Positions 1 to 64,000 of a DNA stretch of 64,000 nt are shown here, piece by piece. Position numbers and translations under genes: made by a program. Within the stretch, counting starts at the first letter, position 1; every line of letters begins with the position of its first letter. The stretch is from positions 1 through 64,000 of the forward strand of contig NZ_JAQTNN010000002.1 in the NCBI RefSeq assembly GCF_028713855.1. The letters are read 5' to 3'. This DNA comes from Sulfuricurvum sp. GTDB lineage: Bacteria > Campylobacterota > Campylobacteria > Campylobacterales > Sulfurimonadaceae. The notes under the pieces are model-generated. The model was not told the DNA's origin. It was given only the letters and a program-made list of their open reading frames with translations, and ran no database searches.

Positions 1-71
1 AAGGGGTTCTTCCTAACGATAAAGCATTCGAGCTTGGCGTTGGCGGTGAAGTCCTTTGTACAATTTGGTAA
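1..71 (+). CDS. rpsH: 30S ribosomal protein S8, C-terminal end (partial)
   Basis: The 5' end is cut by the window edge; the reading frame starts at base 3 and ends with TAA at 69-71. The 22 visible residues end in GGEVLCTIW, the typical C-terminus of S8, which binds 16S rRNA helix 21 and in many bacteria represses the spc operon. It lies 9 bases upstream of rplF, the normal spc-cluster order. Confidence 0.9.
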   Translation, partial: GVLPNDKAFELGVGGEVLCTIW

Positions 72-80
72 GGAGATAAG

Positions 81-617
81 ATGTCACGTATTGGAAAACT
101 TCCTATTTCTGTCCCAACTGATGTAAATGTAACTCTCGATGGAACGGTACTTACCTTCGTAAAAGGTGCTACAACACAAACTTTGGATACTCTTGGTAAC
201 TGTGGTGTTGTTCTTGAAGATAATACTTTGACGTTTAGCACAAATTCTGACCAACGTGCGGATCGCGCTTTCTGGGGTACATACCGTGCACTAGCAGCAA
301 ACATCGTTACCGGTTTGACAACAGGTTTTGAGAAAAAACTTGAGATCAACGGTGTTGGTTACCGTGCATCGGTTGAAGGTGCTATTTTGAAACTTCAACT
401 TGGATTTAGCCATGATATCAATTTCGATATCCCTACTGGAATTGCGATTGCAGTAGAGAAAAACGTTATCAGTATCAAAGGCGCTGACAAACAACAAGTT
501 GGTCAAGTTGCTGCTGTAATCCGATCATTCCGTCCACCTGAGCCTTATAAAGGTAAAGGTGTTAAATATACCGATGAGACTATCCTGCGTAAAGCCGGTA
601 AGACATCTAAGAAATAA
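81..617 (+). CDS. rplF: 50S ribosomal protein L6
   Basis: 178 residues, the usual L6 length. The N-terminus MSRIGKLPI and the C-terminal region around [11 protein letters not shown] are characteristic of L6, which binds 23S rRNA near the sarcin-ricin loop and GTPase centre. The start ATG has an AAGGAG ribosome-binding site about 8 bases upstream. It follows rpsH and precedes rplR in the spc order, and is presumably co-transcribed with them. Confidence 0.97.
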
Positions 618-628
618 GGAGCGATGAT

Positions 629-985
629 ATGACAGGTAAAACACTTAAAATTAAAACGGCTAAGCGTACTCAACGTAAACGCCGTATTCGCTCTAAAATT
701 TCAGGATGCGCGTCATTGCCACGTGTCTCTATCTTTCGTTCGAACCGTTACATCAGCGCGCAAGCGATTAATGATGAAGCAGCGGTAACGTTAGCAGCAG
801 TACACTCAAAAACTTTGGGTCTTAAAGCAAACAAAGCGGACGCTGAAAAAGCAGCTGCAGTATTTGCAAAAACCCTCAAAGATGCCGGTATCAATGAAGT
901 TACGTTCGATCGTAACGGATTTTTGTATCACGGTGTTGTAAAAGCGTTTGCCGAAGCACTTCGTGCAAATGAAATCAAGTTTTAA
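629..985 (+). CDS. rplR: 50S ribosomal protein L18
   Basis: 118 residues with a strongly basic N-terminus (many Lys/Arg in the first 30 residues) and the L18 core ending in the phrase DRNGFLYHGVVKAFAEALR, the conserved C-terminal signature. L18 binds 5S rRNA in the central protuberance. It is 11 bases after rplF and 6 before rpsE, which is the standard spc order. Confidence 0.97.
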   Translation: MTGKTLKIKTAKRTQRKRRIRSKISGCASLPRVSIFRSNRYISAQAINDEAAVTLAAVHSKTLGLKANKADAEKAAAVFAKTLKDAGINEVTFDRNGFLYHGVVKAFAEALRANEIKF

Positions 986-991
986 GGCACG

Positions 992-1438
992 ATGATGAAT
1001 CCAATTAACAGAGAAGAATTTTCAGAAGCGATTGTAAACATCGGTCGTGTAACCAAAGTTGTAAAGGGTGGTAGACGTTTTCGTTTTACCGCTCTCGTAG
1101 TTGTAGGAAATAAAAAAGGAACCGTAGGTTACGGAGTCGGTAAAGCCAAAGAGGTTCCCGATGCTATCCGTAAAGCGGTTGACGAAGCGTTCAAAAACTT
1201 GACTAACGTGAAGATCAAAGGTACTACCATTGCTCACGATATCGAAGTTAAATACAACGCAAGTCGTATCTTGCTAAAACCTGCATCTGAAGGTACAGGG
1301 GTTATCGCCGGTGGCGCAACCCGTCCTGTACTTGAGCTTGCGGGAATCCAAGACATCTTAACGAAGTCTTTGGGTTCTAACAATCCAAACACCGTGGTAC
1401 GTGCGACAATCGACGCACTATCACGTATCAAAGGATAA
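992..1438 (+). CDS. rpsE: 30S ribosomal protein S5
   Basis: 148 residues. The INREEF start, [10 protein letters not shown] segment and the GTGVIAGG motif are diagnostic of S5, a 30S protein at the mRNA entry site involved in decoding accuracy. Two ATGs lie in tandem at 992 and 995; an AAGG at 984-987 is better spaced for 995, so the true start may be one codon later. No rpmD (L30) gene follows, unlike in many bacteria; rplO begins 3 bases after the stop. Confidence 0.97.
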
Positions 1439-1441
1439 GTT

Positions 1442-1840
1442 ATGGCATTAGAAAACCTTACTCCTGCTGAGGGTTCAACCCACAGCACAAAACGTCTTGG
1501 CCGTGGCCAAGGCAGTGGCCAAGGTAAAACAGCCGGTAAAGGTCACAAAGGGCAAAAAGCACGTAAAGGTTACAATGAAAAACGTAACTTTGAGGGTGGA
1601 CAACAGCCCCTTGCTCGCCGTTTGCCAAAAATCGGATTTACATCACGCGTTATTAAACCGTATGTGATCAACGTAGAGCGCGTATCGGAAGTTGCTGCAC
1701 TTGAAGAGATCACAATGGATAGTATCCGTGCTGTACATCGATTAGCTAAATCGGTTACAAGTGTTAAACTTGTCGGCGCTAGCGCTATCAATTTAGCATC
1801 TAAAATCAAAGATGAAAACGTTACAACAACTGGTAAATAA
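1442..1840 (+). CDS. rplO: 50S ribosomal protein L15
   Basis: 132 residues. The glycine- and lysine-rich N-terminal half ([20 protein letters not shown]) is the hallmark of L15, an extended tail that threads into 23S rRNA. The C-terminal globular part is short but in the family range. The stop TAA shares its last base with the ATG of secY (TAATG), so the two are likely translationally coupled. Confidence 0.97.
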
Positions 1841-3102
1841 TGAACCAACAAATTGTAAACAAGATCTTAATTACGATCGGTTTTCTCTTTATCTACCGAC
1901 TACTGGCATACGTGCCGGTACCGGGTGTTGACACAGCCGTCCTTGCTTCTTTTTTTGACTCCCACCAAGCTGACGCGCTAGGTTTATTTAATATGTTTAG
2001 CGGTAAAGCCGTGGAACGTCTCTCCATTATCTCTCTTGGTATCATGCCTTATATCACTGCTTCAATTATTATGGAACTTTTGGCTGCAACATTTCCGAAT
2101 TTAGCCCAAATGAAAAAAGAACGTGACGGCATGGTTAAATACATGCAGATTATCCGTTATGCAACGATCGTTATTACCATTATTCAAGCAATCGGTGTAA
2201 GTATCGGCTTACAAAGTATGACAGGAAAAGATGGTGGAAGTGCCATATTGGTCGATCATTCAACGTTTGTTCTTTTGGCAACAGTATCAATGTTGGCAGG
2301 GACAATGCTGTTGATGTGGATCGGTGAGCAGATTACTCAAAGCGGTATCGGAAACGGTGTCTCTTTGATTATTTTTGCCGGTATCGTTTCGGCAATTCCT
2401 AGCGGATTATCGCATGCGATTTCAATGGTAAATACGGGCGCTATGAGTATATTTTCGTTGTTAGCGATTATTGCACTTATCGCTGCTACGGTATTGGTTA
2501 TTATCTATGTCGAATTAGGTGAACGCCGTATCCCGGTTACGTATGCTAAAAAGACAATGCTCCAAAATCAAAATAAACGGGTTATGAACTATATTCCGGT
2601 CAAAGTGAATCTTTCAGGGGTTATCCCGGTTATTTTTGCTTCAGCAATTTTGATGTTTCCGATGACGGTTATGTCATCAAGTACGAACCCTTATGTTCAA
2701 GCGGTAGCGGATGTTTTGAATCCGAATCACTACTTCTTTAATATTTTACAGTTTACATTCATTGTATTCTTTGCGTTCTTTTATGCGTCTATTGTATTTA
2801 ACGCTAAAGATATTGCCGATAACCTAAAACGCCAAGGTGGATTTATTCCGGGCGTTCGTCCGGGCGAATCGACTAAAGAATTTTTAAATGACACTGCAGG
2901 TCGTCTTACCATAACAGGTGCTATCTATCTTGGTTTGATTGCAACCTTGCCATGGGTTATTGTCAAAGCGATGGGAGTACCGTTCTTCTTCGGAGGGACG
3001 GCGGTTCTAATCGTGGTTCAAGTTGCACTGGACACAATGCGTCGTATTGAAGCACAGGTTTATATGTCAAAATATCAAACCCTTAGCGCGGTTGGCCTGT
3101 AA
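1840..3102 (+). CDS. secY: Preprotein translocase subunit SecY
   Basis: 420 residues with about ten hydrophobic membrane segments, the usual size for SecY, the channel of the Sec translocon in the inner membrane. Visible landmarks are the LGIMPYITASIIMELL plug/TM2 region, GNGVSLIIFAGI in TM4-5, and the cytoplasmic PGVRPGEST loop near TM9 that contacts SecA and the ribosome. It overlaps rplO by one base. The secY-map gap is only 2 bases and no adk lies between them. Confidence 0.98.
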   Translation: MNQQIVNKILITIGFLFIYRLLAYVPVPGVDTAVLASFFDSHQADALGLFNMFSGKAVERLSIISLGIMPYITASIIMELLAATFPNLAQMKKERDGMVKYMQIIRYATIVITIIQAIGVSIGLQSMTGKDGGSAILVDHSTFVLLATVSMLAGTMLLMWIGEQITQSGIGNGVSLIIFAGIVSAIPSGLSHAISMVNTGAMSIFSLLAIIALIAATVLVIIYVELGERRIPVTYAKKTMLQNQNKRVMNYIPVKVNLSGVIPVIFASAILMFPMTVMSSSTNPYVQAVADVLNPNHYFFNILQFTFIVFFAFFYASIVFNAKDIADNLKRQGGFIPGVRPGESTKEFLNDTAGRLTITGAIYLGLIATLPWVIVKAMGVPFFFGGTAVLIVVQVALDTMRRIEAQVYMSKYQTLSAVGL

Positions 3103-3104
3103 CA

Positions 3105-3863
3105 ATGGCGATTGCGCTACGCAAAAATGATGAAATAGCCAAGCTTCGTGCCGCGAATCAAATCGTCGGTGCGACGCTGGAACTGTTAGCTTCCCAAACT
3201 AAGCCTGGGATGACCCTGAAAGAGCTTGATGCCATGGGTGAGGAATATATCCGAAGTCAAGGTGCCATCCCCTCTTTTAAAGGTCTCTATGGTTTTCCAA
3301 GTGCCGTTTGTACCTCTGTCAATGAAGTCATTATTCATGGCATACCGACCGATTACGCTTTATGCGAGGGTGATATTGTCGGATTTGACGTTGGGACAAA
3401 AAAAGGGGGATATTTTGGAGATGCTGCAATTTCTGTCGGGGTTGGAGCAATAAGCTCTGAAGACGAAGCCTTGATTGCATGCTCTAAAGATGCCCTCTAT
3501 TTTGCGATCGACATTATCAAAGATGGGATGCGTTTTAAAGAGCTCTCCTATGAGATAGAGCAGTTTATTCTTGGACGGGGATTTGTCCCTTTACGAGGAT
3601 TCTGTGGTCACGGTATTGGGAAAAAACCGCACGAAGAACCTGAAATCCCAAATTATTTGGATGGGACGAATGCGAAAGCAGGCCCGAAAATTAAGAATGG
3701 AATGGTTTTTTGTTTGGAACCGATGATTTGTCACAAAGAGGGAACCTCTAAAATTTTGGCAAATGGTTGGGATGTGGTAAGTACGGATGGGCTGAGAGGC
3801 TCTCATTACGAGCATACGGTTGCAATTATCAACGGTAGAGCTGAAATATTATCAATCGCGTAA
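3105..3863 (+). CDS. map: Type I methionine aminopeptidase
   Basis: 252 residues. It removes the initiator methionine from nascent proteins in the cytoplasm. The metal-binding set is visible: D in [12 protein letters not shown] in FGDAAISV, H in [13 protein letters not shown] in CLEPMI, and E in the late HYEHTVAI segment. The short N-terminus without a zinc-finger extension fits the bacterial type Ia enzyme. It is 2 bases after secY and 10 before infA. Confidence 0.97.
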
Positions 3864-3873
3864 AGGAATATAT

Positions 3874-4092
3874 ATGGCAAAAGATGATGTCATTGAAGTA
3901 GACGGAAAGATTATTGAGGCACTACCCAATGCAACGTTTCGTGTTGAGTTGCCAAATGGTCATGTAATTTTGTGCCATATCGCGGGTAAAATGCGTATGC
4001 ACTACATCAAAATTCTCCCAGGGGATACGGTGAAAATCGAACTAACCCCTTACAGCCTTGATAAAGGGCGAATTACGTATCGCTACAAATAA
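3874..4092 (+). CDS. infA: Translation initiation factor IF-1
   Basis: 72 residues starting [11 protein letters not shown] and ending in the IF-1 signature [16 protein letters not shown], a single S1/OB-fold. IF-1 binds the A-site of the 30S subunit during initiation. An in-frame ORF extends into map, but the ATG at 3874 has an AAAGGA site just upstream and gives the exact family length. In many genomes rpmJ-rpsM follows; here an unrelated gene (upp) follows after a hairpin. Confidence 0.97.
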
Positions 4093-4121
4093 GTGTCACT
4101 GCTTAGGCAGTCGACACACTT
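4093..4121 (+). terminator. Hairpin at the infA stop, end of the ribosomal operon
   Basis: GTGTC-ACTGC (4093-4102) pairs with GCAGT-C-GACAC (4107-4117) around a 4-base TTAG loop with one bulged C. It begins right after the infA stop codon. No clear T-run follows, so it may be a weak terminator, an attenuator or an mRNA 3' stabiliser between infA and upp. Confidence 0.5.
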
Positions 4122-4127
4122 ATGTAT

Positions 4128-4133
4128 TATAAT
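4128..4133 (+). promoter_or_regulatory. Probable upp promoter (-10 box)
   Basis: A perfect TATAAT lies 25 bases upstream of the upp ATG at 4159, just after the infA hairpin. No convincing -35 box is present, which is usual for Campylobacterota sigma-70 promoters. Confidence 0.55.
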
Positions 4134-4158
4134 AGTGCATCTTTTTAAGAGAGAAATT

Positions 4159-4779
4159 ATGCATAACCATCCAAAACATCCTCTTCTCCAGTCACTAGTC
4201 AATACGCTTCGAGACATAACTCTATCCCCATTGGTCTTCAGACACACACTCAAAGAAATTACTAAAATATTACTCTATGAATCGATGAGAACATTTCCAA
4301 TGCAACTTAAGTCTTTTATGACATGGCGTGGTGAACAACACGTAGAATGTATAGACGAATCGCAGATTATGGTTGTATCGGTACTTCGAGCAGCGTTGCC
4401 GATGCACGATGCGGTTATTGAGACGCTAAACCTCTCCGTGTCAGGATTTTTAGGAATCAAGCGGGATGAAAATACCCATAAAAGTCATCTGTATTACGAT
4501 AGGGTAGGGGATTGCAGCGGTAAAACCGTTATTTTAGTTGATCCGATGGTAGCAACAGGCGGTTCGTTATGTGATGCGATTGAAATTCTAAAGAAAAAAG
4601 GGGCGGAAAAGATTATTTCGCTCAATGTTATCGCTTCACCGGAAGGGATTGCAACGATAGAAACTATGTATCCCGACGTTACAATTTATATAGCTCAAAT
4701 CGATGAACGGCTTGATGAAAACAAATTTATTATTCCGGGATTAGGTGATGCAGGTGATCGAGCATTTAATACCCTCTAA
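4159..4779 (+). CDS. upp: Uracil phosphoribosyltransferase
   Basis: 206 residues. It converts uracil and PRPP to UMP in pyrimidine salvage. The PRPP-binding motif VDPMVATGGS sits near residues 136-145 and the uracil-binding signature GDAGDR near the C-terminus. An in-frame extension upstream to 4093 passes through the infA hairpin and promoter, so the ATG at 4159 with a nearby GAGA site was chosen; it gives the usual family length of about 208. Confidence 0.93.
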   Translation: MHNHPKHPLLQSLVNTLRDITLSPLVFRHTLKEITKILLYESMRTFPMQLKSFMTWRGEQHVECIDESQIMVVSVLRAALPMHDAVIETLNLSVSGFLGIKRDENTHKSHLYYDRVGDCSGKTVILVDPMVATGGSLCDAIEILKKKGAEKIISLNVIASPEGIATIETMYPDVTIYIAQIDERLDENKFIIPGLGDAGDRAFNTL

Positions 4780-4780
4780 G

Positions 4781-5425
4781 ATGATGAAAATAGTGCAATG
4801 GATGATCATACTTGTATGTATTGGGTATGCTAGCAGCATATTCGCGGATGAACTGAATGGAAATGAACCGCAAAAATCCTTTTGGGAAACCTATACGTCG
4901 GCATTGCGTGGCGATAAAGTTTCACAGTTTAATGTCGGAGTGATTTATGAGCGGGGGATTGGTGTCGATAAAAATCAATCCATGGCGGCAAATTGGTATC
5001 TTAAAGCAGCCGAGCAGGGGCATGTAGACGCACAATACAATGTCGCGATAATGTATGTTACCGGACGGGGTGTGGATCAAAACACAACTGCCGGTATGAT
5101 GTGGCTCGCCTCTGCAGCAAAACATGGGGATAAAGAGTCACGAAAGCTTTTACTGGAAGTAATTGACGGCAAGTATGATAAAGTAGCCAAACCCAAACTG
5201 GATAAGGGTATTTCAATCATAGCACTACGGATGAAAACGATTAAAGACACCATGATATGCGATGGTGCAGGAGAATGTAGCCCCATTAAAGCTCAAACGA
5301 CAGTAACATCAAAAGTCAAAAATGGAAGTTACTATAAAGTAAGCGGTATCGGTGGCAAAAATGGGTGGGAACCGTATGAAAAAGAGGGTTGGATAGACGA
5401 AGCTAGCGTCGAAATCCGACGCTAA
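4781..5425 (+). CDS. Secreted Sel1-repeat protein
   Basis: 214 residues from the ATG at 4781 just after the upp stop; a second ATG follows at 4784. An N-terminal hydrophobic stretch ending near SIFADE looks like a cleavable signal peptide. Two Sel1-like repeats follow (about residues 35-110), recognisable by the pattern YERGIGVDKN...A..WYLKAAEQGH. The last 60 residues hold two cysteines (ICDGAGEC) and a Gly/Tyr/Trp-rich stretch that could be an SH3-like fold. Sel1 proteins usually act as protein-interaction scaffolds; the partner here is unknown. A longer GTG start inside upp is unlikely because it would spoil the signal peptide. Confidence 0.75.
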   Translation: MMKIVQWMIILVCIGYASSIFADELNGNEPQKSFWETYTSALRGDKVSQFNVGVIYERGIGVDKNQSMAANWYLKAAEQGHVDAQYNVAIMYVTGRGVDQNTTAGMMWLASAAKHGDKESRKLLLEVIDGKYDKVAKPKLDKGISIIALRMKTIKDTMICDGAGECSPIKAQTTVTSKVKNGSYYKVSGIGGKNGWEPYEKEGWIDEASVEIRR

Positions 5426-5430
5426 GGCAA

Positions 5431-5745
5431 TTATTTAACGAAACTACAGCAGTAGTCTGAAACGGTTTTAACTTGTAAATGAAATGCGCTGTTGGCCGGG
5501 ACATCAAAACTTTGCGGTCCTGTGATAGTAACCCATGCTTCTGAATCCGGAAGTTGAACGTCCATCTCACCACTCATGATTTCCATGATCTCAGCATCAC
5601 CTGTGTTAAAGGTGTATTCACCCGGTAACATGATCCCTAGAGTTTTGATGGTTCCGTCTTCAAAACGAAGGGTTCGGCTGGTAACTTTTCCGTCAAAATA
5701 GATATTGGCTTTTTTATCAGCGGTGACGTTAGTAAATTGTGACAT
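5431..5745 (-). CDS. ppnP: Pyrimidine/purine nucleoside phosphorylase PpnP
   Basis: 104 residues, matching the PpnP (YaiE, formerly DUF1255) family, a small cupin that phosphorolyses various nucleosides. Supporting segments are the N-terminal [13 protein letters not shown], the central LPGEYTFNT and the C-terminal [14 protein letters not shown], a typical cupin pattern. An AGGAG site precedes the ATG. Its function in nucleoside salvage fits the neighbouring upp on the opposite strand. Confidence 0.88.
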
Positions 5746-5771
5746 AGATTTCTCCTAAAAATAATGGTGCA

Positions 5772-5777
5772 ATTATA
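5772..5777 (-). promoter_or_regulatory. Probable ppnP promoter (-10 box)
   Basis: TATAAT read on the minus strand, 26 bases upstream of the ppnP ATG and overlapping the stop codon of the upstream small gene. It would give a short leader that includes the AGGAG site. Confidence 0.5.
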
Positions 5778-5988
5778 GCGGATTGAGCTCTTGCTTGATC
5801 TTTTTAGGCAAGTGGGCAAACGGGAAATCGGTGACAATCTTCGTCTGATCCCCATCTTTGATATGAACTTCTAAGAGCATCGTCTCTCGGTTAAAGCTGA
5901 TAAGGGTAAACGTTTGGTCATTTTCGCTGTATACGAGGTTACGCGCTTTTAGGTGACTAAAAGGGCTTTTGCGTGGTCTATATCCCAT
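5773..5988 (-). CDS. Small conserved-looking protein of unknown function (71 aa)
   Basis: 71 residues with a basic N-terminus (MGYRPRKSPFSHLKARN) and a beta-strand-like middle (TFTLISFNRETMLLEVHIKDG). No signal peptide, membrane segment or known motif is visible. Its start overlaps the end of the cvfB-like gene by 11 bases in another frame, so it is likely translated from the same mRNA and coupled to it. I do not recognise the family. Confidence 0.6.
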   Translation of the reverse strand: MGYRPRKSPFSHLKARNLVYSENDQTFTLISFNRETMLLEVHIKDGDQTKIVTDFPFAHLPKKIKQELNPL

Positions 5989-6817
5989 AAATTCCGTTCT
6001 CCTGAACTGTTATTTTTTTACTATCGACGAGTTGTGTTAATGCGCTTTTAAAATTCTTTTTACTTAATCCAAATGTTTTTTGAATCAAATCGGGGTCGCT
6101 TTTGTAGTTGTACGGGAGCATTCCACCGTTGGCTTTTATCATCGCGAGAATTTTATCGGCGGCATTAGAGGCTTTTGCTTTTCCGACCATCTGAAGTGAG
6201 AGATCAAATTTGCCATCCGGTCTGAGAAGTTTTACAAATCCGTTTTTAACCTGTCCGACACGAACATCTTCAAAAATTTCGTTGCTATAAATCATCCCCT
6301 CGTATTTGTGATCGACGATAACTTTATACCCCATAGGCGTTTTGGCAATAATCATAAAACTTACGGGGGTGTTAGGATAAAAAGTTTTCGGAGGCATCTC
6401 TAATGCCCCGCTGATTTTCTCAGTTCCGACGAGGCGGTTAGTTTGCTCATCCAAGATAACACGCACGAGTCGTTTTTCTCCGACGGTAAAAGGGCGCTTC
6501 TGCAATGTTTTGGGGACGAACAGATCTTTCGGCAACCCCCAGTTGACAAATGCACCGATAGGTGTGGTATCAACCACCTCGACAAAGGCGATCTCATTCA
6601 CCATTGCTTTGGGCATTACGGTTGTCGCAACGGGGCGGTCTTCACTATCGGTGTAGACAAATACATCAATCGTATCACCGATATGCATTGTATCCGTGAC
6701 GTATTGGTTAGGCAATAAAATATCGCTCTCATCCAATGCGCGTAAAAAAAGTCCGGGTGTAGTGTCCCGGTCGATAACGAGGATATTAATCTCCCCGATT
6801 TTTAGTGTTTCATTCAT
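5978..6817 (-). CDS. cvfB: CvfB-like S1-domain RNA-binding protein
   Basis: 279 residues resembling CvfB/YitL: three S1-like OB domains followed by a C-terminal winged-helix. Recognisable elements are GAFVNWGLPKDLFVPK (second S1 domain), GYKVIVDHKYEGMIYSNEIF (third S1 domain) and the C-terminal helix FGLSKKNFKSALTQL. CvfB proteins bind RNA and affect virulence or stress gene expression in Gram-positives; the role here is unknown. The ATG lies only 6 bases from a TATAAT and has no ribosome-binding site, so its mRNA may be leaderless. Confidence 0.85.
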   Translation of the reverse strand: MNETLKIGEINILVIDRDTTPGLFLRALDESDILLPNQYVTDTMHIGDTIDVFVYTDSEDRPVATTVMPKAMVNEIAFVEVVDTTPIGAFVNWGLPKDLFVPKTLQKRPFTVGEKRLVRVILDEQTNRLVGTEKISGALEMPPKTFYPNTPVSFMIIAKTPMGYKVIVDHKYEGMIYSNEIFEDVRVGQVKNGFVKLLRPDGKFDLSLQMVGKAKASNAADKILAMIKANGGMLPYNYKSDPDLIQKTFGLSKKNFKSALTQLVDSKKITVQENGIYGI

Positions 6818-6823
6818 GGTGAA

Positions 6824-6829
6824 ATTATA
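6824..6829 (-). promoter_or_regulatory. Promoter of the cvfB-like gene, possibly leaderless
   Basis: TATAAT on the minus strand ends 6 bases before the ATG at 6817. Transcription would be expected to start at or within a base or two of the ATG, and no purine-rich ribosome-binding site is present in between. Confidence 0.5.
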
Positions 6830-6861
6830 GCGGGTTTAAGGAAGTATCATAAGTTTAACAA

Positions 6862-6867
6862 TATAAT
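6862..6867 (+). promoter_or_regulatory. Promoter of the AT-rich island genes
   Basis: TATAAT 31 bases upstream of the ATG at 6899, in a very AT-rich stretch. No clear -35 is visible. It is divergent from the cvfB promoter about 35 bases away. Confidence 0.4.
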
Positions 6868-6898
6868 ATGAAAGATAACATATAAAATTGGAATATAA

Positions 6899-8005
6899 AT
6901 GAAAACAGTATTTTTAGGCTTTGTTGGAATATTACTAATTATGGTCATAAGTGGATATGTAATTTTAAAAAATAGTGCGGTAGCAGGTGATACGATTTTG
7001 AAAAATAGTTTTGTGATGGATGATATATTTTTTAATAACATTGCAATTAACCAAAATCACGGCTTTAAGGACAGAGTGACTGCTCTTGCATTTAATAAGA
7101 ATTCTACAATGTTTGCTGTTGGATATGAATCTGGAAAAGTAGACGTATTTGATGGAAAAAGTTTGAAGTTAGCATATGGTTTTTTTCCCTCTTCAACACG
7201 TACTGATATTTTAAATTTTTCTAATAATGGGAATTATTTAAGTACGGGGGGTTATTTTGATGGTAATACAAAAATTTATGATTTAACAAATGGAACATTG
7301 AAATTCAATATTAATGAAAGTATGGGTCGAGAAACTTTTACAAACGATGGTGATTTTATCTATATGGCTGATACTGGAAGTTTTAAAGTTTTTGATCTAA
7401 AGAAAGAAAGTTTTGTAGGTAAAACATATGAGTGTGATGGTGTTATTACATCAATAGGTAAAGATAAAAATGAAAATTATCTTGCAGTTGGTATGACTGG
7501 TAGTATACAAATATTTGAAATAAATGGATTTGATCCTACCGTGTTAAAGTTGGTAAGCACACAAAAACCTTATGAATTGCAAGACTGGATAACTCACGTG
7601 TGGTTTGATAAAAAAGATATGAGCTTTATAGATACAATATTTGATAGTCTGTTTTATCATAAGAGCACAACTTTAATTACTATTAGTAGATTTGGTCATG
7701 TGGATAAGTGGTCAGTTCCTGAGTTGAAAAAAATTGATAGTATCCATATTGTGTCAACAATGGTTCAAGATGCTCTAATAAGCGAAGATGGAAAATATGT
7801 AATCATTTTAGGGATTAATGAAAATCGCAGGGATGGGGAATATTTTGTAGAAAGAATAAATTTAGAAACAAAAAAGTCTGAAATTATTGGACAATTAAGT
7901 ACAAATTCCTCGAATATTACTTCATGGTTTAAAAAGGATGGCGTTGAATATGCGTTTGTGGAACATAACGGTAAAAAAGAATTAGTTAAATTTTCTGATA
8001 AGTGA
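6899..8005 (+). CDS. Membrane-anchored WD40/beta-propeller-like protein
   Basis: 368 residues. One N-terminal hydrophobic segment (about residues 3-24) could anchor the protein or serve as a signal peptide, leaving the rest in the periplasm. The remainder has WD40-like blades: FKDRVTALAFNKNSTMFAVGYESGKVDVFDG, then similar units with LNFSNNGNYLSTGG and TKIYDLTNG. Such propellers usually bind proteins; no catalytic motif is seen. Base composition is clearly more AT-rich than the flanking genes, suggesting recent acquisition. It is 15 bases before a small membrane-protein gene. Specific function unknown. Confidence 0.65.
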   Translation: MKTVFLGFVGILLIMVISGYVILKNSAVAGDTILKNSFVMDDIFFNNIAINQNHGFKDRVTALAFNKNSTMFAVGYESGKVDVFDGKSLKLAYGFFPSSTRTDILNFSNNGNYLSTGGYFDGNTKIYDLTNGTLKFNINESMGRETFTNDGDFIYMADTGSFKVFDLKKESFVGKTYECDGVITSIGKDKNENYLAVGMTGSIQIFEINGFDPTVLKLVSTQKPYELQDWITHVWFDKKDMSFIDTIFDSLFYHKSTTLITISRFGHVDKWSVPELKKIDSIHIVSTMVQDALISEDGKYVIILGINENRRDGEYFVERINLETKKSEIIGQLSTNSSNITSWFKKDGVEYAFVEHNGKKELVKFSDK

Positions 8006-8020
8006 GGAGGAAGTTATCTT

Positions 8021-8467
8021 ATGACGCTTATGGAACCTGAATGGCAAAGAATTGTAGCCGGAAGTGGATTTGCTTCAGCTATTCTAGGAGTGGTGTTAGT
8101 AATGCTGAAAAATAAAATAGAGCATAAAAATAGGCTTAAACTTGGAATTGTATTGATAGCAGTTGGTGCTGATATGTTAATGCTATTTTTACGAAGAACA
8201 CCAAGCTTTGATATAGGGTTTAATGCGATGATATTGATGGGGGTATGGGGAACATATTATTTTTCATTGTCAGGTGAAGAAGAAACACGGTGTAATCCAC
8301 GCAAACTAAAAGTATTAGAAATGAAAGAACAACGGCAGATGTTGAATGTTGAAGAAGAAAAACCTTATCTCTATATTTTGACCGGATGTTTTATTGTTAA
8401 AGTTTCGATAGTGACATTTTTTATAGGGGTTATTGCTAGTGCATTACGGACTAAAATGGGGTATTGA
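8021..8467 (+). CDS. Small integral membrane protein of unknown function
   Basis: 148 residues with about four hydrophobic segments: residues 10-29, 40-56, 63-83 and a last one near 122-143, with a charged loop rich in Glu/Lys between the third and fourth. A GGAGG ribosome-binding site lies 13-17 bases upstream. It is probably co-transcribed with the propeller-like gene 15 bases upstream and shares its AT-rich composition. No family recognised. Confidence 0.6.
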   Translation: MTLMEPEWQRIVAGSGFASAILGVVLVMLKNKIEHKNRLKLGIVLIAVGADMLMLFLRRTPSFDIGFNAMILMGVWGTYYFSLSGEEETRCNPRKLKVLEMKEQRQMLNVEEEKPYLYILTGCFIVKVSIVTFFIGVIASALRTKMGY

Positions 8468-8530
8468 ATCTTCATAATTCCAGACGTCACATACCCTTTT
8501 GGGTAGACCAGGAATGACGGACGTGAAGAT
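8468..8530. repeat. Nested palindromic element after the AT-rich island
   Basis: Three nested inverted arms: ATCTTCA (8468-8474) with TGAAGAT (8524-8530), ATTCC (8477-8481) with GGAAT (8511-8515), and TACCC-TTTT-GGGTA (8492-8505). It begins directly at the stop codon of the membrane protein. The GGAATGACG text resembles the other REP-like elements in the window. It may act as a transcription terminator or be a small mobile relic. Confidence 0.6.
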
Positions 8531-8583
8531 ACATCAAGATAATCAAAACAATGGCTAAAGGATAATCAAGCAGTGATTGAAAG

Positions 8584-8589
8584 TATAAT
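8584..8589 (+). promoter_or_regulatory. Probable promoter of the SDR gene (-10 box)
   Basis: TATAAT 55 bases before the ATG at 8645, in the 177-base gap after the island. The SDR gene has a GGGAGAG site close to its ATG. Confidence 0.4.
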
Positions 8590-8644
8590 TCGCGTAAAGA
8601 GAATATAGTGAATGGATTGAGACGGTTCTAATAGGGAGAGATTT

Positions 8645-9397
8645 ATGCGCATAATTATTACCGGTGCAAGCAGCGGATTAGGTGAAGCATTGGCGATTCA
8701 TTATGCGACGTGTGATAATCAGCTCGTATTGATTGCCCGTCGCGTTGATCGTTTGAACGATGTAGCACAGCGATGTCGAGAGAAAGGTGCCGAGGTGGAG
8801 ATGATTGTTGCCGATGTCAATGATTTTAAGCGGATGGGAGAGATCGGGGAAAGTTTATGTGAGAAGAGGGTTGACCGCATCATCCTCAATGCGGGGGTGT
8901 CGGTCGGTCACGGTGGGGGAGTAACCCCATTTGAGGATTTTCATCGAGTTTTTCAAACCAATTTTCTGAGTATCCATGCTCTTTTGGAGCCAATGATTCC
9001 AAAACTAATGGAACAAAAAGTGGGAGAGATTGTTTTTATCTCTTCGCTGGCATCCCTCTTTACGATGCCGACTTCGATCGCCTATAGCAGTTCAAAGCGT
9101 GCCATTAATGCGTATGCTGAAGGATTACACTATCAGTTAAAACTGTATGGAATAAAGGTAATGACCATTATGCCCGGATTTATCGATTCGGAGATGACGC
9201 AGAAGAACCGATTTAAAATGCCGTTTTTGATGACAACAGAAAAGGGGATAGCGCGGATAACCCATGCGATTGAACGGAAAAAAATACGCTACGCTTTTCC
9301 TTTTAGATTTTACTTAATGATTCGAATTGTCTCGCTACTTCCGCAGTCCTTAAGAGACAAAATTGTAAACTTCACTAATTTTAAAAAGGGTGCATAA
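8645..9397 (+). CDS. Short-chain dehydrogenase/reductase
   Basis: 250 residues of the classical SDR fold. The cofactor motif TGASSGLG is at residues 6-13, the structural LNAG motif follows near residue 80, and the catalytic SS...YSSSK (Tyr147, Lys151) is intact. Arg residues after strand 2 (IARRVDRL) suggest NADP(H). The C-terminal tail has a hydrophobic stretch (FPFRFYLMIRIVSLLP), as in SDRs that associate with membranes. Substrate unknown. It ends 24 bases before the molybdoenzyme gene, with which it may be co-transcribed. Confidence 0.85.
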   Translation: MRIIITGASSGLGEALAIHYATCDNQLVLIARRVDRLNDVAQRCREKGAEVEMIVADVNDFKRMGEIGESLCEKRVDRIILNAGVSVGHGGGVTPFEDFHRVFQTNFLSIHALLEPMIPKLMEQKVGEIVFISSLASLFTMPTSIAYSSSKRAINAYAEGLHYQLKLYGIKVMTIMPGFIDSEMTQKNRFKMPFLMTTEKGIARITHAIERKKIRYAFPFRFYLMIRIVSLLPQSLRDKIVNFTNFKKGA

Positions 9398-9421
9398 CCC
9401 GTACTATCAAGGAAATATCCG

Positions 9422-11497
9422 ATGGTTATCGACAGCGTTTGTACCTATTGCGGCGTGGGATGCGATATTTCCGCTGAGGTTGAGGATAATAAAATCCAAA
9501 AGATCTTCGCAAAAGAAGAGGGAACCGTCTCTCAAGGGCGGCTTTGTATCAAGGGGAAGCAGGGGTGGGATTTTGTAACCCATTCCAAACGGCTTCGTAA
9601 TGCCCGTGTTCGAAAATCATTTTTAGCTAAAAATGCCGCACTGTTTGCTGATCTGGACATGGATTATCTCGAACCGGTGGATCACGATTTTTACGAGATC
9701 AGCTATGAGAGTGCGTATGAACTCGTTGCCCGTAAACTCCGAGCCATTACCGATGAACACGGCGCGCACAGTTTTGCAGCGATTGGTGGAGCCAGAACCA
9801 GCTGTGAGGGATCATACCTTTTCCAACACTTTACTCGCCACGTGGTCGGTTCTCCGCATGTCGATAACTGCGCCCGTGTTTGCCATTCTCCATCGCTGAA
9901 GGGGATGCGTACGACGATCGGCGAGGGGGCGATGACCAATCCGTTTGATGATATCTACGAAACAGAGTATATGGTGGTGATGGGTTCCAACACGACCGAA
10001 GGGCACCCGATCGTTGCCAACCGTATGCTCGATGTGATTAAACAAAAAGATATTGAGCTTGCCGTGTTAGACGTGCGCCGTATCCAGCTCTCCAAATCAG
10101 CAACAAATCATCTAAGCATCCCGTACGAAGCCAATCTGATGATCCTGAACATGATGGCCTACGTTATCCTTTCTGAAAATTTGGTCAATACAGATTTTGT
10201 GAACAGCCGTACCAAAGGGTATGAGGAGTACAAAAATTCTATTCTCAACGATCCGTATGCCAACCCTGAATATCTTCTCAAAATTCCGGGGTATGAGTCG
10301 TTAATTGAGGAGATTCGCACCGTTGCCCGTAAATATGCAACCCGTAAAAGTCTTTTTTTCTGGGGATTAGGAATCACTGAACATCTTGATGGGTCGTATG
10401 CCGTAATGGCGATTACCCATTTGGCAATGTTGACCGGAAATATCGGTAAGCGCGGAGCGGGGTTAATGCCGCTTCGGGGACAGAATAACGTTCAAGGGAC
10501 ATGTGATGTCGGGATGCTGCCGTATTATGCTCCTGATTATCAGCCACCGAAAGAAGTGGGGATGATGACCCCTGATTTAATCAATGCGATGGTTGATGGG
10601 AAAATAAAGGCGCTTTACAATATCAGCGAAGATATCGCCCATATCCATCCGAACCAAAATAAAATTCACGCGGCTTTGGGAAATCTCGATCTTTTGGTTG
10701 TCAATGAACTCTTTGATAATGAGATTACCAAATTTGCCGACATTATTTTCGGAGTCAAAAGTGCGTATGAGAAGACGGGTGTCTATATTAATGCGGAACG
10801 CCGCCTCCATCTCTCTCAGCCTCTGATCAATGTTATGATGCCCGATGACTGGGAAGTGATTGCGGAGATATCTAAACGCTACGGAACCGATCTCGGATTT
10901 AAAACCACTCGGGATGTTTGGGAAGCGGTACGTATCGACGCTCCTATCCGTTTCGGCGGCGCGAGTTATGAAAAACTGGAAGCAAACCGCTTACGCGGGT
11001 TACAATGGCCGGTTCAGGAAGAGGATATGCCGGTACTGCATATCGATACCTTCCGAACGAAAGATGGATTCGGCACCTTTCATTATCATCAGTATGTTCC
11101 GCGTGGTCAAGTCGAAGAACTGCTCAATGCTAAAACGCATGAAGGATATTATCTCACGACCGGACGGGTGTTGGTTCATTACAATAACAGTGCCCAAACC
11201 AATGCCTGTGAGAAACTCAACCGCAGTCACAGTGAAGATACGCTGTTAGTCAGTGTTGATGATGAAGATTTCTTCGAGTACAAAGACTTTGTCGTACTCA
11301 AAAGCGAATACGGGCAAAGTGCCCCTTTGCGCGTAAAAGTGAGCTCTACGGTCAAAAAAGGGACCCTTTTTACGACCTTCCACCATGCTAAGAGCCAAAT
11401 CAACTTTTTATTCGGTGACGAGTCCGACGAGTTGATTAAAACGGCACGGTTTAAATCGATCAAAGTCGAGGTGATTAAACCCGACTATCTGGATTAA
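9422..11497 (+). CDS. Formate dehydrogenase-like molybdopterin oxidoreductase (Cys type), stand-alone
   Basis: 691 residues aligned over its whole length with the FdhF/FdhA catalytic subunit. The N-terminal 4Fe-4S motif CTYCGVGC...GRLCIKG is complete. The molybdenum or tungsten ligand is a cysteine: TGC codes residue 154 in the context NCARVCHSP, where selenocysteine occurs in many FDHs. The RGQNNVQGTCDMG-like segment (here RGQNNVQGTCDVG) is the typical FDH phrase. No Tat signal is present, so it is cytoplasmic. No electron-transfer or chaperone subunits are adjacent; the next gene is yraN, 5 bases on. The partner and direction (formate oxidation or CO2 reduction) cannot be told from the sequence. 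Confidence 0.82.
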   Translation: MVIDSVCTYCGVGCDISAEVEDNKIQKIFAKEEGTVSQGRLCIKGKQGWDFVTHSKRLRNARVRKSFLAKNAALFADLDMDYLEPVDHDFYEISYESAYELVARKLRAITDEHGAHSFAAIGGARTSCEGSYLFQHFTRHVVGSPHVDNCARVCHSPSLKGMRTTIGEGAMTNPFDDIYETEYMVVMGSNTTEGHPIVANRMLDVIKQKDIELAVLDVRRIQLSKSATNHLSIPYEANLMILNMMAYVILSENLVNTDFVNSRTKGYEEYKNSILNDPYANPEYLLKIPGYESLIEEIRTVARKYATRKSLFFWGLGITEHLDGSYAVMAITHLAMLTGNIGKRGAGLMPLRGQNNVQGTCDVGMLPYYAPDYQPPKEVGMMTPDLINAMVDGKIKALYNISEDIAHIHPNQNKIHAALGNLDLLVVNELFDNEITKFADIIFGVKSAYEKTGVYINAERRLHLSQPLINVMMPDDWEVIAEISKRYGTDLGFKTTRDVWEAVRIDAPIRFGGASYEKLEANRLRGLQWPVQEEDMPVLHIDTFRTKDGFGTFHYHQYVPRGQVEELLNAKTHEGYYLTTGRVLVHYNNSAQTNACEKLNRSHSEDTLLVSVDDEDFFEYKDFVVLKSEYGQSAPLRVKVSSTVKKGTLFTTFHHAKSQINFLFGDESDELIKTARFKSIKVEVIKPDYLD

Positions 11498-11502
11498 ATA
11501 CA

Positions 11503-11835
11503 ATGCACACTCGTGCCAGAGGAAATATTGCCGAAGAACGAGGGTGTGAGTATTTACGAAATAAAGGGGTCCGAATTATAGACCGTAATGTCTATAACCG
11601 TTTCGGAGAGATTGATATTATTGCCATGCATGAGAATGTGATGCACTTTGTCGAAGTGAAAAGTGCCCAAAGCTATGAGCAAGCTGTCAATAATATTACC
11701 CCCTCAAAACTGCAAAAACTGAACCGGACTATCCAAACGTACCTCCAGCAAAAACGGCTAACTCTTGATTATTGCATCGATGCGCTTATTGTCACCGATA
11801 ATAATATTGAGTGGATTGAGAATATAACGCTTTAG
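11503..11835 (+). CDS. yraN: YraN family (UPF0102) endonuclease-like protein
   Basis: 110 residues with the YraN layout: G-N-AEE near the N-terminus, then YNRFGEIDIIA and FVEVKSA, forming the D..EVK core of the PD-(D/E)xK nuclease fold. The cellular role of the family is unsettled. Its last 4 bases overlap the end of the convergent GGDEF/EAL gene. Confidence 0.85.
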   Translation: MHTRARGNIAEERGCEYLRNKGVRIIDRNVYNRFGEIDIIAMHENVMHFVEVKSAQSYEQAVNNITPSKLQKLNRTIQTYLQQKRLTLDYCIDALIVTDNNIEWIENITL

Positions 11836-13883
11836 AGCGGAAAAACAGCAACGGGATGCGGAGCAGGTTCATAAAAAAAGAATCCTTGTGCGGAATCAAT
11901 TCCAAGCTCTGAGACGATATTGGCAATCGCTTTGTTATGGACAAATTCAGCAACGGTTTCAATCGAAGCACTTTTTGTAAAATTGACAATCGTTTGGACG
12001 ATCGTGATTGCTTTATCATCGGTATCGAGATAACGTATCAGTGAACCGTCAATTTTGATGATATCGATGGTCAGATTAAGAATACGGGAAAAATTCGAAT
12101 AGCCGCTTCCGAAATCATCAATAGCAATACGGCATCCGTAATGGTGCATTTTAGCAATGAAATGGGCAATACCTTCGTATTCTTTGATTGCTTCGGACTC
12201 TAATATCTCAAAAATAATCCGTTTACCGATGTCTTCATGCTGTTCTAATATTTTCTCGATCATTGCGACTGTCTCGCTGCTGTTAATATCTTCGATGGAT
12301 AGATTAATGGAAAATTCTCCCGGATACTCAGCAATAACTGCCAGACTTTGAGCAAGGATAGTATGGGTAATCTGAGAATACAGATTTGATTCTTTTGCAA
12401 TAGAGAGATACGGGAAGATGGAATGAACCTGCGTATCCTTCATGATAATACGTGCAAGCACTTCATGTTTGGTGACTTTACAGGTTGAAAGATCTATAAT
12501 CGGCTGAAAATAAGGGATAACCCGTTTTTCTTGAAGAGCATCTTTTAGCTCTTTGACTTTTGTAACATTATCTTGAATAACTTGACGAAGGTTGAGCCCT
12601 TCGTGATAGATAATAGGATTTTTATGTGAATTGCTTTTAAGTGCCATGTCGGCAGTTTCCAAAAGCGGCTTATAGTCTGATGCAGAAACAACGATAGAAG
12701 GGGTACGTACTTCATTATTGATGATAATCGGTGTTTCTGAAAATGCGGATAAAACTTCCTTGGCCAATGTTTCGAGGGCATAGGTGGAAGTTTGTTCAAA
12801 TAAAATACCAAAATCATCGGCACCCAGACGATAATAGGTAGGATTACTTCCGGAAAAAGGCATTGTGCTGATGTGTCGGGCCGTTTCAATCAGTAATCGA
12901 TCTCCTTCTGAAACACCGTAAAAATCGTTGTAATGTTTAAATTTACTGATATTTATCAAGATGAGTGCCAAATCATTAATGGAGTGCTGTATCCGTTCTT
13001 CATAGGCTTTACGATTTTTTAATCCTGTAAGGGTATCGATTCGAGACTCTTTTTCACTGCGAAATAAAAAGAAGGTGATGATTCCAAGGCTGAGAATATA
13101 CAAACCCATTAAAAAATAGGAGAAAAAGGTAACGGATCGAAGTTCATGCGCTGATTCGTCAAGATAGATTTTTTGGATCTTTTTTAATGTTGTTTGAGCT
13201 AAGGGATTATTAATGTCATTCATCAATTGAAGATAATGGGGAAAATAATCTTCGATGACCTGAAAATTGGAAATAACCCTTTGTGCGAGTTCTTCTTTCT
13301 CTTTATCATTAAAGTGATATCGGGATAGTTCTACGATATCGGAATGCAAAGAGGCGATGAGATGCAAATCGTGTGCATTTTTCCCTAGTAAAACCGTTCC
13401 GCTGATTTGATTCATGGTTTGTAGAAACTGCCGTTCTTTCGGATTGGCAGTATCCATTATTTCCAAAACCCGTTGTTGTAACAGCGGAATGGTCGATGTT
13501 GAGTTTTTAACCACGGTATTGGTCGTTTGAAAATCGTAGATAAGGTTCACTTTGTGTTCGAAAATTTGAGAGTATTGTTTGAGCATAACTCGGGTACTCG
13601 GGTGCTCTTGTATAATATTGGGATGTTGGATGAGCTGTTCGATTTGCTGACGTACAGCATCTATTTGTGTATTGACGGTATCTTGATTGGTGTAAAGGAA
13701 AAAGGTATTGTGTAAAATCTCATAATCGAGTTTTTGCTGCGTTGTTTCGATGGCATTGATTTGGAGTTCAATTGCATTGCGCTCAATAAAATATTGCATG
13801 GTAAATGTTTTAAAGAAAATCAAAGCGATAACGGCACTCAGGCCGAGTATGATGACCAACGTGAATTTATAGGATAGTTTCAT
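11832..13883 (-). CDS. Membrane-bound GGDEF/EAL protein, likely c-di-GMP phosphodiesterase
   Basis: 683 residues. TM1 is at about 8-26 and TM2 at about 255-275, enclosing a predominantly helical periplasmic sensor region of about 225 residues. A GGDEF domain follows, with the active-site motif degraded to GADDF (near 354), so cyclase activity is unlikely. The EAL domain from about residue 430 has the EVL variant (near 474) with its key Glu, plus the Asn in SINLS, FEILE, AIDDFG, the Lys in IKIDGS and ETVAEF, so phosphodiesterase activity is plausible. The ATG overlaps the stop of the upstream peroxidase gene (ATGA), indicating translational coupling. Confidence 0.85.
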   Translation of the reverse strand: MKLSYKFTLVIILGLSAVIALIFFKTFTMQYFIERNAIELQINAIETTQQKLDYEILHNTFFLYTNQDTVNTQIDAVRQQIEQLIQHPNIIQEHPSTRVMLKQYSQIFEHKVNLIYDFQTTNTVVKNSTSTIPLLQQRVLEIMDTANPKERQFLQTMNQISGTVLLGKNAHDLHLIASLHSDIVELSRYHFNDKEKEELAQRVISNFQVIEDYFPHYLQLMNDINNPLAQTTLKKIQKIYLDESAHELRSVTFFSYFLMGLYILSLGIITFFLFRSEKESRIDTLTGLKNRKAYEERIQHSINDLALILINISKFKHYNDFYGVSEGDRLLIETARHISTMPFSGSNPTYYRLGADDFGILFEQTSTYALETLAKEVLSAFSETPIIINNEVRTPSIVVSASDYKPLLETADMALKSNSHKNPIIYHEGLNLRQVIQDNVTKVKELKDALQEKRVIPYFQPIIDLSTCKVTKHEVLARIIMKDTQVHSIFPYLSIAKESNLYSQITHTILAQSLAVIAEYPGEFSINLSIEDINSSETVAMIEKILEQHEDIGKRIIFEILESEAIKEYEGIAHFIAKMHHYGCRIAIDDFGSGYSNFSRILNLTIDIIKIDGSLIRYLDTDDKAITIVQTIVNFTKSASIETVAEFVHNKAIANIVSELGIDSAQGFFFYEPAPHPVAVFPL

Positions 13884-14803
13884 GGATAGGCCTGAGCCGG
13901 GATCTCTCCGTTAAGTGTAGTTAAAAATGCAATCAGGGAATCGATTTCGGACGGCGTGAGTTTGACCCCCAAATTGTGGTAGGACATTGTTGAAATAGCC
14001 TTTTTAAGGGTTCCTGCACTTCCGTCGTGAAAATAAGGAGCAGTGCGTGCGATATTACGTAATGTCGGTACTTTGAAAACATTTTTATCTTGTTCTCGTC
14101 CTGTCAGGACAAAACGGTCATCTATATGGGCATTGTGCTTAATAGGGACGATAACACCCATTTTTTGATAAGAGTTTCCACCCACATTGACCCCGTTATG
14201 ACAGCTTATACACCCGAGAGTTTTAAATAAAAGATACCCTTCGGTCTCTTTGGGCGTTAGGGTACTTTTCCCCTCTAAATAACGGTCAAATTTTCCATTT
14301 GGGGTTATGAGTGTTTTTTCGTATTCAGCAATCATGACGGTGATATCGTTGGGTGTGACCTTGATACGTCCGGTGATTTTAGAAAAAGAACGGCTGTAAG
14401 CAGGATCCGTCTGAAGACGTAATGCCGCTTGCTTTAGAGAAAGACCCATTTCGACAGGGTTATGGATGGGGCCTAGTGCTTGTTCTGTGAGGTTTTTTGC
14501 TCTGCCGTTCCAAAATTGGTTAAAATTAAAGACGGCATTAAGAACCGTCGGTGCATTCATGGATCCTTTTTGACGGTGTATGCCGGTTGAGACATTTTGG
14601 GCGTCAGCTCCCCCTTTGGAAAAATCATGGCAGGAAGCGCAGCTTATTGTGTAATCATGAGAGAGAATCGGATCAAAAAAAAGTTTTTTACCTAAAGCGA
14701 CTTTGGCAAAATCGTGTGGAATACTTTGCGGTATCGGAGAGATCGGTTCTTGTGCATACAGCATGGTTGAAACCATGAGTACGACTATCCTAAATGCATT
14801 CAC
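13880..14803 (-). CDS. Diheme cytochrome c peroxidase
   Basis: 307 residues starting at GTG; an AT-rich upstream region carries only a weak purine-rich site. A signal peptide ends near MLYAQEP, so the enzyme is periplasmic. Two c-type heme motifs are present, CASCH near residue 55 and CISCH near 200, the arrangement of bacterial diheme peroxidases of the CcpA/MauG family, which reduce H2O2 using cytochrome c. Phrases such as NAPTVLNAVFN and FKVPTLRNIARTAPYFHDGS are typical. It is the first gene of a two-gene unit with the GGDEF/EAL protein. Confidence 0.93.
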   Translation of the reverse strand: MNAFRIVVLMVSTMLYAQEPISPIPQSIPHDFAKVALGKKLFFDPILSHDYTISCASCHDFSKGGADAQNVSTGIHRQKGSMNAPTVLNAVFNFNQFWNGRAKNLTEQALGPIHNPVEMGLSLKQAALRLQTDPAYSRSFSKITGRIKVTPNDITVMIAEYEKTLITPNGKFDRYLEGKSTLTPKETEGYLLFKTLGCISCHNGVNVGGNSYQKMGVIVPIKHNAHIDDRFVLTGREQDKNVFKVPTLRNIARTAPYFHDGSAGTLKKAISTMSYHNLGVKLTPSEIDSLIAFLTTLNGEIPAQAYP

Positions 14804-14935
14804 GATATTCTTTTCACTTTAGTTTGTAAGTAAAGACTATTATGGCGCAAACTATCTTAAAATATTTCCAAACTATGCATGCCCTGAGAAAAAATGTGAG
14901 GGTTATGTAATAAGTCATTTTAAAGATTGGGGCGT

Positions 14936-14941
14936 TATAAT
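14936..14941 (+). promoter_or_regulatory. trxA promoter (-10 box)
   Basis: TATAAT 34 bases upstream of the trxA ATG, preceded by GGCGT; the same GCGTTATAAT context occurs upstream of tatA at 33641-33650. No obvious -35 box. Confidence 0.55.
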
Positions 14942-14975
14942 GACCCGATATAAACATTGAACTCAAGGAAGTCAC

Positions 14976-15293
14976 ATGGCTAAATACACTGAATTGACAG
15001 TATCTAATTTTGACGAAGTAACCAAAGAGGGTGTCTCATTGGTAGATTTTTGGGCTCCATGGTGTGGACCTTGCCGTATGATCGCTCCGGTTATCGAAGA
15101 ATTAGCAGGCGAATTTGAAGGAAAAGCAAAAATCTGTAAAGTAAATACAGATGAAGAACAAGATATCGCTGTAAAATACGGTATCCGTTCTATCCCTACA
15201 ATCCTTTTCTTTAAAAATGGTGAAGTGGTTGAACAAATGGTCGGTGCTGCTTCTAAACAAGCATTCGCAGATAAACTAAACGCATTACTGTAA
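14976..15293 (+). CDS. trxA: Thioredoxin
   Basis: 105 residues of the classical cytoplasmic thioredoxin. The redox site [10 protein letters not shown] is intact near residues 28-37 and the cis-proline loop reads RSIPT. An AAGGAAG site lies just upstream of the ATG. It supplies reducing power to ribonucleotide reductase, peroxiredoxins and others; its reductase gene trxB follows 146 bases downstream, after a terminator hairpin. Confidence 0.97.
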
Positions 15294-15308
15294 CAATCGC
15301 ACTTCTAA

Positions 15309-15330
15309 ATTTTGCCCTTCAGGGCAAAAT
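15309..15330 (+). terminator. Terminator hairpin after trxA
   Basis: Perfect 10-base inverted repeat ATTTTGCCCT (15309-15318) and AGGGCAAAAT (15321-15330) separated by TC, with a GC-rich core next to A/T arms and a pyrimidine-rich tail. It could terminate in either direction. Confidence 0.7.
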
Positions 15331-15406
15331 CTTCCCTCTTCTCTAAAAATTTTCTAAAACGATTTTTTGCTTAACTGTCTTTTGGTATGGTTTAACTACA
15401 AATGAG

Positions 15407-15412
15407 TATGAT
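15407..15412 (+). promoter_or_regulatory. Probable trxB promoter (-10 box)
   Basis: TATGAT 27 bases before the trxB ATG, after the trxA terminator, suggesting that trxB has its own transcript. Confidence 0.35.
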
Positions 15413-15439
15413 ACGTCAAATTAAAAGCGGAGGCTTTGG

Positions 15440-16378
15440 ATGTTGGATTGTGCGATCATCGGAGGAGGACCGGCAGGATTAACTGCTGGTTTGTATACCA
15501 CACGTGGCGGTTTGGATAATGTCACTATGTTCGAAAAAGGGATGCCCGGCGGACAGATTACGATGAGTTCGGAAATTGAAAACTATCCCGGAGCTACAGG
15601 GCATATTTCAGGGATGGATTTGATGATTCCATGGCCTGAACAGTGCCAGCGTTTTGGCCTCAAGCATGAGATGTCAGAAGTGACCCGGGTATCGCGCCGT
15701 GAAGATGGAGTTTTTAGTATCCAAAAATCAGACGGTACTGCGGATGAAGCGAAAAGCGTTATCGTGTGTACTGGATCTGCTCCTAAACGTGCCGGATTTA
15801 TCGGAGAAGATGCTTTTTTCGGTCGGGGTGTGAGTACGTGTGCAACGTGTGACGGATTTTTTTATAAAAATAAAGAGGTCGCGGTTATCGGCGGGGGTGA
15901 TACGGCTCTCGAAGAAGCGTTGTATTTGGCAAAAATCTGTACCAAAGTTTATTTAATTCATCGCCGTGATACCTTTCGCTCCGCTCCCAATACCATCGCG
16001 AGAGTCAAAGCGGCTGAGAATATTGAACTCGTTGTAAATGCTATACCTGAAGAGGTTTTTGGAGATGCCAAGGGCGTTAATGGAATCCGTGTAAAGCTCC
16101 AAGATGGTTCATTACGTCAAATTGATGTTCCCGGTGTATTTGTTTTTGTCGGCAATAATGTGAATAATCAGGTATTAATCCAAGCGGACGGATCTTTTTT
16201 ATGTGATATGACACCGTGGGGTGAAGTCAAAGTTGATTTGAGTATGAAAACTTCTGTGCCCGGTCTTTTTGCAGCAGGTGATATGCGTGCTGAAGCTCCG
16301 AAACAAGTCGTTTGTGCCGCAGGTGACGGTGCAGTGGCTGCATTGCAGGCGATTGCTTTTGTGGACGGACATCAATAG
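15440..16378 (+). CDS. trxB: Thioredoxin-disulfide reductase
   Basis: 312 residues, the low-molecular-weight type. The N-terminal FAD motif GGGPAGL lies near residues 8-14, the redox-active pair CATCDG at about 134-137, and the NADPH motif [12 protein letters not shown] follows; the C-terminal FAD segment GLFAAGDMR is present. A GGAGG site precedes the ATG. It reduces thioredoxin with NADPH and presumably serves the trxA product upstream. dapB starts about 60 bases downstream. Confidence 0.95.
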
Positions 16379-16438
16379 CTTTTAAACACTATGACGCTAA
16401 AATGTCATCAGAATAATGCAGTATAGGGATTGTCCAAA

Positions 16439-17209
16439 ATGATAAGAGCAGGTGTATTTGGCGCTGGCGGGCGTGTCGGAAAGCTGTTGATTGAAGATTT
16501 ACGTCATGAAAGCGAGATTTCATTGGGTGCGGTATATGTCCGAAATGAGCTCAATTTTTCAATCGATCCTTCAGTCTTGGTGACGAATGATATGGCAACA
16601 TTGCTCAAAGGGTCTGATGTTGTTATCGATTTTTCGTTGCCCGAAGCAACACAAGTTTTATTAGAACGTGCGATTGAGAATCCTAAACCTTTGGTTATTG
16701 GTACGACAGGATTGGATACTCATCAGATGAATCTCCTCAAAACGGCGAGTGAATCGATGCCGATTTTGTATGCAACGAATATGTCTCTTGGGGTGGCACT
16801 TCTGAATCAACTCGTTCATATGGCGGCTAAAACATTGGACGGATTTGATATTGAGATTGTTGAGCAGCATCACCGTCATAAAAAAGATGCCCCAAGCGGG
16901 ACAGCATTAACGTTGGCTCATTCAGCGGCAGCGGGACGAAATCTCGATCTCGATGCCGTACGTGTCAGCGGACGTAACGGTAACATCGGTGAACGTACTA
17001 AAGATGAGATTGCGGTGATGGCATTGCGCGGCGGAGATATTGTCGGGCGTCATACGGTCGGATTTTACAACGATGGCGAGTTTATTGAACTGCACCATAC
17101 CGCGACCACTCGCAATACCTTCTCCAAAGGTGCCATTCGTGCCGCAAAATGGCTGGCCGGAAAACCAAACGGTCTGTACAGTATTCAAGACTGTTTAGAA
17201 CTTGCATAA
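16439..17209 (+). CDS. dapB: 4-hydroxy-tetrahydrodipicolinate reductase
   Basis: 256 residues. It reduces hydroxytetrahydrodipicolinate in lysine and meso-diaminopimelate synthesis. The dinucleotide motif [10 protein letters not shown] is at the N-terminus and the signature [15 protein letters not shown] carries the catalytic His and Lys. A TTG at 16430 is in frame, but the ATG at 16439 has a better-placed GGGAT and starts at the usual family position ([11 protein letters not shown]). Confidence 0.95.
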
Positions 17210-17218
17210 GGAAACACA

Positions 17219-18568
17219 GTGCGTAGCTTAAATGAAAAATGTGCAGTAGTCGGTATTTTTGACCATGCAGAGGCGTCCAAATTGGCTTATTTCTCCCTCC
17301 ATGCTCTCCAGCATCGGGGTCAAGAAGCCGCAGGAATCAGTACCAGTGACGGTGAAAAACTCTATACGATCAAAGATCGCGGATTGGTGACGCAGGTTTT
17401 TGACAATCAAAAGCTCACCACCCTCAAGGGGAATATGGCAATCGGGCATACCCGTTACTCTACCGCAGGAGATGATTCGATTCTTGATGCACAGCCGGTA
17501 TTTGCCCGCTATGATCTGGGAGAGATGTCGATTGTTCACAACGGTAACCTTACCAATGCTAAAGAGGTACGTGATGCTCTGATTAAAAAAGGGGCGATTT
17601 TCCAAACCTTTATGGATACGGAAAATCTGATCCATTTGATCGCCAAAAGTGATCAGCATCATCTAACCGACCGTATCATCGATGCGGTCAAAAAGATTGA
17701 GGGTGCTTATTCTCTCGTTTTCCTAAGCCGCTCTAAAATGTTCGCGATGCGCGATCCGCATGGCTTCCGTCCTCTGAGCCTCGGACGGGTCGGAGATGGG
17801 TACGTAGTAGCGTCTGAAACGTGTGCGTTTGATTTGATCGGTGCCGAATATATTCGTGATGTTGAACCGGGCGAACTCCTCATTTTTGAAAAAGGTAAAG
17901 CACCGAAATCGATCAAAGTGTTTGAACCGACCCCAAAACACTGTATTTTTGAATACGTCTATTTTGCCCGTCCCGATTCCAATGTTTATAATCAGAACGT
18001 CTATGAAATGCGTAAAGCGATGGGAAAAGCACTGGCACAAGAGCAGCCGATTGAAGCGGATATGGTTGTTCCGGTTCCTGATGGCGGCGTACCCGCTGCG
18101 ATCGGATATTCACAACAAAGCGGTATCCCTTTCGAGATGGCGATTATGCGTAATCACTATATCGGGCGTACGTTTATCGAACCGACCCAAGAAATGCGCG
18201 ATTTGAAAGTCAAAATGAAGCTCTCTCCGATTAATGATCTTATACGTGGGAAACGCCTTATCGTTATCGATGACTCTATCGTTCGCGGAACCACTAGCCG
18301 TCAGATCGTTCGTATGCTTAAAGCTGCGGGAGCGGCAGAAGTTCACATGCGAATCTCCAGCCCTCCGACAACGGATCCGTGTTATTACGGAGTTGATACA
18401 CCGGATAAAGAGAAACTGATTGCAGCGAACATGACCAATGCGGAGATTTGTGCATTTATTGAAGCGGATTCACTCGGTTATCTGAGCAACGAAGCACTCT
18501 TGCAGAGTGTCAACGGCAAAGAAGAGAATTACTGTACTGCCTGTTTTACCGGCAAATATATCATCTAA
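17219..18568 (+). CDS. purF: Amidophosphoribosyltransferase
   Basis: 449 residues, GTG start with an AAGGAAA site. First step of purine synthesis: PRPP plus glutamine to phosphoribosylamine. A seven-residue leader precedes the N-terminal nucleophile Cys8 (NEKCAVVGIF), which would be exposed by propeptide removal as in Bacillus PurF. The PRPP loop IVIDDSIVRGTTS is intact. Cysteines in HCIFEYVYFA and the terminal YCTACF suggest the 4Fe-4S type. It lies 9 bases after dapB. Confidence 0.96.
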   Translation: MRSLNEKCAVVGIFDHAEASKLAYFSLHALQHRGQEAAGISTSDGEKLYTIKDRGLVTQVFDNQKLTTLKGNMAIGHTRYSTAGDDSILDAQPVFARYDLGEMSIVHNGNLTNAKEVRDALIKKGAIFQTFMDTENLIHLIAKSDQHHLTDRIIDAVKKIEGAYSLVFLSRSKMFAMRDPHGFRPLSLGRVGDGYVVASETCAFDLIGAEYIRDVEPGELLIFEKGKAPKSIKVFEPTPKHCIFEYVYFARPDSNVYNQNVYEMRKAMGKALAQEQPIEADMVVPVPDGGVPAAIGYSQQSGIPFEMAIMRNHYIGRTFIEPTQEMRDLKVKMKLSPINDLIRGKRLIVIDDSIVRGTTSRQIVRMLKAAGAAEVHMRISSPPTTDPCYYGVDTPDKEKLIAANMTNAEICAFIEADSLGYLSNEALLQSVNGKEENYCTACFTGKYII

Positions 18569-18577
18569 GCGTCTTTT

Positions 18578-19540
18578 ATGCGGGAACAGATTTTTACGTT
18601 TGGGCAATATTTGCATCGTAAATTCGGGGTAAAAATCTCAAAAGTTCCCGTCTCCATTTCCGGGTTTACCTGTCCCAATATCGACGGTACGGTTGCTAAA
18701 GGGGGATGTACTTTTTGTGAAAACGATTCATTCAGTCCAAGTCTGGATCACGCTCGTGAGCTTAAAGGTTTTTTTCTCAACCTCACTTCTTCAAGCAACC
18801 CTAATTTAGATAAACAGCTTCAGCAGTTACAATGGCAGTTTGATGCCCTCTCTAAACGCCTTCGAGACGAAAACAGTGCTGAAAAGTTTATGGTCTATTT
18901 TCAAAGTTTTACCAATACCTACGCCCCTTTTGATACCCTCAAAGCCCTCTATGAAAAAGCTCTCAGTTTTGAGAACGTTGTGGGGCTAAGTATTGGAACC
19001 CGATCGGATAGTATCAGTGATGAAACATTTGAATATCTCGCAGAGCTTTCCAAAAAAACCGAAATTTGGGTCGAATTCGGGATTCAATCGATCTACGATG
19101 AGACATTGGTACGTATCAACCGTGGGCATGACAGTGCTAACGTCAAAGAGGCGATTCTCAAAGCGAAATCATACGGGTTGAATGTTTGCGGTCATCTGAT
19201 TTTCGGGCTTCCGGGTGAGACAAAAGAGATGATGCTTGAGACGGCTAAAGAGGCGTATGCACTAGGAATTGATTCGGTTAAATATCATCCGCTCTATGTG
19301 GTAAAACGGACGGCCTTGGCGAATGAATATGCCCGAGGAGAGTTTACCCCTATTTCTCAGGAACTGTATTTGGAAGTTCTTACCGAGGCGGTTCTTATGA
19401 AACCGTTAGACGTGAGCGTACAGAGGATCAGTGCGGGAATCGACGATGATTCTTTGATTGCACCGCAATGGTGCAGAGATAAAAAGGATCAATTCCGTAC
19501 GGTTAATGAAGCGCTGAAAGCGGTAGGGCTTAAATATTAA
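18578..19540 (+). CDS. Radical SAM protein, YhcC family
   Basis: 320 residues of the TIGR01212/YhcC type. The N-terminus carries the cluster motif of this family: a Cys in GFTCPN followed after about nine residues by CTFC, instead of the plain CX3CX2C. Later segments VGLSIGTRSDSI, EFGIQSIYDETL and HLIFGLPGET are typical of the radical SAM barrel. The substrate is unestablished. It ends 3 bases from the convergent DUF2393-like gene. Confidence 0.85.
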   Translation: MREQIFTFGQYLHRKFGVKISKVPVSISGFTCPNIDGTVAKGGCTFCENDSFSPSLDHARELKGFFLNLTSSSNPNLDKQLQQLQWQFDALSKRLRDENSAEKFMVYFQSFTNTYAPFDTLKALYEKALSFENVVGLSIGTRSDSISDETFEYLAELSKKTEIWVEFGIQSIYDETLVRINRGHDSANVKEAILKAKSYGLNVCGHLIFGLPGETKEMMLETAKEAYALGIDSVKYHPLYVVKRTALANEYARGEFTPISQELYLEVLTEAVLMKPLDVSVQRISAGIDDDSLIAPQWCRDKKDQFRTVNEALKAVGLKY

Positions 19541-19543
19541 CCT

Positions 19544-20077
19544 TTAGTGGCCTATGGCCTTTGTTGTGTAGCTTCCGTTGTTGAAATATGGAGGATAGTC
19601 AATTAAAAGGGTAAATTGTTTCGATGCTTTTGGCTCGATATCGGTAGCAATGGTATAGTTGTAAGTGAGTTTTTGGGGCAGGTATTTTGAATCTAAAGCT
19701 TCATTAAAAGCATGGGGTGCCCCTCCGAAAATTCCTGTTCCCGGTTTCGGTGCATTTTCTATAATTAACTGCAACTCGACTGTATTGAGGTGATATTCTC
19801 CCGTGTTTTTTACCGTACCGATAAAGACAATTTGCTCAGTCTGAAGTAATCGGTTGTAGCGCAGATTGTATATCTCCGCTTTTTTAGTCGTTTTTTCCAG
19901 CCCGGTGAACATGAGAACTAAAAGAGAAACACTGAAAAATAATGAGGATAAAATAATGAGTAGCTGTGCCCATAGACGTTTGGCGTAAAAAGCTAAAAGG
20001 GAAAAAAGAATGAATAAAATGAGGGAGAGGACGATAGCGCCATAGTGCCAAAAGGTAAAATAGATATTCATCGACAC
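19544..20077 (-). CDS. DUF2393-like membrane protein, copy 2
   Basis: 177 residues. Two hydrophobic segments near residues 11-30 and 37-58 are followed by an external beta-rich domain with the phrase FIGTVKNTGEYHLNTVELQL. The layout matches DUF2393, which I associate with Campylobacterota. It resembles the gene just upstream (20068-20583), with which it overlaps by 10 bases, suggesting a duplicated pair acting together. Function unknown. Confidence 0.65.
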   Translation of the reverse strand: MSMNIYFTFWHYGAIVLSLILFILFSLLAFYAKRLWAQLLIILSSLFFSVSLLVLMFTGLEKTTKKAEIYNLRYNRLLQTEQIVFIGTVKNTGEYHLNTVELQLIIENAPKPGTGIFGGAPHAFNEALDSKYLPQKLTYNYTIATDIEPKASKQFTLLIDYPPYFNNGSYTTKAIGH

Positions 20078-20583
20078 TCTGCCTTGTAGGTTAGATTGAA
20101 ATCTTTATCATACCGGAATGGTTCGATAAAAAGTTTAAAGGGGGCAGACTCCCCTGGAACAATCGGCGTACTAATTGTCAATGAACCTTTTTTAAACGGA
20201 ATAAAGGGGTATATTCGGTCGATATATCGGTTGTGAGTCACTTTATAAACTCCGGCATGAATAGTACACTCACTAAAAGAACGTTTAGAGGTATTATTGA
20301 TGTCCCCTTTGATGAGGAGGGCTTCGGTAAACTCCAGTGCTTTGACTTCATGAATAATAATGCTGTGTTTAAAGAGATATTGATGGAGTAGAATGTATCC
20401 GGCAACGGGGCCGACCGTTAATACCCCAAATGCGATGAATACTAAAAAAATCGCCAATCCTATTTTATTACGTAAAGCGATAGCTAAAATTAATAATAAG
20501 AGAAAGAGGATGAAAATACCTCCGAAGAGGAGGTAATCATAAACAAGAAGGTGATGAATAAAATCGATGATACGAGTTTTCAT
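20068..20583 (-). CDS. DUF2393-like membrane protein, copy 1
   Basis: 171 residues. Two membrane segments at about 16-36 and 39-63 precede an external domain with [19 protein letters not shown], parallel to FIGTVKNTGEYHLNTV in the next gene. Its start overlaps the end of hisIE by 4 bases (ATGA type), so it belongs to the ilvE-SPFH-hisIE transcription unit. Function unknown; the family assignment is from memory of its general form. Confidence 0.65.
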
Positions 20584-21254
20584 TTGTTCCTAGAGTTTTT
20601 CTCCGCAATACCGCTTATTCCACTGCGGCGAGCGAGTTCTTGTTTAATTCGATCCGGTGAGATATTCTTATGTCCCAATGCCACCAGTACGTGATACACT
20701 AAATCGGCACATTCATAAATAATTTCATCTTCATTGCCATCTTTGATCGCAAAACTAAACTCTCCCGCCTCTTCGACCACTTTTTTAAGGATAGCATTGT
20801 CACCGCTGCTTAGAAGCTTCGCCGTCCATGAGCTGGAGGGATCGCTGTTTTTACGCGAGAGGATGGTGTGATAAAGCTCATCGATGATTCCATACGTTGC
20901 AGCGGTATCGATTTGAGGTTCACTGATAGTCGCACCGCTTTCGATGTCCGTAAAGAAGCATGATTTACGCCCAGTATGACACGCTACACCTTCTTGACGA
21001 ACGATGATGAGGAGGGTGTCATTGTCACAATCGAGTAAAAAGCGTTCGATATGTTGCAAATGACCGCTGCTTTCACCTTTTTTCCAAAGGCGCTGTTTAG
21101 AGCGGGAATAGTAGTGGGCGATACGCGTCGAGAGGGAGAGCTCTAAGGCTTCACGGTTCATGTATGCCATCATGAGCACTTCCATCGTCCCTGATTCTTG
21201 GACGATAACAGGGAGAAGGTCGGATTTTGCCCAGTCGATTTGATCAAGATTCAT
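20580..21254 (-). CDS. hisIE: Bifunctional phosphoribosyl-AMP cyclohydrolase / phosphoribosyl-ATP pyrophosphatase
   Basis: 224 residues, a HisI-HisE fusion performing steps 2 and 3 of histidine synthesis. The N-terminal HisI domain (to about 120) has the zinc-binding cysteines in [13 protein letters not shown]; the C-terminal HisE domain has the pyrophosphatase helices [21 protein letters not shown] and ADLVYH with the metal-binding acids. It is 3 bases after the SPFH gene stop. No other his genes lie in the window. Confidence 0.95.
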
Positions 21255-21257
21255 CGA

Positions 21258-22298
21258 TTATTTCCCTGTCGAGCTTATTTTTTGGCTGTCGCCGCTTTTG
21301 GTATCAAGCCAAATATTTGGGGTTGATCCTCCGGGGGTAAGGAAAATTTTAGCATCTTTGTTCTCTTTGAGTGCCTCGTTAAATTTACCTTGCACTTGGA
21401 TTTGCTCTAATTTGAGTAATCCGGGAGTTAATGATGCCCCGATGAGATGGTTGGCTTTGGCTTGAGCTTGGGCTTGGATCGTGATCGCGTTTGCCGTACC
21501 TTGAGCCTCAGTCTCTTTTTTAAAGGCCTCTTGTTTAGCTCGTTCAACATCTTGTTGTGCACGCTCTACCTCTTGTTTGGCAACTTGTACCCGCTCGATC
21601 TGATCTTTCACTTTTTGAGGGAGAGTGATTTCGCGCAATTGAACCGATTCGAGTGCAGCAGGGGAATCTTTACCGTGCTCAATAGCGCTTCGAATCCCTG
21701 ATTCAATCTTTTGGGCGATAGTATTGCGCATAATCGGTAACGACTCTGCTTCGTATTGACCGACGACGTTGCGGACGACATCACGGGCAACCGGATCGAT
21801 GACTTTGTCTTCCCAATTAAAGCCCCAGTTGGAAACCGTTTGAGATGCAAGGTGCGCATTCATGCGGTATTGAACTGTGATGTCGATGGCGACAGGAAGT
21901 CCCCGTTTATCAAGAACCGTAATGGCCGGTTTGAGCAAAATTCCATCTCCTGCAGTGGCTACGGTATCCACTTTGGCACTGTAATTGATGATATGCATTT
22001 TGGTATCGACAATGTAAATTTGCTGGATTAACGGAATCATAAAATGAAGCCCCGGCATCAATACCTGCTCCCCGTATTTTCCGTTAGTGGATAAAATCCC
22101 CCGTTCTCCCTCGGTAATGATGACAAACGGTTTGGCCAGAACGAGTAACAAGACAACACCTGCGATGAGCCACACCATTCCCATTTTATTACCGTTCATA
22201 TTAAAATCGATCTTGGGTGGTTTAGGGGTATTGAATCCGCCCCCTTTTTGCTCTTCTTTTTTCTTCTTGTTGAAATAGTCGTTCATATCACTTGCCAT
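21258..22298 (-). CDS. SPFH/prohibitin-family membrane protein
   Basis: 346 residues. A charged cytoplasmic N-terminus with KKKKEE and a Gly-rich stretch precedes one membrane segment (about 40-60), followed by an SPFH/band 7 domain beginning ITEGERGILSTNGKY, then a coiled-coil rich in Gln, Glu and Ala (VAKQEVERAQQDVERAKQEA). It resembles prohibitins and HflK, which form membrane ring complexes that regulate FtsH or organise membranes. It lies 11 bases after ilvE. Confidence 0.85.
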   Translation of the reverse strand: MASDMNDYFNKKKKEEQKGGGFNTPKPPKIDFNMNGNKMGMVWLIAGVVLLLVLAKPFVIITEGERGILSTNGKYGEQVLMPGLHFMIPLIQQIYIVDTKMHIINYSAKVDTVATAGDGILLKPAITVLDKRGLPVAIDITVQYRMNAHLASQTVSNWGFNWEDKVIDPVARDVVRNVVGQYEAESLPIMRNTIAQKIESGIRSAIEHGKDSPAALESVQLREITLPQKVKDQIERVQVAKQEVERAQQDVERAKQEAFKKETEAQGTANAITIQAQAQAKANHLIGASLTPGLLKLEQIQVQGKFNEALKENKDAKIFLTPGGSTPNIWLDTKSGDSQKISSTGK

Positions 22299-22309
22299 GC
22301 AAATAATCC

Positions 22310-23230
22310 TTAGTTGATATAGGTTAAGTAGTGTTCGAAGTCTGGATTGCGTCCGTAAACGATGTCAAAATAAGCACTTTGCAGTTTTTCGGTCAACGGT
22401 CCACGTCCTCCTGCACCCAGTACTCGTGCATCGACTTCGCGAATTGGAGTTAGTTCTGCGGCAGTTCCAGTGAGGAATGCTTCATCTGCGACATAGATCT
22501 CTTCACGGGTGATTTTGCGACGAGACACTTTGACTCCCATTTTTTCTGCCATTTCAATAACCGTTTTTTGGGTGATAGAAACAAGAGAATTGTCGTTCGG
22601 AGGGGTGATCAATTCGCCGTCTTTGATGAGGAAAAACGAAGCCCCGCTTGCTTCGGCAACGTATCCCTCATCATCAAGGAGCAACGCTTCGTCGTATCCT
22701 GCTTCAACCGCTTCAAATTTTGCCATTTGAGAGTTAAGATAGTTTCCGACCGCTTTGGCTTTACCCATGTTTGATTTGTTATTCGGGCGGCTGAACGATG
22801 AGATTTTCAAACGAATTCCCCGTTTCATCCCTTCCTCACCGAGATAAGCACCCCATTCCCATGCTGCTACCGCAACTTCGACGGGGGCATCTTTATGATA
22901 AATCCCCATAACGCCATATCCGAGGTAAACGATAGGGCGAAGATAGACATTTTCACCGGTAAAACCGTTTTCGCGAATAACATTGATTTGTGCTTGGTTG
23001 AGCTCTTCTAATGTATATGGAACATTTAAAAGGGTCATTTTTGCCGATTCAAGAAGACGCTTCGTATGGTCGTTCAGACGAAAAATTGCATATCCTTTTG
23101 GGGTTTTGTAAACTTTTGTCCCTTCGATAACACCGTTTCCATAATGCAATGTGTGAGCAAGGACATGAATTTTTGCGTCATTCCATGCGACAAGATTACC
23201 GTTCATCCAAATGTATTTGGCTTCATTCAT
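22310..23230 (-). CDS. ilvE: Branched-chain amino acid aminotransferase
   Basis: 306 residues, class IV PLP aminotransferase. The last step of Leu, Ile and Val synthesis. The N-terminal MNEAKYIWMNG, the HYGNGVIEG motif and the PLP lysine in the GKAKAVGNYLNSQ segment are present, followed by EASGASFFLI. A TTG at 23245 is in frame, but it overlaps the GGAG ribosome-binding site; the ATG at 23230 is the proper start. First gene of a five-gene reverse operon. Confidence 0.95.
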   Translation of the reverse strand: MNEAKYIWMNGNLVAWNDAKIHVLAHTLHYGNGVIEGTKVYKTPKGYAIFRLNDHTKRLLESAKMTLLNVPYTLEELNQAQINVIRENGFTGENVYLRPIVYLGYGVMGIYHKDAPVEVAVAAWEWGAYLGEEGMKRGIRLKISSFSRPNNKSNMGKAKAVGNYLNSQMAKFEAVEAGYDEALLLDDEGYVAEASGASFFLIKDGELITPPNDNSLVSITQKTVIEMAEKMGVKVSRRKITREEIYVADEAFLTGTAAELTPIREVDARVLGAGGRGPLTEKLQSAYFDIVYGRNPDFEHYLTYIN

Positions 23231-23260
23231 AGGGAAGATCTCCAAAAGAAAAATTGGGAG

Positions 23261-23266
23261 ATTTTA
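23261..23266 (-). promoter_or_regulatory. Possible ilvE operon promoter (-10 box)
   Basis: TAAAAT on the minus strand about 30 bases upstream of the ilvE ATG, downstream of the palindrome that ends the globin gene. Confidence 0.35.
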
Positions 23267-23304
23267 GCGCAGATGTGATTTAAGGTATATTAAGGGGGTG
23301 AATA

Positions 23305-23322
23305 TTCCCGCGTTTGCGGGAA
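23305..23322. repeat. REP-like palindrome TTCCCGC-N4-GCGGGAA, copy 1
   Basis: TTCCCGC, loop GTTT, GCGGGAA, 3 bases beyond the stop of the globin gene. The same arms recur at 25848-25865 and 29637-29654 with other loops, each directly behind a gene. Probably a dispersed 3'-end element working as terminator or mRNA stabiliser. Confidence 0.7.
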
Positions 23323-23325
23323 AAA

Positions 23326-23775
23326 TTAATGCGTCGGTGTATTGATCATCCAAATAGAAAATACGTCGATGTACTCCCAAAACGATTGAATGTATTCAGG
23401 GTTGATCCCTTCTTCTTCGAGTTTAGGGAGTAAGACAGCATAAAATTCGAGCCATCGGCGGCGTCCATGCTCATCGATACGAAACGGCGCATGACGTCCG
23501 ACCATACGAGGTTCACCACGTGTTTGAGCAAAAAAGTCGGGTCCTCCGCAAATTTGAATAAAAAAATCGGCAGCATGTTTTTTCGCATTCGAAAAATCTT
23601 CTTCATCATTCACCGGAAATAAAAAGGCGATATCGCTGTTACGGATCATTTCATAATGATCATCGACCAATTTGCGAAAACGCTCTTCACCTACTTGGAA
23701 ATAGAAGCCCGGATGAGGTTTCGTGACGGGAGGGCGTACCCCTAGAACCCCGTCGGTAATATTAAGTTCAAGCAT
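23326..23775 (-). CDS. Group II truncated hemoglobin
   Basis: 149 residues from the ATG at 23775, which has an AGAGGA site; an in-frame ATG at 23805 is less likely because it precedes the ribosome-binding site. The segment GEPRMVGRHAPFRI holds the proximal histidine and is typical of group II truncated globins, as is the Trp of RRRWLEFY (G8) . Such heme proteins bind O2 or NO and often act in nitric-oxide or oxygen protection. A 30-residue N-terminal extension rich in Pro (RPPVTKPHPGF) is a little unusual. Confidence 0.85.
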   Translation of the reverse strand: MLELNITDGVLGVRPPVTKPHPGFYFQVGEERFRKLVDDHYEMIRNSDIAFLFPVNDEEDFSNAKKHAADFFIQICGGPDFFAQTRGEPRMVGRHAPFRIDEHGRRRWLEFYAVLLPKLEEEGINPEYIQSFWEYIDVFSIWMINTPTH

Positions 23776-23803
23776 GATGATCCTCTGCGTATTTTTGAGA
23801 CAC

Positions 23804-23809
23804 ATTCTA
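23804..23809 (-). promoter_or_regulatory. Probable globin promoter (-10 box)
   Basis: TAGAAT on the minus strand 28 bases before the globin ATG; it would give a leader of about 22 bases containing the ribosome-binding site. Confidence 0.4.
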
Positions 23810-23872
23810 AAAGGAAGATGAAAAGAAACTCCTTAAAACATCCTCTTCCCCCTCTTTTTAGGTGATGATTTG

Positions 23873-23878
23873 TATAAT
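23873..23878 (+). promoter_or_regulatory. Promoter of the aldehyde dehydrogenase gene (-10 box)
   Basis: TATAAT 31 bases upstream of the ATG at 23910, with a GGTGGAG ribosome-binding site between them. Confidence 0.5.
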
Positions 23879-23909
23879 TGAAACATAATTTAAGGGTGGA
23901 GACGATTGT

Positions 23910-25325
23910 ATGGATGCACATATTTGGATGGGATCACGACAGGTAATTGCACAAAGCTATAGTGACCGTCTCAGTCCGTATGATAGACGTGTCGTTTCTC
24001 GTGCCGCTCAGTGCAGTGCAGAGGATGTTCATGAGGCACTTATCATCACGCGAAATGCTGCAAAATCTGCCAAAAAAGTTCCGCTTCATCAACGATGTTC
24101 ATGGCTGTTGGATGTCGCTTTAAAGCTGGGTGAACAGCGCGAAGAATTTGCTCGTGTCTTATGTGATGAGGTAGGAAAACCGATCACCTATGCACGGATT
24201 GAAGTGGATCGATGTATCGAGACGATCACCCTCTCTGCTGAGACTATGCGGACAATGCACGGCGAGACAATTAATACGGATGCGATGCCAAGCGGCCGCA
24301 AAGCGCATGCGTATTGGCGACGAGAGGCGGTAGGGGTTGTGGTCGCGATTACCCCGTTTAATTTTCCGCTCAATCTGGTTGCGCATAAACTCGCACCTGC
24401 TCTGGTAGCGGGAAATACGGTCGTTCTCAAACCGACCCCCGAAGCTCCTCTTTGTGCGTATAAATTGGCGAAACTCTTTATCGAAAGTCCCTATGCTACC
24501 CCTGATGCTCTGAGTGTCGTTTATGGAGATGCTGAAGTGGGAAGTGCATTGGTCGGCAGTGATATCCCTCGTGTTATCAGTTTTACGGGATCGGTCGGAG
24601 TGGGAAATATCATCACAAAAAGTGCGGGGATTAAAAAAATATCTTTGGAACTTGGCGGTAATGCAGCGACTTATATCGACACGAGTGCCGATTTCGATTA
24701 TGCGGCAGGGCGTTGTGCTATCGGTGCATTTGTCAACTCTGGGCAGGTATGTATTTCTCTGCAACGTATTTATGTAGAGAGCAGTATTTATGATGAATTT
24801 GCTCTCAAAATGGCAGAAGCTACCGCTAAACTGACCGTTGGTTCGCCGTATAATGAAGACACTTTTTTAGGACCGCTGATTAATGACGAGGCGGCGGAGA
24901 GGGCGATGAGTTGGGTTGAGAGTGCTATGGAAGAGGGCGCGCGTCCTCTGACACCGCCACATCGAGAGGGACGGATTTTTTACCCGTGTGTTATGGCGGA
25001 TGTGACTGAATCGATGAAAATTGTATGCGAAGAGGTGTTTGCACCCATCGTGAGTTTGGTGCGGGTCGATGGAATCGATGATGCAATTGAGCGGATGAAT
25101 AATTCGCCGTATGGATTGCAGTTTTCAGTCTTTACAAACAATCTTGCTCATGCGACCAAAGCGATTGATGAACTCGATGCCGGTGGTGTGGTAATCAACG
25201 ATATGCCGACACTCCGCTTTGATATTCAGCCTTACGGCGGGATAAAGCTCAGCGGTGTCGGACGTGAAGGTCCGCGCTTTGCGATCGAAGAATTTACCGA
25301 AATTAAATCGGTAGTCATTTTATAA
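23910..25325 (+). CDS. NAD(P)-dependent aldehyde dehydrogenase
   Basis: 471 residues of the ALDH superfamily. The motifs TPFNFPLNLV, SFTGSVGVG, the general base Glu in SLELGGN and the catalytic Cys in NSGQVCIS are intact. The overall pattern is like the lactaldehyde/glyceraldehyde-3-phosphate or succinate-semialdehyde dehydrogenases; substrate cannot be told. Cytoplasmic, with no signal peptide. bcp begins 15 bases downstream and is probably co-transcribed. Confidence 0.9.
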   Translation: MDAHIWMGSRQVIAQSYSDRLSPYDRRVVSRAAQCSAEDVHEALIITRNAAKSAKKVPLHQRCSWLLDVALKLGEQREEFARVLCDEVGKPITYARIEVDRCIETITLSAETMRTMHGETINTDAMPSGRKAHAYWRREAVGVVVAITPFNFPLNLVAHKLAPALVAGNTVVLKPTPEAPLCAYKLAKLFIESPYATPDALSVVYGDAEVGSALVGSDIPRVISFTGSVGVGNIITKSAGIKKISLELGGNAATYIDTSADFDYAAGRCAIGAFVNSGQVCISLQRIYVESSIYDEFALKMAEATAKLTVGSPYNEDTFLGPLINDEAAERAMSWVESAMEEGARPLTPPHREGRIFYPCVMADVTESMKIVCEEVFAPIVSLVRVDGIDDAIERMNNSPYGLQFSVFTNNLAHATKAIDELDAGGVVINDMPTLRFDIQPYGGIKLSGVGREGPRFAIEEFTEIKSVVIL

Positions 25326-25340
25326 AAAAAGGAAAATAGT

Positions 25341-25808
25341 ATGTTAGAAGTAGGAAGCTTGTCCCCCGATTTTTGTTTGAGTAACCAAGATGATGTAGAG
25401 ATTTGTTCACGTGATTTACGCGGTAAATGGATAGTTCTGTATTTTTACCCGAAAGATTCCACTCCGGGATGTACAACGGAAGCGTGTGAATTTAGTGCCT
25501 CGGTGGATGAGTATGATGATATGGGAGCGATTATCCTTGGGGTAAGCGCGGATAGTACCAAATCCCATCGAAACTTTATCGGAAAACAAAATCTGGAAAT
25601 CACACTTCTCAGTGACCCGACTACGCAGATGATGCAAGATTACGGTGTATGGTCGATGAAAAAGAATTACGGTAAAGAGTATATGGGGATTGTCCGCTCA
25701 ACCTATATTATTGATCCGAAGGGGATAGTCAAAGCGGCATGGACGAACGTGAAAGTAAAAGATCATGTGGCTAAGGTAAAAGAGGAATTGGCGAAACTAA
25801 TAGGATAG
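25341..25808 (+). CDS. bcp: Thioredoxin-dependent peroxiredoxin (Bcp/PrxQ)
   Basis: 155 residues. The active site PKDSTPGCTTEACEF contains both the peroxidatic Cys and, five residues on, the resolving Cys, as in atypical two-Cys PrxQ enzymes. It detoxifies H2O2 and organic hydroperoxides using thioredoxin (trxA upstream in the window). An AAAGGAAA site precedes the ATG. Confidence 0.94.
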   Translation: MLEVGSLSPDFCLSNQDDVEICSRDLRGKWIVLYFYPKDSTPGCTTEACEFSASVDEYDDMGAIILGVSADSTKSHRNFIGKQNLEITLLSDPTTQMMQDYGVWSMKKNYGKEYMGIVRSTYIIDPKGIVKAAWTNVKVKDHVAKVKEELAKLIG

Positions 25809-25813
25809 TTTTG

Positions 25814-25901
25814 TCATACCCTATAGGGCACGAGAACCTCTGTGAGGTTCCCGCGTAGGCGGGAATCCAGCTGGATTACCCGATTAAGTCGGGTAATGAC
25901 G
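25814..25901. repeat. Composite of several palindromes between bcp and the porin gene
   Basis: In about 90 bases: CCCTATAGGG, GAACCTC-TGT-GAGGTTC, TTCCCGC-GTAG-GCGGGAA (25848-25865, copy 2 of the repeat family), AATCCAGCTGGATT, and ATTACCCGA-TTAAG-TCGGGTAAT, the whole bracketed by GTCAT and ATGAC. It occupies the space between two convergent genes and can serve as a bidirectional terminator; the multi-arm form suggests a repetitive element rather than a plain terminator. Confidence 0.7.
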
Positions 25902-25907
25902 AGATAT

Positions 25908-27455
25908 TTAGAATTTATAACGGATATACGCGCGGATATCTTGAGCTTTGTCGACGATTTGGCTACCGTAGCCTGCATTTACCGCATCGCTCATACTCAT
26001 AGGAGTACCGGTTGTCGTACCGAAGAAACCATTACTGCCACTATAGTTATAGTTGATATACGTATAACGAAGTTGGAAGGTAAGGATATCATTGACCAAC
26101 GGTTCGGTAAAGTAGAGTTCATAGGCATCTCCGCGTGCGGCGATTTTGGAGCCGATTAGAGTGTCTTCACCATAGGTGATCGGACGCCAATATTGGCTGC
26201 CGTGATTAAACTCGACTCCCCATCGTCCCTCATCGCTGATAAGCGATGGGAACTGTGTACCGATCCAGTAGCTGTAACCGGTTTGACTTTCAAGTGATCC
26301 GAGCATCCCTTGTCCCCCGGCATACGGATCAGTTTTTGACATTGCACCGCTGACGAAGATCATTGAATCATCCAAAAACTCGCTCCATCCATCTCCGATA
26401 CCGTTGACCATGGCAAATGCAGTTGCTGTGTGTAATCCCCCAACCGTAGTCATACCCAACGCAGGGTCAGTCGGATCGACCATATCGATCAGATTGTTAG
26501 CGTAGGTATATTGAAAGCCGCTGCTGTATTGTTTATCATCATAAGGGACGACGATAATGCCGACCATATCAACGTTATTGGTTTGTAAATCGGAGCTGGT
26601 TGCATAAGGCGCAGCATTAAATCGAGGTTCCGCATTGCTCATCCCACGTCCGGCACAAAGTTTAAAATATGATCCGGTAAGTCCGGTAAGCTCTTCGGTT
26701 CCGAATTTCGCACTGGCTCCGTCAAACTCAACGTTTACGGTGTGTGCCAGCGGAGAAGAAGCTTTGACGTCGTCACGGAAGTTGATGAGGTGTCCCTCGG
26801 TGGATGGGCGGCGTCCTAGACTGAATGTCCATGGAATATCGAGTCCTGCAAGTTCATCCTCGGTATAGAAAAAATAGGCTGAACGGACACGTAACGTATC
26901 ATCGTGCGCAGACTCACTACTAACCCAGTCAAATCCGTCATAGGCACTTAATGAGCCATCCGGAGATTTGGCACGGTCTCCAAAAGTTTTATTGTATGCC
27001 AACTGGCCGACAAAACTGAGTTTCTTCGTCGCGGCATAACTCATGTTAAGCCACAAACGGTTGCTGAGAAGGGCATCATTTTTCTGTTTGCTTCCATCCG
27101 CCATGGTGTAGTGAAGATTGTCAACACTGGTACGGAGGTCAACACCGAATTTCAGGTTGTTGCCGTTCGTTTTTTTGTTTAGATTGCTGAGCTCATCTTG
27201 GATGTCTTCAAGTGTTTTGGCAATATCTTTAGGTTCATCGGCAGAGGTAATCTCTACTTTTGTGCTGCTTTTTTCAACCATCGGAGCTTTGGCAATTGAT
27301 TGTGCTTTTTCTGTTTTGAGAGCATTGAGCTCAGCTTTGAGCGCTGCCATCTCTTTTTCCATTTTATCAAACCGTTGCATTAACGTTTCGTCCGCAAACG
27401 CGTTTGTGGTGAGTAACGCGGCAGTGATAACTGAACCTATGATTCGTTGTCTCAT
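25908..27455 (-). CDS. Outer-membrane porin-like protein (DUF3373 type)
   Basis: 515 residues. A signal peptide ends at TTNAFADE; a coiled-coil follows (about 20-105: LMQRFDKMEKEMAALKAELNALK and a second heptad run), then a long beta-barrel-like region ending in the aromatic C-terminal residue of outer-membrane proteins (AYIRYKF). The coiled coil plus barrel layout fits the DUF3373 proteins common in Campylobacterota. It probably forms a trimeric or anchored porin; the transported substrate is unknown. GGAG site before the ATG. Confidence 0.8.
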   Translation of the reverse strand: MRQRIIGSVITAALLTTNAFADETLMQRFDKMEKEMAALKAELNALKTEKAQSIAKAPMVEKSSTKVEITSADEPKDIAKTLEDIQDELSNLNKKTNGNNLKFGVDLRTSVDNLHYTMADGSKQKNDALLSNRLWLNMSYAATKKLSFVGQLAYNKTFGDRAKSPDGSLSAYDGFDWVSSESAHDDTLRVRSAYFFYTEDELAGLDIPWTFSLGRRPSTEGHLINFRDDVKASSPLAHTVNVEFDGASAKFGTEELTGLTGSYFKLCAGRGMSNAEPRFNAAPYATSSDLQTNNVDMVGIIVVPYDDKQYSSGFQYTYANNLIDMVDPTDPALGMTTVGGLHTATAFAMVNGIGDGWSEFLDDSMIFVSGAMSKTDPYAGGQGMLGSLESQTGYSYWIGTQFPSLISDEGRWGVEFNHGSQYWRPITYGEDTLIGSKIAARGDAYELYFTEPLVNDILTFQLRYTYINYNYSGSNGFFGTTTGTPMSMSDAVNAGYGSQIVDKAQDIRAYIRYKF

Positions 27456-27471
27456 TATTTCTCCTTATTTT

Positions 27472-27485
27472 AATGCACATGCATT
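27472..27485. promoter_or_regulatory. Dyad AATGCA-CA-TGCATT in the porin leader
   Basis: A perfect 6+2+6 inverted repeat 17-30 bases upstream of the porin ATG and about 16 bases downstream of the expected transcription start. Its position suits a repressor roadblock or an RNA control element. The binding protein is unknown. Confidence 0.35.
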
Positions 27486-27507
27486 GTTGGGCCTGATATT
27501 AACAAAA

Positions 27508-27513
27508 ATTATA
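27508..27513 (-). promoter_or_regulatory. Porin promoter (-10 box)
   Basis: TATAAT on the minus strand, 52 bases before the porin ATG, in an AT-rich block. Confidence 0.45.
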
Positions 27514-27603
27514 TAAAAGTAATTTGAATAGTGCTATTTTGTGTGATAAAAACGTGACAGAAGCGACAACATTAAACACAGCTAAAATTAAGTGCTGTTT
27601 CAG

Positions 27604-27609
27604 TATAAT
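27604..27609 (+). promoter_or_regulatory. rpsB-tsf promoter (-10 box)
   Basis: TATAAT preceded by CAG, 150 bases before the rpsB ATG. The implied leader of about 145 bases is long for this genome. Confidence 0.55.
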
Positions 27610-27681
27610 CCGCCCGATTTTCTCTCCTCATTTTATGACGTAAGAAAAAAATCGCAAGCGAATCGTGCTGTTCTCGTGCAT

Positions 27682-27696
27682 CCGATGTCTCATCGG
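27682..27696 (+). promoter_or_regulatory. Stem-loop in the rpsB leader
   Basis: CCGATG-TCT-CATCGG hairpin in the long 5' leader of rpsB-tsf. S2 is known in Escherichia coli to repress its own mRNA through the leader; whether this stem serves that purpose here is inference. Confidence 0.35.
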
Positions 27697-27759
27697 CTCT
27701 GTTTGCGCTCGCCCAAGTAAACGAATGAACAAAAAAATACATTAACACAGGAGCCACTT

Positions 27760-28539
27760 ATGGTAACTATGAAAGACCTTTTGGAATGCGGTGTACACTT
27801 TGGTCACCAAACACGTCGTTGGAATCCGAAAATGAAAAAATACATTTTCGGTGTTCGTAAAAACATTTACATCATCGATCTTCAAAAAACATTGCGTTAT
27901 TTCCGCAATGCGTATCAGCAAGTTGTTGATGCTGCGGCTGAAGGTAAAACAGTTCTTTTCGTAGGAACCAAAAAACAAGCTCGCGTTGCGATCCGTGATG
28001 CAGCTGAAAAATGTGGCATGCCATACGTTGACAACCGCTGGTTGGGTGGAATGTTGACAAACTTCCCGACTATCCAAAAATCAATTCGTAAACTTGATAT
28101 CATCGAAGAGATGCAAGCAAACGGACAAATCAACCTTTTGACTAAAAAAGAAGCGTTGATGATGGATCGCCAAAAAGATAAATTGATTGCATACCTTGGT
28201 GGTATCCGTCACATGAAAACATTGCCTGATTTGATGTTCGTTATCGATGCGGTAAAAGAACACATCGCAGTTCAAGAAGCGCGTAATCTCGGTATTCGCG
28301 TTGTTGCACCACTTGATACTAACTGTGACCCGGACGTTATCGACATTCCAATCCCTGGAAATGACGATGCGATCCGTTCTATCCAACTTTTCTGTAAAGA
28401 AATGGCGGAAGCGATCAATGAAGGTAAAGCACTTCGCAACGGCGGAAACGACGAAGCGGTAGCAGAAGAAGAAGTTGCATCTGAAGTAGCAGTTGAAGCG
28501 GCTAGCGAAGAAGTAGCAGTAGTAGCAGAGGAAGCGTAA
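27760..28539 (+). CDS. rpsB: 30S ribosomal protein S2
   Basis: 259 residues. The N-terminal [28 protein letters not shown] is the S2 signature, and [17 protein letters not shown] and PLDTNCDPD follow. S2 joins the 30S subunit late and is needed with S1 for mRNA binding. The C-terminal 30 residues are a Glu/Ala/Val-rich acidic tail. A GGAG site precedes the ATG. tsf follows after 2 bases. Confidence 0.98.
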
Positions 28540-28541
28540 TC

Positions 28542-29609
28542 ATGGCAGAAGTTACAGCAGCGATGGTAAAAGACCTCCGCGCGGCGACTGATGCGCCGAT
28601 GATGGATTGTAAAAAAGCCCTCACTGAGTGTGATGGCGACATGGAAAAAGCAAAAGAATTTTTGCGTGACCGTGGTATGGCGCAAACCGCTAAAAAAGCG
28701 GATCGCGTAGCAGCTGAGGGACTTTTGGGTCTTAAAGTTTCTGAAACGTTTGCGTCAGCTTCTTTGGTAGAAGTTAACTCGGAAACTGACTTCGTTGCGA
28801 AAAACGACGGGTTCATCGCTCTTGTCGGAAACACTGCTGCTCACGTATTTACTACGGGTGTTAGCACGGTTGAAGAGTTGAACGAAACATCGTATGAAAC
28901 AGGTACATTTTCTGAATATTTCACAGCTCAAGTAGCACGTATCGGTGAAAAAATCGTAACACGTCGTTTTGTAACCCTCAATGCGGGTGAAAATGGATGT
29001 GTCAACGGTTACGTTCACTCAAACGGCCGTGTCGGTGTTCTCGTAGCAGCAACATGTTCGGATGCAAAAGTAGCAGAAGCGCTTGCTCCGATGTTGAAAA
29101 ACATTGCAATGCATGCAGCAGCTATGAAACCGACAACATTGACCTCTAAAGATTTCGATCCTGCATTCGTAGAAGCGGAAACTATCGGTCGTATCGAAGC
29201 GATCAAAACAGAGAACGAAGAGCTAGCGCGTTTGAAAAAACCACTCAAAAACGTTCCTCAATACATCTCAGCATCACAATTGACTCCTGAAGTTATGGCT
29301 GCTGCTGAAGAAGCGATCAAAGCTAAATTGCTCGCTGATGGCAAACCGGAAAAAATCTGGGCAAACATTATCCCGGGATCATTGGCTCGCTTCGTAGCGG
29401 ACAACACAACTTTGGATAAAGAGCTTGCACTTTTGGATCAAAACTACGTTATGGATGATTCTATGACGGTTGCTGAAGCGATTACAAAAGAGGCTGCTAA
29501 ACATGGCGGTACTGCTGAAATCGTCGAATTCGTTAAATACGAAGTCGGAGAAGGTTTAGAGAAAAAAGTTGACAACTTCGCAGAAGAAGTCGCTGCCCAA
29601 ATGGCGTAA
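28542..29609 (+). CDS. tsf: Elongation factor Ts
   Basis: 355 residues, the guanine nucleotide exchange factor of EF-Tu. The N-terminal UBA-like domain ([21 protein letters not shown]) and the Tu-interaction motif [15 protein letters not shown] are clear. It is long relative to the 280-290 residues of Escherichia coli, with an extended core as in other Campylobacterota. Co-transcribed with rpsB; a terminator follows the stop. Confidence 0.98.
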
Positions 29610-29611
29610 AG

Positions 29612-29631
29612 AAACCTTTCGGTTTATTTTT
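29612..29631 (+). terminator. Rho-independent terminator of rpsB-tsf
   Basis: AAACC-TTTC-GGTTT hairpin followed by ATTTTT, starting 2 bases after the tsf stop codon. Confidence 0.75.
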
Positions 29632-29635
29632 CGTC

Positions 29636-29655
29636 ATTCCCGCTCACGCGGGAAT
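29636..29655. repeat. REP-like palindrome ATTCCCGC-TCAC-GCGGGAAT, copy 3
   Basis: Eight-base arms and a 4-base loop, followed by a pyrimidine-rich run. It shares the TTCCCGC/GCGGGAA arms of the copies at 23305 and 25848 and lies just behind the tsf terminator. Confidence 0.7.
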
Positions 29656-29690
29656 CTTTCTCTTTTTACTCCCCTTAAACATTTTTTCCC

Positions 29691-29696
29691 TATAAT
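29691..29696 (+). promoter_or_regulatory. Promoter of the ABC ATPase gene, possibly leaderless
   Basis: TATAAT ends 6 bases before the ATG at 29703 with only CCCTTT between, so the transcript should begin at or next to the start codon. There is no ribosome-binding site. Confidence 0.5.
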
Positions 29697-29702
29697 CCCT
29701 TT

Positions 29703-30344
29703 ATGACACTACTAAACGCAATTTCTTTATCCCATGCTTTTGATTATCCCCTTTTTGAGGATATTTCCCTTTCCCTCAATGCCGGAGAATCGATTGCTAT
29801 TGTCGGTGTAAGCGGCAGCGGCAAATCAACTCTTATGCATATTCTTTCCTCGCTCTTAACCCCTTTGCAAGGACGTGTAGAACTTTTTGGAAACAATATT
29901 TATCAGCTTGATGATAAAGCATTGGTGAAGTTACGCCGAAATGATTTAGGTATGATTTATCAAAGCCATTACCTGTTTAAAGGGTTTAGCGCTTACGAGA
30001 ATCTCGAAGTGGCAACCCTCCTTTCCGGTGAAGTAATCGATCCGATATTATTAAAACGGCTTGGAATCGATCATGTTATTAATCAAAAAGTGACCGAACT
30101 CTCAGGTGGGCAACAACAGCGTGTCTCAATAGCTCGTGTAATGTCCAAAAAACCTCGCTTGATCTTTGCCGATGAGCCTACGGGAAATCTCGATCATGCA
30201 ACGGCAATGGATGTGATGGAAATCTTTGAAGACTATCTCAAAGAGCATCACGCGGGAATGGTTCTTGTAACGCATGATGAGGCTTTGGCATCACGCTGTA
30301 CCCATATTTATCGTATGCAAAACGGTCTGTTAAAAGAGGTCTGA
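29703..30344 (+). CDS. ABC transporter ATP-binding protein, LolD-like
   Basis: 213 residues. Walker [11 protein letters not shown]-loop IYQSHYLF, signature [14 protein letters not shown], Walker B LIFADEPT and the H-loop VTHD are all intact. The LolD/MacB/FtsE subfamily is indicated by the length and the DLGMIYQ region. LolD extracts lipoproteins from the inner membrane with LolC/E, but no permease gene is adjacent, so the partner is open. The same gene sits between tsf and fliR in Campylobacter as I recall it. Confidence 0.88.
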
Positions 30345-30348
30345 GAGT

Positions 30349-31113
30349 ATGGAATGGGCACAAATATTTAGCGAGGGGAGAACCATCGCTTTTATTTTGT
30401 TATTTACCCGTTTTAGCTCTTTATTCATGGCTGTTCCAATATTCTCTCATGCAAATATTCCTATCTCGATCAAAGCGGCAATGGCTTTTTTCTTTACTAT
30501 CGTTTTTTTTGGTGCCGTCCCCCCGCTAAATATTCCTACTGATGCTTTGAGTTTGACGGTCGCCATATTAGGTGAAATGCTTTTTGGACTTGCCGTCGGT
30601 ACAGTGCTACAGTTGGCGTATAATGTTATTACGTTTGCAGGGGGTCAGATATCCTTTATGATGGGGTTCTCACTCGCATCCGCGATTGATCCGCAGTCGG
30701 GAGTTTCGATGCCGATTATCAATCAGTTTTTATCGTTAATGGCATTGATGATTTTACTCGTATTTGATCTGCACCATTGGATACTTCTGTATGCCTCAGC
30801 CTCGATTGCAGCGGTTCCGTTGGGGGGCTTTATGGTGACTCCGTCATTGTTTAAATACATCATGCATGCTATGGCTAACATGTTTGTAGTCGGGTTTATG
30901 ATCGCTTTTCCGATTACCGCATTGTCGATGTTGGCCGATGTCATTTTCGGCATGCTGATGAAAACAATGCCGCAATTTAATCTTCTCGTTATCGGGATGC
31001 CGATCAAAATTGCGGTTTCGTTTCTTGTATTGATGGCGACACTTGGGGCGACACTAATGATTGTTACCGCGCAGACTCAGGATGCGTATAATTTTCTTGA
31101 AAAGCTATTCTAA
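30349..31113 (+). CDS. fliR: Flagellar biosynthesis protein FliR
   Basis: 254 residues with about six membrane segments. FliR is part of the FliPQR core of the flagellar type III export gate in the inner membrane. The N-terminal ILLFTRFSSLFMAVPIF and the central GQISFMMGFSLASAIDPQSG are family signatures. It begins 4 bases after the ABC gene and overlaps the end of the convergent PLD-like gene by 9 bases. Confidence 0.95.
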   Translation: MEWAQIFSEGRTIAFILLFTRFSSLFMAVPIFSHANIPISIKAAMAFFFTIVFFGAVPPLNIPTDALSLTVAILGEMLFGLAVGTVLQLAYNVITFAGGQISFMMGFSLASAIDPQSGVSMPIINQFLSLMALMILLVFDLHHWILLYASASIAAVPLGGFMVTPSLFKYIMHAMANMFVVGFMIAFPITALSMLADVIFGMLMKTMPQFNLLVIGMPIKIAVSFLVLMATLGATLMIVTAQTQDAYNFLEKLF

Positions 31114-31587
31114 GTAGGGTTTGGAATCCGTATAGAGTAGTTTGAGAGAGTGTCGGACCGATTCGATCTCTTGAACATCATCACTGCATCGGATACGGGA
31201 ACGGGTAGATGTTGAACGTTCTTCATCGATCGAGCCGGGAAGAGTACAGACAAGGGTATTATCGACAAGGATAATGCTTGTATCAAAAGGGTGCGCTGTG
31301 TATCGGTGGAGCGTGATCCGTTCATACTGAACCATTGAAAGCGGGTCGTTTTGGAGATTACACAGGATCATTGTGACGTTACTGCCATGCTTGGCTGCTT
31401 GTAAAAGCCCTTTTTTCAATTCGGAGTGATTAAATGAGGGGGCAGCAATAACGATTTGTTTCGATCCCTTTTTGAATGATTGATTCAATTGATGAACAAA
31501 ACGGGTTTGGTGATCAGGTAGAATATAAATAGTTTCCCCGCTGTATAGGAGGGTAACGGTAAAAAGAAGTCCAAGAAGTTTTATCAT
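31105..31587 (-). CDS. Secreted PLD-like protein, degenerate
   Basis: 160 residues with an N-terminal signal-like segment ending near LLYSGET. The middle (KQIVIAAPSFNHSELKKGLLQAAKHGSNVTMIL) matches the phospholipase D-like fold of the Nuc/cardiolipin-synthase type. The catalytic HxKxxxxD is not preserved: the equivalent site reads HPFDTSIILVDN, lacking the Lys. It may be a non-catalytic binding domain. It interrupts the otherwise conserved fliR-acidic protein order on the opposite strand. Confidence 0.55.
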   Translation of the reverse strand: MIKLLGLLFTVTLLYSGETIYILPDHQTRFVHQLNQSFKKGSKQIVIAAPSFNHSELKKGLLQAAKHGSNVTMILCNLQNDPLSMVQYERITLHRYTAHPFDTSIILVDNTLVCTLPGSIDEERSTSTRSRIRCSDDVQEIESVRHSLKLLYTDSKPYLE

Positions 31588-31603
31588 TTAATTTTTTTTT
31601 AGT

Positions 31604-31613
31604 TACAATGATA
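31604..31613. promoter_or_regulatory. Overlapping divergent -10 boxes
   Basis: On the plus strand TACAAT (31604-31609) for the acidic receiver gene; on the minus strand TATCAT (31608-31613) for the PLD-like gene. The two boxes overlap by two bases, so transcription in the two directions may exclude each other. Confidence 0.35.
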
Positions 31614-31663
31614 CCATGAAGCTTTTGAGAGAACAAGAGCGAGTAAAAGGGGTCCCAGCAATC

Positions 31664-32980
31664 ATGAAAATTTTGCTTTTTAACGATAATCCGGTTGTCC
31701 GAAAACTGGTGGCTCTCAGTGCACAGAAAACGAAAGACGATTTGAGTGTTATTTGGTCAGTGGATGAAGTCGAAGAGAGCGGATATGATTTGCTCATTGT
31801 TGATGATGCTCTTTACAGTGATGAGATGTTTTCATCGTTAAAAGAATTGGTCACTTTTAAAAGTACTTTACTAATGGCAACCCGTGGAAAAGCGATTCCG
31901 GCAGGGTTTGATAATGTTATCAACAAACCGTTTCTTCCGACCGATCTGGTTGATATGTTTATCCAAATCGAGAAAAAGTTTTCAGATAACCCTACAATAC
32001 CGGAAGTTGTTTTCGCTGAAACTCCGATTGAAGAAGAAAAACCGGCCTATGCCATCAATCTTGAAGAGACGCTTCCGGATTTGGGACCGGAGGATCTAAA
32101 TACTTTTGAATCCTTTGATTTAGAAGGACTGGACGATCTTACCGAGGGGTTGGAAATGGATGAGGATCTTGATTTGGATAATTTTGAGGATGCGATCCCT
32201 GAAACGGCTATTCTGGACAAAGAAGAGGTTCAAGAAGTTCAAGGATTATTGGATGACACTGAAAATGATGATTGGGATTTGGAAGATGAGATTGAACTAA
32301 GCGGGATTGATGAGGCCGAAGAGGTTGATCTAAGCAAAGATGATGATATTGAAATCTCGAATCCAATCAGCTCATCTGCCTCACCTGCCGAAACGCTAGG
32401 AGATGAGTTTGATTTTGACGACGAACTTATTTCAGGATTTGAAGAAGAGGATACCGACAGTGAAGCGACACTGCCGGAAATGGATGCAGAAGACCTCCTT
32501 TTAGGGGATGAAGAATTGGGTGCTTTAGAATCAGAAATTCAAAATGCGGTTAATACTCTGGAAGCGGATACGTTGGATCAGGAGTTAGAGCCTGAAGATT
32601 TTGATATGCAGCTTGATGATAGTTTCCTCGAAGAGTTGAAACTTCCAGATATGGAAGATGACAATTCTTTTAGCGGAGTGGATGATTTGGATATGCTCGA
32701 TGAACGTGAACTTAAACTTGCTATTGGGGAAGAGGTAGAGGATGAGCCTGAGCCTGATGTAGAAGTTGATCTCCTTAAGGAAGAAGAGGAGATAGCGGAA
32801 GAAGAAGATGCAGATACTCTTATTGTTGAACCTGCGGTAGAAATGGGTCATGAAGTGACCCATGCCGAAGGCGTTGAGGCATTGCAGGCACTTCTAAAAG
32901 CCCTTTCAAACGAAGATGTGGCTAAATCCCTTAAAGGGCTCAATATCAGTATTAACATCAATTTCGGGAATCAACAGTGA
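31664..32980 (+). CDS. Receiver-domain protein with long acidic tail
   Basis: 438 residues from the ATG at 31664 (AAAGGGG upstream); an ATG at 31616 is in frame but would coincide with the expected transcription start. Residues 1-110 form a receiver-like domain: acidic FNDN, phospho-acceptor-like LLIVDDALY, MATRG and INKPFLP. Residues about 120-390 are very rich in Asp and Glu and low in basic residues. The last 45 residues (VEALQALLKAL...LNISININF) look folded. A 'highly acidic protein' occupies the same place before gmk in Campylobacter. Function unknown; a link to flagella is suggested only by fliR. Confidence 0.75.
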   Translation: MKILLFNDNPVVRKLVALSAQKTKDDLSVIWSVDEVEESGYDLLIVDDALYSDEMFSSLKELVTFKSTLLMATRGKAIPAGFDNVINKPFLPTDLVDMFIQIEKKFSDNPTIPEVVFAETPIEEEKPAYAINLEETLPDLGPEDLNTFESFDLEGLDDLTEGLEMDEDLDLDNFEDAIPETAILDKEEVQEVQGLLDDTENDDWDLEDEIELSGIDEAEEVDLSKDDDIEISNPISSSASPAETLGDEFDFDDELISGFEEEDTDSEATLPEMDAEDLLLGDEELGALESEIQNAVNTLEADTLDQELEPEDFDMQLDDSFLEELKLPDMEDDNSFSGVDDLDMLDERELKLAIGEEVEDEPEPDVEVDLLKEEEEIAEEEDADTLIVEPAVEMGHEVTHAEGVEALQALLKALSNEDVAKSLKGLNISININFGNQQ

Positions 32981-33600
32981 ATCGTAGCAGCGGAGCCATA
33001 TTAGTACTCTCAGGGCCAAGCGGAGCAGGGAAAAGTTCATTGATTGCAAAAATCATTGATCAGATTGGACCGACTTACTTTTCGATATCAACGACAACCC
33101 GTCCGATGCGCGAAGGTGAGATTGATGGAGTGCATTATCACTTTGTCAGTGTAGAGGAGTTTAAACGAGAGATCGATGAAGAGATGTTTTTGGAATATGC
33201 GGTAGTTCACGGCAATTATTACGGAACCTCTTTGGGAGCAGTGAAAAAAGCACTTAAAGAGGGTAAGCTTGTTATTTTTGATATCGATGTTCAGGGGCAT
33301 GATGCGGTTCAAAATCGTCTAAGTGATATTACGACCTCCGTATTTATCACCACGCCTACTCTTGAAGAGCTAAAACGCCGTTTACATAGCCGTTCAACAG
33401 ACAGTGAAGAGGTTATTGCCAAACGGGTTGAAATGGCGAAAAGGGAAGTTCAGCGTATCAGTGAGTACGATTTCTTGGTCGTTAATGATCAGTTGGATGA
33501 TGCAGCTGAAGTTCTTGTTTCCATAGCCAAAGCGGCTCGGATGAAAATTCCGACCTTACAGATCAATGAATTCGTCCAATTATGGGAAGCTAACGCGTAA
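32977..33600 (+). CDS. gmk: Guanylate kinase
   Basis: 207 residues, converting GMP to GDP with ATP. The P-loop LSGPSGAGKSSL, the GMP-binding STTTRPMREGEIDGVHYHFV and the EYAVVHGNYYGT segment are all intact. The GTG start overlaps the stop of the acidic protein gene (GTGA), so translation is coupled. A tatA promoter follows its stop. Confidence 0.97.
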   Translation: MNRSSGAILVLSGPSGAGKSSLIAKIIDQIGPTYFSISTTTRPMREGEIDGVHYHFVSVEEFKREIDEEMFLEYAVVHGNYYGTSLGAVKKALKEGKLVIFDIDVQGHDAVQNRLSDITTSVFITTPTLEELKRRLHSRSTDSEEVIAKRVEMAKREVQRISEYDFLVVNDQLDDAAEVLVSIAKAARMKIPTLQINEFVQLWEANA

Positions 33601-33644
33601 GCACGCTTCCAAATCTCATAAGGACTGTTACAGCAAAGCGGCGT

Positions 33645-33650
33645 TATAAT
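33645..33650 (+). promoter_or_regulatory. tatA-argS promoter (-10 box)
   Basis: TATAAT in the context GCGTTATAAT, the same as at trxA, 35 bases upstream of the tatA ATG. Confidence 0.55.
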
Positions 33651-33684
33651 GTTTGCTTAATCTTCCAGTAAAGGAACTACCTCA

Positions 33685-33939
33685 ATGGCAATGCCAAGTG
33701 GATCTGAATTATTACTAATTTTCGGGATAGTCGTATTGCTTTTCGGTGCGAAAAAAATTCCTGATCTCGCAAAAGGTTTGGGTCAAGGGATCCGTAGCTT
33801 TAAAAAAGAGATGAAAGACGATGAAACACCGCCATCAACGACGGCAACATCGACACCGGTAGAAACGCCAAAACAGGTAGAATCTTCTACAGCAACAATC
33901 GTAGAAGCGACTCCTACAGATCACGTTAAACAAGCGTAA
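33685..33939 (+). CDS. tatA: Twin-arginine translocase subunit TatA
   Basis: 84 residues. One membrane helix (about 7-23), then the amphipathic helix [21 protein letters not shown] with the conserved FG and the acidic KEMKDDE, then a Thr/Pro/Glu-rich disordered tail. TatA forms the pore that passes folded proteins across the inner membrane. tatB and tatC are not nearby. AAAGGAA site before the ATG. Confidence 0.95.
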
Positions 33940-33942
33940 GCA

Positions 33943-35523
33943 TTGAAACAGCGAGTCAATGCGCTGTTGCGCGATAAATTTAATTGTGATGTAATCCTCG
34001 AGAAACCGAAAGATCGTTCTTTCGGTCACTTCGCTACCCCCATTGCTTTTTCATTAGCCAAAGAACTTCGACAATCACCGATGGTAATAGCCGAAGAGAT
34101 TGCCGGATCGTTTGGCGATGAATCAATGTTTAGTGCGATTGAATCGGTCAAGGGTTATATTAATTTTCGTCTTTCTGAATCCTTTTTGGACGAGTATGCA
34201 TCATGGGCTTTGAGCCATGGGGAACAGTTTGGCAGCAGCGATAAAAATGGCTCCATTCTTCTCGAATTCGTCAGTGCCAATCCGACAGGACCATTGCATA
34301 TCGGTCATGCACGCGGTGCCGTGTATGGCGATACAATGCTACGACTCGGACGTCACTTGGGCTACGATATTACGGCAGAGTATTACGTCAACGATGCGGG
34401 TAATCAGATTGATCTGCTCGGTGTCTCTTTACAGCTTGAAGGACGCAGTTCTCTTTTGGGTGAAACGGTTGAATGGCCGGAGAAATACTATCGCGGCGAG
34501 TACCTTAGTGATGCGGCCAAAGAAGTTGTAGAACTGTTTGGTGAAGATGCCCTTCGGGATGAGAGCCGTCAAAAAGAGCTTGCTCTTTGGGCAAAAGATA
34601 AAATTCTAGCTCTCATCGTGGATGATTTAAAAGCTATTAATGTCCATTTTGATACCTTTGTCGGGGAAGCTTCTCTCTATAATGAGTGGGATCGCGTCAT
34701 GGCTAAAATGGGTGAGGGTGTTTACCAAAACGAAGGCAAAACCTTTATCCGTTCATCTGAATACGGTGATGATCATGATCGCGTCGTGGTGCGTGAAGAC
34801 GGACGTCCGACCTATCTTGCGGGCGATATTATCTATCACAACCAAAAGTTTGAACGCGGATACGATGATTACATCAATATCTGGGGCGCGGATCACCACG
34901 GCTATATCGCTCGTGTGAAAGCGGCGATTACCTTTTTAGGTTACGATGCCTCCAAGCTGGAAGTACTTCTTTCTCAAATGGTCAGTCTTCTCAAAGATGG
35001 TGAACCGTTCAAAATGTCTAAGCGTGCCGGAACCGTCATTTTGATGAGCGATGTGGTCGAAGAGATCGGTGCGGAAGCGCTGCGTTTTATGTTTGCAAGT
35101 AAAAAATGTGATACGGCATTGGAATTCGATATTGAAGAACTTAAACGTCAAGACAGTTCAAACCCGATCTATTACATCCAATACGCCCATGCCCGTATCC
35201 AAACTTTGATCGCCAAAAGTGAAAAAAGTATGGATGAGATTATGGGGTCACGTTTGCACGGGTTGAGCGCCGATGCAGACGGATTGTTGTTTGAGGCATT
35301 ATTGTTGCCTGAAATAATTGAAGATGCATTTGAATCACGTCAAGCGCAAAAAGTGCCGGATTATCTAAAAGTATTAGCGGGACGTTTGCATAAATTTTAC
35401 TATGATACCCGTATTATCGGTACGGAAGATGAAGCGAAATTACTTAAACTTCTTCTGGTTGTAGCCCTTTCTATCAAAACAGGGCTCTCCCTCCTCGGAA
35501 TTCAAGCTAAAGATCGAATGTAA
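33943..35523 (+). CDS. argS: Arginyl-tRNA synthetase
   Basis: 526 residues, start TTG 3 bases after the tatA stop. Class I synthetase: the HIGH motif in NPTGPLHIGHARGA and a KMSKS variant FKMSKRAGT are present, with the ArgRS N-terminal domain (FGHFATPIAFSLAKELRQSP) and a C-terminal anticodon-binding helical domain. The TTG start gives MKQRVNALLRDKF, which matches the usual N-terminus; no closer ATG exists. Confidence 0.96.
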   Translation: MKQRVNALLRDKFNCDVILEKPKDRSFGHFATPIAFSLAKELRQSPMVIAEEIAGSFGDESMFSAIESVKGYINFRLSESFLDEYASWALSHGEQFGSSDKNGSILLEFVSANPTGPLHIGHARGAVYGDTMLRLGRHLGYDITAEYYVNDAGNQIDLLGVSLQLEGRSSLLGETVEWPEKYYRGEYLSDAAKEVVELFGEDALRDESRQKELALWAKDKILALIVDDLKAINVHFDTFVGEASLYNEWDRVMAKMGEGVYQNEGKTFIRSSEYGDDHDRVVVREDGRPTYLAGDIIYHNQKFERGYDDYINIWGADHHGYIARVKAAITFLGYDASKLEVLLSQMVSLLKDGEPFKMSKRAGTVILMSDVVEEIGAEALRFMFASKKCDTALEFDIEELKRQDSSNPIYYIQYAHARIQTLIAKSEKSMDEIMGSRLHGLSADADGLLFEALLLPEIIEDAFESRQAQKVPDYLKVLAGRLHKFYYDTRIIGTEDEAKLLKLLLVVALSIKTGLSLLGIQAKDRM

Positions 35524-35539
35524 AAACTTCGATCTTTAG
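35507..35539. terminator. Bidirectional terminator overlapping the argS stop
   Basis: A perfect 12-base inverted repeat, CTAAAGATCGAA (35507-35518) and TTCGATCTTTAG (35528-35539), with a 9-base loop that includes the argS stop region. It ends 9 bases before the stop of the convergent flagellin-like gene and so can end both transcripts. Confidence 0.7.
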
Positions 35540-35547
35540 TGCCTCTT

Positions 35548-36294
35548 TTACCCCAATAACCGTGTAACATTTTGTTGAAGCATATTACTTTGATGCGCCA
35601 TTGTGATTTGAGCTATATCAAGTTTTAGATTACTTTGCTGAAAGTCACTGGTTGCTTTCGCTATATCTGTATCGGCAATCTGACTTTTAGCCGCTGAAAC
35701 AGCACTGATTTGATCTAAAAGTGTATACGATGCACTAATGAGACTATTGGTAGTCGAACCGACATCCGAGCCGGCTTGTGTCAAAGAATCTCTGTACGCC
35801 ATAATCGTGTCTTGATTCTCGATTGAAAGAGATGACGGTGAGAGTTCCGGAATCGAAGAAGAGACGGTTGAATTGCCTAATGAAAATGTTGTATTGTTAC
35901 CAAATAATCCTTTTCCGTTAAAGCTGGCATTGTCGATACTTTGCTGCATGGATTCAACGGTACGGCTAAATTCGCTTTTAAGCGATTGTTTTTGAGAGTC
36001 GCTAAGGGCAGCATTGTTGTAACGGACACTAAGATCATTCAGGATTTGTGTTTGATCACTTAGGCTGCTGATGGTACCGTCAGCTATTTGCATCATGGAA
36101 ATCCCATCCGTGGCATTGGAAACCCCTTCAGACATACCGGATAAATCACTTTGCATCATGGATGCAAGCAATCGTGAAGCGCTATCTTCCATGTTTAGTT
36201 GCTGGGCTGAAGCAATTTTTTCAAGCGTTTTGTCCCTCTTGGACGATTCGGTATTCATTTGAGGCAGGAAAGAAGAGAGAGAATCAACTTTCAT
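35548..36294 (-). CDS. flaC: Short flagellin-like secreted protein (FlaC type)
   Basis: 248 residues. It has the D0/D1 flagellin helices at both ends (VSNATDGISMMQIADGTIS, LNDLSVRYNNAALSDSQK and FNGKGLFG at the N-terminal side; DIAKATSDFQQSNLKLDIAQ and LLG at the C-terminal side) but no variable D2/D3 domain. Length and wording closely resemble Campylobacter FlaC, which is exported by the flagellar apparatus and is not a main filament protein. AAAGGAG site before the ATG. No clear sigma-28 or sigma-54 promoter was found. Confidence 0.8.
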   Translation of the reverse strand: MKVDSLSSFLPQMNTESSKRDKTLEKIASAQQLNMEDSASRLLASMMQSDLSGMSEGVSNATDGISMMQIADGTISSLSDQTQILNDLSVRYNNAALSDSQKQSLKSEFSRTVESMQQSIDNASFNGKGLFGNNTTFSLGNSTVSSSIPELSPSSLSIENQDTIMAYRDSLTQAGSDVGSTTNSLISASYTLLDQISAVSAAKSQIADTDIAKATSDFQQSNLKLDIAQITMAHQSNMLQQNVTRLLG

Positions 36295-36362
36295 ACTGGC
36301 TCCTTTAATTCAGATGACAATAGAGTAACATTGGATCGATTAACGTTTTATAAGTCCTTGGA

Positions 36363-36368
36363 TATAAT
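36363..36368 (+). promoter_or_regulatory. aguB promoter (-10 box)
   Basis: TATAAT 27 bases upstream of the aguB ATG, with a GAGGG ribosome-binding site between. Confidence 0.5.
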
Positions 36369-36395
36369 TTTAGAAACATTCTGTATGAGGGTAAC

Positions 36396-37244
36396 ATGAT
36401 CAAAGTTGCAGCAATTCAAATGCAAATGGGTGCGGACAAAGCTTCGAATGTGGCAAAAGCAGAATCGATGGTACGTGAAGCGGCGCGTAATGGAGCCAAT
36501 ATCATTTTGATCCCTGAACTGTTCGAGGGATACTATTTTTGCAAAGATATGGATAAAAAGTATTTCGACTGGGCACAACCGCTTGAAAATAATCCCCTTG
36601 TCGGACATTTTAGCGCGTTGGCAAAAGAGCTCGGAGTCGTGCTGCCGATCAGCTATTTTGAGCGTGACGGAGAGCGCTATTTTAACTCTCTCGTGATGAT
36701 CGATGCAGACGGTACTGTGATGGAAAACTACCGTAAAACTCACATCCCTGACGGTCCGGGATACGAAGAGAAGTTTTATTTTGAACCCGGAGATACGGGA
36801 TTCAAAGTTTGGCAAACCCGTTACGGCAATGTCGGTGTGGGGATTTGCTGGGATCAATGGTTCCCTGAAACAGCACGTTCTCTTACTCTGCTTGGCGCCG
36901 ATATGATTTTCTATCCGACCGCTATCGGCAGCGAACCCGAAATCGGCGTCGATTCGGCATCGCACTGGCAGAGGGTTCAGATGGGGCACTCTGCGGCGAA
37001 CATCATCCCTGTTATCTCCGCCAACCGTATCGGTGAGGAAGCAGGGGAGAGTTGTACACTGACGTTTTATGGCTCATCGTTTATCACTGACCATACGGGT
37101 GCAAAAGTGGCTGAAGCCTCTCGTGATAAAGAGGAGATTCTTTACAGCGAGTTCGACCCCGCCTCTATTCGCGAACACCGCCACTATTGGGGTCTTGTTC
37201 GCGATCGCCGTCCGGAGTGTTATGGAGAGATTGTCAAGCAATAA
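36396..37244 (+). CDS. aguB: N-carbamoylputrescine amidohydrolase
   Basis: 282 residues of the nitrilase superfamily. The catalytic triad is visible: Glu in LIPELFEGYYF, Lys in YRKTHIPDGPGYEEKFYF and Cys in VGICWDQWFPE (near 151). The FEGYYFCKDMD and HIPDGPGY segments are typical of AguB, which converts N-carbamoylputrescine to putrescine, CO2 and ammonia in polyamine synthesis from agmatine. The agmatine deiminase gene (aguA) is not in the window. Confidence 0.9.
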   Translation: MIKVAAIQMQMGADKASNVAKAESMVREAARNGANIILIPELFEGYYFCKDMDKKYFDWAQPLENNPLVGHFSALAKELGVVLPISYFERDGERYFNSLVMIDADGTVMENYRKTHIPDGPGYEEKFYFEPGDTGFKVWQTRYGNVGVGICWDQWFPETARSLTLLGADMIFYPTAIGSEPEIGVDSASHWQRVQMGHSAANIIPVISANRIGEEAGESCTLTFYGSSFITDHTGAKVAEASRDKEEILYSEFDPASIREHRHYWGLVRDRRPECYGEIVKQ

Positions 37245-37248
37245 CGAT

Positions 37249-37929
37249 ATGGAAAAGCTAGCCACAAAAAATCTTCACGTTTTATATGTCGAAGACGATG
37301 ATGTGGCGCGTGAAAACGGTATCGAGTACCTCGAAAACTACTTCGAACATATCTATTCCGCTTCGGATGCTTTTGAAGGATTAAAACTCTATCGCGAGGT
37401 TCATCCCGAAATCATCATTACCGATATTCAGATGCCTAAACTGAACGGTTTAGAGTTTATCAAACAAATTCGTAAAGAGAATAAAGAGACTCAGATCATA
37501 GTCATTAGCGCGTACAGTGACACGACCTATCTTCTTCAAGCAATCGAGTTGCAATTAGTCAAATACCTCATAAAACCGGTGCAGGAGAGCGCTTTTAAAG
37601 AAGCGTTGCGGCAATGTATCGAAAGTATCCATCATAAAGATTCGAATATCATTAATCTTCCGGATAACACCTGTTTTGACAGGTACAATCAGACCCTTGT
37701 CCGCGATGGTGACGTTGTTGCTTTACGGACGAAAGAACTTCAGATGTTGAGTCTGCTCCTCAAATATAAAAACCGCTATGTCACCTATAGCGAGATCGAA
37801 AACCATGTTTGGCGAGAGAGTGCCATGAGTAGCGATGCCCTTAAAACCCTGATGAAAAATCTCAAAGCGAAACTCCCTGCAAATCTCATTTCCAACCTCT
37901 CAGGGACAGGGTATAAAATTGAGTACTGA
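37249..37929 (+). CDS. OmpR-like response regulator
   Basis: 226 residues. N-terminal receiver: acidic pocket YVEDDDV, phospho-acceptor Asp in IIITDIQMP, Ser in VISAYSD and Lys in YLIKPV. The C-terminal winged-helix (LVRDGDVVALRTKELQML...YVTYSEIENHVW...LKAKLPANLISNLSGTGYKI) binds DNA. Start uncertain: ATG 37249 lacks a good site, whereas the TTG at 37231 has GGAGAG close by and overlaps aguB. The stop overlaps the start of the kinase gene by 11 bases. Confidence 0.85.
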   Translation: MEKLATKNLHVLYVEDDDVARENGIEYLENYFEHIYSASDAFEGLKLYREVHPEIIITDIQMPKLNGLEFIKQIRKENKETQIIVISAYSDTTYLLQAIELQLVKYLIKPVQESAFKEALRQCIESIHHKDSNIINLPDNTCFDRYNQTLVRDGDVVALRTKELQMLSLLLKYKNRYVTYSEIENHVWRESAMSSDALKTLMKNLKAKLPANLISNLSGTGYKIEY

Positions 37930-39238
37930 AGCATTCACGCACTTAGCCTACGGCGCGACGTTCGGCATTTTGCTGATGAGTATCGTCTATACGCTCGTGC
38001 GCTATGTCTACTCCAAAGAGATCATGTATATTAGCTATTGTGCCATGCAGGTTTTCTCTCTGGGATATATCAGCGCCTATAGTCATCTTTTCCATTTTGC
38101 ACCTTTTATTCAGGAGATTTTTCTTCTCTTAGCAACGCTAAGTGCCGTTATGTTTGCGATAACGTTTCATGAGGGAAATTTGATTCCAAAGATTGCTAAT
38201 TTTAAAGAGTTGGTGATCAATACCCTTTTGCTCAATGTCGTCATTTTGACCGCCTTTTATCACTATATCCTTTTTGAATATCTCCCCTATACGGTGGTAT
38301 ATGCGATCTTGTTTCTCTCAATCGTATTTAATCTCCGCTCAGGATTTAAACCGACGATCGTCTATGTCATCGGATGGTCGTTGCTATGTATTTTGCTGTT
38401 TGTGTTTCAGCTCAAACAGGTATACGTTGAACACGGTTATATCGATATTGTATTGGCGGCATTTGCAGTGGAAGCGGTGTTGTTTACGATCTCTATTTCG
38501 TACAAATACAATCTTTTTAAAAATCAAGCACTCGATCATCAAAACATGCTGTTTCAGCAGTCAAAAATGGCAAAAAGCGGGGAGATGATTGCCAATATTA
38601 CCCATCAGTTTCGTCAACCCCTCAATAACCTCTCCTACCTGTTGATGAATTTGAAAAATCGGTATGAAAACCGTACGATAGACGATGCATATTTTGATAA
38701 TAAAATTGCTTCGGCGCAGGAACAATTGCAATTTTTATCCAAGACGATTGATGATTTCAAAGAGTTTTATACCCCTGCCAAAGCGAAAGAGCCTTTTTCC
38801 CTCACTGAAGCGATTCGTAACAGCGTTGCCGTCATTGCTCCCGATTTGAAGAGCAAGGGAATCGTATTGGAGGTTGTTGGTTGTGATGACGAGATCGCTA
38901 TTTTTGGAAAAAAGAATGAGCTCTCACAGGTTCTTTTGGCGTTGATCTCGAATGCGTCGGATGCATTGAGTGGGGTGAGTGAACCAAAGATTATCCTTCG
39001 TAGCCACTGCAACGGGAGCGAAGCAATGATTAGACTCGAAGATAACGGGCACGGGATTTCAAGCGATATGCTCGGAAAGATTTTTGATCCCTATTTTACG
39101 ACGAAATCACAAGGGAGCGGGATCGGGCTCTATTTGTGCAAAATGATCATCGAAAAAAGCTTCGGAGGAAAAATAGAGGTGGAGAGCAAGGTTCGAGAGG
39201 GGAGCGCGTTTACCCTCTCGATGGCGCTCTATCACTGA
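37919..39238 (+). CDS. Membrane sensor histidine kinase with multi-TM input domain
   Basis: 439 residues, TTG start inside the regulator gene, so the pair is translationally coupled. The first 200 residues form about seven membrane segments, like the 7TM part of 7TMR-DISM kinases. The kinase core has His229 in NITHQFRQPLNNL, the N box LISNASDAL, the G1 box EDNGHGIS and the G2 box GSGIGLYLCK. It presumably phosphorylates the adjacent regulator. The signal is unknown; no periplasmic ligand domain is seen. The end overlaps the convergent ccoG by 7 bases. Confidence 0.87.
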   Translation: MSTEAFTHLAYGATFGILLMSIVYTLVRYVYSKEIMYISYCAMQVFSLGYISAYSHLFHFAPFIQEIFLLLATLSAVMFAITFHEGNLIPKIANFKELVINTLLLNVVILTAFYHYILFEYLPYTVVYAILFLSIVFNLRSGFKPTIVYVIGWSLLCILLFVFQLKQVYVEHGYIDIVLAAFAVEAVLFTISISYKYNLFKNQALDHQNMLFQQSKMAKSGEMIANITHQFRQPLNNLSYLLMNLKNRYENRTIDDAYFDNKIASAQEQLQFLSKTIDDFKEFYTPAKAKEPFSLTEAIRNSVAVIAPDLKSKGIVLEVVGCDDEIAIFGKKNELSQVLLALISNASDALSGVSEPKIILRSHCNGSEAMIRLEDNGHGISSDMLGKIFDPYFTTKSQGSGIGLYLCKMIIEKSFGGKIEVESKVREGSAFTLSMALYH

Positions 39239-40560
39239 GCTCGCGGATACATAAACGAAATCTCTTTGACGACAGAGATTTTCGGGTCTTCTTTTGCAAA
39301 GATAGTCAGTTTGACTTTCAACGCGGTGTCTCTTCGATCCGACTTCGATAGATTTTGATTTGTCGAGATCACCAATATCCGTTTTCGCATTCCATCTGGT
39401 TTGAGACTTAGCGCTTCAAAGCTATCGATGTGGAAGTTTTTATCGTCCACTTTGACATCGTAGGTATAGGTTTGTTTTTGGGTATTGTGAATATTGACAA
39501 TATAGTTGTTGCTCACGATACCGTTTTGCTCTTTGTAGAGTTCGTTTGGTTTATTGATATTGACCAATACCCGTTCTTGTTCCGATGCAAACGCTGCCGC
39601 AAACATCAAGGATCCAGCCATAGCGACGAAATACATAATATTGCGTTTGGAAAAAATAGAGCATTTTATGTCATGTAAAACAGATTTTGGGCTTCCCCAC
39701 TCGATCAGCGATTTTTTACCCAGTTTTCCCATAACAGAAGTGCATGCATCGGCACATCCCAGACAGTTGATGCACTCTAACTGTAGCCCTTGACGTATAT
39801 CGATATGGGTCGGACATACTTTGACACATGCTTCGCACGTAGTGCACTCTTCAGAACCCATCCATTGTTTGACATCGGTAATTCGTTTTTGATTCTCAGC
39901 GTATATCACACCACCTCGATTGGTGTTATAGACGACGTGTTTGGTATTGTCATCATATAGTACGGTTTGAATACGTGAATAGGGGCATAGATAGGTACAA
40001 AAACTCTCCTGCATCCAGACAATATCATAAATCAAAAATGCCGCAGTTGTAGCAATGAAAATGATGATAAAGAGATGATCTTGCGGGTGTTGCATGTAAG
40101 TGAAGAAATCTTCGGGAGGGACGAAGTACCAGATAAAATTGGTCGATGCGGTTATGGCGATCAGTGCCCAGAGTAAAAAACCGACAACGACTTTGATCTT
40201 ATTTTCAAGAGATGATGTATTCATCCGCTTTTGTTTGTTCGCATTGTTTCTCAAATCGAGGAGGGTTCCTTGAATCAAATCCCGATAAATAGTTCTAAAA
40301 ATTGTCTGAGGACATCCCCATCCGCACCAAGCTCTGCCAAGTATGGAGGTGAGGGCAAAAATTCCGATAAACAAAAACATCAACAAAAACGGCATGATGT
40401 AAAACTCGTTGACATCGTATGCCAATCCCATAAAATGAAACTGGAGCTTCTCAAAGGAGAGAAGCAAAAGGTGGTTGTCATTGACTCTCATAAACGGAAC
40501 GGTGAAGATAAAGAGGGTGACAAAGGCATAGAACCAATATCGTTTAGTCGCATAAGACAT
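39232..40560 (-). CDS. ccoG: Cytochrome c oxidase accessory protein CcoG
   Basis: 442 residues of the RdxA/FixG/CcoG family. Several membrane segments, the phrase RAWCGWGCPQTIFRTIYRD, two ferredoxin-type cluster motifs (CTTCEACVKVCP and CINCLGCADAC) and a C-terminal Ig-like domain are visible. CcoG reduces copper during assembly of cbb3-type oxidase. The ATG at 40560 has AAGGAG upstream; an in-frame extension to 40845 runs antisense through the next gene and is not real. The cco structural genes are not in the window. Confidence 0.93.
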   Translation of the reverse strand: MSYATKRYWFYAFVTLFIFTVPFMRVNDNHLLLLSFEKLQFHFMGLAYDVNEFYIMPFLLMFLFIGIFALTSILGRAWCGWGCPQTIFRTIYRDLIQGTLLDLRNNANKQKRMNTSSLENKIKVVVGFLLWALIAITASTNFIWYFVPPEDFFTYMQHPQDHLFIIIFIATTAAFLIYDIVWMQESFCTYLCPYSRIQTVLYDDNTKHVVYNTNRGGVIYAENQKRITDVKQWMGSEECTTCEACVKVCPTHIDIRQGLQLECINCLGCADACTSVMGKLGKKSLIEWGSPKSVLHDIKCSIFSKRNIMYFVAMAGSLMFAAAFASEQERVLVNINKPNELYKEQNGIVSNNYIVNIHNTQKQTYTYDVKVDDKNFHIDSFEALSLKPDGMRKRILVISTNQNLSKSDRRDTALKVKLTIFAKEDPKISVVKEISFMYPRAQ

Positions 40561-40686
40561 ACAGACTCCTTGAAGATAGAATAGGGAACTGTAAAAGAAT
40601 AAGGTGTCCTTTTGGTGGTATAGAGAAAATAAATTAGGAATGGTATTTGCTTTATTTGTGCAAATAATACCGCATCGGGGGGATCC

Positions 40687-41475
40687 GTGAAAGTTGTTTT
40701 GCGCAATAACGCTATCTTCGTCCAAGGGGGTTCTAAAACCCTCGAAGAACCGTGGATGGAAGAATTTTTTGACCATCATATTCAAAACACCCTTTTTCTG
40801 GATAATGGCGTATTGGTGCTGAACAATGAAAACTCTTCGGATCAAAAAGAGGAATTTTTGGAGAGTCTCAGTAAGCGCTATACTAAAGCCAATGAACTTT
40901 CCGGCTCTTTTTACAGCCGATCCCTAAAACGATGCAAAACAGCGGCGATACGGATAGAAATACCGTATCGTACAAGTGAAAAAGTGGATGTTGAACTGTA
41001 CGCCTATGGTCCCGATCGAGTGAAGTTTAGTGTCTTGATACCGAATGCATGGGTCATGCGATATCTTAAACAGCAGCTCTCCTCCTTCCTCGTAAGTTCG
41101 ACATCCACTGCCCTCTATATCGATGTCACAACTGCGCAGGCCAAAGCACGGCTTGAAAAAACGCTTAACCGTCGTGAAGTCCTCCATTTCGTCATCAATT
41201 ATCGTTACGATGATGCGTTTATGAGTCGATTGTACGGAAACTATAGAGGGTGGGGTTATGGAAACGATGCCATCGATAAGATGATACGCTACCATGCGAT
41301 TTTTGAGATTCCGATGGGTTCATCGACTGAGGATTTGAAAAAACGGTATCGTATGCTGGCAAGACGATATCACCCTGACCGCGTTCAAACCCAAAGCCCG
41401 GATATCATTAACAAATACACCCAGAAATTTCAGCTTCTCCAAGAAGCGTACGGTGCATTACAAGCGGTCAGTTAA
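40687..41475 (+). CDS. J-domain protein with uncharacterised N-terminal region
   Basis: 262 residues, GTG start. The C-terminal 60 residues form a J-domain: the HPD motif in LARRYHPDRVQ, preceded by helix II (SSTEDLKKRYRML) and followed by QKFQLLQEAYGAL. The first 200 residues (alpha/beta, with VLVLNNENSSDQKEEFL and later VELYAYGPDRVKFSVLIP) match no family I know; they may select the client or target the protein. It would stimulate DnaK ATPase. The last 18 bases overlap the convergent DUF234 gene. Confidence 0.82.
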   Translation: MKVVLRNNAIFVQGGSKTLEEPWMEEFFDHHIQNTLFLDNGVLVLNNENSSDQKEEFLESLSKRYTKANELSGSFYSRSLKRCKTAAIRIEIPYRTSEKVDVELYAYGPDRVKFSVLIPNAWVMRYLKQQLSSFLVSSTSTALYIDVTTAQAKARLEKTLNRREVLHFVINYRYDDAFMSRLYGNYRGWGYGNDAIDKMIRYHAIFEIPMGSSTEDLKKRYRMLARRYHPDRVQTQSPDIINKYTQKFQLLQEAYGALQAVS

Positions 41476-42363
41476 CGGAGATAAATCTTCGGCATAAAAG
41501 CGGTAGAGCCGTTTGTCTTTTAGGGTATTTAATTCATTCGAAAAACCCCGTTTGGTAAAAAGCAAAATCTTATCAGGTGATATGGAAAGTTTGGTACATT
41601 TTTCTTCGAGTTTATGAAACTCTTTTTTGTTGACTTTGTGGTTCGTCCATTTGCACTCCCCGACCCAGATTTCCCCTTCCATCGTTTCGGTGAACAGATC
41701 AATTTCCACTTCACGATCCCAATAACTTCCTGAATCGAGGATATCGCTTTTAAAGTTGGGTGCAAAAATTTCTTGAATATACATATTGCATAACTCTTCG
41801 AAGGTAAAACCGACGAATGCGTTAAAATAGGTATGAAAATGCTCATAAAAGCGCTCAGTATTACCCTCTTTGATCGCTTCGCTAAATGGTTCCACAAAAG
41901 CGAACCAAAAGCGCAAAAATGGGGAAGTAAATCGGTATTTATGGGAAATCCGATGATGTTCGATTTCTTTTTTAAATCGCTGTTTCGGATGGGCTCGCTG
42001 TAATGGCATTTCACGTGAACGTTCCAGTGTGAGATAACCGTTATAACGTAAAAATTCAAAAGCCTCAGCTCCGCGCTCTTTGCCGATACGGGCACGACGA
42101 TAGGCAGATCCTTGCCGTCGATCGCCAACGGCTACTGCGTGCAGAAGGTTGAGATAGAGCGGATCGTCTTGAAGCGGCGCGAGGAGGTGATCTCTGTGGG
42201 AATCAAAGGGTTCAAGTATATGACGGAGGATAAGCGATTCGACCGGCTCATCGGTATTGATGGGCTCATCGTATCCGCCGAAGATAGAGAAGAGTTCGAT
42301 ACACTGCTCCATATCTTGGGGGAGATTACGCTGAAAAAAATCGCTTAAAAGTTTTCTGTCCAT
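41458..42363 (-). CDS. DUF234 nuclease-fold protein without an ATPase domain
   Basis: 301 residues. The C-terminal third resembles DUF234: RFTSPFLRFWFAFVEP, FEELCNMYIQE, then SYWDREVEIDLFTETMEGEIWVGECKW, where D and E-x-K form a PD-(D/E)xK core (ECK near 236). DUF234 normally sits behind an archaeal-type P-loop ATPase; here no Walker motif is present and the N-terminus is a short helical region instead. It may be a degraded or separately evolved nuclease component. Not an obvious pair with any neighbour. Confidence 0.6.
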   Translation of the reverse strand: MDRKLLSDFFQRNLPQDMEQCIELFSIFGGYDEPINTDEPVESLILRHILEPFDSHRDHLLAPLQDDPLYLNLLHAVAVGDRRQGSAYRRARIGKERGAEAFEFLRYNGYLTLERSREMPLQRAHPKQRFKKEIEHHRISHKYRFTSPFLRFWFAFVEPFSEAIKEGNTERFYEHFHTYFNAFVGFTFEELCNMYIQEIFAPNFKSDILDSGSYWDREVEIDLFTETMEGEIWVGECKWTNHKVNKKEFHKLEEKCTKLSISPDKILLFTKRGFSNELNTLKDKRLYRFYAEDLSPLTDRL

Positions 42364-42430
42364 TCGAGAGATTATAACGAATAACTGAACTTTCCACTAT
42401 GCTGGAGAAACTAAAGGGGGAAAGGTACCG

Positions 42431-42760
42431 TTATGAAGCAAGTACGGTTCCTATGTTTTTTAAAATTTTATTGACACGCTCTGAATATTCGGCTAATTTG
42501 TCGGTATAGGTGTTCTCGGCGGTTGCATTGATTTCAAGTTCTCCTAGAACATCCATCATTGAACGGATGAAATCGCGGTGATTAGCACATTCATGGCATA
42601 CCGTAGCATTAGCACACATGCCACTGTTCATAATAAAATAAGCCTCTTCAGTTGCAATACTCAGTTTGGTAAAATAGTCAGTATTTCGTTTTTCCTGATT
42701 GGTTAACAAGCTATTAATACCTTGAAATTGCTTTTTTGCTTCACTTAAAACATTTTTCAT
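42431..42760 (-). CDS. Small helical protein with a Cys/His cluster, unknown function
   Basis: 109 residues, strongly supported by an AGGAGG ribosome-binding site. Mostly helical. In the middle is a cluster MCANATVCHECANHRDF, spacing C-x5-C-x2-C-x2-H, that could bind a metal such as zinc or iron. No signal or membrane segment, so it is probably cytoplasmic. It does not match the CZB zinc-binding motif of chemoreceptors. Transcribed divergently from the aldo/keto reductase gene. Confidence 0.6.
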   Translation of the reverse strand: MKNVLSEAKKQFQGINSLLTNQEKRNTDYFTKLSIATEEAYFIMNSGMCANATVCHECANHRDFIRSMMDVLGELEINATAENTYTDKLAEYSERVNKILKNIGTVLAS

Positions 42761-42790
42761 AGTTTCCTCCTGTTTTTTTTGAATTTTAAA

Positions 42791-42819
42791 TTGTACCTCA
42801 AAAAACGGTAGAATACAAT
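42791..42819 (+). promoter_or_regulatory. Promoter of the aldo/keto reductase block
   Basis: TTGTAC (42791-42796) and TACAAT (42814-42819) with a 17-base spacer, one of the few promoters in the window with a recognisable -35 box. The ATG is 31 bases on. Confidence 0.55.
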
Positions 42820-42850
42820 TACAAAATAATTACCAGTGAAACGAGAATCA

Positions 42851-43867
42851 ATGCAATATCGCTATATCGGGCGCAGCGGTCTGCGCGTATCACCGATTTG
42901 TTTGGGAACAATGACATTCGGAAGCCAGTGTGATGAAAAAACCGCATTTAAAATTATGGATAAGGCGTATGAATCGGGAATTAATTTTTTCGATACCGCT
43001 GAACTATATCCTGTTCCGCCGGAAGAGAAGCTGGCCGGTTTAACGGAAGAGATGGTGGGACGTTGGTTAAAATCCAAACCGCGTGAGAGTCTTATTCTGG
43101 CAACAAAAGTGGCGGGTGCCGCTTCGGGATGGTTTGTGCCGCCGATTCGTCACGGATATACCGCGTGTGACCGTTTTCATATCGAGCGGGCAGTTGAAGG
43201 ATCTCTCAAACGCCTCGGAACAGACTATATCGATCTCTATCAGATGCATTGGCCTGATTCGGTTGTTCCGATCGAGGAGACGATGAGAGCGTTTGATGCA
43301 TTGGTGCAAAGCGGCAAGGTACGCTATATCGGAACCTCCAATGATACGGCACGGGGAACGATGAAATCGCTGATGGTCAGCAAATACGAAAAATTGTCCC
43401 GTTTTGAGTCAATCCAAAATAATTTTTCTCTCCTTAACCGTCGTGATTTGACTGAAATCGGTGCGTTATGTCGTGAAGAGAAAATTTCGCTGCTCCCTTA
43501 TTCTCCATTGGGCGGAGGGGTACTAAGCGGTAAATACAATCAAGATATCAATGCTCAGGGACGTTTCAGTGATTACGTTAAATCGACCAACAAGCGTCAG
43601 CGTCTGATGGCGGCACGGTTTATGAATGATAAAACGCTCTCTTCAACACAAGAATATATGAAAATTGCCCATGAATCCGGGCTCCATCCCGTCACGATGG
43701 CGATTGCGTGGAGCAAGCAGTTTGATTTCGTCGCCTCTACGATCATCGGAGCAACATCGGCAGAGCAGCTGGATGCGAGCATCGCGGCAATGAACGTCAC
43801 GCTCAGCAGTGAAATTTTACAAAAACTGGATGAGGTACATGCAAAAATTCTTTATCCTATGGGTTAG
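42851..43867 (+). CDS. Aldo/keto reductase
   Basis: 338 residues from the ATG at 42851; the upstream in-frame GTG (42836) lacks a ribosome-binding site. The AKR catalytic set is seen: Asp and Tyr in FDTAELYP, Lys in ATKVAG and His in YQMHWPD. It resembles the Tas/YajO group of NADPH-dependent reductases with an insert near residue 85. Substrate unknown. Its last 29 bases overlap the lipoprotein gene that follows. Confidence 0.88.
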   Translation: MQYRYIGRSGLRVSPICLGTMTFGSQCDEKTAFKIMDKAYESGINFFDTAELYPVPPEEKLAGLTEEMVGRWLKSKPRESLILATKVAGAASGWFVPPIRHGYTACDRFHIERAVEGSLKRLGTDYIDLYQMHWPDSVVPIEETMRAFDALVQSGKVRYIGTSNDTARGTMKSLMVSKYEKLSRFESIQNNFSLLNRRDLTEIGALCREEKISLLPYSPLGGGVLSGKYNQDINAQGRFSDYVKSTNKRQRLMAARFMNDKTLSSTQEYMKIAHESGLHPVTMAIAWSKQFDFVASTIIGATSAEQLDASIAAMNVTLSSEILQKLDEVHAKILYPMG

Positions 43868-44339
43868 TCTTCTGGTTCTTGTGATAGGAGGGTGTGCGCC
43901 GAAACACTATGAAATCAGCAAACCGAAACTGATTATTTTGAAAACACCTAAACTCAAATTTGCCGATACGGGGTATATCCGCTCCAGCGGGGAGAGCGTC
44001 GAAGCGGAGCTTTTTACCGCCGGAGTTGCGGTAGAGAAGATTTCGATCGACGATCAGGTATGTGTCAGTGCAGGCTGTATGAGTGAAGAGGCATTTGTCC
44101 GCGAGTATCTCTCGCCGGAATATCCCAAAGATATACTCAGACGGATTTTGCTGGGTGAGCCGATTTATAACGGACAAGGTACGAGTGAACAGTGCAGTGG
44201 GATACGGACGCAATACATCCGAAGCGATAAAACGGATATTGTCTATCGGTTAAAACCCGATGAGACCTATTTTAAAGACCGTATTAACGGGCTTGTGGTT
44301 AAAATCAGCGATATCGAGGAAAATAATGCGACTGAGTGA
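43839..44339 (+). CDS. Predicted lipoprotein
   Basis: 166 residues. The N-terminus MQKFFILWVSLLVLVIGGC is a lipoprotein signal with a lipobox ending at Cys19. The mature part is acidic with two more Cys pairs (QVCVSAGC and a later SEQC), and no known domain. The ATG at 43839 has a GAGG site and lies inside the reductase gene; the aminotransferase gene starts 14 bases before its stop. Probably anchored in the inner or outer membrane; role unknown. Confidence 0.72.
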   Translation: MQKFFILWVSLLVLVIGGCAPKHYEISKPKLIILKTPKLKFADTGYIRSSGESVEAELFTAGVAVEKISIDDQVCVSAGCMSEEAFVREYLSPEYPKDILRRILLGEPIYNGQGTSEQCSGIRTQYIRSDKTDIVYRLKPDETYFKDRINGLVVKISDIEENNATE

Positions 44340-45474
44340 ACGAAGTAAAACAATAGAGCAATCTCATATCCGCTCTATGACGCGAGCATGCAACGCCATA
44401 AATGGAATCAACATGGCGCAGGGAGTCTGCGATCTCGTAGTTCCCCGCGAGGTAATCGAGGGTGCGTATGCGGCGATGAATGCTGGCATTAATATCTACA
44501 CACCGACCGAAGGATTGCCTCGTCTGCGCCAAGCGATAGCCGATAAAATGAAACGGTTTTACGAGGTCGAAATCGTACCTGAGCAGGTACTCGTCTCTGA
44601 TGGTGCAACGGGGGCATTTTATACGGCGTGTATGGCGTTGCTCAATCCGGGTGATGAGGTGATATTGTTCGAGCCCTATTACGGCTATCATCGTTCAACC
44701 TTAACCTCACTCGGAGCGGTTTCGACGTTTGTACGTCTCGAAGCACCCGAATGGAAACTGGATTTAGAAGCACTCGAAGCGGTAATTACCCCTAAAACGA
44801 GAGCGATGGTGATCTGTAACCCTGCCAATCCGAGTGGCAAAGTTTATACCCGTGACGAACTCGAAGAAATAGGGCAATTTGCCGAAAAACACGATCTAAT
44901 CGTATTTGCCGATGAGATGTATGAGCACTTTTTATACGGTGATGCAGTGCATATTACGGCACTGAGTGTTCCGAGGTTGAGAGATCGATGTGTTGTTTTG
45001 AGTGGATTTTCCAAAGTGTTCAGTATCACCGGATGGCGATTGGGATACGCTATTGCCCCCGTGAGTGTTATCGAAGCGATGGCACAGCTTAATGATCTCA
45101 TCTATGTCTGCGCCCCTGCACCGTTACAGATTGGTGCGGCGGTCGGACTGGAGAATTTAGGAGATGAGTACTACACCGAGCTTGCCCGTATCCATGAACA
45201 TAAACGCGATCTCTTTTGCGATGCACTCCGTGATGCGGGACTGACTCCGAGTGTCCCCGCAGGTGCGTATTACGTCATGACGGATGTGAGCAGTGTGCGC
45301 GGCAATGATGATTTTGAAAAAGCAATGGCGATTTTAGAGAGAACGGGGGTTGCATCCGTTCCGGGGCGTGCGTTTTATCATGACGATGCGGGGAAAAATA
45401 TGGTTCGCTTTTGCTACTCTAAACCGCTGGGTGTACTCGAAGAGGCAGCGGAACGGATAAGAGGGTTGTGTTAA
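44326..45474 (+). CDS. PLP-dependent class I aminotransferase
   Basis: 382 residues of the aspartate/methionine/kynurenine aminotransferase group. Fold-type I landmarks: [46 protein letters not shown] and the PLP lysine in [17 protein letters not shown]. The ATG at 44326 has an AGGA site and gives a normal N-terminus; upstream in-frame codons lie in the lipoprotein gene. Substrate not assignable. Confidence 0.88.
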
Positions 45475-45505
45475 AATATCAAATATTAAAAATCAGGAAA
45501 TTATC

Positions 45506-46354
45506 ATGTCTAAATTCGTAGGAGCACACGTTTCCGCTTCGGGCGGCGTTTTTAACGCTCCTCTCAATGCAATGGCGATCGGTGCAAAAGCATTCGCCCT
45601 CTTTACCAAAAACCAAAAACAGTGGGCGGCAAAGCCTCTCGAAGAAGAGACTATTGCACTCTTTAAAGCGAACCTTGCCAAAAGTGGGATTCTCCCAAAA
45701 CACATTCTTCCCCACGATTCCTATCTGATTAATCTGGGACATCCCGAAGAGGATAAGCGGCAAAAATCGCTCGAAGCGTTTATCGATGAAGTGAATCGTT
45801 GTAGTCAACTGGGACTCGATCGGTTGAACTTCCATCCGGGGAGCCATTTGAAACAAATCAGCGAAGAAGAGTGTATCGATCGCATAGCGATGAGTATGAA
45901 TGAAACACTCAGTGTTACAAATGGTGTCACTTTGGTAATTGAGAATACGGCAGGTCAGGGGAGCAATCTGGGATGGAGATTTGAGCATCTGAGTGCCATT
46001 ATAGAGCGTATAGAGGACAAATCACGTGTGGGTGTGTGTATCGATACGTGTCATATGTTTACCGCAGGTTACGATATCCGAACCCGTGAAGCCTATGATG
46101 CAACTTGGGGAGAGTTTGATAGAATAGTCGGGTTTAACTATCTCAAAGGGATGCACATCAACGATTCTAAACCTGATTTGGGGAGTCATGTCGACCGACA
46201 TGACTCAATCGGCAAAGGGAAACTTGGAATCGAGCCGTTCGGATTTATTATGAACGATCCGCGTATGGATGACATCCCGCTGGTGCTGGAAACGATCGAT
46301 GAGACGATTTGGGCGCAGGAGATAGAGCTACTCTATTCACTACAGGAGAAATAA
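45506..46354 (+). CDS. nfo: Endonuclease IV
   Basis: 282 residues. Class II AP endonuclease of base excision repair. The zinc-binding motifs are intact: [36 protein letters not shown] and [20 protein letters not shown]. An AGGAAA site precedes the ATG. The stop TAA overlaps the ATG of the FadL-like gene (TAATG). Confidence 0.96.
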
Positions 46355-47577
46355 TGAGAAGTTTGGTATTACTGTCCGCTGCAGCAGCGACAGCTATGGC
46401 AGGGGGATACGCGATCCCTGAGAGTTCGATCAATGCTACCGCGCTGAGTGCAGCGTATGTGGCTGCTTCACACGGTGCCGATGCGGCGTACTATAACCCT
46501 GCAGCGATGGTGTATAACGATGATGCAAATCTGCTTGAAGTGGATGCGACCTATATCGGACTTTCGAAAATTCATTATGCGTCAACAAGCGGAACAACCA
46601 ATATCGATTCCAAAAGTGAATCATTTTTGGTCCCTACACTCCATTTTACTTCTAAAAAACTAGGTGAAAACGGTGCACGTTTAGGATTGAGTATTGTTGC
46701 TCCGGCAGGTCTGTCGAAACGATGGGATTCTCAACCGGCGAAATCAAGTGCAGAGGAATTTACACTCCAAACTATAGAAGTTAATCCTTCTATGGCGGTG
46801 CCATTGAGTGATACGGTAAGCATGGGTGTCGGTTTTAGAATTGTTCGAACGGATGGTGTCGTTAAAAGCGATAGCGGAGCGTCACAGGTTGTTCGAGATT
46901 TACAGGGAGATTCTATAGATGTTGGGTATAACCTTGCATTGATGGTGAAACCTAGACCTGAACTTTCGCTAGCAGCTACCTATCGTTCTAAAATCAATTT
47001 AACGGTAGAAGGGGATGCCACTTTAAACTATTTACCTTCCGCCCATCCATCACATGCGGCATATAATGGTTCTGCCAGCGTTACGATTCCTCTTCCTGCA
47101 GCACTTAATCTAGCGGCTGCTTATACATTTGATACAGGGACTACGGTTGAAGCCGTTTATGAAAGAACTTATTGGTCAGCGTATAAAAATTTGGATTTTG
47201 ATTATGACGGTACCGTGAATGCCGCAACGGTTGCTTTTGGTACGGCAGTTCCAAAAAATTATGAAAATTCTAACAGCTACCGTCTCGGTTTGACCCAAAA
47301 ATACGATAAATGGACGGCGATGGCAGGGGTAGCTTACGATGAAACTCCTACACCGGAAACAACCCTCGGTTATGAGTTGCCGGATTCCGATGCGTGGATT
47401 GTCTCATTGGGCGGACGCTATCAGCTTGATTCCCATTGGAACATTGGTCTGGCCGGTTTGGTGGATATGAAAAAGTCGCGTGAAGTACATCAAAGCGGCG
47501 GTAGCAATCCGGTTAACGGTGAATTTACCGATGCACGAGCTTATCTGGTTACAGCAGGAATTGAGTATCGCTTTTGA
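46354..47577 (+). CDS. FadL/OmpP1-family outer-membrane transporter
   Basis: 407 residues. A signal peptide ends near ATAMAGGYAIPE; the N-terminal hatch signature follows (GYAIPESSINATALSAAYVAASHGADAAYYNPAAM), and a beta barrel ends in an aromatic residue (AGIEYRF). FadL proteins import long-chain fatty acids or other hydrophobic compounds. The ATG overlaps the nfo stop and has a GGAGA site; the stop overlaps the TTG of the acyl-CoA synthetase. Confidence 0.9.
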   Translation: MRSLVLLSAAAATAMAGGYAIPESSINATALSAAYVAASHGADAAYYNPAAMVYNDDANLLEVDATYIGLSKIHYASTSGTTNIDSKSESFLVPTLHFTSKKLGENGARLGLSIVAPAGLSKRWDSQPAKSSAEEFTLQTIEVNPSMAVPLSDTVSMGVGFRIVRTDGVVKSDSGASQVVRDLQGDSIDVGYNLALMVKPRPELSLAATYRSKINLTVEGDATLNYLPSAHPSHAAYNGSASVTIPLPAALNLAAAYTFDTGTTVEAVYERTYWSAYKNLDFDYDGTVNAATVAFGTAVPKNYENSNSYRLGLTQKYDKWTAMAGVAYDETPTPETTLGYELPDSDAWIVSLGGRYQLDSHWNIGLAGLVDMKKSREVHQSGGSNPVNGEFTDARAYLVTAGIEYRF

Positions 47578-49121
47578 TCCGTTACCCGTATGAAAATTTT
47601 TATGCAATGCTTTCTAGCGTTGCAAACGAAAACCCTTCAAAAAAGCTTTTGTTTATAGAGGACAAGAGTTATACCTATGGGCAGTTTCTTATTCAGGTAG
47701 ATCAGTATGCACGTGCTTTGGAGCTTCTTAGTGTTGGAAAAGGGGATCGGGTCGCTTTGATTTGTCCTAATAGCACTGAGTTTGTCGCAAGTGTTTTTGC
47801 CATAAGTAAATTAGGCTCGACAGTAATCCCTATCAATACGCTGCTCAAAAACGAAGAGTATCAGTATATTTTGGGCGACTGCGGTGCTAAAGTGCTGATT
47901 ACCGGTTCCAAATTGAGTAAAGAAGTCCAAACCCTTTGCGATGATGTTGAATCCATCGAATATACAATATGGATAGATAAAGCACCGATTAAAGATCCTC
48001 GCCATTTGTTATTAAATGAGATTCTCTCTGAGCATCTGAATACCGACTTTTCTAATTCTTTCGGAGGATTGGACGATACGGCCGTTATTTTTTATACGTC
48101 AGGGACAACCGGCCATCCCAAAGGGGCAATGGTTAGCAACCGAAATCTTTTTTCCAACCTTATCGCAGCAAAAGAACGATTTGATTTACGTCAGAGTGAC
48201 CGATTTATCGTCTACTTACCGATGTTTCATTCGTTTACTTTTTCGATTATGGTGATATTGCCATTTTTTATGCGAGCATCTTTTGTAATTATCCCTTCGA
48301 TTTTGCCGTTTAGCAATATAATCAAACAAACACTGCTCAAGCGGGTAACGATCTTTATGGGGGTTCCCGATATTTACAATGCCCTGATCCGCGCCAAATT
48401 GCCATGGTATTTTCTTTGGTTTAACCGTATCCGAGTTTTTGTTTCAGGCGGTTCGGCACTGAGTCAAGATACTCTTAATCGATTTCGATCCACTTTTAAA
48501 CGAGCCACAATGTTAGAAGGATATGGATTAAGTGAGTGTTCTCCGGCCGTAGCAATCAACCCCCTCGAAAAACAAAAGCCTCTTTCTGTTGGATTGCCGT
48601 TGTTCGGGTATGAGGTAAAAATTGTTAATGATGAGATGATGGAACTTCCCTTTGGTGAAGCGGGTGAACTGATTGTTCGCGGTGATTGCGTGATGCAAGG
48701 GTATTTGAATAATCCAAAAGAGACGGAAGAGACGATTCAAAACGGTTGGTTGCGTACCGGAGATATCGCAAAAGTCGATGAAGAAGGATATATTTACATC
48801 GTTGATCGGATCAAGGATTTGATTATTTCCAAAGGGATCAACATCTACCCCCGTCAAATCGAAGAGCAAATGATGCTTTTACCGAGTGTTAAATTAGCGG
48901 CAGTGATTGCGCAAAGCGATCCACACAGCGGAGAGGTTCCCATCGCCTTTATCGAACTGGAAGAAGGGCATGAAGGTACAACTCAAGCTTCGATCAAATC
49001 TCAGCTCAAAGAGCATTTGGCTGCATTTAAAATCCCCAAAACCATAACCGTGGTAGAATCTCTTCCGAAAACCGCGACAGGCAAAGTTCTAAAGCGCATT
49101 CTGAAACAAGGATTGAATTGA
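47574..49121 (+). CDS. Long-chain acyl-CoA synthetase-like AMP-forming ligase
   Basis: 515 residues, start TTG overlapping the FadL-like stop (TTGA). ANL superfamily: the P-loop YTSGTTGHPKGAM, EGYGLSECSP, the LRTGDIAKVDEEGY hinge segment and the C-terminal lysine in PKTATGKVLKR are all present. It would activate fatty acids imported by the coupled porin. No beta-oxidation genes are near, so recycling into phospholipid or lipid A is as likely as catabolism. Overlaps the AAA gene in the same TTGA fashion. Confidence 0.88.
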   Translation: MIRYPYENFYAMLSSVANENPSKKLLFIEDKSYTYGQFLIQVDQYARALELLSVGKGDRVALICPNSTEFVASVFAISKLGSTVIPINTLLKNEEYQYILGDCGAKVLITGSKLSKEVQTLCDDVESIEYTIWIDKAPIKDPRHLLLNEILSEHLNTDFSNSFGGLDDTAVIFYTSGTTGHPKGAMVSNRNLFSNLIAAKERFDLRQSDRFIVYLPMFHSFTFSIMVILPFFMRASFVIIPSILPFSNIIKQTLLKRVTIFMGVPDIYNALIRAKLPWYFLWFNRIRVFVSGGSALSQDTLNRFRSTFKRATMLEGYGLSECSPAVAINPLEKQKPLSVGLPLFGYEVKIVNDEMMELPFGEAGELIVRGDCVMQGYLNNPKETEETIQNGWLRTGDIAKVDEEGYIYIVDRIKDLIISKGINIYPRQIEEQMMLLPSVKLAAVIAQSDPHSGEVPIAFIELEEGHEGTTQASIKSQLKEHLAAFKIPKTITVVESLPKTATGKVLKRILKQGLN

Positions 49122-50854
49122 AATACTTAGTAGATTTTTTAGAAAATAAAACGATTGAAAAGAGCCATATCTTTGCTCAACTCAAATGTACGGTTGATGA
49201 AGCGAAAGTACTTCAGCTGTTAACTCGTAAATTTTTACAATCCCAAGAAGATGTGATTGTTGCCGAACTGCTTCAAGAGCTTTATGGCGCCGATGATTAT
49301 TCGTATCTCAGCCATTTCGGAGAGGTGAAAACTCTGCTGGAATTAGGATGGATTACGCATCATTCATTCACACCGATCAAAATCAGCGATATGTCACAAT
49401 TGGAACTTTACAATACTCCTGTCGCACTTACGTCGGTCTTTATGAAACTTCTCGAAGAGGGTTCTTTGGAGATGACGCTTCCTGATATCAAACCTTATGC
49501 CGATCATTTGGAATATCTCCAAGATCAGTTTTTCCGAATCGAGCTTTATCAGAAGATGTCGATTATCCGTCATAACGGAAATGAGCATTCCCTCGGGATC
49601 AACCGTATCCAAAACAAACTCGATCTCCTCGAAAAACGGATCGATGAGCGGATTGCCCAAACCTCACTCGATGTTGTGCTGGATCGTTTTTTCAAACAAA
49701 AGAAACTCGAACCCAAAGAACAGGTTATCTTTCTCGCCCTTTTAAAAGAAGAGTACAGTGCGACGGAGGGTAATTTGAGAGAGATGAATACCCTCATCGA
49801 TCTGATCAGTTTCGATGATTATGAACGGATTAAAAATCGTGCTCTTCTCGAAGACGGAGCACGTCTCATCAATGAAGAAGTGATCGATTACGAAGAGATG
49901 CTTAACCCGTTCGGCGGTATCAGCCGTGCTTTTTATATTGTCGATGAGGTACTTCAGTCGATCATGCATCCGCAGAAAAAGAAAAAAGTACGCAAACTCA
50001 AACTCGATATGTTGATTAAAGAGCAGGAGATTTTTGAGTTGATCGAACCGACAACTTCATTGGAAAATGTTGTTCTCAACCCTTCTACTGAGCAGACACT
50101 CTCAAACCTGATGCGTCAGCTCGATCGCGAAGTGATTGCACGCCTTCATGAATGGGGAGTCAAGGATAAAAAAGCGGGGATTGACGCGCGGATTATTTTC
50201 TACGGCCCTCCGGGGACAGGGAAAACATTGACGGCACATTCTCTTTCCCGTTCACTTAAACGACAAGTTTTGAGTTTTGACTGTTCTAAAATCCTCTCGA
50301 TGTACGTCGGTGAGTCGGAAAAAAACGTCCGCAAGATTTTTGACACGTATGCCGACTTGACCCGTCAAACAAAAACGGAACCGATTTTATTGCTCAATGA
50401 AGCCGATCAGTTTCTCTCATCACGTTCGCAAGGTGCAGGCACATCGGCAGATCAGATGCACAATCAGATGCAAAACATCTTTTTGGAACAGATCGAGAAG
50501 TTTCAGGGGATTTTGATTGCGACGACTAACTTGCTTGAAAATATCGATCAAGCATTTTCGCGTCGATTTAACTACAAAATCGAGTTTAAAAAACCGGATC
50601 AGAAACAGCGATTGACGCTGTGGAAAATGATGCTACCGAAAAACGCACCGTATGCGGATGGATTTGATATTGAGAAACTCGCTTCCTATCCTCTGACGGG
50701 CGGGCAGATCAATCTGATCGTCAAAAATACTGCCTATCAGGTAGCGGCACGAAAAGAGGGATCGTTTAAACTCGAAGATTTTGTTGCAGAAATACAAAAA
50801 GAGCGTTCAGGCAGTTTCGAAGGGGAAAAATCAATGGGCTTCATAAACCATTAA
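49118..50854 (+). CDS. AAA+ ATPase with uncharacterised N-terminal domain
   Basis: 578 residues, start TTG coupled to the acyl-CoA synthetase stop. The C-terminal AAA module has Walker A GPPGTGKT (near 362-369), Walker B ILLLNEAD with Asn in place of the first acid, and an arginine finger region FSRRFNYKIEF. The N-terminal 330 residues are helical with no family known to me; they may bind a substrate or adaptor. The arrangement is like the ClpX/FtsH-type or ATPases of COG0464. A terminator-like hairpin follows. Confidence 0.82.
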   Translation: MKYLVDFLENKTIEKSHIFAQLKCTVDEAKVLQLLTRKFLQSQEDVIVAELLQELYGADDYSYLSHFGEVKTLLELGWITHHSFTPIKISDMSQLELYNTPVALTSVFMKLLEEGSLEMTLPDIKPYADHLEYLQDQFFRIELYQKMSIIRHNGNEHSLGINRIQNKLDLLEKRIDERIAQTSLDVVLDRFFKQKKLEPKEQVIFLALLKEEYSATEGNLREMNTLIDLISFDDYERIKNRALLEDGARLINEEVIDYEEMLNPFGGISRAFYIVDEVLQSIMHPQKKKKVRKLKLDMLIKEQEIFELIEPTTSLENVVLNPSTEQTLSNLMRQLDREVIARLHEWGVKDKKAGIDARIIFYGPPGTGKTLTAHSLSRSLKRQVLSFDCSKILSMYVGESEKNVRKIFDTYADLTRQTKTEPILLLNEADQFLSSRSQGAGTSADQMHNQMQNIFLEQIEKFQGILIATTNLLENIDQAFSRRFNYKIEFKKPDQKQRLTLWKMMLPKNAPYADGFDIEKLASYPLTGGQINLIVKNTAYQVAARKEGSFKLEDFVAEIQKERSGSFEGEKSMGFINH

Positions 50855-50901
50855 ATAGTAAATTTTTCTATAGAGATCGTAATCTCGATGCTCACCACTC
50901 A

Positions 50902-50924
50902 GAAAGGGGAATTCGTTCCCTTTC
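50902..50924 (+). terminator. Hairpin after the AAA ATPase gene
   Basis: GAAAGGGGAA and TTCCCTTTC enclose a TTCG tetraloop, with one bulged G. Probable end of the 42851-50854 operon; the tail after it is only moderately T-rich. Confidence 0.55.
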
Positions 50925-51069
50925 ATAAATCTTTCATTATCGACAGTCATTTATTCATATTTTTTGTTTTTTGATGAAATGTAGAAATTTGTGACACATT
51001 TAATACTTAACATTCTATTTTGTTACAAAAAATAACACTTGCCTGCAAAGTACGCGTTTTAGGTGTTTC

Positions 51070-51084
51070 CTATTGTGACAATAG
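51070..51084. promoter_or_regulatory. Operator-like dyad upstream of nuo
   Basis: CTATTG-TGA-CAATAG, a perfect 6+3+6 inverted repeat about 36 bases upstream of the -35 region of nuo. A second dyad, TGTTA-N7-TAACA (51021-51037), lies further up. Their binding protein is unknown. Confidence 0.4.
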
Positions 51085-51119
51085 CTAAAAAAGATAAATG
51101 AATGATTAAGAATTAAGGG

Positions 51120-51147
51120 TTTGCTTTAATTCTCTTTTTGTTATAGT
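51120..51147 (+). promoter_or_regulatory. nuo operon promoter
   Basis: TTTGCT at 51120-51125 and TATAGT at 51142-51147 with a 16-base spacer that includes a T-run (TTTTTG), as is common in Campylobacterota. The expected start is near 51154, giving a leader of about 83 bases before nuoA. Confidence 0.5.
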
Positions 51148-51178
51148 GCAACAACTGTTTTTATCTAAAACCGTATCG

Positions 51179-51203
51179 TGCAACAGGAAACTTTTTTGTT
51201 GCA
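51179..51203 (+). promoter_or_regulatory. Hairpin in the nuo leader
   Basis: TGCAACA (51179-51185) pairs with TGTTGCA (51197-51203) around an 11-base loop, shortly before the nuoA start. GTGCAACA occurs also at 51146, at the promoter. It may stabilise or control the long nuo mRNA. Confidence 0.35.
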
Positions 51204-51236
51204 GGATAGGCCATCAACCACGAAAAGGTCGGAACT

Positions 51237-51626
51237 ATGGAGCATTACCACGTAGCAAATCCTTATTTTGGGGTATTTGTACTGTTTGTATTGACGTTTG
51301 GGGCATTTTATGCCACGACGGTTATTGCACGCTTAGCCAGTCGCGCATTAGCGGCTAAGGACACTGAAAAGATTAAACTCTCGGTTTATGAATGCGGACC
51401 GGAAGTGACAAAACAGCCTAACCGTATTTCGCCGCAGTTTTATCTGTTTGCATTGCTGTTTTTACTGTTTGATGTCGAGATTGTTTTCATGTTTCCGTGG
51501 GCAATTGATTTCAAACTATTAGGCTGGTTCGGCTTTGCAGAGATGATGATGTTCATCTTACTGCTAGCTATCGGTTTCGTTTATGCGTGGAAGAAAGGGG
51601 CACTCGAATGGCACAACATCAAGTAA
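51237..51626 (+). CDS. nuoA: NADH-quinone oxidoreductase subunit A
   Basis: 129 residues with three membrane helices. The conserved loop [38 protein letters not shown] is the NuoA (ND3) signature, with the acidic DVEIVF in the second helix. It lies at the junction of membrane and peripheral arms. First gene of the nuo operon, overlapping nuoB by 19 bases. Confidence 0.96.
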
Positions 51627-52117
51627 ATTATCTCAAAGACGGCGGACTTCCCGTCGCATTGACAACTATCGACAAAGTGGTCAACTGGGGTCGATCGAAC
51701 TCAATCTGGGCATTGACATACGGTTTGGCATGCTGCGGTATCGAAATGATGGCTTCCGGGGCATCCCGCTATGACTTTGACCGTTTTGGTACGATCTTCC
51801 GTGCATCACCGCGTCAAGCAGAATTGATGGTTGTTGCGGGAACGTTGACGAAAAAACATGCGGAGTTTATTCGCCGTTTGTACGATCAAATGACGGAGCC
51901 TAAATGGGTTATCTCCATGGGTTCATGCGCAAACACCGGCGGTATGTTTAATACCTATGCTACGGTTCAGGGTGTGGATCGCGTTATTCCTGTCGATCTC
52001 TATCTTCCCGGCTGTGCACCGCGTCCTGAAACCTTGCAATATGCCGTATTGTTGTTACAACAAAAAATTCGTAAAGAGAGTGCATCACGCGCTCAAAAAC
52101 CAAAAAGGTTGATGTAA
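51608..52117 (+). CDS. nuoB: NADH-quinone oxidoreductase subunit B
   Basis: 169 residues from the ATG at 51608, within the end of nuoA. The N2 cluster ligands are visible: adjacent cysteines in [11 protein letters not shown], then [10 protein letters not shown] and [10 protein letters not shown]2 is the last cluster before quinone. The stop shares a base with the nuoC start (TAATG). Confidence 0.97.
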
Positions 52118-52923
52118 TGAGAGCTTACACCCCTAAAGACGATGTACAGAAAAAACCTTACTATACCGATCGCTATTGGGTTGCCCCTCAAGTAGCGAAA
52201 AGTGATGTCAGCGAGGATGCTGTATTTGCCGCTGATCTTGAAGCGATTAAAGCCAAATTTGATGTATTGGATGCGTATATCCAAGTGGGTCAAATGGTGG
52301 TCGTTATCAATGCTGTAGATAACTTCAGCGTTATTGAGATGATGAAAAATGTTCTTGCATACAATCAACTCTCCGAGATGTCTGCGATTGACTGGTTGGC
52401 AAGCGAGGGAAAATTTGAGATTTTCTACCAAATGCTCAGTATGTCCAAGCGTAAACGTGTTCGCATAAAATGCAAAATCGGCGAAAAAGAGTCGATCCAA
52501 AGCGTTGAAAAATTGTTCCGTTCAGCTGACTGGTCGGAGCGTGAAATGTATGATATGTTTGGTGTAGTAGTGAACAACCATCCATTTATGAAACGTATCT
52601 TGATGCCGGACGATTGGGAAGGATTCCCTCTGCGTAAAACTTATCCGCTTCAAGGGGATGAGTTTGCTCAATGGTATGAGGTAGATAAAATCTTCGGTAA
52701 AGAGGCACGTGAGATTATTGGGCCTGAAAACCGTGATCCGGCACGAATAGACCGATACGATACCGAACGTTTTGCCCGTTTGGGACATGAAGTACCGCAT
52801 GGTACCGATATTTCTCAAGGCGAACCGGATACTCCGTTATGTTACCAAGAGAATGATGGAGTCTTCATGATCGAAAAATTTGACGCAGAGAAGAGTGTCG
52901 TGATCTCTGATCGCCACCGTTAA
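52117..52923 (+). CDS. nuoC: NADH-quinone oxidoreductase subunit C
   Basis: 268 residues, the 30-kDa subunit of the peripheral arm, separate from NuoD as in most bacteria outside enterobacteria. The signature [39 protein letters not shown] is complete. The N-terminus is somewhat longer than average, and a C-terminal tail of about 70 residues follows the signature. 9 bases before nuoD. Confidence 0.96.
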
Positions 52924-52932
52924 GGATCACAT

Positions 52933-54159
52933 ATGCAACAAGCCAATAGACTAAGACCTTTTTTCGAAAATATTACCTTTGACCGTGACGACAATGAGTT
53001 GATCCTAAACTTCGGTCCTCAGCATCCATCGGCGCACGGACAGCTTCGTTTGATGCTTCATTTGCAGCAAGAACAGATTACGAAAGCGCATCCGGATATC
53101 GGATATCTCCACCGTGGTATGGAAAAAATGGCGGAGAACATGATCTATAATGAGTTCATGCCGACAACCGACCGTATGGACTATATCGCTTCAAGTTCGA
53201 ACAATTATGGATTTGCATTAGCAGTTGAAAAACTCATCGGTCTTGATGTTCCGCGCCGTGCGAAAGTGATCCGCATGATGCTTCTTGAGACCAACCGTCT
53301 TATGTCCCACCTTTTCTGGTTGGCGACGACGGCTCTGGATATCGGAGCAATGACGGTGTTCTTGTTTGCGTTTCGTGAGCGTGAGTATTTGATGGACTTG
53401 ATCGAGGATTACTGCGGTGCACGTTTGACCCATGCGGCGATTCGTATCGGCGGTGTTCCTCTCGATCTACCGGACAATTTCATTGCTGATTTACGTAAAT
53501 TCCTCGATAAATTACCGGAGAATATCAAAGACTACGAAGACCTTCTCGATACCAACCGTATTTGGTTAATGCGTATGGAAAATGTTGGGGTTATTTCTAC
53601 CGAGATGGCTTTGAGCTGGGGATGTTCAGGGGTAATGCTACGTGCATCCGGAGTGGAATGGGATATTCGTAAAGAAGAGCCGTATGAGCTTTACGATGAA
53701 GTGGACTTCAATGTTCCTGTTTCCGACAAAGGGGACAACTATGCCCGTTACAAACTTTACATGGCAGAGATGCGTGAATCAGCAAAAATCTTGTACCAAG
53801 TAATCGACATGTATGAGGGGACTGAACCTGCATTGATGGCACATGCACCGCAATACATTTCGGCACCTAAAATCGACATTATGACTCAAAACTACTCGTT
53901 GATGCAGCATTTCGTCCTTGTGACCCAAGGGATGCGTCCTCCGGTAGGAGAAGTGTATATCGCGACCGAATCGCCTAAAGGAGAACTTGGGTTTTACATC
54001 AACTCCCAAGGAGGAGCTTATCCGTACCGTCTTAAACTCCGTGCGCCGTCGTTCTGGCATACCGGAATTTTGACCGACTTATTACCGGGGCACTACATTC
54101 CGGACGTTGTATCTATCATCGGGACGACCAATATCGTCTTCGGTGAAGTAGACCGCTAA
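52933..54159 (+). CDS. nuoD: NADH-quinone oxidoreductase subunit D
   Basis: 408 residues, the 49-kDa subunit that forms the quinone site with Nuo[15 protein letters not shown] carries the conserved His and further signatures [28 protein letters not shown] and [15 protein letters not shown] are present. Related to the large subunit of NiFe hydrogenases but without the metal-binding cysteines. Confidence 0.97.
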
Positions 54160-54171
54160 AAGGAGCATGCA

Positions 54172-54396
54172 GTGAAACGTTACGACTTACGTCATTTAAA
54201 AGAAAATTTTGCAGATCGCATGTCCGTCATCATCAAAGAAGAAGCAACACCGGGTGAAGTGTTGATCTTTTTGTTTGAAATCGGTGATTTTACCCCGATC
54301 CAACAATCGGCTGATTTGGTTAAAGAGCTTGGGTGTGAACTCATGAATTCGTTGAAATTCAACGAAGCTGACTGGACCATCGTGGTCAAGAAATAA
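54172..54396 (+). CDS. 74-residue protein in the nuoE position, without cluster cysteines
   Basis: 74 residues, GTG start with an AGGAG site. True NuoE is about 160 residues with four cysteines binding 2Fe-2S cluster N1a. This protein has a single cysteine, and the text TPGEVLIFLFEIGDF...SADLVKELGCELMNSLKF resembles the small NuoE-position protein of Campylobacter (about 75 residues). It is thus probably an assembly or structural partner for the protein that follows, not an electron carrier. Confidence 0.7.
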   Translation: MKRYDLRHLKENFADRMSVIIKEEATPGEVLIFLFEIGDFTPIQQSADLVKELGCELMNSLKFNEADWTIVVKK

Positions 54397-54405
54397 GGAA
54401 CCGCT

Positions 54406-56403
54406 GTGAGTAAAGTCTATTTCTCCACGTGGCGGGGTGAGCAAATCAACAACATCGGCAAAAATGACGATGCTTGGGAAAATTCTGCTTACAACCTCCC
54501 GTTGGAATACAACGAGCATGCCCATTCCAAAGCATTTATCGGCTGGGATGGCGTAGCGCTTTTTAATCCGGATGTTGATGTGGTTCGTTTAGCGACGGAA
54601 TATGCAGCACAATATCAGGTTTACTCCGAAGCGTGCGGACGCTGTGCACCGGGACGATGGGGCGGACGTATTTTGTACGATTTGCTTGATAAAATCGCTC
54701 GCGGTGAGGGTGCGGTATCGGATATGGAGCATCTCAAAGAGGTATCTCGCACAATGCAGGAGACTTCCAAATGTGAGATTGGTAAAACGGTTCCAAACCC
54801 GTTATTGGATCTGATGACTCACTTCGAGTCAGAGTTCATGGCGTGTATCGAGAACCAAAAACCTTCCAAGCATTACCATATGGAAGATACCAATTACATT
54901 GCAAAAATCACCGCACCGTGTATGGATGCCTGTCCGGCGCATGTCGATATACCGGCATACATTGAGGGTGTAAGAGATTTGCGTTTTGATGATTCATTGA
55001 TGGCAACCCGTCAGACGATGCCACTTGCACATACCTGCGGACGTGTTTGTCCTCACCCGTGCGAAACCGAATGTCGTCGTACTAACCTCGATGAGCCGAT
55101 TTCGATCATGGAACTCAAACGTTTGGGTGCCGATTATGAGACCGATCACGGTTTCGGATTCTTCCACCCGAGTGAGAAAAAAGCCTCTATCGGTAAAAAA
55201 GTAGCGGTAATCGGTGCGGGCCCTGCAGGCCTTACCGGTGCTTATTATTTGGCATTGGATGGTATTGATGTTGATGTGTATGAAGAACTGCCGGTTCTCG
55301 GTGGCGAAGTAGCGGTCGGTGTACCTGAATACCGAATGCCGATTGATAAATACAATCAAGACATTGAAGCGGTTCGTTCTCTTGGGGTAAACTTTATCAC
55401 AAACACAAAAGTGACTGCGGATATGATGCGTCAGTTCGAAAACGATTATGACGCTACATTGGTAGCTACGGGTACTCGTATTTCGAAAAAAGTCTATTGT
55501 GATAATGAACGCAAAGAGATTGCTGGATATTGGGGCGCGATCGATATGCTCGATGAAGTGAATTTGTTTGTGAAATACGGAATCGGACAAGATTTGGATC
55601 TTACCGGCAAAACTGTTGTTTGTGTCGGTGGCGGATTTACCTCGATGGACGTTGTACGCTGTTCAATCCGTGCCAATGCGGCAAAAGTTATTATGCTTTA
55701 TCGCCGTGATGAGAAAACGATTATCAAAAACACGACCTACGAAGAGTATCATGAAGCGGTCGAAGAGGGAGTTGAATTTATTTTCCATTCTGCTGTCGCG
55801 CGTATGAACGATGAGAATGATGTTCTCAAATCGCTCACCGTGGATCGTTACGAACTGGTTCCTGATCCAAACGGCGGACGTCCGACTTTAGAGAAAATCG
55901 AAGGGGCTTCGTTTGACATTGAGTGTGATTTTCTAATTCCTGCGGTATCTCAAAGTGCTGATTTGAAGCTGATCCCTGAAGAATGGGAAGTTGAGCGTAC
56001 GTCATGGGCGACGATTAAAACCAACGGTAAAGACTACATGACCTCTCGCAAAGGGATCTTTGCGGCAGGTGACTGTGAATACGGGCCGATGACAATTGTT
56101 AACGCCGTAGGTCAGGCAAAACGTGCAGCATCGGTGATGTCACGCTATGTCGTAAACGGTGAAATCACCTTAACCGATGATGAGATTATGGAAGATCACC
56201 TCCGTAAACTCAAAGTCTATGATAAAAAAGAGAAAATCGTCGGATGGCTTCCGGGCTTGCCGCGCCAACACAGTGAAGTGCTTACTGTTGATGAACGCAA
56301 AGACAATAACCGTGAAGTTAAATACGGCTTTACGCAAGAAGAGGCACTTGCGGAAGCGGAACGCTGTATGCGCTGTTACTACATCGCGATGGTAGCACAC
56401 TAA
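54406..56403 (+). CDS. NuoF-like 4Fe-4S domain fused to a GltD-like FAD/NAD(P) oxidoreductase
   Basis: 665 residues, GTG start with AAGGAA. Residues 1-150 hold only the C-terminal domain of NuoF (N3 cluster): EACGRCAPGR at 76-85 and SKCEIGKTVPNPLL at 121-134. The usual third cysteine of ESCGxCxPC is Gly83. The FMN/NADH domain and SLBB of NuoF are missing. Residues 165-665 look like glutamate synthase small subunit: Cys172, 176, 211, 215, 219 and 223, FAD motif VIGAGPAGLTG (269-278), a second Rossmann CVGGGFTSMDVVR, GIFAAGDCEYG, and a C-terminal CMRC pair (654, 657). Likely the electron-input subunit of this complex I with FAD replacing FMN. Confidence 0.85.
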   Translation: MSKVYFSTWRGEQINNIGKNDDAWENSAYNLPLEYNEHAHSKAFIGWDGVALFNPDVDVVRLATEYAAQYQVYSEACGRCAPGRWGGRILYDLLDKIARGEGAVSDMEHLKEVSRTMQETSKCEIGKTVPNPLLDLMTHFESEFMACIENQKPSKHYHMEDTNYIAKITAPCMDACPAHVDIPAYIEGVRDLRFDDSLMATRQTMPLAHTCGRVCPHPCETECRRTNLDEPISIMELKRLGADYETDHGFGFFHPSEKKASIGKKVAVIGAGPAGLTGAYYLALDGIDVDVYEELPVLGGEVAVGVPEYRMPIDKYNQDIEAVRSLGVNFITNTKVTADMMRQFENDYDATLVATGTRISKKVYCDNERKEIAGYWGAIDMLDEVNLFVKYGIGQDLDLTGKTVVCVGGGFTSMDVVRCSIRANAAKVIMLYRRDEKTIIKNTTYEEYHEAVEEGVEFIFHSAVARMNDENDVLKSLTVDRYELVPDPNGGRPTLEKIEGASFDIECDFLIPAVSQSADLKLIPEEWEVERTSWATIKTNGKDYMTSRKGIFAAGDCEYGPMTIVNAVGQAKRAASVMSRYVVNGEITLTDDEIMEDHLRKLKVYDKKEKIVGWLPGLPRQHSEVLTVDERKDNNREVKYGFTQEEALAEAERCMRCYYIAMVAH

Positions 56404-56413
56404 GGAGGGATGG

Positions 56414-58669
56414 ATGATCAATTTTACGATTAACGGCCAGCCCGTCATAGCTTCAAAAGGGGAAACAATCCTCCAAGCAGCACGCAAAGCGGGATTCTAT
56501 ATCCCGACGATGTGTTATTTGGAAAAAACAACCCCGTGTGCGTCATGCCGTTTGTGCGTGGTTGAAACGGACAAAACGGACGGATTGATTCTCAGCTGTC
56601 AAACTCCTCCGACGGAAGGTTTGGGTGTTACGATTAATTCGGAGCGCCTTGAGCAAGAACGGACAAATATTATGCGTCTTTACGATGTCAACCATCCGTT
56701 GGAATGCGGCGTGTGTGATAAATCAGGGGCTTGCGATCTTCAAAACAAAACGTTGGAATTTGGTGTCTCCGCACAGCATTTCAGCGCCAAAGAGCATCAC
56801 CGCACGATCGAGCATTGGGGTCTAATCAATTATGATCCATCACTATGTATTTTGTGTGAAAAATGTGTTCACGTCTGTAACGAAATTATCGGTGACGATG
56901 CGATTGAACTTCAATTCGGAGGATATAAATCAGCAGTTATTCCTAAAAACAGTGAGGTTCTTGATTGTACGTTCTGCGGTGAGTGTATTGCCGTATGTCC
57001 GGTCGGTGCATTGGTCAGTTCAGAGTTCCAATACAGTGCCAACGCGTGGGAACTTACCCAAATCCCTGCGACGTGTGCTCACTGTTCAGCGGGATGTTCA
57101 TTGACCTACGAAGTGCGTCACACTTCAAACTCAATCGGTGCAAAAGCGAAGATTTATCGCGTAACGAATAATTTCGAACATACCACTCTCTGCGGTGCGG
57201 GACGATTTGGATTTGATTTTGCAGTCGAGGGAACGAAAGACGAAGCCGAATTGGCAAAAGCGGTTCATGCGATTCAAAACGCGACGGCTATCCGTTTCAA
57301 TTCACTCATCACCAATGAAGAGGCGATGATTCTTCAAGGGCTCAAAGAGAAACTGGGGATTAAACTTTATAACGAAGAGGCACGTGCGTACCAAAGTTTT
57401 ATGGCTGCATACGCGTCTATCAGCGGAAAAACAGGATTCGGCGGAAGTTTGGACGCCATTGTGCAAAGTGACGGTATTATTGTTCTCGGAGGGCGTATCG
57501 TCACCGATAATCCGGCAGTTCGTTATGCGATGACTACAGCGGCTCGTCACCGAGGTGCAAAAGTGGTGTATATGCACCCGCTTGAAGATGAGTGGCTCAA
57601 AAATGTCGTTACCCAATTTGTTAAATACGAAGTGGGAACTGAAGAGGGTGTGATTGCTATGTTAGCAAAAACACTTCTCAGCGGCGCGGATATCTCTGAG
57701 GAAACAAAAACCTTTTTCGACGGACTTGATGAGGGGTATTTATGCGCCGAGAGCAATGTCGGGGATGAAGAATACACACACATCGCTAAATCATTCGCGC
57801 GTGCAAAACGTAAAACGCTGATTATCGGAAGCGATGTATTGAATCATGAACGCGCATCGAATATCGCACGTTTGTGTGCAATGATCGAAACGTATACCGA
57901 GTTTTCGATTGTTGTGGTAGCTGGGAGCGTCAATACTATCGGTATATCGCTCATTTGTGATCTTGATGTTGATACGTTCGGCGGAAACGTTGTCGGATAT
58001 AATGCGGCAGGCGATTATACGATGGGATCGATCGGTGATGTCATGTTGAAACTGCCGTCACTGAATTCTCAAGAGGGAACATTTGTTAGTATCAATCATC
58101 AGGTATTGCCGACCAATGTTGCGGTAGCTTTTGAGGGGTATACCCTTAACGACATTGCAAATGCTTTAGGGTTAGTGTCGCAACATACGATTGACTACAC
58201 CGAAAAACTTCCTGTTTCCAAAGGATTTAATGGAACTTCATTCGATAGTTTGGGGAACTTTTACGGGGCTCTTGGAGAAGATAACCGAGGTTATATTTTG
58301 GAAAACATTGACGTTGAAGCCAATGGTATTTTGGAAGAAGTTGAAGATTTGCCGGAATTTAACGGCACTGTTGTGTACCGCTGTAATCCTGTCAATCAGT
58401 TCAACGGTTATACGGCTCGTACCAAACAGCTTGAAAAAGAGGCAACATTGCGCGGTTCGGCACAGTTTGCTGCTGCTGCAAAAATCGGTGATGGTGATAA
58501 AATTCGAATTGAATTTCCTCAAGGCACTCAAGAACGAATTTTTGAACTCGACTCTACTTTAAAAGGGACAATTGCATTAGTTCCGGCATACGATGTCGGA
58601 TTCGGTGAATTGAATGAACAATATCGTTTTGAAAAGGTGAAAATTATGAGGATGGGGAGCGAATCATGA
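56414..58669 (+). CDS. nuoG: NADH-quinone oxidoreductase subunit G, first copy
   Basis: 751 residues. Ligands are complete: N1b 2Fe-2S at Cys34, 45, 48 and 62; N5 with His94, Cys98, 101, 107 (HPLECGVCDKSGAC); the two clusters N6-type with CILCEKCVHVC and CTFCGECIAVCP; and an N7-type group CAHCSAGC...LCGAGRFG. The rest is a molybdopterin-oxidoreductase-like fold without a cofactor. Extra Cys42 near N1b. Overlaps the second nuoG by 4 bases. Confidence 0.93.
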   Translation: MINFTINGQPVIASKGETILQAARKAGFYIPTMCYLEKTTPCASCRLCVVETDKTDGLILSCQTPPTEGLGVTINSERLEQERTNIMRLYDVNHPLECGVCDKSGACDLQNKTLEFGVSAQHFSAKEHHRTIEHWGLINYDPSLCILCEKCVHVCNEIIGDDAIELQFGGYKSAVIPKNSEVLDCTFCGECIAVCPVGALVSSEFQYSANAWELTQIPATCAHCSAGCSLTYEVRHTSNSIGAKAKIYRVTNNFEHTTLCGAGRFGFDFAVEGTKDEAELAKAVHAIQNATAIRFNSLITNEEAMILQGLKEKLGIKLYNEEARAYQSFMAAYASISGKTGFGGSLDAIVQSDGIIVLGGRIVTDNPAVRYAMTTAARHRGAKVVYMHPLEDEWLKNVVTQFVKYEVGTEEGVIAMLAKTLLSGADISEETKTFFDGLDEGYLCAESNVGDEEYTHIAKSFARAKRKTLIIGSDVLNHERASNIARLCAMIETYTEFSIVVVAGSVNTIGISLICDLDVDTFGGNVVGYNAAGDYTMGSIGDVMLKLPSLNSQEGTFVSINHQVLPTNVAVAFEGYTLNDIANALGLVSQHTIDYTEKLPVSKGFNGTSFDSLGNFYGALGEDNRGYILENIDVEANGILEEVEDLPEFNGTVVYRCNPVNQFNGYTARTKQLEKEATLRGSAQFAAAAKIGDGDKIRIEFPQGTQERIFELDSTLKGTIALVPAYDVGFGELNEQYRFEKVKIMRMGSES

Positions 58670-61152
58670 ATGAAATCACGATTACCATAGACGGCCGCAC
58701 TGTCCAGACGCAAGAGGGTGAATATATCCTGAATGCGGCACGGGCAAACGGGATATTTATCCCTGCGATTTGTTATTTGACACGATGTTCGCCGACATTG
58801 GCATGCCGTATCTGTCTTGTCGAAGCCGATGGTAAACAAGTTTATGCGTGTAATGCAAAAGCCAAAGCGGGAATGGATATTACCACTACGACACCGAATA
58901 TTGTGGCAGAGCGAAGAGCAATTATGGAAGTTTACGATGTAAACCATCCGTTAGAGTGCGGCGTATGTGACCAATCGGGTGAGTGTGAATTGCAAAACTA
59001 TACGCTAGAAGTGGGTGTAGATACGCAAACCTATTCGATCAAAGATACCCACAAGCCGGCACAAAACTGGGGATTGATCCATTACGATCCGGCATTGTGT
59101 ATTATGTGTGAGCGTTGTATCACTGTCTGTAAAGATATGATCGGAGATGCAGCACTCTCTACGGTTGCACGTGGATCAGATGCTATTGAGGCTGAATTCA
59201 AAGAATCTATGCCCAAAGACGCCTATGCGATGTGGAACAAACTCAACAAATCGTTGATTGCTCCAAACGGCGGAGATAAACTCGATTGTACCGACTGTGG
59301 TGAGTGCAGCTCCGTATGTCCGGTCGGTGCATTAGTCAGCAGTGATTATCAGTACACTTCCAACGCATGGGAACATAAACAAATCCCTGCAACGTGTGCA
59401 CACTGCTCGGCGGGATGCCAACTCAGTTACGATATCAAACACACCTCTATCGAAAATCCGGAGAGCAAAATCTACCGTGTCAAGAATGAGTGGAATTACG
59501 TTTCTCTCTGCGGTGCCGGACGTTACGGATATGATTTTGAAAATCGTGATGTTGTGAAAAATCCGGCTGCTTTTGATGCCGCGATTGCCGCATTCAAAAA
59601 AGCCGATACCATTGCATTCACCTCTACAATCACGAATGAAGAGGCTTTGATCCTTCAACGTTTGAAAGAGAAATACGGTTACCGTTTAGTGAATAACGAA
59701 GCATTGGCTCTCAAAAACTTTTTAAGCAGTTACAGTACTATTAGCGGGAAATCACTCTACGGCGGCGACTTGAAACAAGTTCATGAAGCCGATTTCGTTG
59801 TTTCAATCGGTAGTGCGCTTAAAACAGATAATCCGAATGCCCGTTTCGCGATGAACAACGCGTTATCGATGAACAAAGGGGCGGGGTTGTATTTCCATCC
59901 GATCAATGATCCTGTCATTGCGGATATGTCGAAAAATGTGACTCAATTCAACCATGCACCGATGATGGAAGAGGCGGCTCTTTATTTGATGCTCGATCTT
60001 TTCGGGGATAAAGCTGCTATGCCTTCAAGTGTTACAGAGTATTTGGCAACTTTTCACTCCACTAAAACAGTAACCATTGAAGAGACGGTCGATGAAAAAG
60101 TGACCGAAACCGTCGTCAAAAAAGTACTCAATGAAGAGACCGGGGTTGAAGAAGAAGTGAGCGAAGAGGTCACTAAAACGATTAAGAAAAAAGTTTCCAA
60201 AGAGGTCGAAGTGGATGAAAATGCACTCTTCGCTCTTTTAAATGCGCCGGTAGGATTTAGCGATACGCTCACTAAATATTTGGCGAAAAAAGAGAACTTC
60301 GCATTGATGGTAGGACCTGACCTCTATACCCATCCAAACACGGCTAACTGCGCACGATTGGTTGCCTTGATCGAAAAATACACTGCGTTTAGTGTCACGA
60401 TGATTCCGAATCTCTCGAACACTCTCGGTGTCGCGTTGATTTGTGATTTGGACAGTGAGCGAGGAAGTTACACAATCGGCTACAACACCGCGGGTGATTT
60501 TACCCTTAGTGCACTTGGGAATGGCGATTTGGATATGCCATCACTTAATCAGCAAGAGGGGACACTCACCGGTATCGATAAACGGGTGAATCCGACTAAT
60601 GCAGCCCTCAGTTACGGCGGATATATTCTTAATGATATTGCCTCTTCACTTGGCGTTACAGCGAAATTTACGGTGAACTATACAGCGCAGCTTCCGGTTG
60701 CGGCAGGATTCAAAGCGGTAGAATTTGATACCCTTCCGAATCACTACACCAACAGCGGGGAAGAGGTTCGCGGTTATTGCTTAGAAGCTCAAGCGATTGC
60801 GACGAACGGCGATGAAAGCGTTAAAGGATTTGATTCGAATGCGGCTATTACCGATAGCGTGGTCTATTTGGCAAATCCGGTTCTCCAATTTTCACCGTTT
60901 ACGGCAGCTTCCCATCAACTTCAAGAAAATGGAGGTCTTTATGTCTCTAAAATGTTTATGGAATCTAACGGATGGAACGAAGGGGATCATGTGCGCGTGA
61001 AAACGGCACGTGGCGAGCTGAGTGTCAACGTTATAACCGACGGTAAGATTGCAGGAGATATCCCTTATCTTCCGACGTTCGATACCGCTATCAACTCTGA
61101 AGCACTGTTTGACGGTTACCGTTTTACGTGCGTATCAATTCAAAAGGTGTAA
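58666..61152 (+). CDS. nuoG: NADH-quinone oxidoreductase subunit G, second copy
   Basis: 828 residues, ATGA overlap with the first nuoG. It keeps the full set: CYLTRCSPTLACRICLVE and a later YACNAKAK for N1b, HPLECGVCDQSGEC for N5, CIMCERCITVC, CTDCGECSSVCP, and CAHCSAGC...LCGAGRYG. It contains a charged insert at about 465-520, rich in Lys/Glu/Val/Thr (TVDEKVTETVVKK...), absent from copy 1, and an extra segment between the last two cluster motifs. Two different NuoG paralogs in one operon are unusual. Confidence 0.92.
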   Translation: MNEITITIDGRTVQTQEGEYILNAARANGIFIPAICYLTRCSPTLACRICLVEADGKQVYACNAKAKAGMDITTTTPNIVAERRAIMEVYDVNHPLECGVCDQSGECELQNYTLEVGVDTQTYSIKDTHKPAQNWGLIHYDPALCIMCERCITVCKDMIGDAALSTVARGSDAIEAEFKESMPKDAYAMWNKLNKSLIAPNGGDKLDCTDCGECSSVCPVGALVSSDYQYTSNAWEHKQIPATCAHCSAGCQLSYDIKHTSIENPESKIYRVKNEWNYVSLCGAGRYGYDFENRDVVKNPAAFDAAIAAFKKADTIAFTSTITNEEALILQRLKEKYGYRLVNNEALALKNFLSSYSTISGKSLYGGDLKQVHEADFVVSIGSALKTDNPNARFAMNNALSMNKGAGLYFHPINDPVIADMSKNVTQFNHAPMMEEAALYLMLDLFGDKAAMPSSVTEYLATFHSTKTVTIEETVDEKVTETVVKKVLNEETGVEEEVSEEVTKTIKKKVSKEVEVDENALFALLNAPVGFSDTLTKYLAKKENFALMVGPDLYTHPNTANCARLVALIEKYTAFSVTMIPNLSNTLGVALICDLDSERGSYTIGYNTAGDFTLSALGNGDLDMPSLNQQEGTLTGIDKRVNPTNAALSYGGYILNDIASSLGVTAKFTVNYTAQLPVAAGFKAVEFDTLPNHYTNSGEEVRGYCLEAQAIATNGDESVKGFDSNAAITDSVVYLANPVLQFSPFTAASHQLQENGGLYVSKMFMESNGWNEGDHVRVKTARGELSVNVITDGKIAGDIPYLPTFDTAINSEALFDGYRFTCVSIQKV

Positions 61153-61155
61153 AGC

Positions 61156-62145
61156 ATGGATGTAGCATTTATTATTGAGACGATTGCTAAAATCGTCGTC
61201 ATCTTATTAATCTTCTCAGCACTTGCGGGTCTCGGAACCTATTTCGAGCGTAAAGTGCTCGCGTTCATGCAACGACGACTTGGACCGATGCACGTCGGTC
61301 CTTTCGGATTGCTGCAAGTTGCGGCAGACGGGATCAAACTCTTCACCAAAGAGGATATTATCCCTCAAAACGTGGTTAAACCGATTTTTAAAATTGCTCC
61401 GGTTATTACAGCGGCAACAGCGTTTATGGCGGCAGCCGCAATTCCGTTTTGGCCTCAATTTACGGTTATGGGCTATACGGTGCACCCGATCGTAGCGGAT
61501 ATTAATGTTGGTATCCTTTACGTGCTTGGGGTTATGGCGATCGGATTGTACGGACCTCTTTTGGGCGGTATGGCATCTGCGAATAAATGGTCACTGATTT
61601 CAGCAGCGCGTAGTGCGGCTATTTTTATCTCTTACGAGGTAATTACGGGTCTTTCTTTGTTGGCACCGCTTATGATGGTGGGGTCATTGTCATTGGTCGA
61701 TATTAACAACTACCAAGTCGGTGGAATCACACACTGGATCGTATGGTCACAGCCGGTTGCATTTGTTCTTTTCTGGATTGCCGCATTTGCGGAGACAGGG
61801 CGTACCCCTTTCCACCTTGTAGCGAACGATCACGAAATCATTGACGGTTTCGGTACGGAATATTCGGGTATGCGCTGGGGTCTTTTCTTCATCGGTGAAT
61901 ATGCGAACATGTTCTTTATCTCGTTTGTAATCGCTATTGTTTTCTTGGGCGGTTTTGGTGACGGTACTTTTGCGGGAGCATTCCAATTGATCCTCAAAGT
62001 AGCGTTTTTCTTTTTCTTTTTCCTTTGGACACGTGCCGCATGGCCGGATGTCCGACCTGACCAATTGATGTGGTTGTGTTGGAAAGTTTTAATGCCGATT
62101 GCGGTGCTCAACGTGGTTGTCACCGGCATCGTGATGATGTTCTAA
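61156..62145 (+). CDS. nuoH: NADH-quinone oxidoreductase subunit H
   Basis: 329 residues with about eight membrane helices; ND1 homolog forming the quinone entry channel. LAFMQRRLGPMHVGPFGLLQVAADGIKLFTKEDIIP and the FAETGRTPFHLVANDHEIIDGFGTEYSGMR segment are the two family signatures. The second usually reads AETNRxPFDLxEaE; here it is TGRTPFHLVANDHE. Confidence 0.96.
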   Translation: MDVAFIIETIAKIVVILLIFSALAGLGTYFERKVLAFMQRRLGPMHVGPFGLLQVAADGIKLFTKEDIIPQNVVKPIFKIAPVITAATAFMAAAAIPFWPQFTVMGYTVHPIVADINVGILYVLGVMAIGLYGPLLGGMASANKWSLISAARSAAIFISYEVITGLSLLAPLMMVGSLSLVDINNYQVGGITHWIVWSQPVAFVLFWIAAFAETGRTPFHLVANDHEIIDGFGTEYSGMRWGLFFIGEYANMFFISFVIAIVFLGGFGDGTFAGAFQLILKVAFFFFFFLWTRAAWPDVRPDQLMWLCWKVLMPIAVLNVVVTGIVMMF

Positions 62146-62157
62146 GGAGGTTGTGCG

Positions 62158-62781
62158 ATGCATCATGAAGAAGTATTTACAGACCGAAACGTAAGTGAAC
62201 ATAGCGCTTATTATTACGTCGATATCGAAACCTATCCGACTACCGGATGGGATAAATTTAAACAGGCGCTCAAACGTGCCGTACGAGGCGAATTGTTTGT
62301 GGGCTTGTGGGTTGTTATGCGTGAGATGATCAAATTTGATATCCATACCGTTCAATACCCGAAAGAGAAACTCCCGATCGGTCCTCGCTACCGTGCGGTT
62401 CATAAACTGCTTCGTCTGTGGGAGTCGGGATATGAACGTTGTATTGGATGCGGATTGTGTGAAAAAATCTGTATCTCTGATTGTATCCGTATGGATACCC
62501 GTATCGATGAGAACAGCCGTAAAGAAGTTACCGAGTATAGTATCAATCTTGGGCGTTGTATCTTCTGCGGATATTGTGCGGAAGTGTGTCCGGAATTGGC
62601 TATCGTTCACGGTGGACGTTATGAAAACGGCTCTGAACAGCGTGCCCATTTCGTCATCAAAGATGACATGCTTACTCCGCTTGATCTTCTTAAAGCGGGT
62701 GAACAATCAGAGTACCCAGGCTTCGGAGCCATCATCCCAGGAAGCGACGCGTCGGTCAAAAAGACCCCGTTGGCGTATTAA
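62158..62781 (+). CDS. nuoI: NADH-quinone oxidoreductase subunit I
   Basis: 207 residues. Two 4Fe-4S motifs [15 protein letters not shown] and [17 protein letters not shown] bind N6a and N6b, linking NuoG to NuoB. An N-terminal extension of about 45 residues ([13 protein letters not shown]...) precedes the usual start. AGGAGG site before the ATG. Confidence 0.96.
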
Positions 62782-62790
62782 GGAGTAGGA

Positions 62791-63369
62791 ATGTTTGAAG
62801 CAATTGCTTTTTATCTGTTTGCGGCGCTCACAATCGTGATGTTTACCATCACGGTAATGACGAGTCAAGCGCTTTATGCGATTACCGCAATGGCAGCTGG
62901 GATGATTTTCATCTCGGCGTTTTTCTTTATTTTGGGAGCCGACTTTTTGGGTGCTATCCAAATCATCGTCTATACCGGAGCCGTTATGGCGCTTTATGCG
63001 TTTGGTATGATGTTTTTTGATACGACGCGTAACGTGGTAGAAAAACGAACCAACCCTCAAATCGTATTTGTATTGGGCGTATTGGCAGCCGTTATGGTAG
63101 TCGCTATCTTCGTTGCACCGATCGTATCGAATAATATTCAAGCGCTTTATCCGATTGATGCGGCAATCGGCAACACGCAAGCGATCGGTATGGTGCTCTT
63201 TACCAAATACCTTGTCCCTTTTGAGTTGGCAGCGGTTATGCTTCTGGTTGCAATGATCGGCGGAATCGTTTTAGCCGGCAAGAAAATGGATAAATCGTTG
63301 ACATTGATGGCCGAAGAAGATATCGGCTCAATGGATGACAGTATTGAACCACAAGCGGGGGGGCACTAA
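62791..63369 (+). CDS. nuoJ: NADH-quinone oxidoreductase subunit J
   Basis: 192 residues with five membrane helices, the ND6 homolog. GADFLGAIQIIVYTGAVMALYAFGMM is the conserved third helix with its pi-bulge region. The stop overlaps the nuoK ATG by one base. Confidence 0.96.
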   Translation: MFEAIAFYLFAALTIVMFTITVMTSQALYAITAMAAGMIFISAFFFILGADFLGAIQIIVYTGAVMALYAFGMMFFDTTRNVVEKRTNPQIVFVLGVLAAVMVVAIFVAPIVSNNIQALYPIDAAIGNTQAIGMVLFTKYLVPFELAAVMLLVAMIGGIVLAGKKMDKSLTLMAEEDIGSMDDSIEPQAGGH

Positions 63370-63674
63370 TGGAAATCACACTGACCCATTATCTTGTTTT
63401 ATCAAGTGTTTTGTTCGCGATCGGATTGATCGGGGTTATGCGCCGTAAAAATCTTTTAATGCTCTTTTTTGCAACGGAGATTTTACTCAATGCGACGAAT
63501 GTTGCATTTGCGGCGATTTCGCATTATATGGGCGATCTCAGCGGTCAAATGTTCGCGTTTTTTATTATCGCGATTGCGGCGTCTGAAGTGGCGATCGGCT
63601 TGGGTCTTCTCATCGTATGGTACAAACGTACCGGTAAGATCGATCTAGATCAAATGAATTCAATGCGAGGATAG
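63369..63674 (+). CDS. nuoK: NADH-quinone oxidoreductase subunit K
   Basis: 101 residues, three membrane helices, the ND4L homolog. The acidic helix positions (FATEILLNATNVAF and ASEVAIGLGLLIVWYKR) that carry protons are present. 3 bases before nuoL. Confidence 0.96.
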   Translation: MEITLTHYLVLSSVLFAIGLIGVMRRKNLLMLFFATEILLNATNVAFAAISHYMGDLSGQMFAFFIIAIAASEVAIGLGLLIVWYKRTGKIDLDQMNSMRG

Positions 63675-63677
63675 TCT

Positions 63678-64000
63678 ATGGAACTTTATTTATATATTGC
63701 ACTCTTCGCTCCGTTGGTTGGGTCATTGTTTTCGGCATTGTTCGGTATGACACCTAAAACGTATCTCACAGGATATATTGCCTCAGGGTTACTGTTTACC
63801 TCGTTTGTGAGCAGTGCGATTTTGCTCACTTACGTTATGGGCGGCCATACGGTTCACGTTGAGATGATGACATGGATGGCGACGGGTGATCTTTACATTC
63901 CGTTTGGGTTTGTTGTCGATCAGGTCAGTGTCGTCATGATGATGGTCGTAACGATCGTTTCAACCGTTGTTCATATCTATTCTGTCGGATATATGGATCA
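63678..64000 (+). CDS. nuoL: NADH-quinone oxidoreductase subunit L, N-terminal part
   Basis: Open to the window end; 107 full codons are visible. ALFAPLVGSLFSALFG is the first helix and GDLYIPFGFVVDQVSVVMMMVVTIVSTVVHIYSVGYM matches the conserved NuoL segment with its Asp. Proton-pumping antiporter-like subunit at the tip of the membrane arm; nuoM and nuoN probably follow outside the window. Confidence 0.95.
   Translation, partial: MELYLYIALFAPLVGSLFSALFGMTPKTYLTGYIASGLLFTSFVSSAILLTYVMGGHTVHVEMMTWMATGDLYIPFGFVVDQVSVVMMMVVTIVSTVVHIYSVGYMD

Follow-up and report, generated by a model that had tools for sequence, protein, structure and literature searches.

A tandem pair of full-length NuoG subunits beside a fused flavoprotein in the complex I operon of Sulfuricurvum

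Introduction

Canonical complex I, as in E. coli and Thermus, contains the NuoEFG subunits, with NuoE, the FMN/NADH domain of NuoF and a NuoG that carries clusters N1b, N4, N5 and N7. Campylobacter and Helicobacter have a flavodoxin-type complex I (epsilon-Nuo) with the subunits NuoX and NuoY (Cj1575c/Cj1574c, HP1264/HP1265). NuoY has been annotated as NuoF (PMC3561388) and described as a NuoF replacement (PMC6682613; PMC4178425), and Cj1574c, probably with Cj1575c, mediates transfer from FldA to Nuo (PMC4178425). Electron exchange of Nuo with flavodoxin or ferredoxin was reported in C. jejuni (PMC4178425) and has been proposed for Sulfurospirillum (PMC4585668). Another complex I variant, NUO-2 of Nitrospina gracilis (NuoF2/NuoG2), has an extra [4Fe-4S] cluster in NuoG and was proposed for reverse transport from quinol to ferredoxin (PMC3578206); a related proposal was made for the partial Nuo of Nautilia (PMC2628731). 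Finally, StnC of the StnABC/NfnABC enzymes (8oh5_C, 9bov_A, 9n5u_A) joins a GltD-like module for NADPH and FAD, which holds two [4Fe-4S] clusters, to an adjoining NuoG-like Fe-S domain. Electrons in Stn pass from NADPH to FAD, then through the two clusters of the GltD part to the NuoG-like clusters, and the lysine K170 sets StnC apart from the bifurcating NfnB (PMC10482914).

Here we analyse a complex I operon of Sulfuricurvum sp. in a stretch of 64,000 nucleotides (the window; contig NZ_JAQTNN010000002.1, positions 1 to 64,000). It encodes two NuoG subunits (G1 and G2) and a fused flavoprotein (F). The NuoG fold and clusters N1b, N4, N5 and N7 of the pair are those of canonical complex I; unlike the latter, the operon is without NuoE and without the NuoF FMN/NADH domain, has two NuoG and has an extra cluster, X, in both. 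With the Campylobacter and Helicobacter complex it shares operon order, NuoX and an orthologous G2; there, NuoY is probably a G1 remnant, and the complex, in which F is missing along with the Fe-S half of G1, would have the flavodoxin/ferredoxin port only. An extra [4Fe-4S] cluster in NuoG is common to Sulfuricurvum and Nitrospina NUO-2, but the latter has a single NuoG per complex, an input subunit derived from NuoF without FMN, and no GltD module (PMC3578206).

A complete nuo operon with two NuoG genes

The nuoA-N operon is complete and unbroken, in the order A, B, C, D, NuoX, F, G1, G2, H, I, J, K, L, M, N, and all of its nuo subunits except NuoG are single-copy. The part around the NuoG pair reads as follows.

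52117-54159, forward strand: nuoC and nuoD, single copies, the Q-module partners
54172-54396, forward strand: small subunit of 74 aa resembling NuoX, with a GTG start, orthologous to H. pylori HP1264 and C. jejuni Cj1575c
54406-56403, forward strand: F, fused flavoprotein of 665 aa, a NuoF N3 domain plus a GltD-like FAD/NAD(P)H domain
56414-58669, forward strand: NuoG1 (G1), 751 aa, ATG start, a full Fe-S wire plus a degenerate molybdopterin-type C-terminal domain
58666-61152, forward strand: NuoG2 (G2), 828 aa, ATG start
61156-62781, forward strand: nuoH and nuoI, single copies immediately 3' of nuoG2, followed without interruption by nuoJ-N

The initial annotation had described two full-length NuoG in tandem, 751 and 828 residues long and overlapping by 4 bases, and the open reading frames and family models confirm it. 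The overlap is the sequence ATGA at 58666-58669, and both proteins pass the curated cut-off of the NuoG model NCBIfam NF006305 (591 bits; G1 878.1, G2 1171.5), while both stay below the cut-off of the broader NuoG model TIGR01973. The tandem full-length pair is neither a chance occurrence nor an assembly artefact. NuoX matches the HP1264 structure (PDB 2lxr) over residues 1-74 (phmmer, E 1.4e-22) and is found in operons with and without F alike. Neither a thioredoxin-like NuoE nor the NuoF FMN/NADH domain was found in the operon with family models, Pfam and locus annotation, and a scan for promoters and terminators gave a number of sites not above that in shuffles. Elsewhere in the window, a molybdopterin oxidoreductase-like ORF (9428-10864; open frame 699 aa) matches TIGR01973 in its C-terminal part only.

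Cluster ligands and structure models of the two NuoG

Ligands for N1b, N5, two further 4Fe-4S clusters and N7 had been claimed for both ORFs, and alignment of the ligands bears this out, the two further clusters being N4 and X. In G1 they are C34, C45, C48 and C62 (N1b), H94, C98, C101 and C107 (N5), C145, C148, C151 and C195 (N4), C155, C185, C188 and C191 (X, [4Fe-4S]) and C221, C224, C228 and C260 (N7). The corresponding residues of G2 are C36, C47, C50 and C62 (N1b), H94, C98, C101 and C107 (N5), C145, C148, C151 and C218 (N4), C155, C208, C211 and C214 (X, [4Fe-4S]) and C244, C247, C251 and C282 (N7).

Across 59 G1 and 92 G2 sequences the N1b, N4 and N5 ligands are invariant, whereas X and N7 decay in opposite ways. 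Cluster X is retained in 91 of 92 G2 (the sole exception being locus L123) and lost from 6 of 59 G1; N7 is retained in 58 of 59 G1 (the sole exception being L110) and lost almost exclusively from G2 (27 of 92). The loci with a ligand-losing G1 are L143, L145, L148, L149, L151 and L110, and the 27 ligand-losing G2 rows include, for example, L096, L114 and L113. The N7 clusters of the two NuoG were also considered as the contact between their wires; this can be rejected, as G2 is without N7 in four loci that have F and G1 (L109, L110, L135 and L149).

G2 differs from G1 in a short insert between two of its cluster motifs:

59197-59256, forward strand: G2-specific lysine-rich insert (aa 178-197), between the N4 and X motifs

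Its residues K179, K184, D185 and K195 are present in 92/92 G2 and 0/59 G1. Because a lysine-rich surface beside X would suit an acidic partner, the insert is a candidate docking site for flavodoxin or ferredoxin. A second, long charged insert of G2 (window 60049-60222, aa 462-519) forms two long beta strands in the model (EEVEEEVTKTIKKK-like) and is occupied in 78% of G2 and 27% of G1 sequences.

The AlphaFold2 model of G1 (pLDDT 81.7, pTM 0.83) matches NuoG of complex I in Foldseek searches (7nz1_G, 3.3e-35; 4hea_3, 3.5e-31). The G2 model (pLDDT 75.3, pTM 0.74) matches 4hea_3 at 2.2e-26, with its Fe-S region weakly modelled. Both models also match NAD-dependent formate dehydrogenases.

The NuoG paralogs are old and both maintained

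We surveyed 298 genomes of the phylum and retrieved some 90 nuo loci spread over it, together with 80 named loci, mostly of Sulfuricurvum and Sulfurimonas, using the proteins of the window as annotation queries. Full-length G1 orthologs occur in many families of the 298-genome survey, and full-length G2 orthologs are likewise phylum-wide. In a tree inferred from the Fe-S half and rooted on FdhF, HydA and other NuoG, G1 and G2 together form one clade (100/99, starred) and G2 is a clade within the same tree (100/100, starred); a full-length tree without outgroup splits cleanly into G1 and G2 (100, starred). G1 comes out paraphyletic in the former, rooted tree, but not significantly so (AU p 0.35), and its monophyly is not rejected. 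On the phylum-wide G1 and G2 clades, the duplication is therefore older than the Nuo-bearing Campylobacterota sampled.

An origin of one copy from formate dehydrogenase or hydrogenase, which the initial annotation had named as grounds for dropping its reading, is ruled out by the position of G1 and G2 apart from FdhF and HydA and by model cut-offs: against the formate dehydrogenase model TIGR01591, G1 scores 29 bits (cut-off 666). Ratios of dN/dS are 0.06-0.08 for G1 and 0.04-0.07 for G2, values that are approximate because dS is saturated (>1), and by this measure both genes are under strong purifying selection. The earlier view of the pair as old paralogs, both maintained, is supported by the deep split, the phylum-wide orthologs and the selection on both.

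F joins an N3-like domain to a putative NADP(H) module of StnC type

F contains the Pfam domains NADH_4Fe-4S (73-146), Fer4_20 (169-248) and Pyr_redox_2 (264-571), which define two parts.

54622-54843, forward strand: N3-like domain of F (aa 73-146), with C77, C80 and C123 invariant and Gly83 in place of the third N3 cysteine
54898-56379, forward strand: GltD/StnC-like part of F, a putative NADP(H) module (aa 165-658), with the StnC-type residues K238 and R310 kept

The NuoF model TIGR01959 is covered by F at positions 291-409 only, and the FMN/NADH domain is absent; by these matches F is not a NuoF and retains its N3 domain only. The earlier label of a fused NuoF-like protein holds for that domain; the remainder resembles a module of the NADP(H) GltD/StnC type and not a NuoF NADH site. 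Even the N3 domain departs from the four-cysteine pattern of N3, since its third cysteine is glycine in 60/60 homologs (CGRCxPG). An N3-like cluster on three cysteines, and an electron step from it onward to G1 or G2, are accordingly uncertain.

The cysteines that provide ligands for two [4Fe-4S] clusters (172, 176, 211, 215, 219, 223, 654 and 657) are invariant in 60/60 homologs, as are K238, R310, R433 and R434. K238 corresponds to the lysine ligand K170 of StnC (60/60) and R310 to StnC R239, so that F and StnC share this ligand type. The best PDB matches of the GltD-like half of F fall on residues 101-567 of two StnC-type chains, 9bov_A and 8oh5_C; the continuation of these chains, a NuoG-like domain, matches G1. 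F and then G1 thus align in succession to both chains, as two separate genes, and from this alignment F plus G1 corresponds to StnC in two pieces. Mainly for that reason, F would exchange electrons with G1 and its substrate would be NADP(H). The settings differ: StnC is one soluble chain that feeds the bifurcating FMN module StnAB, whereas Sulfuricurvum has two proteins in a nuo operon, which is without such an FMN module and has a second NuoG following.

Full-length G1 is tied to F, and F-less operons keep a G1 remnant

Among 94 Campylobacterota loci, full-length G1 occurs with F in 59/59, and the 35/35 loci without F have a protein of 215-351 aa between NuoX and G2. None of the 94 is discordant; three further loci are cut by contig ends. 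G2 was present in every Campylobacterota nuo operon that was read through its position and is never lost. The unusual peripheral arm that the initial annotation had tied to the fused protein is supported by the joint occurrence of F and full-length G1.

The short protein corresponds to the C-terminal half of G1 (approximately residues 345-515 and 640-750) without the Fe-S half.

56414-57238, forward strand: Fe-S half of G1 (aa 1-275: N1b, N5, N4, X and N7), absent from NuoY
57446-57958, forward strand: G1 aa 345-515, first block retained in NuoY, with the signature E406, D439, G441, E446 and E453
58331-58663, forward strand: G1 aa 640-750, second block retained, from the NuoY alignment

In hhalign comparisons the NuoY profile matches G1 (probability 100, E 1e-62) and G2 (E 1.8e-26), and residues E406, D439, G441, E446 and E453 are conserved in G1 and NuoY and not in G2. 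By these profile and residue matches, the NuoY-type short protein is a remnant of the G1 C-terminal half. Its operon position, length and NuoX (HP1264) neighbour indicate that it is probably NuoY itself, that is, Cj1574c/HP1265. Members of the phylum with a single NuoG thus carry, as judged from their sequences, a stump of G1, which was absent from the initial annotation.

A nuoBCDHI tree implies 8 switches in the presence of F, at least 7 of them on starred branches, and the state of G1 changes with that of F in 7/7 independent pairs (sign test p 0.0156). NuoY of Helicobacteraceae-type genomes (family f2) groups with G1 of the same family (99, starred). A single origin of NuoY is not rejected (AU test p 0.20), and G1 may have been trimmed to NuoY repeatedly.

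Several loci deviate in other ways. One genome (G208, family f4) has two NuoY-type nuo loci, L129 and L170, one of which is placed by the nuo tree among family f10, through contamination or transfer. In genomes of family f5 no NuoG match reached E ≤ 1e-30; a locus of one of them (L173, genome G004) has NuoB, a fused NuoCD, H and I only and resembles the Nuo of Nautilia, which lacks nuoEFGK (PMC2628731). In a genome of 2,110,355 bp, NuoG2 is divided into two overlapping ORFs of 309 and 537 aa (L132:7281-9651), and the break coincides with a homopolymer of about nine C, either a slippage-prone tract or an assembly error. We take this genome to be Wolinella succinogenes; Sulfurovum NBC37-1, Nitratiruptor and Wolinella are presumably the names that belong to three of the loci.

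A probable two-port complex and its alternatives

These observations are probably best explained by one complex I with two NuoG in two positions and two electron ports, in which F and G1 form a plugged-in NADP(H) module. This corresponds to the option of two input modules on one complex in the initial annotation, which fits best of those proposed, since full-length G1 and F are always either both present or both absent (59/59 and 35/35) and G2 is constant. G2 would occupy the usual place of NuoG, docked on NuoI and NuoC/D, because it is in every nuo operon read through there; its N1b-N4-N5 wire would lead to NuoI, and its cluster X beside the lysine-rich insert would be the likely port at which flavodoxin or ferredoxin docks. 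G1 would lie in the same particle as a second wire, from F (with its NADP(H) site, FAD, two [4Fe-4S] clusters and N3-like site) to G2, and a serial transfer from G1 to G2 is compatible with the data. The C-terminal half of G1 would act as a fixed adaptor that the complex still needs once F and the wire are gone: upon loss of F the Fe-S half of G1 would be lost too, and the C-terminal half would stay as NuoY (Cj1574c/HP1265). As for the direction of electron flow, quinol could drive the reduction of ferredoxin or flavodoxin and of NADP+ for CO2 fixation in Sulfuricurvum and relatives, or the flow could be the reverse.

Alternatively, G1 and G2 could compete for the same place on NuoI in two versions of the complex, G1 with F serving NADP(H) and G2 serving flavodoxin or ferredoxin, much as the initial annotation had suggested two versions with different donors. 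The complete N1b-N4-N5 wire in each NuoG and the single copies of the remaining nuo subunits agree with such an exchange, but we regard it as unlikely. It fits worse with the F-less genomes, in which the G1 C-terminal half adjoins G2 in 35/35 loci, an odd outcome for a mere substitute, and with the translational overlap of the two genes; moreover Cj1574c, taken here to be the G1 remnant, has been reported to function in a complex with a single NuoG, of G2 type (PMC4178425). It is also improbable that F and G1 form a separate soluble NADP(H):ferredoxin/flavodoxin oxidoreductase resembling StnC, which merely shares the operon and feeds the complex via a mobile carrier. The closest solved relatives are indeed subunits of soluble transhydrogenases, in which a single chain unites GltD and NuoG domains (PMC10482914); against this, the operon is without the NuoE/NuoF-type FMN module that Stn has, and nuo operons that have lost F still encode the C-terminal part of G1, which argues for a structural role in the complex. 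These two are the best rivals, and neither explains why the C-terminal half of G1 has persisted. A recent duplication, or mere gene dosage with no division of labour, is scarcely credible given the deep and phylum-wide split of G1 and G2 (100, starred, in the full-length tree), the different decay of X and N7 in the two proteins and the strict linkage of G1 to F.

The two-port complex can be extended, more tentatively and with rather less than even confidence, to a three-way junction, in which the proton motive force drives quinol oxidation with reduction of both NADP+ (at F-G1) and ferredoxin or flavodoxin (at G2), or in which the two are coupled by con- or bifurcation. Such a complex could be the main generator of low-potential reductant in rTCA autotrophs among the Campylobacterota, and the flavodoxin-type complex I of the pathogens its pruned descendant. 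Chemolithoautotrophic Campylobacterota derive both NADPH and low-potential ferredoxin from donors of high potential, and for this bioenergetic problem the operon provides a candidate machine with named parts. NuoY, commonly labelled NuoF and regarded as unrelated, would gain an origin as the stump of a second NuoG, and the Campylobacter and Helicobacter complex I would, if this is true, be a reduced form of a two-port ancestor. In the papers searched, we found no description of two NuoG in Campylobacterota.

Association with ATP-citrate lyase

ATP-citrate lyase was found in 38 of 47 genomes with F (9 without) and in 2 of 33 genomes with NuoY (31 without). As a candidate driver of the distribution of F, rTCA metabolism was rejected: the raw association is strong and not independent of ancestry (6 independent pairs, approximately 2 of them informative). 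F is kept without ATP-citrate lyase in three lineages, one of them presumably of Wolinella type. The two family f10 genomes G061 and G195 combine a NuoY-type Nuo with ATP-citrate lyase (E approximately 1e-81) and possess a second Nuo-like locus that encodes a NuoCD fusion; they bear on the source of NADPH without F.
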